Below, piece after piece: positions 1 to 32,779 of a stretch of 32,779 nt of DNA. This DNA is from Opitutia bacterium (GTDB taxonomy: Bacteria > Verrucomicrobiota > Verrucomicrobiia > Opitutales > Opitutaceae). Both the position numbers and the translations under genes were made by a program. The stretch is from assembly GCA_003153035.1 (NCBI GenBank), contig PMBT01000126.1, positions 1-32,779 on the forward strand, written 5' to 3'. Below the pieces are notes generated by a model. It was not told the DNA's origin and searched no databases. It worked only from the letters and a program-made list of their open reading frames with translations. How positions within the stretch are numbered: position 1 is the stretch's first letter; each line of letters starts with the position of its first letter.

Positions 1-91
1 CAAAGACTTGTGGTTGGCTGATCCCGGAGAGATAGTCTGTTCCGACATCAACCAACCGGCATTCCCATACCTCTGCCGTCCAATTCCGCCC

Positions 92-517
92 GTGATCCTT
101 TCGCCAAATCCGCCGCCCCCGGAGACCCCCAAGAAGATCGTCGTCGTTGAAGACGACTCGGCCATGCTCGACATGATAACGACGGCCCTCCGGAGCATCG
201 GCTATGAAGTCCTCCCATTCACCGAGCCGCTCGAGGCGCTGGATTGGCTGAGCCATGCGCAGTGGGGCGTCGATCTGATTATCACCGACATCATGATGCC
301 GGAAACGAATGGCCTGGCTCTCGTCAAGACGATTCGGGCCAAGGCTGGGCCCGTCGCGATTCTTCTGGTGAGCGCCTGGCTGACCGACGAGGCCCTCTGG
401 GGCGATGGGCAGGAAGACCTCCCGTTTCTTGCGAAACCGTTTTCGCTGCCCGCCCTCTTTGAAGCAGTGGAAGGTGCGATGGCGCGACATCCACGCAACA
501 CGCCTGGCTCGGCCTGA
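92..517 (+). CDS. Response regulator, receiver domain only
   Basis: This is a CheY-like receiver domain with no output domain. Counting from the first upstream TTG (position 8), the acidic pair is D49/D50, the phospho-acceptor is D94 in the TDIMMP strand end, the switch Ser is S122 in LLVSAW, and the conserved Lys is K143 in the AKPF turn. All key residues are present, so it should be phosphorylatable. The frame is open to the left edge of the window, so a longer protein with a C-terminal receiver cannot be excluded. The GTG at 92 is preferred because it starts 16 residues before the first beta strand and the upstream residues are not domain-like. No clear Shine-Dalgarno (SD) sequence is seen. 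It ends 21 nt before the pseudo-M50/cNMP gene on the same strand, which suggests co-transcription. The cognate kinase is not in the window. Confidence 0.8.
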   Translation: MILSPNPPPPETPKKIVVVEDDSAMLDMITTALRSIGYEVLPFTEPLEALDWLSHAQWGVDLIITDIMMPETNGLALVKTIRAKAGPVAILLVSAWLTDEALWGDGQEDLPFLAKPFSLPALFEAVEGAMARHPRNTPGSA

Positions 518-538
518 TCACCCCCGGCCACCCTGCCC

Positions 539-2503
539 ATGGACCTGCAGCTCCTGTTCACCGCGGAAAGACTCCAGCTGAATCCCCTGCTCACCAAAGG
601 AGCGGTACGGAAGGGCCGGTACACGGTCAAAACGATCGATACCGGAGGCTATCTGACGATTGACGAATTGCAATGGCATGTGCTGGCCGCCTTCAACAAG
701 CCCAAGACGGTGCCGGACGTGCTGCAATTTCTCATCACGGAGCGGATCTGCCCAGCCCTGCATGATTTCTACGAGCTGATCATCAAGGCGAATCGCGCCG
801 GCGTGCTGCAAACGGCGCCCAGCCCGGCCAAGCAGGTTACCCCGCTGGATTGGAAACTTGGCTTTCCGCCCAAGTTTGCCTGCTGGTTGGGGGCAATGCT
901 GCTGGCCGCCGCGCTGCTGACAATTGGGATCCGGCCACCGCGTTTGCCCCCCGGTACCTTGACTGAGATTCTGTTGACTCTCCTCGCCGGTTATCTCGGC
1001 ACCGCGGTCGCGGTCAGCTTGGGGACCATTCTCAGCGCCTCGGTTCTGCACTCCGCGGGCGGGGATGCTTCCCGGCCCCATCTCAGCTGGTCCTGGGGGC
1101 TGCCGCGATTTAATCTCGACCTGCGGGATTCCCTGATCGTGGACGCCTGCGCCCAGCGGGCCATTCAGCTCGTCCGATCGTCGCCCTTGGGCCTGCTGGT
1201 TATCGGCCTCTGTGTCTGGCAGCCGCAGGCTGCGCTGCTGCCGACCGTCCTTTTCGCTCTGCTCGTGCGCCCCATCTTCGGCGGGCCGGTCAGTCACCCA
1301 ATCAATGCAGGCTTGGGAAGGCCGGTACTCGACACTTCCAGCCGCCTGCTATTCCCCGCCAACCGGAACTGGGCTGGTCTGTGGCGCACGGCCCGGCTAC
1401 AATTCGATCTGCCGGTGGTGATTACCCGGCTGGTCTGGGGCTTCCTCTGGACTGGAGGGATCACCCTGCTCGGAAGCCAGATCGCGGGCGTACCAATTAG
1501 AGAGATGATCATCGATCGGCACTTCTGGAGAGTCTTCGCGGTGGTTTTTGCGATCGCCGCGGCCATCCCGACCAGCGTGTTTGCTTTCGTCGCGACGGCG
1601 GAGAGCCTGCGGGAGCCGATTCGCAAGATCAAGAGACTCTGGCGCCTCCGCCAATTGCGCAAGCGGGCGGTTTTTCAGCCGGTCACCATGAAGACGATCA
1701 CCGGCACCTTGGCGGCCTCACCTATCTGCCAGCAGTTGCCGGCTGACCGGCGCCGGGCACTGGCCGATGCGGTAAACGTGGTCACTCTTCCTCGCGGAAA
1801 TCTCTTGGCCGACTTCAACAAGCCGGCCTCCGAAATTTATATTATCGTCAGCGGCGCGGTTGACGTCTTTCGGCGCGACCACAAAGGGCGACTTCAGCGC
1901 GTGTGGCAGGCGATTGAGGGCGACATCGTTGGCGCGGAGGAGCTGGTTGAACCCCGCCCATTGGGTTGGAAACTCAAGACGCGCACCCCGGTGATCGCCC
2001 TGCGGGTGCCGCGGGCAGTTTTTGAAAAGGAGATCGTTGCCCGGATGGGCTCTGAGGCCGCCCAGGCGCTGATCCATCGCGTGCCTTTCCTCCGTCAGAA
2101 CCATCTTTGCCGTAACTGGCATCCGCAGGCGATCAGCCGCTTCGCGGGCATTTCCCGGTTGGTGACTTATGCCGCCGGAAACGAGGTGCTGATCGAGAAG
2201 CATGACAGCCAGGGACTGTTCTTCATCTATGAGGGGCTGGCTGAGGTCTCGAGGCAGAAGCGCCGCCTTTCCCGGCTGGGCATCGGAGGCTTCATTGGTG
2301 AAATCGGCTTGCTGCAAAACAGCGCCTCCACTGCCACGGTCGTCGCCAACGGTCCGCTCTCCTGCCTGGCCATCGACAAGATGGTGTTCTTCCGCTTTCT
2401 CACCCAAAACTACGAAGTGGGCCTGGAGGTGGAGCGTCTGAGTTCGCAACGACTGGGCAGGCCCGTCTTTCCTCTCCATCCCGGCTCCTTCGAGGTCCGT
2501 TGA
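539..2503 (+). CDS. Membrane protein: PqqD-like N-terminus, degenerate M50 (site-2 protease-like) core, two cNMP-binding folds
   Basis: This is a 654-aa protein. Residues about 1-95 resemble the small PqqD/winged-helix domain that precedes the core of peptide-maturation M50 proteases. Residues about 112-354 hold roughly five hydrophobic segments (112-130, 142-170, 217-247, 293-318, 332-354). Their order recalls M50 metallopeptidases, but the position expected for HExxH reads SASVLHSAGGD and the later Asp-Gly motif reads RPIFGGPV, so no zinc site is visible. Residues about 391-500 and 515-625 are two cyclic-nucleotide-binding beta-barrels; the second has GEIGLLQ followed by STATV. The phosphate-binding Arg of that cassette is missing, so cAMP/cGMP binding is doubtful. 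It starts 21 nt after the response regulator and is followed by a subtilase gene. The M50 relationship is inferred from architecture; the cNMP folds are more secure. It probably acts in the inner membrane as a regulatory or adaptor protein. Confidence 0.7.
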   Translation: MDLQLLFTAERLQLNPLLTKGAVRKGRYTVKTIDTGGYLTIDELQWHVLAAFNKPKTVPDVLQFLITERICPALHDFYELIIKANRAGVLQTAPSPAKQVTPLDWKLGFPPKFACWLGAMLLAAALLTIGIRPPRLPPGTLTEILLTLLAGYLGTAVAVSLGTILSASVLHSAGGDASRPHLSWSWGLPRFNLDLRDSLIVDACAQRAIQLVRSSPLGLLVIGLCVWQPQAALLPTVLFALLVRPIFGGPVSHPINAGLGRPVLDTSSRLLFPANRNWAGLWRTARLQFDLPVVITRLVWGFLWTGGITLLGSQIAGVPIREMIIDRHFWRVFAVVFAIAAAIPTSVFAFVATAESLREPIRKIKRLWRLRQLRKRAVFQPVTMKTITGTLAASPICQQLPADRRRALADAVNVVTLPRGNLLADFNKPASEIYIIVSGAVDVFRRDHKGRLQRVWQAIEGDIVGAEELVEPRPLGWKLKTRTPVIALRVPRAVFEKEIVARMGSEAAQALIHRVPFLRQNHLCRNWHPQAISRFAGISRLVTYAAGNEVLIEKHDSQGLFFIYEGLAEVSRQKRRLSRLGIGGFIGEIGLLQNSASTATVVANGPLSCLAIDKMVFFRFLTQNYEVGLEVERLSSQRLGRPVFPLHPGSFEVR

Positions 2504-2657
2504 TGGATCTGGCGGGCAGCGCCCCGGACGCCGGAGTGATTTTCCCCTCGGGCCGTCGATCAGTGGAAACTTGGTCCTCCCGCAGACGTCTGTAGAGCAC
2601 GGAATCGTTGATCTCCCGGCAAAGCCAGTGTGATCCAGCATTCCTCGTCCTCCTGAA

Positions 2658-4313
2658 ATGCCAACGAGACCCTCCTCTGTTCTGCCGCTGGCCGGGGTGT
2701 GCCTTGCCACCGTGCTTCTTCTGCTTTGGCTGGTGGGAAGGGACTGGGTGCGGCCCGCGACCGTACCGACGCCGCCAGCAGCCAGTGGGCGGCCGACCGT
2801 GGCCAGCGCGGCAGCCGCCACGGCTCGACCGACCGCGCCAGACGTCCGGCCAAATCTGGCGGGGCGTCCGATCCTGAAATACCTTCAATCGACGTTCGAT
2901 CGGCCGGGCGTCCGGTCTCACGAAGCCGTGCTGACTTTTGCAAATGCCGAAGCCTACCGGAAGTTCCTCGCTCGCGCCAACCAGTCGGGCCTGACCGTTC
3001 TCGCACAGTTGGATGCACTTCTGGCCGTACGGGTGCGCTATGATTCACTCACTGATTTGCAGGCGGACCTGCTGGGAAATGTCCCGGATTTCTCCGAGGT
3101 CGGAGCCAATTTTTTCATTAATATTCCCCAGACACCGGCAAAGGAGGACCGGGCGGCAGTGAATCTGGTGCCGCTGGGCGACAGACTGCGCCTCTTCCTC
3201 GGCGTGACCGGCGACTATAGCCAGTGGGGGAGCGGGGTGACCATCGCGGTGCTCGACAGTGGCGTCGCCGCGGACAACACCTTTGGGCAAGGGCGGGTGC
3301 AATACCTCGACGTCGGGCTCGGCACCGCCGCCGGCACCGGAACAGAGGATGGGCACGGCACCGCGGTGGCTGCGCTGGCCGCCGGGATGGCGCCAGACGC
3401 CTCTGGCGTTGCTCCGGCTGCCAGCATTCTCAGCATTCGGATCACTGACGCAAACGCCCAAAGCGATGTTTTCACCCTTTCAGAGGCAATCGTTGCGGCA
3501 GTCGACGCCGGCGCGCAGATCGTAAACATCAGCCTGGGCGGCTACGAAACCGACAGCCTGCTGGCCAACGCGATCAGTTATGCGAGCCAGCGCGGTGTCG
3601 TCATTGTGGCCTCAGCCGGCAATGACCAGGCTGCCCAGCTCACCTGGCCGGCGGCTGACCCACGAGTGGTGTCGGTGGGTGCCGTCGATGCGCTGGAGCA
3701 ACAGGCGACGTTCTCCAACGCAGGGGCACAGCTGCAGATCACCGCGCCTGGCTACGGCGTCCAGACCGCCTGGCTGAACGGCCAGCGCGTTTATTTCGAC
3801 GGCACATCGGCCAGCGCGCCCATCGTCGCCGGGGCGATTGCTGCGATCATGTCGACGAGTCCCGGCGTGAATGCGACCCAGGCCTGGCAAGTGCTTCAGC
3901 AGTATGCCAGCGACGGTGGCGCCCCGGGGCCCGATGCCGACTATGGCAACGGCGTCCTCAATCTCGGATGGGCCATGGCCCGGAACGACCCCACCCGAAT
4001 CGATACCGCGATCGCCAGCAACTACTATGACAGCGCCACGGGGCAGATGGAGTTCGTGGTGCAGAACCGCAGCGGGCAAAGCGTCAGCGGCCTCGTGCTG
4101 AACATTGATGCGGGGGGCACCACCAGCAACTACTCAATCCCCATACTGACTCCAGGCGCCATCTCGGTGGTCAAGCTGCCGGTTGACCAAAACCAGCTCG
4201 CCGCCTCTGGCGGTATCGTCTTCCGCACGCAGCTGATCAATCCCCCGGGCATCGTCGACCAGGTCCCGGCAAACAACCGCCGGACCAGCTCACTGACGCC
4301 GCCGTCGAAGTGA
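2658..4313 (+). CDS. Membrane-anchored or secreted S8 family serine peptidase (subtilase)
   Basis: This is a 551-aa subtilisin-like protease. Residues 8-26 form a hydrophobic signal/anchor, followed by a Pro/Ala-rich linker to about 68. Residues about 70-175 look like a propeptide. The catalytic domain spans about 185-440 with D200 (AVLDSG), H233 (DGHGTA), oxyanion Asn N322 (ASAGND) and S384 (GTSASAP), so the full triad is present. The C-terminal ~100 residues form a beta-rich domain that resembles a CARDB-type adhesion module and ends with VPANNRR. No SD is evident before the ATG. It lies 154 nt after the pseudo-M50/cNMP gene on the same strand, so a joint role in processing exported peptides or proteins is plausible but unproven. 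The substrate cannot be told from sequence. Confidence 0.9.
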   Translation: MPTRPSSVLPLAGVCLATVLLLLWLVGRDWVRPATVPTPPAASGRPTVASAAAATARPTAPDVRPNLAGRPILKYLQSTFDRPGVRSHEAVLTFANAEAYRKFLARANQSGLTVLAQLDALLAVRVRYDSLTDLQADLLGNVPDFSEVGANFFINIPQTPAKEDRAAVNLVPLGDRLRLFLGVTGDYSQWGSGVTIAVLDSGVAADNTFGQGRVQYLDVGLGTAAGTGTEDGHGTAVAALAAGMAPDASGVAPAASILSIRITDANAQSDVFTLSEAIVAAVDAGAQIVNISLGGYETDSLLANAISYASQRGVVIVASAGNDQAAQLTWPAADPRVVSVGAVDALEQQATFSNAGAQLQITAPGYGVQTAWLNGQRVYFDGTSASAPIVAGAIAAIMSTSPGVNATQAWQVLQQYASDGGAPGPDADYGNGVLNLGWAMARNDPTRIDTAIASNYYDSATGQMEFVVQNRSGQSVSGLVLNIDAGGTTSNYSIPILTPGAISVVKLPVDQNQLAASGGIVFRTQLINPPGIVDQVPANNRRTSSLTPPSK

Positions 4314-4461
4314 AAATCCCAGGAGCAGGCTCCGGGGCGTCGGCTCCGTTGTGAATGACGGCATCGGGTTTCTCCTTCTTCCGCCCAAACCGTGATAAAG
4401 CGAATCAATCGCCCGGTGCCGGTTGTGTTCTTGCGTTCGTTAACTAGAATCCTAGGCCATT

Positions 4462-5766
4462 GTGCCAATGAACCGCCAAGGACTCGGAACCAAAGCCCTC
4501 CACGCCGGCCAGACGCCTGATCCCACGACTGGCTCCCGCGCCGTCCCCCTCTACCAGACGACGAGCTACGTCTTTCGCGACACTGAACACGCCGCGAACC
4601 TTTTTGCGCTGAAGGAGCTCGGCAATATCTACACGCGCATCATGAACCCGACGACCGACGTCTTCGAGCAACGCGTAGCGGCGCTCGAGGGCGGTTCCGG
4701 AGCGCTCGCCCATGCTTCGGGACAGGCCGCAATCACCGATGCCATCCTCAACATCGCTGGCGTGGGCGACCATCTCGTCTCTGTCTCCCAGCTATATGGC
4801 GGCACCTACAACCTCTTCCACTACACACTACCCAAGATCGGCATCGAGGTGTCGTTTGTCGATGCCCAGGATCCCGACGCCTTTCGCAAGGCGGTCCGGC
4901 CCAATACCAAGGCGTTTTACGGCGAAGGCCTCGGGAATCCCGCATTGAACATCTTTCCGTTCGAGGAGGTCTCCCGGATCGCGCACGAGGTCGGTGTGCC
5001 TGTCATTGTCGACAACACCTGTCTCACGCCGATGCTCAACCGTCCATTCGAGTGGGGTGTCAGCGTCGTCGTCCACAGCTCCACCAAGTACATTGGCGGC
5101 CACGGGACCTCCATCGGTGGCATCGTGGTCGATGGCGGACAATTCAACTGGGGCAATGGCCATTTTCCCGGTTTCACCAACCCCGATCCGAGCTATCATG
5201 GACTGGTGCATTGGGATGCGTTCAAGAGCTTCGCGCCTGCCGGTGGCGCAAACATCGCCTATATCATGAAAATGCGGCTGCAACTGCTCCGCGACATCGG
5301 CGGATGTATCAGCCCCTTCAATGCCTTTCTCATGCTGCAGGGACTCGAAACCCTGCACCTGCGCATGGAGCGGATCTGCCAGAATGCGCTCAGGACAGCC
5401 GAATTCCTTGCGGCGCAGCCGAACGTCAGATGGGTCAACTACCCCGGTCTCAAGACCAGCCCAAGCCACGCCGCGGCTAAGAAGTACCTAACGGGCGGCT
5501 TCGGCGGCCTGATCGGCTTCGGAGTGAATGGCGGTTTTGAGGCCGGCAAGAAGTTCATCGAGTCGCTGCGACTGTTTTCCCACCTCGCCAACATCGGCGA
5601 CTCAAAGTCGCTCGCCATCCATCCGGCGAGCACGACGCACAGCCAGCTTTCTCCCGAGGAGCAGGTTTCAACCGGAGTCTCTGCCGACTATGTGCGCCTG
5701 TCCCTGGGCACCGAGGATTTCGCCGACATCCAAGCAGATCTGGAGCAGGCTTTGGCGAAAGCCTGA
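4462..5766 (+). CDS. metY: O-acetylhomoserine aminocarboxypropyltransferase / sulfhydrylase (PLP enzyme)
   Basis: This is a Cys/Met-metabolism PLP-dependent enzyme of 434 aa, the usual size for MetY. It joins O-acetylhomoserine with sulfide (or methanethiol) to give homocysteine (or methionine) in the cytoplasm. The PLP Lys is K209 in [11 protein letters not shown], the PLP-ring Asp is D184 in VIVDNT, and the N-terminal YQTTSY and YTRIMNPT motifs are intact. The C-terminus carries the [10 protein letters not shown] and VRLSLGTED signatures. The start is GTG at 4462 or ATG at 4468, two codons apart, and the sequence does not decide between them. The gene stands alone, with 148 nt before it and a hairpin-rich 326-nt gap after it. 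A related gamma-synthase or cystathionine activity cannot be fully excluded, but the length favours MetY. Confidence 0.92.
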
Positions 5767-6092
5767 CCAACCGTGCCGCGATGGCGGGAGCAATCCGTCA
5801 AGGAGCCTGCGGATGAAGTCCGAAAGGCTCCCAGCCGAGATCCATTCGATTTGATCGAACGTAAGTCGTTGATAAACGATTTTCAATATCAACAAAAACA
5901 TCCTTGTTTTTGTTGGTTTTGGAAGGATTCCGTGCCCCTTTTTGCCATTTTTATGGCTTGTTAGGCCGTTTTCAGTGGCGTAGAAGTACCCCTTCAAAAT
6001 CGGTGATTGCCACCAAAAAAGAACTAATTTTGAACGCCTGACCCACCAAACCCAACTAACCGACGTAAGCCTAACTCAACCAAGGGCCTGTT
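5767..6092 (+). promoter_or_regulatory. AT-rich intergenic leader before accB with overlapping inverted repeats
   Basis: This 326-nt gap has no supportable gene and is clearly more AT-rich than its surroundings, especially 5860-6070. It holds a series of exact inverted repeats. These are TTCGAT/ATCGAA at 5845-5850 and 5854-5859; GTTGATA/TATCAAC at 5868-5874 and 5887-5893; an 11-bp pair at 5890-5900 and 5905-5915 with a 4-nt loop; GCCAT/ATGGC at 5944-5948 and 5953-5957; and TTCAAAAT/ATTTTGAA at 5993-6000 and 6027-6034. The second and third pairs share bases 5890-5893 and so cannot form together. The region must hold the accBC promoter and probably the metY terminator. An attenuator-like role is inference. 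Confidence 0.45.
5890..5920 (+). terminator. Possible metY terminator hairpin
   Basis: There is a perfect 11-bp inverted repeat (arms 5890-5900 and 5905-5915) with loop TCCT. The right arm is T-rich and is followed by GTTTT. It lies 124 nt after the metY stop. The stem is A/T-rich and therefore not very stable, so it may instead be part of the accB leader. Confidence 0.35.
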
Positions 6093-6569
6093 TTGGACCT
6101 TAAGCAAATCAAGCAAATCATCGATCTAATGAAACGCTCCGACCTCACCGAATTTGCGGTGGAGGAGGAGGGTTTTAAGTTGAAGATCCGGCGGGGCCAC
6201 AATGGGGCCCCCGTCGTTTCCTCCAACGGGGGATCGGTTGCACCGATGCTGGAAACGCCGGCGATCGCGTCCTCTGCTCAGGCGGCGCCGGCCGCGTTTT
6301 CGGCTGGTGGCGAGAAGGAAGAGGCCGGCTTCAGCTATATCAAGGCGCCGATGGTGGGGACATTCTATCGGGCGCCTTCTCCGGAAAGTCCGCCGTTCGC
6401 GGAAATCAACGCGAAGGTTTCCGAGAACTCCGTCATCTGCATCATCGAGGCCATGAAAATCATGAATGAAATTCAGGCCGAGGCCAAGGGTACGGTGGTG
6501 GAGATCCTCGTTGAGAACGGCCAACCGGTCGAATACGGTCAACGCCTGTTCAAGATCAAGCAAGGCTGA
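6093..6569 (+). CDS. accB: Biotin carboxyl carrier protein of acetyl-CoA carboxylase
   Basis: This 158-aa protein is the swinging-arm subunit of acetyl-CoA carboxylase, carrying carboxybiotin from the biotin carboxylase to the carboxyltransferase in the first step of fatty acid synthesis. The N-terminal alpha-helical segment (residues 1-33) has the family pattern MDLKQIKxxIxLMxxSDLTE. A Pro/Ala/Ser-rich linker covers about 38-75, and a biotinyl domain covers 83-157 with the biotinylated K122 in EAMKIMNE. The start is the TTG at 6093: it gives exactly the family N-terminus, whereas the first in-frame ATG (6129) would remove the conserved first helix. accC follows 82 nt after the stop, the usual accBC order. 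accA and accD are not in the window. Confidence 0.96.
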   Translation: MDLKQIKQIIDLMKRSDLTEFAVEEEGFKLKIRRGHNGAPVVSSNGGSVAPMLETPAIASSAQAAPAAFSAGGEKEEAGFSYIKAPMVGTFYRAPSPESPPFAEINAKVSENSVICIIEAMKIMNEIQAEAKGTVVEILVENGQPVEYGQRLFKIKQG

Positions 6570-6651
6570 TTGGCCTCCGGCCATCACGTTTCCTGCATCC
6601 GAGCTGGTTTACTTGCGGTCCTGCAAATGAGTATTGGGGGCTTTCTTGTCC

Positions 6652-8013
6652 ATGATTCAAAAGATCCTGATCGCTAATCGTGGCGAAATCGCCCTTCGCA
6701 TCGTCCGTGCCTGCCGCGAGCTGGGCATCAAGACCCTGGCGGTCTATTCCGAGGCCGATATCCAGTCGCTCCATGTTCAACTGGCGGACGAAGCCATTTG
6801 CATCGGCGGCCCCAAGAGCGCGGACAGCTATATGCGCGCTGATCGCATCATCAGCGCGGCGGAAATTGCCGACGTCGACGCAATCCATCCCGGATACGGT
6901 TTTCTCTCTGAAAACAGCAAATTCGCCGAGCAGTGCGAATCGTGCAATATCCGGTTTATCGGGCCCAAGTCTCAGACCATAAAGATCATGGGAGACAAGT
7001 CCATTGCGCGGAATACGGTGCAAAAGGCCGGTGTTCCCACCGTGCCTGGCTCCGATGGTCCCGTCGATTCAGAATCCGAGGCGACCAAGGTCGCGCGCAA
7101 GATTGGGTATCCAATCATCATCAAAGCCGTGGCAGGCGGGGGCGGGCGCGGAATGCGGATCGCCCACAATGATGTATCCTTCGCCAAGGAATATCACGTT
7201 GCTCGCGCCGAAGCCGAGAAGACCTTCAACAACGCCTCAGTTTACCTAGAGAAATACATCCAGAATCCCCGGCACATCGAGTTCCAGATCCTGGCAGACA
7301 GCCACGGGAAGGTGCTGCATCTGGGCGAACGCGACTGCTCGGTGCAGCGCCGTCACCAGAAGCTCATTGAGGAGTCGCCCTCGCCGTTTCTTAACTCCGA
7401 TCTCCGCAAGCGAATGGGCAAGGCCGCGGTCCGGGCAGCAATGGCCGCCGAATATGAAAATGCGGGTACCATCGAATTCATCGTCGATTCCAACGGCGAG
7501 TTCTATTTCATCGAGATGAATACCCGTATTCAAGTCGAACATCCTGTCACCGAAGAGGTTACTGGTGTCGATCTGATCAAGGAACAGATTCGCATCGCAT
7601 CCGGTGAGAAACTCGATTTCGACCAGAAAGACATCGAGTTCCGCGGTCATGCGATCGAGTGTCGCATCAATGCCGAGGATCCCGCCCGCAACTTTACCCC
7701 GTCACCCGGCACCATTGGGCTGTACTACGCGCCCGGCGGGCACGGCGTGCGCGTCGATTCGCATGTCTACAGCGGGTACACCATTCCGCCCTACTATGAT
7801 TCGATGATCGGCAAGCTCATCGCTCACGGCGACAATCGCAAAATGGCCTTGGAGCGCATGTACCGGGCGCTGAGTGAATACCTCATCCGCGGCATCAAGA
7901 CCACCATTCCGCTGCACAAGGCGATTCTGAGTGACCCCGTTTTCATCGCTGGCAAAGCCACGACCGGCTATCTTGAGGAGTTTTTGAGCCGCACACCGAT
8001 GGATCTTTTCTGA
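6652..8013 (+). CDS. accC: Biotin carboxylase subunit of acetyl-CoA carboxylase
   Basis: This ATP-grasp enzyme carboxylates the biotin on AccB using ATP and bicarbonate. The 453-aa product begins with the family N-terminus ([17 protein letters not shown]). It carries the Gly-rich ATP loop GGGGRGMR, the [13 protein letters not shown] segment, the [11 protein letters not shown] segment, and the catalytic [16 protein letters not shown] block with the Glu, Asn and Arg residues required for carboxylation. The ATG at 6652 is chosen because it matches the family start and has a G-rich stretch (6636-6640) 11 nt upstream. In-frame TTGs at 6634 and 6646 would only add residues unlike the family. The gene is convergent with prmA, with 7 nt between the two stops. 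Confidence 0.97.
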
Positions 8014-8020
8014 GCCGGGT

Positions 8021-8944
8021 TCAGCTTCCGCGGATCAGCAGCAAATCGGCCCATTCGCCGATCGTGCGCGATTCGGTCCGCCAACCGGAGGTCTCCGCCG
8101 CGAAATGCTTCCGCAGCGCCTCAAGCTCCTCTGCGAGGATACCGCTCAATGAAAGGCAGCCGCCAGGGGCCACCGCTTGCACGAGCTCCCTTGACTGCTG
8201 CCGGAGCACGTCCGTCTGGATATTCGCAAGCACTAGGCCGGCCTGGCGGCCGGCGAGCCCCATCGCCAAATCGCCGAGGAAAAACTCCACGCGATTGGCC
8301 ACCTCGTTGAGGGCGGCGTTTCCCCGGCTCACCCGCACCGCCACGGGATCGTTGTCAAAACCGGCAACCGGTCCCAGACCAAATCGGGCCGCGGAAACCG
8401 CCAGAATGCCCGAGCCGCAACCGGCATCCACCACCCCAGGAGGCATCCCGGGCTTTGCCTTCTCCCGCCCCACCCTCTGTCCCGAATTCCGCGCCCGGAA
8501 CTGGTCCGCGAATTCGACCAGGCGCTCGCAACAGAGTCTGGTCGTTTCGTGATTCCCCGTGCCGAATGCCATGCCTGGATCCAGCCAGACGACTTCGTCG
8601 CCGGCGGGGGCGCGGTAGGTCCCGCGTTGCCATTCCGGCACCCAGTGGCGACGCCCAATCCGCCACGCCTTGAAATGGATCTTGTAGCTTTCCGCCCAGT
8701 CGGCATCAGGCAACTCGCGGAATTCCGCCGTTCCCGCCACCCAGCCCGGACTGAGCGCCCCGGCCAGCCGGCACCAGGCTCCCGCGGCCTCGGCAGGCCT
8801 CGCGAAGTACCCCACCACCCAGGCGCAACCCGACGGCAGGTCCTCCCGCACTGTCCAACCCGGCTCCTCCAGCACTGCGATCGTCTCCTCGATCGCTTCA
8901 ACCGCACCAGGCGCCACGGCGACCTTGCATTCCGACACTGCCAT
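8021..8944 (-). CDS. prmA: Ribosomal protein L11 methyltransferase
   Basis: This is an SAM-dependent methyltransferase of about 307 aa that modifies ribosomal protein L11. The PrmA hallmarks are the N-terminal substrate region ending in DWAESYKIHFKAWRIG, then LDPGMAFGTGNHETT, the SAM-binding VDAGCGSGILAVSAARFG loop, the acidic end of beta-2 in GFDNDP, and LVLANIQTDVL in the NxxA position. A slightly longer than usual insert (residues about 170-185, charged) separates the GTGNHETT motif from the SAM loop. The ATG at 8944 is preferred over the upstream in-frame 8980 start because a GAGG-like SD lies just before it and the extra residues are not family-like. Its 3' end is 7 nt from that of accC. 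Confidence 0.92.
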   Translation of the reverse strand: MAVSECKVAVAPGAVEAIEETIAVLEEPGWTVREDLPSGCAWVVGYFARPAEAAGAWCRLAGALSPGWVAGTAEFRELPDADWAESYKIHFKAWRIGRRHWVPEWQRGTYRAPAGDEVVWLDPGMAFGTGNHETTRLCCERLVEFADQFRARNSGQRVGREKAKPGMPPGVVDAGCGSGILAVSAARFGLGPVAGFDNDPVAVRVSRGNAALNEVANRVEFFLGDLAMGLAGRQAGLVLANIQTDVLRQQSRELVQAVAPGGCLSLSGILAEELEALRKHFAAETSGWRTESRTIGEWADLLLIRGS

Positions 8945-9274
8945 GCCTCGCAGGTTCTCGCATGCCCGGTCATGCCGCAACGGGAAAACCCCTCAACCTT
9001 TACAGGGGAGAACGGAGGGAACTGAGCCGGACCCATGCAATAGAACCGTGGTCGTCCTCAAAGAATCATCAACCGCTCGGTGAATGATGTCGGAAGCGTT
9101 CTGCTGGCCGGCCGAACGCTTCCTACAAATGCACGGTTCCGGCTGAGAGGGTTTTCCTTTCATTCCTTTTTCTTCTCCGCTTCCTCTGTTACCTCCTGTA
9201 GAACAGTCTGGTAGCAGCTCTGCTGCATTGGAATTCGATCCCGCCCGCCTCCACCCCCACCCCCGGTTATAGCC
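8945..9274. other. Divergent intergenic region between prmA and the GH105 gene
   Basis: These 330 nt hold no gene that I can support. A nearly pure pyrimidine run covers about 9152-9188 on the + strand. A short hairpin (GCAGC TCT GCTGC) lies at 9214-9226, and a C-rich stretch lies just before the GH105 start. Both flanking genes are transcribed outward, so both promoters must be here. I cannot assign -35 or -10 boxes with confidence. Confidence 0.4.
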
Positions 9275-10429
9275 ATGAACCAGAGATTCCTCCTTGCCCT
9301 CCTCCTGGCCGAACTCAGCTGCACGTCGGCGCTGCTTCGTGCCGCCGCCCCCTTGAAAGCGCAGCCGGCAGACCTCACGCCGGGCGCAGTGCTCAGTGTC
9401 ATGGAGCAGGTGGCCGACTGGCAGCTCGCAAATCCGTCAACGCACAGTCCAACGGACTGGACCCAGGGCGCCGGCTACACCGGCATGATGGCGCTCGCGG
9501 GCGCGTCCAGCAGCCCCCGTTTCCTCGACGCCATGATGAAAATGGCCATGGCTAACGAATGGAAGCTCGGCCCGCGGCCCTACCACGCCGATGATCATTG
9601 CGTGGGGCAGACGTACGCGGAGTTGTTCTTCCGGTCCAAGGACCCCGCGATGATCGCTCCGATGCGGGAGCGATTCGACTGGATCCTGGCCCATCCCAAC
9701 AATGGCAGCCTCGACTTCGACGCCACCCGCAACCCCGACCGCCTGGATCGCTGGTCGTGGTGCGACGCCCTGTTCATGGGACCACCGGCCTGGATTCGAC
9801 TGTATGTCGCAACGGGCGAAAAGGCCTATCTCGACTTCATGGTCGAAAAATGGTGGAAGACTTCGGAATACCTCTATGACCAGAAGGAACACCTCTATTT
9901 CCGCGACAGCTCCTATTTCGATCGGCGCGAGGCCAACGGGGAAAAGGTTTTCTGGAGCCGGGGAAACGGCTGGGTGATGGCCGGTCTCGTGCGGGTGCTG
10001 CAATACCTGCCCGCCGACCATCCGGCCCGCCCGCGCTTCCTGCACCAATATCGGGAGATGGCCGACAAGATTCTCGCCTGCCAGCAAGCCGACGGCCTTT
10101 GGCGGTCCAGCCTGCTGGACCCAGCCAACTATCCGCTCAAGGAGACCAGCGGCTCCGGATTCTATTGCTATGCTCTGGCCTGGGGCGTCAATCAGGGCCT
10201 GCTTGATCGCGGCCAATTCGAGCCTGCCGTCAGGAAGGCCTGGCAGAGTCTGGCCGGTTGCGTGACGCCCGAGGGCAAGCTCACCCATGTGCAGCCCATC
10301 GGGGCCGATCCGAAGAAGTTCGACGACAGCGCCACGGAAGTCTACGGCGTCGGCGCGTTCCTGTTGGCCGGCAGCGAGGTCTCCCGGCTGGTGAACGGCG
10401 GCCAATCCACCGATACGAGTTCCCGGTGA
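9275..10429 (+). CDS. Secreted glycoside hydrolase family 105 (unsaturated rhamnogalacturonyl hydrolase type)
   Basis: This is a 384-aa alpha/alpha-barrel hydrolase of the GH88/GH105 group. Members remove the unsaturated uronic acid left by polysaccharide lyases, for example on rhamnogalacturonan. Residues 1-24 are a signal peptide (LLALLLAELSCTSALLRAAA), so it acts outside the cytoplasm. The family motifs are visible: YHADDHCVGQTY (D106/D107), RWSWCDALFMGPP (D164, spaced like the proposed acid/base in known GH105 enzymes), FWSRGNGWVMAGL, and GSGFYCYALAWG near residue 290. The length matches the family. No polysaccharide lyase or transporter for the product lies next to it, so it looks like a single-gene accessory locus. 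A strong hairpin follows the stop. The exact substrate is not known. Confidence 0.9.
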   Translation: MNQRFLLALLLAELSCTSALLRAAAPLKAQPADLTPGAVLSVMEQVADWQLANPSTHSPTDWTQGAGYTGMMALAGASSSPRFLDAMMKMAMANEWKLGPRPYHADDHCVGQTYAELFFRSKDPAMIAPMRERFDWILAHPNNGSLDFDATRNPDRLDRWSWCDALFMGPPAWIRLYVATGEKAYLDFMVEKWWKTSEYLYDQKEHLYFRDSSYFDRREANGEKVFWSRGNGWVMAGLVRVLQYLPADHPARPRFLHQYREMADKILACQQADGLWRSSLLDPANYPLKETSGSGFYCYALAWGVNQGLLDRGQFEPAVRKAWQSLAGCVTPEGKLTHVQPIGADPKKFDDSATEVYGVGAFLLAGSEVSRLVNGGQSTDTSSR

Positions 10430-10442
10430 AGATCAGAAGCAA

Positions 10443-10461
10443 AGCCGGACTCCTTCCGGCT
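10443..10461 (+). terminator. Hairpin downstream of the GH105 gene
   Basis: There is an exact 7-bp inverted repeat AGCCGGA / TCCGGCT with a 5-nt loop, 13 nt after the GH105 stop. The stem is G/C-rich, as in intrinsic terminators, but no T-tract follows, so termination would be weak or Rho-assisted. Confidence 0.45.
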
Positions 10462-10669
10462 CCGTGTCAGAGGAAGAAACTGGATCCGGAGGGGCGGAAG
10501 AAAATCAAGCCAAGCCTTGGCGCGCCGAGGATCAAACCTCAACACGCCAGCGCAGAAACCGTCCACGCAAAGCGGCGCCCGCTACCTCCGATGAGTCGTC
10601 GCGGGTTACCTGCGTGAACCTACACCACCAAATTCGAACTTCCGATCCTCTGCGAGAAACCCCGTGAGG

Positions 10670-11110
10670 TCACTTCTTCGTGGGTTGCACGAAGTCATAC
10701 TGGGCGTTCACCAGGCTGCTGTTTCTGCCCCCCGCGCCACCATCGGTGACTTTCACGCAGAGCTGCACGTTGACGTGGCCCTTGGCGTCGCTGCCCGAAA
10801 AGGGGCCGAGTTCCTAGTCGTAGGCGACCTGGTAGCTATCGACGCCAGGGTTTAGCACCATGTCGGTGTCCCCCGTCGTCGCCTTGTCGCTCCGGACCCA
10901 ATGGTATTGCACCGTCATGGGTCCACTGTGGGGGGTCACGTGGATCTCGCCCGTCCAGTAGAAATGGGCGGGGCCGCGATCTTTATAGCTGGCCGGATGG
11001 ACGCGTAGATCCAAATTCTGGAGGGCACCTTTGACGGGAATCGCACCCAGAGCCGCCACGCAGGGGAGCAAGAGGCAGGCAAGGAGGAGGGTCAGGCGTT
11101 GGTATGACAT
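10670..11110 (-). pseudogene. Small secreted Ig-like protein interrupted by an in-frame TAG (paralog of 11563-11979)
   Basis: The reading frame from the ATG at 11110 gives a signal peptide (residues 1-23, LLLACLLLPCVAALGA). A beta-rich domain follows, with PASYKDRGPAH, GEIHV, GPMTVQYHWVRSD and then a TAG codon (+ strand cta at 10814-10816) after residue 98. The frame then stays open for 47 more codons to a TGA at 10670-10672. This distal part is protein-like (ELGPFSGSD, VNVQLCVKVTDGG, NAQYDFVQP). The neighbouring gene 11563-11979 is a paralog. Its TWDIG (W102) aligns with the stop followed by ELG, so the TAG most simply derives from TGG (Trp). The 98-aa front part alone would be the product if no readthrough occurs. 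The function is unknown, and no strong SD is seen. Confidence 0.65.
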
Positions 11111-11288
11111 CGGATTTTCTTTTTTTCCCCAGTGCAAGAAGAATGAGGAACCGTGGCCCGACCTTTCGCTCGCCACTCGCCCAAAAGGCCCAACTGGAAA
11201 AGCCGCCATACTGGCCCCGGATCCGTTGAAACAGGTCGGCATTCATGGGCCAATCATAGCGTGCGTGCCTACTCGACGATCCCCCGAA

Positions 11289-11543
11289 TCAGTTCCCGTT
11301 TAGGTCTGTGGCCTTCCTGCCAAGCTTCTCCTTGTACCGCCTCTCCAGTTTCAAGACTTCGGAACGAGTGTAGGCGCGGGGAACAATCTGCAGCAGCGAG
11401 TAGGCGAACGCGGCGATCTGTGAACAGGACAACAACCTGATGGTTTCCTTGTTTTGGTCGGATTGGATATCCGAGCAAGGAATCGCGGCGACGAAAACGA
11501 ACGTCAGCTGGCGCAGTTGGTCCGCCAGATGGCTGACGTCCAT
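11289..11543 (-). CDS. Small hypothetical protein, 84 aa
   Basis: This is an unrecognised small frame starting with ATG at 11543, 19 nt downstream of the stop of the secreted paralog 11563-11979 on the same strand. It has a moderately hydrophobic middle (LTFVFVAAIPC, IAAFAYSLLQIV) and a basic, helix-prone end (EVLKLERRYKEKLGRK). The composition is more protein-like than the surrounding shadow frames, which are rich in Arg and Pro. No clear SD precedes it. It may be a real co-transcribed gene, a decayed fragment, or chance. Confidence 0.35.
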   Translation of the reverse strand: MDVSHLADQLRQLTFVFVAAIPCSDIQSDQNKETIRLLSCSQIAAFAYSLLQIVPRAYTRSEVLKLERRYKEKLGRKATDLNGN

Positions 11544-11562
11544 CGGGCGGCGCTTGCGGAAA

Positions 11563-11979
11563 TCACTTCGTGAACACGAGGTGCGCCACGCCCTTGGGCG
11601 AGGCCTTCGTGTTCGGAGCGTCGGTCACCAGACGTTCCCAGACGGTCTCCTTGACCCCTGCCGCCCCGATATCCCAAGTGTCGTCCACTTCTGCGCCAGC
11701 GCCGCTGGCGATCGTGATCTCGCGGGAGGCGCTGGAGGCCCCGTCGCTGCGTTCGAAGTGGTACTTCACCGTGACCGGGGCGTTGCTCACGAAGATGGTC
11801 CCGATGAACTTGATGTGAGCGGGTGCCTGCCCGTTGTAGTGCGCGGGTTGGACGACGATAGCTGCCTTGGTGACCTGGCCGATCTTTGGCGCCAGCACCT
11901 TCTCCGCCGCGCCAGCAACCGAGATCGCCAAGGCCAAACCGCACACTCCTGCAATATATTTCGTCAGATTACCGGACAT
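11563..11979 (-). CDS. Small secreted Ig-like protein, unknown function
   Basis: This is a 138-aa protein. Residues 1-24 are a signal peptide (IAGVCGLALAISVAGAA). The mature part is a beta-rich domain with PAHYNGQAPAHIKFIGTIFV, PVTVKYHFERSDGAS and TWDIGAAG. From memory this resembles an Ig-like repeat of secreted proteins with the pattern F-x-G-x-I, P-x-T-V-x-Y-x-W/F-x-R-S-D-G-A; this was not searched. The ATG at 11979 is fixed by a strong SD (AGGAG at 11986-11990, 6 nt spacing). The open frame extends further upstream to 12624, but that part is not protein-like. It is a clear paralog of the TAG-interrupted gene at 10670-11110, which lies downstream on the same strand, so the two probably arose by tandem duplication. 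It is likely periplasmic or exported. Confidence 0.8.
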   Translation of the reverse strand: MSGNLTKYIAGVCGLALAISVAGAAEKVLAPKIGQVTKAAIVVQPAHYNGQAPAHIKFIGTIFVSNAPVTVKYHFERSDGASSASREITIASGAGAEVDDTWDIGAAGVKETVWERLVTDAPNTKASPKGVAHLVFTK

Positions 11980-12036
11980 AAGGTACTCCTTTTTTAGGGT
12001 TCTAGAGGAAGCAAGGACACCAAATCGGATACGGGT

Positions 12037-12053
12037 TGATCTTGTCAAGATCA
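12037..12053. promoter_or_regulatory. 17-bp palindrome, possible operator
   Basis: This is a perfect 8-bp inverted repeat around one central base (TGATCTTG T CAAGATCA), centred 66 nt upstream of the ATG of the secreted protein at 11979. The size and symmetry fit a dimeric repressor or activator site. No matching regulator is recognised in the window. Confidence 0.35.
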
Positions 12054-12543
12054 TCGCAACGTCCATCGGACGGGGAAGAGGCAACTGCAGTTGGCACCTT
12101 CGGCGCCGGCTGCGGGCCTGTTTCAACTTGCATCCAGCATCCGCAGCAGGTGAAATTTTCGAGCCAACGGCTTTACGTTCGCACACATGACGATTCCGGA
12201 CACGACGTCCGCTGGAGCAATCGACCACTACGTGGTGGAAAAGAGAATCGCCGCGAGAAGGGATCTCCGAGGCGGGATGGGGCATGATCCGCCGGGAAAG
12301 AAGCGATTCCAGAAGAAGTATGGATGCCGAAAAGCTGATCGTCCATCGAATTTCATCCGTCGAACGCTTCGGGCAGGCTCGATGGACCAGGTTTGGCGTG
12401 ACTCCTGCCGCCCGTCGGAGTCCGACCGCAACCCTCCGACCGCGCCCTGAGGGAAGCGAGAACCTAAGCGGAAATGTCTTCGCCGACCAATCGGCCGGTC
12501 GGACTTTCTTTCCCGCCGACCCTCCGCCCCAGGCCTCCTTGAA

Positions 12544-12561
12544 AGGCGTTACCTGACGCCT
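12544..12561 (-). terminator. Hairpin downstream of the 236-aa secreted protein gene
   Basis: There is an exact 6-bp inverted repeat AGGCGT / ACGCCT with a 6-nt loop, about 40 nt past the stop at 12600. On the minus strand it is followed by TTTC, a short T-run. It is a modest candidate terminator. Confidence 0.35.
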
Positions 12562-12599
12562 GGTGATCGCCAAAACACAATATGCGTCAACCTGCCGAT

Positions 12600-13310
12600 T
12601 TACTGCGTATACGAGACATCCCAAGTGTCGCCGCCAATAACCTCGAGAATGTAGTTACCGGCTTCCCGTATCTCGACCGTCGCATTCTGCGTCGGCTGGA
12701 CTGCGTTGTGGGAGAGATTGCTCACATGTGCACCCGTGTCGGCATTGATCAGGTTGACTTCAAGGCGGGGAGAGAACTGGCCTTTCCGTTTCTGGTTCAT
12801 CGTGAATTTCGCCGATCCTGCCTTCAGGTGGAAGAAAGGAGTCACTTTATTCGTGGTACCACTGAATGTTGTGTCACCGGACACCGGCGTGGGTTTCGGG
12901 CTTTTTAGAATCTCGACCGTCCAAGGCCCTTCAGCCTCGTCCACATAGATCATATGATCCTCGGACTTAACCGATCCCTGATGCAGAATCTTCTCGGTCG
13001 TATTCGGCCCCATCCAGTTGGTTAACATCACGACGAATGTTTGTTTGGCGGTAATCATGTCCTGGGTGACCAGTGAAAGCTGACAGGTGCTGATCTCGGC
13101 TCCGGTGTAGGAAGTCTTTATGATATACCACCCATCTTTGCTGAGCGCGAACTTCTCAGAAGCGATTCGCTTGCCCCTGCCGCCCGTGATGACGACCTTT
13201 TCGGCCGTCTGACTGACGGTGATATTGTCAGTTACCACCGGCTTGGAAAAAGCAGTCGCGGCGGAAAGAATCGCAGCAACGACGATGAAACCCGGATACT
13301 TGCGGATCAT
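12600..13310 (-). CDS. Secreted beta-rich hypothetical protein
   Basis: This is an unrecognised 236-aa protein. Residues 1-22 form a signal peptide (PGFIVVAAILSAATAFS). The mature part is rich in Thr, Val and Gly and looks like two beta-sandwich units. The second (about 150-236) has a run ending GNYILEVIGGDTWDVSYTQ, the G-x-Y-x-L-x-V ... W-x-V/I pattern common in secreted pre-peptidase or Ig-like modules. The start is fixed by an excellent SD (AGGAGGT on the minus strand at 13316-13322, 5 nt spacing). It is in the same orientation as the two small secreted paralogs (600-nt gap) and the TonB-dependent receptor. The function is not known; it is likely periplasmic or exported. Confidence 0.75.
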   Translation of the reverse strand: MIRKYPGFIVVAAILSAATAFSKPVVTDNITVSQTAEKVVITGGRGKRIASEKFALSKDGWYIIKTSYTGAEISTCQLSLVTQDMITAKQTFVVMLTNWMGPNTTEKILHQGSVKSEDHMIYVDEAEGPWTVEILKSPKPTPVSGDTTFSGTTNKVTPFFHLKAGSAKFTMNQKRKGQFSPRLEVNLINADTGAHVSNLSHNAVQPTQNATVEIREAGNYILEVIGGDTWDVSYTQ

Positions 13311-13473
13311 GGCAGACCTCCTGTTGCGTGTTTATTAAAGACGGATGGGGGTACCTTTCAAATTACACTCGGCAGAATGATCGATGATGGGAAAGGAATA
13401 ATCACGGTCAAGTGAGTTCGCCTCATCATCCGCTTACCGTGCGCCGCCTTTCCGTCTCCCGCGGCCCGCGGCG

Positions 13474-15501
13474 TCACCAGCGGCAGGCGATGCTGGTGGA
13501 GATCTCGCGGCGGGCGGCGGGAACGGCCGGCACGGCCTGGAACGCCGAGTTCCAGAGGTTGTCAGCCTGCACCGAGATCGCGAGCCGCGGCATCCGCAGC
13601 GGCCGGTAGAAGACCCCAAGCGACGAGATCACCGGCCGGTTGCCGCCTGCCGTGCGCAGCGGATTGTCCTCCTGGATGCGCGCCTGGTTGTCCATCCGCA
13701 GTTCAAAGCCGTCGCCCAGCTGCGCCACGATGGCTGCGGTCAGTCGCTGTTTCGGGAAGTTGAGCGCGTAGAAACTGCCGGCCACCACCGCCAACCCATA
13801 ATCGGCGTTCTTGTGCAGATAAGTGTAGCCGATGATGACGTCCCAGCGTTGCCTCGTCCATTTCAAGGTGGCCTCTGCGCCGGTTGCGGCGAGGTCGACC
13901 GGATTCGCTTGGCGCGCAACGACCCCTTGCTGGAAGGTCCAATCCACCAGTTGGTCGTCGCGCCGGTAGAACGCGGCCACATGCGCCTGCCAGGCGCCCT
14001 GCGTCGCCTCGCGTCCGATCTCCAGGTTGTGACTGGTGGTGCGTCCGAGATTGGGGTTTCCCCGGAACAGTCCGGCGGTGGGGCTGGCGTTGAGGGCCGT
14101 GTAGGTGGGCACCTGGGTGGAACCGGAAAAACTGAGATAAGTGCGGCGCGAGCCGCCGCCGGCCAACGGGCTGGCGAGCACAATCTCAGCCACCGGCGAA
14201 ACCGCGGAACCGTCACGGTTGGTGTCGTCGCAGGTGGCGCCAGCCCTGAGCGTCAACCGGCGGCTTCCGAGCGTCCAGGTTCTCCCCGGGATGACGCCGG
14301 CCTTGGCATAGGTGCGCGTGTGAAAGCGGCCATAGATGAGCGAGGTGGACTTCAGGGCGTCCGTGAGCCACTCGGTGCTGTAGTCAAGGGCCCAGGCGCC
14401 GGAATCGTCGTGTCCGAAGAGCGCGGCACCGGTGGTCCAGGTGGTGTGCTGGTAGGGATGCACGGACTCAACCGGCACGAAGCGATTGAAGGCATAGTCG
14501 TCCTTGTTGCGCCGCCAGAAAACGCTGGCTTCAAGCCAGTCGTCCCGACCCCACCTGGCGCGGTGGTTGAGGGCAAGCAGCGCGGTCTGCAGGTTCTCAG
14601 TCTCATCGGAGCCGAACGGCGTGTAAAGATTGGGCCACCCGAAGAATTTCGTCTGGTAGCCGTAGAACAGGTCGGTTTGCGAGTCGGGGCCGGCGAGCTG
14701 CAGACGCATCGTGTAACGTTGAAAACGGTGATCGCCAAAAGGCACCGACCCATCCGACGTTGAGCGCGAGACGTCGGCGTCAGCGGCGAGAACGCGGCCG
14801 CCCACGAGCTGGTCGGTGACAAAACCCTCGTAGAAGCTGGCCTGGCGGAAATTGTCCTGGCCCATCGTCGCGGTCAGCTCGCCGCGCGTCCGGACCGGCT
14901 GCCAGCCATAGGCAACCGTGCCGACATCCGTATTGAAACCATCGAGTGCGTTATCCGCGCCAGTCAGGATGCGCGGCGGGGTGATCATGGCTGGCGCCAC
15001 CGGGATCTCCGCGAAATAGTGTCCGGTCTGCGGATCATGGAGGGTAACACCGCCGATGCGAAAGCCCGTGTTCTCGAAGATGCCCCCCTGAATGGCGACG
15101 TCCGCCTGGCCCTCGGCTAGATTCCGGGGCTGCACATCCACCAGCGGCTCGTAGCGAAGCCCGGTGACCGGCATAGCGAACGTGCCGGCCGGCTCCTGCA
15201 GAGCCACCCCGGGGGAGTATACCGTGTACGCAGGCAGTTCGAACGGAGGCTCGGCAGCGGCCCGGGCAGCGCCGGCACCGGCGAGCAGAAGCAAGAGACA
15301 GCCGCGGTGCGTTCCTGATTCCAGCCAACCGCCGCCATCGAATGCAGGCTGATACCAACGTCCTTTTATGAAAAGACGGTCATTGCGAGGAGCGTAGCGA
15401 CGAAGCAATCCAGTTGGATCGCCACGGCGCGCTTCGCGCACCTCGCGATGACAACTGTCTAAAACATAAGGGATGCTGGTATCAGATGTCGCCGCCGTCA
15501 T
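13474..15501 (-). CDS. TonB-dependent outer-membrane receptor with a disturbed 5' end
   Basis: Residue numbers count from the open-frame ATG at 15501. The hydrophobic signal core is about 68-82 (GCLLLLLAGAGAARAAA). A plug domain follows (about 105-215, with IQGGIFENTGFRIGGVTLHDP), then a beta-barrel of about 22 strands (about 220-675) ending in CRW, whose terminal aromatic residue is typical of outer-membrane barrels. Size and layout fit small BtuB-like receptors, but the ligand cannot be told. The reading frame upstream of the signal core runs through a MITE-like repeat (15349-15485), so residues about 6-51 are repeat-derived. No ATG or GTG lies in frame between the repeat and the signal core. 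The only ATG there (15338) is in another frame, so the gene may have a frameshift, or be silent or chimeric. Confidence 0.8.
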   Translation of the reverse strand: MTAATSDTSIPYVLDSCHREVREARRGDPTGLLRRYAPRNDRLFIKGRWYQPAFDGGGWLESGTHRGCLLLLLAGAGAARAAAEPPFELPAYTVYSPGVALQEPAGTFAMPVTGLRYEPLVDVQPRNLAEGQADVAIQGGIFENTGFRIGGVTLHDPQTGHYFAEIPVAPAMITPPRILTGADNALDGFNTDVGTVAYGWQPVRTRGELTATMGQDNFRQASFYEGFVTDQLVGGRVLAADADVSRSTSDGSVPFGDHRFQRYTMRLQLAGPDSQTDLFYGYQTKFFGWPNLYTPFGSDETENLQTALLALNHRARWGRDDWLEASVFWRRNKDDYAFNRFVPVESVHPYQHTTWTTGAALFGHDDSGAWALDYSTEWLTDALKSTSLIYGRFHTRTYAKAGVIPGRTWTLGSRRLTLRAGATCDDTNRDGSAVSPVAEIVLASPLAGGGSRRTYLSFSGSTQVPTYTALNASPTAGLFRGNPNLGRTTSHNLEIGREATQGAWQAHVAAFYRRDDQLVDWTFQQGVVARQANPVDLAATGAEATLKWTRQRWDVIIGYTYLHKNADYGLAVVAGSFYALNFPKQRLTAAIVAQLGDGFELRMDNQARIQEDNPLRTAGGNRPVISSLGVFYRPLRMPRLAISVQADNLWNSAFQAVPAVPAARREISTSIACRW
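15349..15485. repeat. MITE-like interspersed repeat with terminal inverted repeats
   Basis: This is a 137-bp element. The ends match as inverted repeats: CTGATACCAACGTCC at 15349-15363 against the complement of 15471-15485, 13 of 15 positions, continuing with a one-base gap for about 22 nt. Nested inside is a second inverted repeat, GTCATTGCGAGG (15379-15390) against CCTCGCGATGAC (15441-15452), with one mismatch. The core contains the AGCGTAGCGACGAAGCAATC type of sequence, which I recognise from memory as a widespread non-coding palindromic repeat in many bacterial genomes. No transposase is encoded. A target-site duplication is not obvious. It lies across the 5' end of the TonB receptor frame. 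Confidence 0.75.
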
Positions 15502-15619
15502 CAGTTAAGTCAAAATTGAAATTCGATTAACAATGCGCTCCTGCGAATGTCGGAAAACTGCAGTCTGTCGCCGTCTCATCGAGCGCAGCGGGAATCAGCC
15601 GTGGAATCAACCGTCAGCT

Positions 15620-15856
15620 TCAGGCGTCGCCGTCGCTGCCGATGGCCTCGACCGGGCAACCTTCCAGCGCCTCTGTGCAAGCCGCAATATCCTCTTCCGT
15701 CGCCGGTTGCTTGCTCACGAAGGAATAGCCACCCTCTTCGGAACGGGTAAAGAAAGTCGGGGCCGTCTCACGGCAGAGGTCGCAATCGATGCACTGCTGG
15801 TCGACGTAGAATTTTCCTGCCGCATTGGTTTCCCACTTGTCTGCTTTATTCGCCAT
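15620..15856 (-). CDS. Ferredoxin, single [4Fe-4S] cluster type
   Basis: This is a 78-aa small acidic electron carrier. Cluster ligands are C22, C25 and C28 (CxxCxxC) and C67 followed by Pro (GCPVEAIG), the usual pattern for one [4Fe-4S] cluster. A fifth Cys, C60 (ACTEALEGC), could form a disulfide with another residue or be free. It starts at ATG 15856 (MANKADKW); the longer open frame upstream is not ferredoxin-like. No strong SD is visible. The electron partner is not identifiable from the neighbours, which are a TonB receptor on one side and a divergent rhomboid gene on the other. Confidence 0.9.
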   Translation of the reverse strand: MANKADKWETNAAGKFYVDQQCIDCDLCRETAPTFFTRSEEGGYSFVSKQPATEEDIAACTEALEGCPVEAIGSDGDA

Positions 15857-16203
15857 GATGAACCGCGAACAAAAACGAATGCGGTCGACTGTCAAGGGTA
15901 TCCCCGCGCCTCGAGGCTTATCCCGTGGCGATTTGCGGGAACGGATGGTGATTCCGGACATGCCGAACCGCCGTTCCACCGGCCTTGGCAAAGCGGTGCG
16001 TTAGGGATAACGCGCCCCACCCCAATTGAATGAATCCGGTTAAAGACGGCTGGCGGTGTCGGTTACGCCACCTCTTGATGCCAGAAGCATGCGAAGGAAC
16101 CGCTTCCCGGGGTCCGTCCGGCACCCAAAGGAGCTCCGGCGAATCCCACCCATCGGCGCGGGGGGCTTGAGTTTGCCGGCAGGTCCCCCTAATTCTTCCC
16201 CGA
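15857..16203. other. Divergent intergenic region between ferredoxin and rhomboid genes
   Basis: This 347-nt gap has no supported gene. It contains a stable 9-bp hairpin with a GGGA (GNRA-type) loop at 15995-16016, a weaker TGGCG/CGCCA pair in the TGGCGGTGTCGGTTACGCCA stretch near 16050, and a G-run/C-run pair near 16160-16190. Promoters for both flanking genes are expected here, but no clear boxes were assigned. Confidence 0.4.
15995..16016 (+). other. Hairpin with GNRA tetraloop
   Basis: The stem is GGTGCGTTA / TAACGCGCC (9 bp, one G-T wobble) closed by the loop GGGA. No T-tract follows, and no + strand gene lies directly upstream, so it is not a standard terminator. It may be a 5' leader element of the rhomboid-glnE transcript or part of a small RNA. 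Confidence 0.35.
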
Positions 16204-17109
16204 ATGCTATCTGATCGATCCTACATGCGGACTGCTGAGAGCCCGTTCACCTTTGATCCGGTGAAATGGCTGATGGGGGTCTTTGCCTCGCTCTTCGTGG
16301 TGCAGCTTGTCTGGGAGAGATGGTTGCTCAAAGGCACGGCCTATTATGGCTGGTTCGGACTCTCCGCCGACGCGGTGCTGCACGGGCGCAAGGTGTGGAC
16401 ACTGCTCACCTACAATTTCCTGCAAAATGTCGCTGGTGACACGGCGGGAGTCTTTGTCCTGATTTTCAATCTTCTAGGACTGTATTTCTTCGGTGGCGCG
16501 GTGCGCGAGCTGGTCGGCACACGGCGATTCGCCTGGCTCTACGCGACCTTTGTCGCCGCCGGCGCGGCGGCCTGGTGCGCCGCCTCCGCCCTGGGCGTCG
16601 ACTGGCTGCTCCTGGGGCCATCGGTCACCATCGCGGGTCTCTTCGCGCTGTACTGCTGCTATCACGCCAATGAGCCGATGACGTTTCTCGCCTTCTTTAT
16701 CATTCCGGTGACGGCGAAGCCGAAAATCTTCTGCTGGGTCTGGGTGGCGCTCGATCTGGCCGGCTTCCTATTTTATGAAATGATGGGCCGTCCCTCCCCT
16801 TGGTGGAACGGACACCTCGCCAACCTCGTGGCCATGTCCGCGGCCTACGGCTATTACCGTCTGGCCGGCCGGGTCGACCCGTTCGGCGGGCCATCGTCCT
16901 CCGGGATTGCCCTGCCCGGCTGGCTCCGCCGCTGGAAAAGATCCGCCGCTCCCGCTCCGCGCTTTAGAGTGAATCTCTCCAATCGTGACGACCTGCGGGC
17001 GGAGGTGGACCGCATTCTCGACAAGATCAACAGCCAGGGCTTCGGCGCGCTGACCGCCGAGGAAAAGCGCCTGCTCGACGAGGCGCGCGACCTTCTGAGT
17101 CGCCACTGA
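16204..17109 (+). CDS. Rhomboid-fold membrane protein with a variant active site and C-terminal helical tail
   Basis: This is a 301-aa integral membrane protein with about six hydrophobic helices between residues 22 and 220. The rhomboid pattern is clear: WTLLTYNFLQ at about 65-74, LFFGGAVRELVGTRRF-like (94-109), a Ser in LLGPSVTIAG (S140) and a His in WNGHLANLV (H204), spaced as in rhomboid Ser-His dyads. The usual GxSG motif is GPSV, so the Gly after the Ser is replaced and activity is uncertain. The C-terminal ~35 residues (VDRILDKI, LTAEEKRLLDEA) form a soluble helical tail seen in many rhomboid-family proteins. The start is ATG at 16204, or ATG 16225. glnE begins 10 nt after its stop, so the two are probably co-transcribed. 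Confidence 0.8.
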   Translation: MLSDRSYMRTAESPFTFDPVKWLMGVFASLFVVQLVWERWLLKGTAYYGWFGLSADAVLHGRKVWTLLTYNFLQNVAGDTAGVFVLIFNLLGLYFFGGAVRELVGTRRFAWLYATFVAAGAAAWCAASALGVDWLLLGPSVTIAGLFALYCCYHANEPMTFLAFFIIPVTAKPKIFCWVWVALDLAGFLFYEMMGRPSPWWNGHLANLVAMSAAYGYYRLAGRVDPFGGPSSSGIALPGWLRRWKRSAAPAPRFRVNLSNRDDLRAEVDRILDKINSQGFGALTAEEKRLLDEARDLLSRH

Positions 17110-17118
17110 ATTTGCCAC

Positions 17119-19977
17119 GTGAGCGCGCCCGCCGGTCACGCCTTGTCCGGGAGATTCCGCGCATTGCTGCGCCAGGATCATCCCGCCTGGGATGCCCGGG
17201 CGCTTCCGCCCGACGCGTGGCTGCGCCTCGAGCGCCTGGCCGACGCCAGCCCGCTGTACGCCCGCCTGCTGCTCCGGCATCCCGACTACGCGCTGTGGCT
17301 CGAACAGCCGCAGAACCGCGAGGCCCATTTCCGGTACCAGGCGCTGCTCAACGAATGGCGCACCTGCACCGCCGCAGTTCCGCCAGAAGAGCTGGCGCGC
17401 GATGACACCTGTTTGAGCCTGCTGCGCCGCTGGCGACGGAAGATGGCCCTGCGCATCGCCTATCGCGATGTCAACGGCCTCGCGTCCACCCCGGTTACGG
17501 TCGGGGAGCTGACGCGCCTGGGCGAGTTCTGCCTGCGCGAGTGCTGGGGCGTCGCCGCCAGACAGTGGACCCGCCGCTATGGCGAGCCGTGGGATGAGGA
17601 GGCCGCGAAGCCCGCGCGCTTCTGCGTGCTCGGTCTGGGCAAGCTTGGTGGACAGGAGCTCAATTTCTCCTCCGACATTGATCTCATCTATGTCTACGAG
17701 GGCGAGGGTCACTGCCGGAAGGACGGGCTGCCCGGCGTCTTCAGCAACGTTGAATTCTTCACCAAGGTGGCCGAAACCACCACCGGCCTGCTCCAGGCCC
17801 AGACCCCCGACGGCTTTTTGTTTCGCGTTGACGTCCGCCTACGTCCCGAGGGCGCGTTCGGTCCGCTGGTCCGCTCGCTCGCCAGCCTCGAGAATTACTA
17901 CGCCGCCGCCGGCCAGACCTGGGAGCGCCTGGCGCTCATCAAGGCGCGGCCGGTCGCCGGCGATCTCACGCTCGGGGCGGAATTGCTGGAGAGCCTGCAG
18001 GCGTTCCGGTATCCGCGCCATCCGCCGCCTTCGCTGCTGGCCGAGGTGGCCGCGATGAAAAGCCGAACCGAGCAGGAGGTCGTCGGCGCCCAGACCCTAG
18101 CGCGCGACGTGAAATCCGGCCATGGCGGTATCCGCGAGATCGAGTTCATCGTGCAGGCCTTCCAGCTCCTCCATGCCGGGCGGTATCCCTTTCTCCAGAC
18201 GCATGCGACCACCGCCGCCCTGGACCAGCTTGTGCGCTACGGACTAATGCACCCGGGGGAGGCGGAGTTCCTCGGTGAGGCCTACTGGTTCCTCCGCCGG
18301 GTCGAGCACGCGATCCAGATGCGCGAGGAGCATCAGACGCACGCCCTGCCGGCCGACGCCGCCGAGGTGGCCGCGATTACCCGCACCCTCGGGTTCTCAT
18401 CGGTTGGCACTTTCCAGCACCAGCTCAAGGGCGTGCGCACGCGGGTGCGCCGCATCTACGAGGGGCTGTTCCGCCGCGAGGCCGGCGACCGCGCGTTTCA
18501 GGACTGGTGGAAGTTCTTCACCTCCGCCCGCACGCCACCGCAGGTCGAGGAGCGCGTGCGTCGTTGGCTCGGCCCCGTGACCGGCGCCGCGGACGAGCTA
18601 CGCCGCTTCGTGTGTGGTGACCACGGGCATCAAGTGAACCGTGAACTGGTCGTCCGGTTTCAGCATCTGGTCGACGTCCTCGACGAAACCCTGCCAAAAC
18701 TCGCCCAGCCGGTGCCGACTTTGCGACGGATCGCGCGCTTTGCCGAGCGTTATGGCACACGCCAGCAGTTCTTCAACGGTTGCGCCGCGAATCCGCAGTT
18801 CTTCCGGGTGCTGGCGCTCCTGTTCGACCGCAGCACCTTTACCTTCGAGCTGCTCGCCGCTCATCCCGAGATTGCCGAGGAGGTCCTGCGGCCGGAGGTG
18901 TTGCGCAAGCGCAAGGACGCGACGGCCCTGGCCGGGGACCTCGCCGCCGGCCCCGCCGGCGAGGGCCATGCCGACTGGCTGTGGCTGTACGTAAAAGCGG
19001 AGCAGGTGCGTTATGCCGTCGGCGAACTCCTTGGATACCTGGACGTCGAGGAGGTGGAGGCCAGCCTTTCGCTGCTGGCCGATGCGGTGCTGAAGCAGGT
19101 GCTGCGACAGCTCGACCCGGAGCAGAAACTCTTGCTGGTGGCGCTGGGCAAATACGGCGGGTCCGAACTGACCTTCGGGTCCGACCTCGACCTCCTGTGC
19201 GTCGCCCCGGATGCCGACGCGGCGGCACTGGAACCCGTGGTCCGCGCGCTGCAACGGCTGATGCGCCATGGCGGGCCGCTCGGCGCGATCTTCGAGGTTG
19301 ACCTCCGCCTGCGGCCGCACGGCGACGCCGGACCGTTCGTCACCACTCCCGCGGTGCTCCGCGCCTACCATGCGAGCGGTTCGGCGCAGGCTTGGGAGCG
19401 CCAGTTGCTCACCCGGGCACGGGTCGTGGTCGGAGCCCCGGAACCAGCGGCGGAATTCCAGGCTGTCGTCGCCGACCTGCTCTATCGCGCCCCGCTGACC
19501 GGGCCCGATGCGGCGATCATGTGGGCGATGCGGAGCCGGATCGAAAAAGAGCGCGACGCGGTGTTGCCACCGGAACGCGCTTTCAAGACCGGCTCCGGCG
19601 GGTTGGTGGACTTCGAGTTTCTCGTGCAACTGCTCCAACTCCGCCATGGGACCGCCCTGCCGGCGCTCCGCCAGCCCGGCACCCGCCGGGGCTTGCGCGC
19701 CCTGGCTGCCGCCAGCCTCATCCCGGACGAAATGGGCAAACGATTGCTGGCCAACTACGATTTTCTTAAGCGAATTGAGATTCTGCTCAGGGGTGATGCC
19801 AATCGGGCAGTCAGCGTCCTCGCCGCTTCTGCTGAGGAGCGCGCTTCCCTTGCCCGTTGGTTGGGGTTTGCCAGCGAGTCGGTTTTCTGGGCGGAATACA
19901 CGCGGCAGCTCGCGGAAACCCGCCGGATGGTGCTCTCCTTGCTCCCGCCGGGAGCCCAATCACAGCAAGAACCTTGA
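17119..19977 (+). CDS. glnE: Bifunctional glutamine synthetase adenylyltransferase / adenylyl-removing enzyme
   Basis: This 952-aa protein has the usual GlnE length. It adds AMP to, and removes AMP from, glutamine synthetase to adjust nitrogen assimilation. There are two nucleotidyltransferase domains. The N-terminal adenylyl-removase has GLGKLGGQELNFSSDIDL (about 172-189, D186 and D188). The C-terminal adenylyltransferase has ALGKYGGSELTFGSDLDLL (675-693, D689 and D691). Both metal-binding Asp pairs are intact, as is the DVRLRPEG/DLRLRPHG motif in each half and the AYRDVNGLAS motif near 114. The start is GTG at 17121-in-frame 17119, 10 nt after the rhomboid stop. glnB and glnA are not in the window, so PII control is only inferred from the family. 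Confidence 0.97.
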   Translation: MSAPAGHALSGRFRALLRQDHPAWDARALPPDAWLRLERLADASPLYARLLLRHPDYALWLEQPQNREAHFRYQALLNEWRTCTAAVPPEELARDDTCLSLLRRWRRKMALRIAYRDVNGLASTPVTVGELTRLGEFCLRECWGVAARQWTRRYGEPWDEEAAKPARFCVLGLGKLGGQELNFSSDIDLIYVYEGEGHCRKDGLPGVFSNVEFFTKVAETTTGLLQAQTPDGFLFRVDVRLRPEGAFGPLVRSLASLENYYAAAGQTWERLALIKARPVAGDLTLGAELLESLQAFRYPRHPPPSLLAEVAAMKSRTEQEVVGAQTLARDVKSGHGGIREIEFIVQAFQLLHAGRYPFLQTHATTAALDQLVRYGLMHPGEAEFLGEAYWFLRRVEHAIQMREEHQTHALPADAAEVAAITRTLGFSSVGTFQHQLKGVRTRVRRIYEGLFRREAGDRAFQDWWKFFTSARTPPQVEERVRRWLGPVTGAADELRRFVCGDHGHQVNRELVVRFQHLVDVLDETLPKLAQPVPTLRRIARFAERYGTRQQFFNGCAANPQFFRVLALLFDRSTFTFELLAAHPEIAEEVLRPEVLRKRKDATALAGDLAAGPAGEGHADWLWLYVKAEQVRYAVGELLGYLDVEEVEASLSLLADAVLKQVLRQLDPEQKLLLVALGKYGGSELTFGSDLDLLCVAPDADAAALEPVVRALQRLMRHGGPLGAIFEVDLRLRPHGDAGPFVTTPAVLRAYHASGSAQAWERQLLTRARVVVGAPEPAAEFQAVVADLLYRAPLTGPDAAIMWAMRSRIEKERDAVLPPERAFKTGSGGLVDFEFLVQLLQLRHGTALPALRQPGTRRGLRALAAASLIPDEMGKRLLANYDFLKRIEILLRGDANRAVSVLAASAEERASLARWLGFASESVFWAEYTRQLAETRRMVLSLLPPGAQSQQEP

Positions 19978-20206
19978 AACCGCCGCGCTTTGTGCTCTTT
20001 ATATGCAGTTCGCAGTTCGTTTTGGGACTTTCCGGCAATGGTGGGCGCGCTTCGGGCGGGCGGGACGATCCGGCTGGATTATCACGTTACCCATTTGATT
20101 CCAATGTCTTGGCAGTCGCAAGGCGAATGGTAGATCGCAGAAGGTAACGATTGAGCGGGCGTCACGTCTTGAAACATTCCATCTCCCCGCTGCTCCAAAC
20201 ATACTA

Positions 20207-22450
20207 ATGATGTCCTCTTTCCAGTCCGTTTCGCGGTTGTACCGTACGGCCGTTGTCAGCGCCATCTTCCTGGCCCTTCTGACCGCCGCCCGGGCCATGC
20301 CGGAACGCAATTTTGAGACCACCCGCGCCCGCGCCACCGAGGTGAGCACGATGGTCGACCTGCTCGAGCACTTCAATTTCAACCACGAAGCGGTCGACCG
20401 CCAGCAGAAGCCGGAACTGGGCCACGACCTCATTCACGATTTCATGGCCAATCTCGATCCCCAGCGGCTCTTCTACCTTGCCACCGACCAGGAAGTCTTC
20501 ACCGAGCGTTACGCTCCCGGCCTTTATTACAACCTCCGGACCCTCGGCAAACTCGACGCCCCGTTCGACATTTACGTCATGTTCGAGAAACGGGTCGACC
20601 AGCGCGTCACCTGGATCTTCGATGAACTGAAGAAGGATTTCGATTTCACGGCGCACGAGTCCTATCCGTACGACCGCTCCAAGGGCGTCTGGCCGGCGAC
20701 GAAAGCCGAGGCCGATGACCTCTGGCGCCGCCGCCTCAAGTTCGAGCTCCTGCAGGAGATCATCAACAAGAAGACTCCCGAGGAGGCCAAGCAGACGGTT
20801 CGCAAACACTATGAGCGCATGCTCAAGAACCTGGCCGATATCGAAACGGATGATGTCACCGAGATGTTCCTGACTTGCCTCGCCGGCCTATACGATCCCC
20901 ATTCCAGCTATCTTTCCCCCGAGAGCTTCGAGGACTTCGGAATCCAGATGCGGCTCTCCCTGGTCGGCATCGGCGCGCTGCTGGGATTTGAGGACAACGA
21001 ATGCGTGGTCAAGGAGCTCATTCCCGGCGGCCCGGCCGACCTGGGCAAGCAACTGCACCCGAACGACAAGATCATCGCCGTGGCGGCTGACAACGGTGAG
21101 CCCATCGACGTCATCGGCATGAAGCTGCGCAAGGTCGTCGATCTCATCCGCGGCCACAAGGACACGAAGGTGAAGCTCACCGTCATCCCTGCGGGCGTGA
21201 CCGACGGTTCCGTGCGCAAGGAGATCACGATTGTCCGCGACGTCGTCAAACTGAATTCTGCCCGCGCCCGCGCCGCCATCTACCAGGTGCCGGGAGGCAA
21301 CGGAGAAGCGGTCCCGATGGGCGTCATCACCCTGCCATCATTCTATGGTCTCTCCGATGAGGAAGAGAATCCGGGCAGTGAAGAGCGCACCAGCGCCACC
21401 AAGGACGTCGCCGAGCTCATCAACCGCCTCGATGCCGCCGGGATCAAGGCCCTCGTGCTTGACCTGCGCAACAACGGCGGGGGCCTGCTATCCGAGGCCA
21501 TCGATCTGACGGGCCTTTTTATCAACAAGGGCCCGGTGGTGCAGGTAAAGTCCGTGACCGGCGAGATTCAGGTCGACCGCGACGAGGACACCCAGATCCG
21601 CTATACCGGCCCGCTGGCCGTGCTCGTGTCGCGGTTCAGCGCCTCGGCCTCCGAAATCGTCGCCGGCGCCCTGCAGAATTACGGCCGCGCGATCATCATC
21701 GGCGACCAGTCTACTCATGGCAAGGGCTCGGTCCAGACCATCGTGGAAATGAAGAACATCAGCCGCCTGCTCGCGCACCTCCCGGACAAGACCGGCGCGG
21801 CCCGGCTCACCATCCAGAAGTTCTACCTGCCCAATGGCGCCTCCACGCAGACCAAAGGAGTCATCCCCGACATCGTCCTGCCTTCCATCGACGAATACAT
21901 GCAGGTGGGCGAATCCAATCTCCCGCACGCCCTGATTTGGGACGAGATTCCGTCTACGACCTTCAACGGTCACCCGCTCGAACAGAAGATCCTCGCCCCC
22001 CTGCGCGCCGCGAGCCAGTCCCGCCTCGAGAAGCTGGAGGAGTTTGCCTACCTCAAGAAGAACATCGACTGGTTCAAGGAGAAGCAGGAGCGGAAGGACA
22101 TCTCACTCAACCTCGAGGAACGCCTCCGCCAGAAGGGAATTGATGATGCGTTCAAGAAGGCCATGGAGGCGGAAAAGGGCACGCTCGCGAAGAACGACTT
22201 TCCGTGCACCGAGATCACCATCGTGCCCCCACCGCCCAAACCCGTGAAGGCCGAGAAGAAAGCTGACGACGCGGGCGCTGAGGAGGACGATTTGCTCAGC
22301 ACCGACGAAGATCCCGGCGTTGTGAAAATGGACATCCCGCTGCGCGAAAGTCTGCGCGTGCTGTCCGACACGCTCGCCCTGTCGAAGAATCCGCAGTGTT
22401 GGGCCGACGGCAACGCCCCGCTCACCGTGCAGATTTCGAAGAACGGCTGA
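20207..22450 (+). CDS. prc: Periplasmic tail-specific (carboxy-terminal processing) protease, S41 family
   Basis: This 747-aa Tsp/Prc-type protease degrades periplasmic proteins from their C-termini. Residues 1-30 are a signal peptide (AVVSAIFLALLTAARA). A helical N-terminal region is followed by YDPHSSYLSPESFEDF (about 228-243), then a PDZ domain to about 345, then the S41 catalytic domain. The Ser lies in FSASASEI (478-483, S480 by alignment to E. coli Prc) and the Lys is K506 in THGKGSVQ. The substrate loop GGGLLSEAIDLTGLF is present. The C-terminal ~200 residues are the long helical tail of the Prc subfamily with a charged, coiled segment and an acidic stretch (EEDDLLSTDEDPG). A hairpin follows the stop. 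Confidence 0.94.
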   Translation: MMSSFQSVSRLYRTAVVSAIFLALLTAARAMPERNFETTRARATEVSTMVDLLEHFNFNHEAVDRQQKPELGHDLIHDFMANLDPQRLFYLATDQEVFTERYAPGLYYNLRTLGKLDAPFDIYVMFEKRVDQRVTWIFDELKKDFDFTAHESYPYDRSKGVWPATKAEADDLWRRRLKFELLQEIINKKTPEEAKQTVRKHYERMLKNLADIETDDVTEMFLTCLAGLYDPHSSYLSPESFEDFGIQMRLSLVGIGALLGFEDNECVVKELIPGGPADLGKQLHPNDKIIAVAADNGEPIDVIGMKLRKVVDLIRGHKDTKVKLTVIPAGVTDGSVRKEITIVRDVVKLNSARARAAIYQVPGGNGEAVPMGVITLPSFYGLSDEEENPGSEERTSATKDVAELINRLDAAGIKALVLDLRNNGGGLLSEAIDLTGLFINKGPVVQVKSVTGEIQVDRDEDTQIRYTGPLAVLVSRFSASASEIVAGALQNYGRAIIIGDQSTHGKGSVQTIVEMKNISRLLAHLPDKTGAARLTIQKFYLPNGASTQTKGVIPDIVLPSIDEYMQVGESNLPHALIWDEIPSTTFNGHPLEQKILAPLRAASQSRLEKLEEFAYLKKNIDWFKEKQERKDISLNLEERLRQKGIDDAFKKAMEAEKGTLAKNDFPCTEITIVPPPPKPVKAEKKADDAGAEEDDLLSTDEDPGVVKMDIPLRESLRVLSDTLALSKNPQCWADGNAPLTVQISKNG

Positions 22451-22462
22451 GGCGTCAGCGCG

Positions 22463-22480
22463 GCAGGGGATACCTGCTTT
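22463..22480 (+). terminator. Hairpin terminator between prc and prmC
   Basis: The hairpin is GCAGG GGATA CCTGC (22463-22477) followed by TTT, 12 nt after the prc stop and touching the end of convergent prmC. The stem is short but the position and T-run fit an intrinsic terminator. Confidence 0.45.
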
Positions 22481-23328
22481 CAGTGCCTCCACGCCAGCAG
22501 GTGGCGCTCCCGGCCGCTGAGATCACGGCAGGATTCGACCCGCGCAAAACCCGCGGCGGCGGTCCATTCGCGGAGCCGGTGGTGCTGGTCAATTCCCGTT
22601 TCGACGGCCAGCAAGCCTTCTTCAGTCAGAAACCGCGGCGTCTCCGCAATAATGTGCGCCAGTGCCTCGGTTCCGTCCCGACCGGGGGACAAGGCCACGC
22701 GCGGCTCGTGCTCGCGCACTTCCGGCAGCGTGGCGGCCGCCTCCAACTCCGAGAGATAGGGCGGGTTCGCCACGATGAGATCGAACCGCGCGTCCGGTTC
22801 GACCGCCGCGAACCAGTCCGAACGCAACAGCCGCGTGCGCGCGTCCAGGCCGAGCGACACGGCGTTTTCGCGCGCCAGCGCGAGCGCTTCGTCGCTCACA
22901 TCGACCGCGGTGACCGCGGCCTGGACATAAAACGCGGCCAGCGCCAGCGCGATGGCCCCGCCGCCGGTGCCGAGATCGAGGATCGCCGCCGGCGGCGCCG
23001 GCAGGCGCTGGGTGATGAGCTCACAGAGTTCTTCCGTCTCCGGCCGCGGAATCAGCGCCCGGCGGTCAACCTTCAGCTTCAGGTGAAAGAACTCCGTCTC
23101 GCCAAGAATGTACTGCAGCGGCTCACGCTGGCTGCGGCGTTTCACCAGCGGACGAATGCTCTCCAGCTCGGGCTCCGCCAGCAGCCGTTCGAACTGCAAA
23201 TAGAGCTGCATGCGCGGCAATCCCAGCGCCCGGCCGATGAGCAGCTCCGCGTTCAGCCGGGGGTTTTCCACGCCCTTCGCCTCGAGAAACCCCGTGGTCT
23301 TCTTGATGATATCGAGCAGCGAAAACAC
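22480..23328 (-). CDS. prmC: Peptide chain release factor N5-glutamine methyltransferase
   Basis: This 282-aa enzyme methylates the Gln of the GGQ motif in release factors RF1 and RF2. The N-terminal helical domain (about 1-75) has the ENPRLNAELLIGRALG pattern. The catalytic domain has the SAM loop LDLGTGGGAIALALA, the acidic VDVSDEAL and the hallmark VANPPYLS (NPPY). The last third has SPGRDGTEAL and the ETG pattern of PrmC. The GTG start at 23328 lies 2 nt after the prfA stop, so the two genes are translationally coupled: the modifying enzyme sits directly after its substrate gene. No alternative start is better. Confidence 0.95.
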   Translation of the reverse strand: MFSLLDIIKKTTGFLEAKGVENPRLNAELLIGRALGLPRMQLYLQFERLLAEPELESIRPLVKRRSQREPLQYILGETEFFHLKLKVDRRALIPRPETEELCELITQRLPAPPAAILDLGTGGGAIALALAAFYVQAAVTAVDVSDEALALARENAVSLGLDARTRLLRSDWFAAVEPDARFDLIVANPPYLSELEAAATLPEVREHEPRVALSPGRDGTEALAHIIAETPRFLTEEGLLAVETGIDQHHRLREWTAAAGFARVESCRDLSGRERHLLAWRH

Positions 23329-23330
23329 GG

Positions 23331-24446
23331 TCAGTCCTCTCCGGTGAACCGGGCCGGTGCGTAGGTCTGACCGGTGAGCGCCGCGAGCTTTTCCTCGTAG
23401 TCGGCCTGGTGGAGGCCCGCGATCAGCTCGTCGATCCCTCCCTCCATGACCTGCGGCAGATTGTAGAGCGTGAGGCCGATCCGGTGGTCGGTCACCCGAT
23501 TCTGCGGGAAATTATAGGTGCGGATCCGCTCGGACCGGTCGCCGCTGCCGATCTGGCTGCGGCGCTGCGCCGCATATTTCGCGCGCTCTTCGTCCTCCTT
23601 CAGCTTGAGCAGCCGCGAGCGAAGCACGGCCATCGCGCTGGCCTTGTTCTTCTGCTGCGAGCGGCCGTCGGCGCAAAACACGATCATGCCCGTCGGCTTG
23701 TGGATGATGCGCACGGCGGAGTCCGTGGTGTTGACCCCCTGTCCGCCGGGCCCGCTGGCGCGCTGCACGGTGATCTCCAGCTCCTGCGGGTCGATCCGCA
23801 CGTCGACCTCCTCGGCCTCGGGCAGCACGGCGACGGTGACGGTGGAGGTGTGAATCCGGCCGTTGGCCTCGGTCACGGGCACCCGCTGCACCCGGTGGAC
23901 GCCGCTCTCAAACTTGAGCTGGCGGTAGACGTCCTGCCCGCTGATGAGGAAGCTGACCTCTTTGAAACCGCCGCGCTCGGTCGCGCTGCTGCCCATCGGC
24001 TCGACCTTCCAGCCGTGCGTGTCGGCGAATTTCTGATACAGGCGGGCGAGCTCGGCGGCAAACAGCGCCGCCTCGTCCCCGCCGGTGCCGGCCCGAATTT
24101 CCATCACGGTGTTGCGCGAGTCGGTCGGGTCGGGCGGGATCATCGCCCCCAGCACCGCCTCCCGCAGGGCCGCGCGCCGGCGTTCCAGCCCCGGCAGCTC
24201 CTGCGCAGCGAGCTCCCGGAAGGCGGGGTCGCCCGCCGGATCCCGCGCCAGCGCCTCGGCCTCGTGGAGTTCGCGGCCGAGTTTCTCGAAGGCCTGGTGG
24301 CGGGCGACCAGTTGCGCCAGCTTCTGCTGCTCGCGGGTCACCTCGGCGGCGCGGCGCGAGCTGGCGTAAAAGGACGGCGCCGCCATCTGGGCGTTGAGTT
24401 CGTCCAGGCGCCGCTGAAACGGGGCGATGTCGGGCAAAGGGTCCAT
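23331..24446 (-). CDS. prfA: Peptide chain release factor 1
   Basis: RF1 reads UAA and UAG stop codons and triggers peptide release. The 371-aa product has the tripeptide anticodon PVT in VQRVPVTEANG (RF1-type, PxT) and the catalytic GGQ in GPGGQGVN (Q236, matching E. coli numbering within one residue). It also has the RMETRTGTGG-equivalent MEIRAGTGGDEAALF and the NFPQNRVTDHRIG segment. The ATG at 24446 is chosen by homology; the in-frame GTG at 24488 would add a Pro-rich tail unlike the family. No strong SD precedes it. It forms a coupled pair with prmC and is divergent from the HAD gene, with 114 nt between the starts. Confidence 0.96.
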   Translation of the reverse strand: MDPLPDIAPFQRRLDELNAQMAAPSFYASSRRAAEVTREQQKLAQLVARHQAFEKLGRELHEAEALARDPAGDPAFRELAAQELPGLERRRAALREAVLGAMIPPDPTDSRNTVMEIRAGTGGDEAALFAAELARLYQKFADTHGWKVEPMGSSATERGGFKEVSFLISGQDVYRQLKFESGVHRVQRVPVTEANGRIHTSTVTVAVLPEAEEVDVRIDPQELEITVQRASGPGGQGVNTTDSAVRIIHKPTGMIVFCADGRSQQKNKASAMAVLRSRLLKLKEDEERAKYAAQRRSQIGSGDRSERIRTYNFPQNRVTDHRIGLTLYNLPQVMEGGIDELIAGLHQADYEEKLAALTGQTYAPARFTGED

Positions 24447-24560
24447 GAAGGAAAGGAGCGGAGGAGGCGGGAGATTTGCGAATTGCACCAGCCGCGGTCT
24501 GCGGCTTGGGTAATCCCAGTCGCTCGGTGGCGGAGACCCGCCTACAAGTGACGATCAGCA

Positions 24561-25586
24561 ATGGCCACGACTCTCTTCACTCAGAACATCATCGCCTGCG
24601 TCTGGGATTTCGACAAGACTCTTATTCCGGGCTATATGCAGGGACCGCTGTTCCGGCGCTATGGCGTCGATGAAGCGAATTTTTGGGCGGAGACCAACAA
24701 GCTGATCGAAACCTATGGGCGGCGCGGCTACCGCCTTTCCAGTGAGATCGGCTATCTGAACCACATCCTGACCTATGTGCTGGCCGGAAAGATGCCGAAG
24801 CTGAACAACAAGGTCTTCCGCGAACTGGGCCGGGAAATCGTGTTTTATCCCGGGCTGCCGGAGTTCCTCATCGGGAGCAAGGCCTTCGTCCGCGAACAGC
24901 CGGACTACCTGAAGTACGAGATCCAGCTGGAGCACTATATCGTAAGCACCGGCATCGCCGAGATGATCCGGGGCAGTGCGGTCGCCCCGCACGTCGACGG
25001 AATCTGGGGCTGCGAGTTCATCGAGAACCCGCTGCGGCCCGGTTTCCTCCAGCAGAAGGAATTCGACCTCGGGGCCGACGCCGAGATCGCGCAGATCGGC
25101 ATGGTCATCGACAACACCACGAAGACCCGCGCCCTGTTCGAGATCAATAAGGGCACCAACAAGGACCCGTCGCTGGAGGTCAATGCCCGGATTCCGCCGG
25201 ACGACCGCCGCGTGCCGTTTGCCAACATGATTTACATCGCCGACGGACCGAGTGACATCCCCAGTTTCTCAGTGGTGAAGGAGCGCGGTGGCAAGACTTA
25301 TGGCGTGTACAACCCCGCCCGGTCCGACGAGTTCAAACAGAACGACCAGTTGCGCCGCGACGACCGGATCGATCACTACGGCAAGGCCGACTACCGGGAG
25401 GGCAGCGAGACCAGCAACTGGCTGAAGCTGCAGATCCAGGAGATCGCCGACCGGCTCGTCGCCGAGCGCGAGGCCGCCGTGGCGCAGCGCGTGGCCCGCC
25501 CCCCCAAGCACCTCAATCCCACGCCCGCGGAAGAGGAAGCCAGGCGCCGGGCCGGCCAGCCCAGGCAGGCGACGTTTCTGGAATAA
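24561..25586 (+). CDS. HAD-superfamily phosphatase-like hydrolase
   Basis: This is a 341-aa cytoplasmic haloacid-dehalogenase fold protein. Motif I is WDFDKTLIPG with nucleophile D16 and D18, motif II is the Ser/Thr in IVSTGIAEM, and motif IV is IADGPSDIPSF (D228, D232), so the metal and phosphotransfer site appears complete. A large helical cap lies between motifs I and II (about 25-110). The C-terminal ~60 residues are charged and helical. The substrate is unknown. It starts at ATG 24561, 114 nt from divergent prfA, and its last 74 nt overlap the convergent transglycosylase-like gene. Confidence 0.85.
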   Translation: MATTLFTQNIIACVWDFDKTLIPGYMQGPLFRRYGVDEANFWAETNKLIETYGRRGYRLSSEIGYLNHILTYVLAGKMPKLNNKVFRELGREIVFYPGLPEFLIGSKAFVREQPDYLKYEIQLEHYIVSTGIAEMIRGSAVAPHVDGIWGCEFIENPLRPGFLQQKEFDLGADAEIAQIGMVIDNTTKTRALFEINKGTNKDPSLEVNARIPPDDRRVPFANMIYIADGPSDIPSFSVVKERGGKTYGVYNPARSDEFKQNDQLRRDDRIDHYGKADYREGSETSNWLKLQIQEIADRLVAEREAAVAQRVARPPKHLNPTPAEEEARRRAGQPRQATFLE

Positions 25587-26172
25587 GCGCTCCGCCGCAG
25601 GTCGGTTCCGGTTCCGCCGTCTCAGCGACACCCGCCGAAGGGCCGGCCAACCGTGGCGCCTCGCTGGCGCCAATCTGGCGGGCTTTCAGGACTCCCACGA
25701 GGTTGTTGACCTGCGATGCGTATTCGTAAGCCGAGGCCGGCGCGCGGCCGCTGACGACCTGACCGATGCCGGCATTCCACGCCAGGGCGATGTAAAACGG
25801 CGTCGGGTTGATGCCTGAATTCAGCAGGCTGCGCTTGATCCATTCATAGTGCCGTACCGCCACGTCGTCTGAATGCTGGCGCTCCACCGCCAAGGCGAAC
25901 GGCTTCCGAGTATACATGCGCCAGGTTGCGGGCCTGAATTGGTATGGTCCCAGCTCACCGCCGGGTCCCGCCTTGGGGCTATTGTACGGATTCTCGACCC
26001 AATTGATGGCCTGAAGTGTCTCCCATCGTTCCGACGCCAAGACCGAGTTGCCGCCATTTAGAACAGCCACAAGCATGACCACCACGGTCGCAGTCCATCT
26101 TTGCGTCAACCGGTTTGGCGAATAGCCGGAGCCGGCAGCCGCCTGTGGAAAGCAGAAGTTGTTGGTCTTCAT
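25513..26172 (-). CDS. Lysozyme/transglycosylase-like secreted protein
   Basis: This is a 219-aa protein. Residues 26-48 are a hydrophobic signal/anchor after a charged start. The following domain has INWVENPYN (E60, candidate catalytic Glu), GELGPYQFRPATW (72-84) and a second conserved block, IALAWNAGIGQVVSG (128-142). This order (Glu, G-x-Y-Q-F, A-W-N-A-G) is that of lytic transglycosylase-like folds that cut peptidoglycan. The C-terminal ~50 residues look disordered. It starts at ATG 26172 with AGGAG directly upstream (short spacing), and an A-run follows on the other side of the promoter. Its 3' end overlaps the HAD gene by 74 nt in antisense. Confidence 0.75.
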   Translation of the reverse strand: MKTNNFCFPQAAAGSGYSPNRLTQRWTATVVVMLVAVLNGGNSVLASERWETLQAINWVENPYNSPKAGPGGELGPYQFRPATWRMYTRKPFALAVERQHSDDVAVRHYEWIKRSLLNSGINPTPFYIALAWNAGIGQVVSGRAPASAYEYASQVNNLVGVLKARQIGASEAPRLAGPSAGVAETAEPEPTCGGALIPETSPAWAGRPGAWLPLPRAWD

Positions 26173-26288
26173 GGCTCCTGTTGTTTCGGGGGGTCGAGGT
26201 GGCGGTCCTGAGCGAGGTCGATGGACTTCAAACCGCTCCGACAGTTCAGGCGGGCGCGAAAAAAAACTGAAAAATCTCTGGAACAATT

Positions 26289-26327
26289 ATGCAGTCCCGG
26301 TCCAAGCCAACTCCAGCCGGACTGCAT
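26289..26327 (-). terminator. Inverted repeat downstream of coaB
   Basis: There is an exact 9-bp inverted repeat (26289-26297 and 26319-26327) with a 21-nt spacer; two further G-C pairs can be added with one bulged base. It lies about 60 nt past the stop of the coaB-like gene on the minus strand. A T-run on that strand (26259-26266) follows some 20 nt later, so termination is plausible. It also lies in the promoter region of the transglycosylase-like gene. Confidence 0.35.
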
Positions 26328-26386
26328 TTCGCACCCCGCTCTTCCCACTTCACTCCGCCCTCAGAGGGGCAATCCCTCCATCCAGA

Positions 26387-27037
26387 TCAGGTCCGGACCG
26401 GCGGCACAACGTTGCCCAGGATGAATTCGGCCACGGCAACTTTCGCCGCCGGACCGAAGGCCAATCGCGCTCCATTCGCGCCCAGCAGCAGCACCGCATT
26501 GTCGTCGGCGCTGATGCCGAGGTTGGGCCGGCTCACATCGTTGGCCACGATCCAGTCGAGGTTTTTTTCAGCGAGTTTGCGGCGCGCCGTGTTCTCGAGA
26601 TCGTGCGTCTCGGCAGCGAAACCCACGATGATCTGCCCCGGCCGCTTGCGCGCCGCCAGGGTTTTCAGGATGTCGACGGTCGGCACCAAGTCGAGTCGCC
26701 ACGGGCCTCCGGTTTTCTTGAGCTTCTCGCCTGCCATGGACCTCGGCCGGTAATCGGCCACCGCCGCCACTGCGATGAAGACGTCGCTCTCCATAAACAG
26801 CGGTTCGCAAGCCTGGAACATCTCCCCGGCCGAAACCACCCGCGTCACCGTTACGCCCGGCGGCGGCGGCAACGCCACCGGCCCGCTGACCACCGTCACC
26901 TGCCAGCCGCGCTTGGCGGCGCGTTCGGCGAGCGCATAACCCATCTTGCCGCTCGAGCCATTGCTCAGGAATCGCACCGGATCAAAATGCTCGCGGGTCG
27001 GCCCGACGGTGATCAGGCAGCGGAGAACGTGGTTCAC
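26387..27037 (-). CDS. coaB: Stand-alone phosphopantothenate-cysteine ligase domain
   Basis: This 216-aa protein matches only the CoaB half of the usual CoaBC (Dfp) protein, which joins cysteine to 4'-phosphopantothenate in coenzyme A synthesis. Visible motifs are ITVGPTREHFDPVRFLSNGSSGKMG at the N-terminus, VTVVSGPVALP, AAVADYRP, the Lys pair in GEKLKKTG, and IVGFAAETHDLE. There is no CoaC decarboxylase domain. The GTG at 27037 is chosen because it sits eight codons before the first motif; the open frame further upstream (to 27283) overlaps the SNF2 gene and is not family-like. It is divergent from the SNF2 gene. The cognate CoaC must be encoded elsewhere, or this protein has another role. 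Confidence 0.85.
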   Translation of the reverse strand: MNHVLRCLITVGPTREHFDPVRFLSNGSSGKMGYALAERAAKRGWQVTVVSGPVALPPPPGVTVTRVVSAGEMFQACEPLFMESDVFIAVAAVADYRPRSMAGEKLKKTGGPWRLDLVPTVDILKTLAARKRPGQIIVGFAAETHDLENTARRKLAEKNLDWIVANDVSRPNLGISADDNAVLLLGANGARLAFGPAAKVAVAEFILGNVVPPVRT

Positions 27038-27065
27038 ACCGTGAGATATATCCTGGGCGCCCGCC

Positions 27066-29585
27066 GTGTCCACTCGCCTTACGAAAAATGGAAATGCCCC
27101 CGCGCACGCGCAATCTTCCCGAAAAAAGCCTCGCGTCGAAACGGCGGAGCCGGATGTTGGCGGCATGCTCCGGGTTCTGCTCCCACCCAATCTCGCCGCA
27201 GCCGCCGCCCGCAACGCCATCGCGGTTCGGATCGAGCTCGCGCCAGACCCGGCGCCCGACCCGGCGCTGCTGCCCGCCCTCACTTGGATTCAACGCCAGA
27301 CCGGCGCGCCCTCCCGGCCGCCGCTGTTCCTGCAATTCACCCGCGGCCAGCTCCGGGAACTCATCGCCCTCGCCGAGGACCAACCGGTGTTTTTCTGGGT
27401 CAACCGCCCGCTTGAGCCCATCGTGTGGGACGATGGTCTGCTGCCGGGGGCCAGCGAGCACCTCGATGATCCGGACCTTCCGCCACCGCCACCCGCTCCG
27501 CCGGCCGCGGCGCCGAAGATCCACCGTCCGAAGCCCGTCGCCCCCGGTCCGGTGGATGCGTTGGTCGTCGACGGCAGCGAGCACTTTCTCGCTTTTGCCC
27601 TTCCGTCGCGCGAGCATCCAACCTACGCCGAGGCACTCGATCTGGCAAAAAGCCACGGTTTTGTCCTGGAGCTTTCGAACCGCAAGTGGTGGCTGCGCGA
27701 CCGTCACAAGACGCTCAACTTCCTCGCCGCCCACTGGACGAGATTACGCGAGGAATTCGGCGCGCAATTCACGCAGAATTTCGAGCGCAACACGGCGCGG
27801 CTTCAGCTCGCGGGCGTCACGTGCGCGGCGGCCGAGACCGCCGGCGGCTACGATCTGACCCTGGCGCTGCAGGCGGGTCGGGCGTCAGAGGAGGCGGTGC
27901 GCGCCGCGCTCGCCGGCAGCCGGGGCTACGTCGAGACGAAGGGTGAAATCGTGCTCCTCCCCTCGGCGGTGATCGAGCGGCTGGCCGAGACCCAGCGCCG
28001 CCTGTCAGGCGAGGCCGGCGCGGCCGCGTCGCCGCGCCGGACCTTGCAGATCACCCGGGCCGGGGCAGTGGACGCCGAGGCCCTGCTTGAGACAGTCGCG
28101 CCGGATTTTCAGCCGCCGGCTTCCTGGCTGGCGCGCAGCGCGGCCCTGCGCAACCTCTCCAAGCTCGCGCCCGCGCCCGTGCCGCCGGCCCTCGACGCGC
28201 AGTTGCGGCCGTATCAGCGGCTCGGCGCGGCGTGGTTGTGGCACCTCTATCGCCACGACCTCGGCGGCGTCCTCGCCGACGAAATGGGCCTGGGCAAGAC
28301 GCTGGAGGCCCTCGCGCTGCTTGCGGCATTTCGCACCGGGAACCCGCCGGTTCCCGGCGCCAGCCTCGTGGTCTGTCCTGCTTCGCTCGTGGAGAACTGG
28401 CGGCGGGAGGCAGTCCGGTTCACGCCCGGCCTGCGCGTCCTCACGCATCACGGGGAGCAGCGACCGGACTCGGCGACGGCGTTCACCGACGCCGACCTTG
28501 TGATCACCTCCTACGGCACCCTGGTGCGCGACCAGGCGCTGTTTGCGTCGCTGGAGTTTGCCTGCGTGATCGGCGACGAGGCCCAGCACATCAAGAACCG
28601 CCGCACGCAGAATGCTCAGGCGCTGCGGGCCCTGCGCGCCCGCGGGCGGTTTCTGCTCACGGGCACCCCGCTGGAAAACAGTCTTGACGACCTGCGCTCG
28701 TTGTTCGCGTTCCTGATGCCCGGCTACCTCGCGACGCCACCGACCGGCCTGCGCGGCGACGAAAAGGCGTGGCATAATGAGCGTCTGCGCGCCCAGACGG
28801 CCCCGTATATTTTGCGCCGCACAAAGGCCGTGGTCGCGCCCGAGCTGCCGCCCAAGATCGAGCAAACCGTGTATTGCGACCTGCCGCCTGCGCAGGCGGC
28901 GCTTTATCGCGAATGGCAGGAACGCGGCGCCCGCGAGCTGGATGCCCTGGCCGCCGGCGGCGCAGACGAAGGCCGGCTGCGGCTCGCCGCACTCACCCAG
29001 CTTCTTCGCCTCCGGCAGATCTGCTGCGATCCGCGCCTGGTCAGGGAGCAGGCCGCTGAAACCGAGGTGGCTTCCGCCAAACTGGAGGCATTCCGCGAGT
29101 TGCTCGAGGAGGCGGTCGATGACGGCCACCGTTTGCTGGTGTTTTCACAGTTCACCACCCTGCTGGCGCTGCTGCGCCTGGAGCTGGCGGCCCAGAACGT
29201 CGCCTGCTGTTATCTTGACGGGAGCATGCATGCCCCCGCACGGCATGCGGAGGTCGATCGTTTCCAGGGGTCGGCCGCGGTTCCGGTGTTCCTCATTTCA
29301 CTCAAAGCGGGCGGCACCGGCCTCAACCTGACCGGAGCCGACACGGTTGTGCACTTCGATCCCTGGTGGAATCCCGCGGTCGAGGCCCAAGCCACCGACC
29401 GGGCGCACCGCATCGGCCAGACGCGCGTGGTCACAAGCTACAAATTGATTTGCGCTGGAACCGTCGAGGAGAAGGTCCTGCAGATGCAGGAGACCAAGCG
29501 TGCGCTGCTGGCCGACGTTTTCGAGGCCAGTGATGCCGCCGCTGCCCGGCTGTCGCTTGCCGATCTACGCACGCTGCTTGGATAG
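27066..29585 (+). CDS. SNF2-family DNA-dependent ATPase (helicase-like)
   Basis: This 839-aa SNF2/RapA-like double-RecA motor remodels protein-DNA or RNA-polymerase complexes rather than unwinding DNA. The N-terminal ~345 residues are a family-specific region without a recognised domain. The motor starts at about 380. Walker A is ADEMGLGKT (K411), the Walker B position reads GDEAQHIKN (D504, DEAQ), and motif III is LTGTPLENSLDDL. The C-terminal RecA domain has LLVFSQFTT, SLKAGGTGLNLTGAD and the DRAHRIGQTR arginine-finger motif. The start is GTG 27066, which leaves a 28-nt gap to divergent coaB; ATG 27165 is an alternative, and neither has a strong SD. A hairpin follows the stop. Confidence 0.9.
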   Translation: MSTRLTKNGNAPAHAQSSRKKPRVETAEPDVGGMLRVLLPPNLAAAAARNAIAVRIELAPDPAPDPALLPALTWIQRQTGAPSRPPLFLQFTRGQLRELIALAEDQPVFFWVNRPLEPIVWDDGLLPGASEHLDDPDLPPPPPAPPAAAPKIHRPKPVAPGPVDALVVDGSEHFLAFALPSREHPTYAEALDLAKSHGFVLELSNRKWWLRDRHKTLNFLAAHWTRLREEFGAQFTQNFERNTARLQLAGVTCAAAETAGGYDLTLALQAGRASEEAVRAALAGSRGYVETKGEIVLLPSAVIERLAETQRRLSGEAGAAASPRRTLQITRAGAVDAEALLETVAPDFQPPASWLARSAALRNLSKLAPAPVPPALDAQLRPYQRLGAAWLWHLYRHDLGGVLADEMGLGKTLEALALLAAFRTGNPPVPGASLVVCPASLVENWRREAVRFTPGLRVLTHHGEQRPDSATAFTDADLVITSYGTLVRDQALFASLEFACVIGDEAQHIKNRRTQNAQALRALRARGRFLLTGTPLENSLDDLRSLFAFLMPGYLATPPTGLRGDEKAWHNERLRAQTAPYILRRTKAVVAPELPPKIEQTVYCDLPPAQAALYREWQERGARELDALAAGGADEGRLRLAALTQLLRLRQICCDPRLVREQAAETEVASAKLEAFRELLEEAVDDGHRLLVFSQFTTLLALLRLELAAQNVACCYLDGSMHAPARHAEVDRFQGSAAVPVFLISLKAGGTGLNLTGADTVVHFDPWWNPAVEAQATDRAHRIGQTRVVTSYKLICAGTVEEKVLQMQETKRALLADVFEASDAAAARLSLADLRTLLG

Positions 29586-29597
29586 GGACAGAACGTC

Positions 29598-29634
29598 CGC
29601 CTTGGGGAGACCGGCTCGTCAAGAACCCAAGGCG
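29598..29634. terminator. Hairpin between convergent SNF2 and aldose epimerase genes
   Basis: There is an exact 9-bp inverted repeat CGCCTTGGG / CCCAAGGCG (29598-29606 and 29626-29634) with a 19-nt loop that holds a further 3-bp pair (GAC/GTC). It lies 13 nt after the SNF2 stop and 64 nt from the epimerase stop, so it could serve both strands. No T-tract is present. Confidence 0.45.
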
Positions 29635-29698
29635 ATTACCTAAAGAGAGGATTCAGGCACCGGCAGCGGATGCCACCAGGCGCCTGAGATTGCTTCGC

Positions 29699-30844
29699 TC
29701 ACGAACTACTGGATTCGAGCCTGAAACGGCAGATCATGGTGTGGTGGTAGGTCTGGCCGGGGCGCAACACAGCGCTCGGGAACTCCGGATGGTTGGGTGC
29801 GTCCGGAAACCCCTCGGTCTCGAGGCACAAGCCGGTCCGGAATTGATATTTCACGCCTTGCTTTCCGATGGCAGTGCCATTGAGGAAATTCCCGCAATAG
29901 AACTGGACGCCCGGTTGGTCGGTCAGGACCTCCATAACCCGTCCGCTGGCCGGATCCCTGACCACGGCCGCGAGGCGGACTCCTTTGCCGGCGCGCAGCA
30001 CCCAGCAATGGTCGTAACCGCCGCCGAACTTGAGCGCTGGGAAGTCGGCGTTCACGCGGGCGCCGACTGCGGTGGGCTTGCGGAAGTCCATCGGCGTTCC
30101 TGCTACCGGATCTTCCTGGCCGGTGGGGATGAGGCCCTTGTCGGTGGGAAGATAGGCATCGGCGGCCAGCATCAGCGTGTGCTCGGTGATGGGCTTGGTG
30201 GCGTCTCCCGAGAGATTCCAATAGGTATGATGCGCCAGGTTGATGACGGTGGGCTGGTCGGTGGTCGCCTCGGCATCCCAGACCAGTTCATTGGCGTCGG
30301 TCAGCCAGTAGGTGACCTTGGCCTGCAGCGTTCCAGGATAACCTTCCTCGCCGGCCTGGCTGGTGTAAGTGAGCGCAACCCCGCGGGCGCCGGCCTTGCG
30401 CACGGGTTCGCCCTTCCAGAGAACCTTGTCGAATCCTTTGACTCCGCCGTGCAAGTGGCAAGGGATGTCGCCGGGGTGATCGTTGGTAGCGAGGGTGTAC
30501 TCCTTGCCGTCGAGCGTGAATTTCCCGTGGGCGATCCGGTTGCCGAAGCGGCCCACGGTGGCCCCAAAGTAGCTGGTGCCTTTCAGCCAGCCGGCGAGGG
30601 TGTCGTAGCCGAGGGTGACGTCGGCGCTGATGCCCTTGCGGTCGGGCACCTTGAGGCTGACGAGGATCGCGCCGTATTCGGTGACTTGCGCGGTCATGCC
30701 CTTGGGGTTGGTGAGGGTGAAGATTTTCACTTCACGACCGTCATCCATTTTCCCATAGACGGCGGTATCGAGATCCGAGGCGGGGGTCAGGTTGCTCATG
30801 GTAAGCATTGTGGTGGCGGCCAGTATCGTGAGTCCTAATTTCAT
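29699..30844 (-). CDS. galM: Secreted aldose 1-epimerase (mutarotase)
   Basis: This 381-aa GalM-type enzyme interconverts alpha and beta anomers of hexoses. Unlike the E. coli cytoplasmic enzyme, it has a signal peptide (residues 1-23, LTILAATTMLTMSNLTPAS), so it acts in the periplasm or outside. Catalytic residues by pattern are H132 in HLHGG, H206 in NLAHHTYWNLSG and the base E342 in CLETEGFPDAPNHPEFP. The start is ATG 30844; the longer frame to 30892 has no family similarity. No clear SD is seen. It is convergent with the SNF2 gene and divergent from the SRAP gene. With the GH105 enzyme it suggests sugar processing outside the cell. Confidence 0.92.
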   Translation of the reverse strand: MKLGLTILAATTMLTMSNLTPASDLDTAVYGKMDDGREVKIFTLTNPKGMTAQVTEYGAILVSLKVPDRKGISADVTLGYDTLAGWLKGTSYFGATVGRFGNRIAHGKFTLDGKEYTLATNDHPGDIPCHLHGGVKGFDKVLWKGEPVRKAGARGVALTYTSQAGEEGYPGTLQAKVTYWLTDANELVWDAEATTDQPTVINLAHHTYWNLSGDATKPITEHTLMLAADAYLPTDKGLIPTGQEDPVAGTPMDFRKPTAVGARVNADFPALKFGGGYDHCWVLRAGKGVRLAAVVRDPASGRVMEVLTDQPGVQFYCGNFLNGTAIGKQGVKYQFRTGLCLETEGFPDAPNHPEFPSAVLRPGQTYHHTMICRFRLESSSS

Positions 30845-31032
30845 ATGCGGGGTGAGGTTTAGATGCCCGCCCAGCAAACGACACGAAGGCACCAGGGTCG
30901 AGAGCGTTTTCGCGCCGAGCTGTCCTCAAAAAAGGATTTCGGCAATCCGGGCGGCGTTGCCGGACGAGACTGCCCTCCCGGGAACTCGGTTGCTGAAATG
31001 CCAATGGTCCATCATGGTTGGTCCGGCTCAAT

Positions 31033-31707
31033 ATGTGCGGACGCTACAGACTGAAAGACCCGAGACAGGCGTCGCTGGCGTTTTTACCGGGGACGGTTCC
31101 GGAGTTGGCGGCGCCGCGCTGGAACGTCGCGCCCGCCCAGTCAATGCCGGTCATCCGGAGCCAGGATCGCCGGCCCTGTCTGGTCTCGATGCGCTGGGGC
31201 CTGGTTCCCTTCTATGAGCGCAGGAAGGAGAAGCCCCTCGTTCTGATCAACGCCCGGGCCGAGACCGCGCTGGCAAAGCCCGCCTTCAGGCAAAGCGTGG
31301 CCAGCCGCCGTTGTGCGATTCTTGCGGACGGCTTTTATGAGTGGAGGAGAACCGACTCCCAGACCAAGCAGCCTTATTTCATCGGTCTGCGCGACGATGT
31401 CCCCTTCGCCTTTGCGGGCATTTTTGAGGAAGAAGACGCGAGTGGGCCCGGTGGCTTCTGCATTCTCACGACCACGCCGAACGACCTGGTTTGCCGGATC
31501 CACGACCGCATGCCGGTGATCCTCGATCCTGCCACCGCCGAAAAATGGATCGCCGGAGATTCCCTCAGTGAAGCGGATTTCACGGCGATGACGCGCCCCT
31601 TCCCGGCGGCGGAGATGGCCGCCTGGCCGGTATCGCTCCTGGTGAATTCCCCGCGGAACGATCTTGCGGAGTGCTCGGTTCCCGTCGCTTCTTTCCCGGC
31701 GGAATAG
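31033..31707 (+). CDS. SRAP-domain protein (HMCES/YedK type)
   Basis: This 224-aa protein forms stable crosslinks with abasic sites in single-stranded DNA and protects them during replication. C2 directly after the start Met (MCGRY) is the reactive Cys. Other conserved residues are N73 (INARAET), E103 (GFYEW) and H157 (IHDRMPVIL), at spacing like that of E. coli YedK. The start must be the ATG at 31033, since the N-terminal Cys is needed after Met removal; the open frame continues 15 nt upstream without family similarity. No strong SD is seen. It is divergent from galM and convergent with the cupin gene. Confidence 0.93.
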   Translation: MCGRYRLKDPRQASLAFLPGTVPELAAPRWNVAPAQSMPVIRSQDRRPCLVSMRWGLVPFYERRKEKPLVLINARAETALAKPAFRQSVASRRCAILADGFYEWRRTDSQTKQPYFIGLRDDVPFAFAGIFEEEDASGPGGFCILTTTPNDLVCRIHDRMPVILDPATAEKWIAGDSLSEADFTAMTRPFPAAEMAAWPVSLLVNSPRNDLAECSVPVASFPAE

Positions 31708-31784
31708 TCCGCGCCCCCCGTCGGCATCCTATCCCGCTGAGGTTGGCGGGGCGGGCCGGTCAGCTGGCCGCCGCCGCAGCCCGA

Positions 31785-32264
31785 TCACTCTTCCCCGTCA
31801 AAATAGTCCAGGGCTTCCGAGCGAATGATCCGGCTTTCGGGTGACCGGACGCACCATTTCTTGCTGTCTGGATAGAAATACGATTCTCCGATCGGATTAT
31901 CTGCGACAATATAAACGGTCAGGTCGCCCGAGCTGTCGTTGATGAGCTGGTGCGCCTCGCCGGGCTTAAAGATGAACGCATCGCCTGCTTCAATCGGGGT
32001 CTGACCCTCTTGGTGGCGGATCAGACCACACCCGGAGATCACGTGGTAGAATTCCCACTGGGCGCTGTGCGAGTGGTAAGGGCAGGCGCTCCTGCCCGCG
32101 GGGATGCGGCAGATCTCCACATCGAACGGATGCCGCTCCATCAGGTCGGTCGAACCCGCTTTGCGGCCCAGGCGGATCGATATCTCCTTATCGGCGCTGG
32201 CAAACCTGCCTTTGGGGGAGGTCCAGGATTCTTCGGTGATCTCTCGGGTGTTGATCTTGTTCAT
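31785..32264 (-). CDS. Cupin-domain protein
   Basis: This is a 159-aa single-domain cupin. The two metal-binding motifs are PYHSHSAQWEFYHVISG (H64, H66, E71) and PGEAHQLIN (H105), giving the 3-His/1-Glu site; the beta-barrel spans about 50-125. The C-terminal ~35 residues are charged and contain a Trp and Tyr (KKWCVRS). The enzyme or binding activity is unknown; such proteins act as isomerases, dioxygenases or sensors. The start is ATG 32264 (MNKINTREITEE); the extra upstream frame is not cupin-like. No SD is evident. It is convergent with the SRAP gene and divergent from pyrH. Confidence 0.85.
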   Translation of the reverse strand: MNKINTREITEESWTSPKGRFASADKEISIRLGRKAGSTDLMERHPFDVEICRIPAGRSACPYHSHSAQWEFYHVISGCGLIRHQEGQTPIEAGDAFIFKPGEAHQLINDSSGDLTVYIVADNPIGESYFYPDSKKWCVRSPESRIIRSEALDYFDGEE

Positions 32265-32444
32265 AGGGATTCGGTCCGACGTTTCGGTGAACCGCATTCA
32301 GCGTTGGTTGAGGGGACTGGTGGTTTCTGGCGCGTGAAACCCAGGGGAAAAAACGGGTCGGACGAACCATCAACCAGCTTTCCTGTCATCACGAGATACC
32401 TTTCGCCGCCAGCCAGTCCACCCTTAACCCAACCCGCACCGAGG

Positions 32445-32465
32445 GTCCAAGGCGCCGCCTTGGAC
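32445..32465. repeat. Perfect 9-bp hairpin upstream of pyrH, REP-like
   Basis: The sequence is GTCCAAGGC GCC GCCTTGGAC, a perfect 21-nt inverted repeat with a 3-nt loop, 51 nt before the pyrH ATG. No T-tract follows, so it is not a typical terminator. The arm core CCAAGGCG also occurs in the hairpin at 29598-29634, which hints at a repeated palindromic unit. Confidence 0.45.
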
Positions 32466-32516
32466 GGACATCTCCGCCATTGACGCAGAATTCACCCGGC
32501 CATTACATCCTGCGTC

Positions 32517-32779
32517 ATGCAGGAACATCCTGCCGGACAACCGGCGATCAAATACAAGCGCGTGGTGCTCAAATTGAGCGGCGAGGTGCTCCGGGGCGGC
32601 AAGTCAGGCGATCCCATCGACCCCGACGTCCTGGAAAAGGTGTGCCTGCAGGTGAAGGAGGTGCACGAACTCGGCGTGCAGATCGGTCTGGTGATCGGCG
32701 GCGGTAATATTTTCCGCGGTCTGCCGGGCGCGCAGCGGGGCGTCGACCGCACGACCGGCGATTACATGGGCATGCTGGC
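32517..32779 (+). CDS. pyrH: UMP kinase (5' part; runs off the window)
   Basis: This is uridylate kinase, which makes UDP from UMP and ATP in pyrimidine synthesis. Only the first ~87 codons are present, so the frame has no stop inside the window. The N-terminal phosphate-binding KYKRVVLKLSGEVLRGG (about residues 12-28), the IGGGNIFRG loop and the DRTTGDYMGML segment are diagnostic of bacterial PyrH. The start is ATG 32517, giving a short tail (MQEHPAGQPAI) before the core. It is oriented away from the cupin gene. In many bacteria it sits next to tsf or frr, which would lie outside the window. Confidence 0.93.
   Translation, partial: MQEHPAGQPAIKYKRVVLKLSGEVLRGGKSGDPIDPDVLEKVCLQVKEVHELGVQIGLVIGGGNIFRGLPGAQRGVDRTTGDYMGML

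Follow-up and report, generated by a model that had tools for sequence, protein, structure and literature searches.

A family of RRE - pseudo-M50 - CNB - CNB membrane proteins with a conserved phospho-receiver partner in Opitutales suggests an undescribed bacterial signalling adaptor

Introduction

SpoIVFB (M50B) is an active protease that lacks an RRE and ends in a C-terminal CBS domain rather than in a CNB domain. The exporter-type M50 proteins of the PqqD-M50-HlyD kind (for example, L139 and L140) consist of an RRE followed by an M50 core, and TIGR03896 (cyc_nuc_ocin) is a bacteriocin-type transport-associated family with cNMP-type domains. A site-2 protease homologue without HExxH is represented by the plant pseudo-site-2 protease EGY3, for which a non-proteolytic stabilising role has been reported (PMC10978774). 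Bacterial pseudo-site-2 proteases appear to have been hardly studied.

Here, we analyse a gene located in a stretch of 32,779 nucleotides (hereafter, the window) from an Opitutia bacterium. The window forms the first part of a 50.9-kb contig, which belongs to a draft genome of 4.0 Mb that is 86% complete. The RRE - pseudo-M50 - CNB - CNB architecture of its product has no description in Pfam, NCBIfam or the open-access literature that was searched.

Results

The gene and its relatives

The gene and the parts of its product preceding the CNB domains are as follows.

539..2503, + strand: RRE - pseudo-M50 - CNB - CNB membrane protein of 654 aa (ORF; 83 full-length homologues; model pLDDT 88)
539..823, + strand: PqqD-like/RRE domain, residues 1-95 (Foldseek and VIA-align to TigE, TbiB1, ThcOx, MccB and PqqD; hhalign)
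839..1654, + strand: putative degenerate M50-type membrane core, residues 101-372 (hhalign to the active PqqD-M50-HlyD profile; SpoIVFB Z 6.4)
1013..1033, + strand: site of the lost HExxH, residues 159-165 in helix 141-172 (hhalign)
1055..1066, + strand: AGGD, counterpart of the (F)GGEV motif in active relatives, residues 173-176
1271..1288, + strand: site of the lost NPLLRFDGYY, residues 245-250 (hhalign; P245 kept)

The 539-2503 frame is a real gene and not a chance ORF, since it has about 60 colinear homologues within the family, its identity is 59-68% in congeners (26-35% across the family), and its codon-position divergence from a congener (0.25/0.18/0.37) is greatest at third positions. 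The protein is conserved in Opitutales relatives, and the nearest named relatives are Opitutia/Opitutae MAGs. The homologue survey covered Verrucomicrobiota-type relatives, the contig scan with a single-sequence query yielded two congeners only, and the main counts rest on 83 full-length relatives. Genes in the relatives were called crudely, as longest ORFs, so short neighbour genes may have been missed; as the window begins at the contig end, the upstream context was taken from the relatives.

The homologues at L198, L199 and L200 (genomes G172, G163 and G126) are broken into several ORFs or truncated, which reflects either gene decay in some lineages or assembly breakage. Elsewhere in the window lie genes for a rhomboid-family protein (16204-17109), GlnE (17119-19977) and a tail-specific S41 protease (20207-22450); these are ordinary genes, and a link to the 539-2503 gene is not evident.

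An RRE domain joined to a degenerate M50 core

Residues 1-372 were modelled with a pLDDT of 92 and a pTM of 0.85. In VIA-align and Foldseek comparisons, residues ~1-99 of this model matched RRE structures, with TigE at Z 10.7, ThcOx, MccB and MibB at Z ~8, TbiB1, lasso B1 and PqqD at Z 6-7.4, and many RREs at Z 6-8.6. Additionally, the N-terminal domain was aligned by hhalign with the PqqD part of active M50 proteins with a probability of 91%. The modelled structure thus supports a predicted PqqD/RRE fold for residues 1-97. A match of the N-terminal profile within its own genome (E 0.03) corresponded to an unrelated, transporter-like ORF and was discarded.

The model contains about 6 or 7 membrane helices, and the succession of a long helix (141-172), a beta hairpin (178-194) and a further helix (203-227) follows the order of the M50 core. 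No Pfam M50 match was obtained for any of the 42 members examined, the window protein included; the core was missed by plain Pfam, NCBIfam and Foldseek searches and was revealed by profile-profile comparison and VIA-align. As a reference, we used bona fide PqqD-M50-HlyD proteins belonging to the same class, whose motifs include HExxH, FGG[EQ]V-like, P.PYVDAS and NPLLRFDGYY. The family profile aligned colinearly with this active profile from the RRE through the core (hhalign probability 88%, E 3.5e-6), and the addition of six distant members raised the match to a probability of 95% and an E of 4.8e-8, both E-values being those of single comparisons and not of a database search. The membrane part alone (residues 139-262) scored 36-37 bits against the active M50 profile, whereas block-shuffled controls gave 13.4 +/- 2.3 bits (maximum 22.9) and the reversed profile gave 15.

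In these hhalign alignments, VSLGT (159-163) stands opposite HEFAH of the active proteins, and LLVRPIFGGPV opposite their second motif, with the position of the metal-ligand Asp occupied by Pro250; P245 is invariant among 42 sequences. In all 83 full-length relatives, the aligned site lacks HExxH, the sole match to the motif being in the CNB-A of one sequence, which argues for a pseudopeptidase family and not for a single decayed gene. The relatives retain a signature of their own, AGGEV...P.f.vDl.D, as would be expected of a stable pseudopeptidase rather than of a decaying gene. Taken together, the alignments support the view that the membrane core is homologous to the M50 core and predict that it is catalytically dead. 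The preliminary description, which had proposed a non-catalytic M50/site-2-protease-like layout with a PqqD-like N-terminus, is upheld on these points, as well as on the lack of HExxH (it had pointed to SASVLHSAGGD, residues 166-176) and of the later metal-ligand motif; of its "about five" hydrophobic segments, the membrane segments stand and the number does not.

The best solved membrane structure for residues 105-346 was SpoIVFB, a weak match (Z 6.4 and 6.2 for two entries, rmsd 7.2 over 161 residues) with a margin of ~1 over rhodopsins and channels (Z <=5.3), so that it may be counted for the M50 relationship as supporting evidence only. A viral structure library gave no match above noise. 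The structural list also bears on whether the protein is instead a CNB-regulated ion channel or transporter, with a six-helix membrane part followed by cNMP domains and unrelated to peptidases: plant K+ and CNG channels appear in it with the same helices-then-CNB order (Z 4-4.8). We consider a channel very unlikely, given that SpoIVFB ranks higher, that the profile match to active M50 proteins is colinear over both RRE and core, and that the protein begins with an RRE and shows no pore motif.

The genome of the window (G000) holds M50-family genes. A search of this 86% complete genome with an active PqqD-M50-HlyD query gave no match, and an active full-length counterpart of the pseudo-M50 protein is therefore not evident there.

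Two CNB domains and a receiver partner

The C-terminal half of the protein and the gene upstream comprise the following features.

1688..2038, + strand: CNB-A, residues ~384-500, phosphate-binding cassette lost in the window's branch (GDIVGAEELVEPRPLGWKL)
2123..2458, + strand: CNB-B, residues ~529-640, Glu588 conserved, phosphate Arg absent family-wide
8..517, + strand: stand-alone phospho-receiver without output domain (Pfam Response_reg E 1e-17; receiver core ~137-469); its true start codon is uncertain because the window starts at the contig end

Pfam recognised two cNMP_binding stretches (E 4e-24), which agrees with the two cNMP-type barrels noted earlier. The tandem was nearest to PKA regulatory subunits (E 2e-15) in a full-length PDB search that was filled by CNB matches. 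In CNB-B, the Glu is kept in 82 of 84 rows, and the position of the phosphate-contacting Arg is occupied by Ala, Ser, Thr, Pro or Leu, and never by Arg. In CNB-A, 37 members have the canonical cassette (GE...R[TSH]) and it is degenerate in the others. The window protein is among the latter and has neither an intact phosphate-binding cassette in CNB-A nor the phosphate Arg in CNB-B. Class III cyclases were present in 42 of the 43 genomes checked, and therefore a cyclic nucleotide is plausibly available; the same count led us to reject the idea that cyclases are confined to cases with an intact CNB-A cassette.

The receiver ORF stops at 517 and is separated by 21 nt from the ATG of the 539-2503 ORF. 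A receiver gene is located directly upstream in 37 of 83 loci, and 33 of these 37 receivers are stand-alone, mostly with a gap of 6-21 nt. All 33 have an intact acidic pocket together with the phospho-Asp, Ser and Lys, as well as a Trp before beta5 that is both unusual and invariant. The remaining upstream receivers, three RR-GGDEF-EAL and one RR-sigma-54 AAA, stand before cassette-less members outside the main branch. Distances among receivers and among membrane proteins correlate with r = 0.91 in a mirror-tree comparison, a value to which shared species history contributes in part. In the window's branch, the membrane protein has the receiver gene as a conserved partner.

Several loci show other arrangements. 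In another family of the order, a receiver-GGDEF-EAL protein of 701-704 aa precedes the gene (L171:6326-8428, - strand; L172:3150-5261, + strand; L177:6468-8570, - strand), which raises cyclic-di-GMP as a possible link, and at L180:7194-8300 (- strand) a fusion of a receiver with a sigma-54-type AAA domain directly overlaps a distant family member at its start. Genome G195 has two receiver-linked copies ~9 kb apart (L039:1545-3503 and L039:12446-14401, both - strand), and genomes G174, G064 and G016 each have one receiver-linked and one receiver-less copy.

It could be argued that both CNB domains are inert scaffolds and that the receiver is merely co-transcribed and acts elsewhere. The phosphate Arg of CNB-B is missing in all members, the CNB-A cassette is gone in over half of them, and the interaction between receiver and membrane protein is only putative. 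Set against this, 37 members preserve a canonical CNB-A cassette, and the linked receivers, which lack an output domain, have all their phospho residues intact; on balance, we regard inert scaffolds as unlikely.

The receiver and the CNB-A cassette do not occur together

Across 83 relatives, we observed the receiver only in 37, the CNB-A cassette only in 37, neither in nine, and both in none; the window protein belongs to the class with a receiver and without a cassette. This split was first seen in 48 sequences, and it held in 40 more loci that were then fetched; the cassette-less members of another family are accompanied by a receiver protein of another type. When the CNB-A columns were excluded from the tree, receiver presence required six changes and the cassette four. 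Given that a quick method was used for this tree and that its deep branching is poorly supported, we infer the direction of change. Nearly all the counts come from one branch of 35 members, and an independent-pairs test, with one informative pair at most, had no power; in statistical terms, the association is therefore established for no more than two or three evolutionary events. The split is a new observation that rests on those two or three events.

Neighbouring genes

The S8 subtilase encoded 154 nt downstream (2658-4313) has the Asp, His and Ser motifs (IAVLDSGV, DGHGT, GTSASAP) and an N-terminal hydrophobic anchor, and a gene ~75% identical lies in the same place in two congeners. This arrangement would fit a single proteolysis or export system made of receiver, adaptor and S8 protease. 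Such a system is most improbable and is refuted as a general unit: the S8 gene was found downstream in three of the four same-genus loci examined, being missing in the congener L035, and it was absent at all of the ~40 loci outside the genus.

The neighbourhood also bears on the idea that the protein is a non-catalytic part of RiPP maturation or export that binds a leader peptide through its RRE. The RRE fold at the N-terminus, the existence of proteins with the same N-terminal plan fused to HlyD, and a weak match to the double-CNB family TIGR03896 (E 6e-5, far below the cut-off) speak for it. Among the close same-strand neighbours in ~80 loci, recurrent genes for HlyD, ABC or active M50 proteins were not found next to the homologues, nor were recurrent peptide-modifying genes, and one A3-profile match was located ~7 kb away at a single locus; a role in RiPP maturation or export is thus quite improbable. 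Conserved downstream genes were sought among the homologue loci and not found, and no conserved client, peptide precursor or output gene was detected among the close same-strand neighbours. The flanking genes were otherwise non-recurrent, except for four Rpe and four PEGA matches upstream of receiver-less members.

Regarding the gene context given in the preliminary description, the response regulator 21 nt upstream and the membrane-anchored S8 protease that follows are both present at the locus, and the expected linkage to receiver-only response regulators extends to the relatives. The export context and a conserved place for the S8 protease did not hold, so that its joint test of fold and neighbour conservation came out in favour of the M50 relationship and the receiver, and against the S8 gene.

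Discussion

As a tentative explanation, which we find plausible without holding it firmly, the 539-2503 protein would derive from PqqD-M50 peptidases and act as a membrane signalling adaptor without catalysis, its RRE and core holding a client and its CNB switch having had its input shifted from cyclic nucleotide to a receiver. This explanation builds on the observed homology and domain order, the family-wide loss of catalytic motifs, the receiver partner, the loss of the cassette and the split; peptide capture, client holding, receiver docking and the direction of change are the parts that we infer. A client would be captured through one of its peptide segments by the cytosolic RRE, and its membrane segment would be held, uncut, by the pseudo-M50 core. 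The C-terminal CNB pair would act in the cytosol as a switch. Where relatives have the cassette, a cyclic nucleotide on CNB-A would flip this switch; in the window's branch, CNB-A would no longer bind nucleotide, and the co-encoded phospho-receiver would dock on the protein as the input. Against this adaptor explanation we count the weak M50 fold match, the two or three events behind the split, the shared species history in the mirror-tree, the nine members with neither feature, and the lack of a client, precursor or output gene conserved beside the gene.

A broader proposal, possible although rather doubtful, is that pseudo-site-2 proteases have swapped their input, with members that sense a cyclic nucleotide through an intact CNB-A on the one hand and, on the other, a large branch that lost this site and in which a dedicated, co-encoded phospho-receiver docks on the same sensor module; other receivers would have been recruited separately outside this branch.

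The RRE - pseudo-M50 - CNB - CNB family with its receiver hints at a type of signalling adaptor not previously described in bacteria. It permits the comparison of one scaffold combined either with a receiver partner or with an intact nucleotide site, and this comparison could reveal how a signalling protein swaps its input while its body remains unchanged. The family would also be an instance of an RRE domain that occurs apart from any evident peptide-product pathway.

Compared with known systems, TIGR03896 shares cNMP-type domains and matches CNB-B weakly; its score is 22.5 against a cut-off of 161, and the window locus lacks an exporter operon. EGY3 is a eukaryotic plastid protein for which an RRE, CNB domains or a receiver partner have not been described. 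The PqqD-M50-HlyD proteins align colinearly with the window family in GGEV, P.PYVDAS.AW and the helix order; they keep HExxH, NPLLRFDGYY and an HlyD-like C-terminus, whereas both motifs are missing from the window protein, whose C-terminal part consists of two CNB domains. SpoIVFB resembles the window protein in combining an M50-type membrane core with a C-terminal cytosolic regulatory module.
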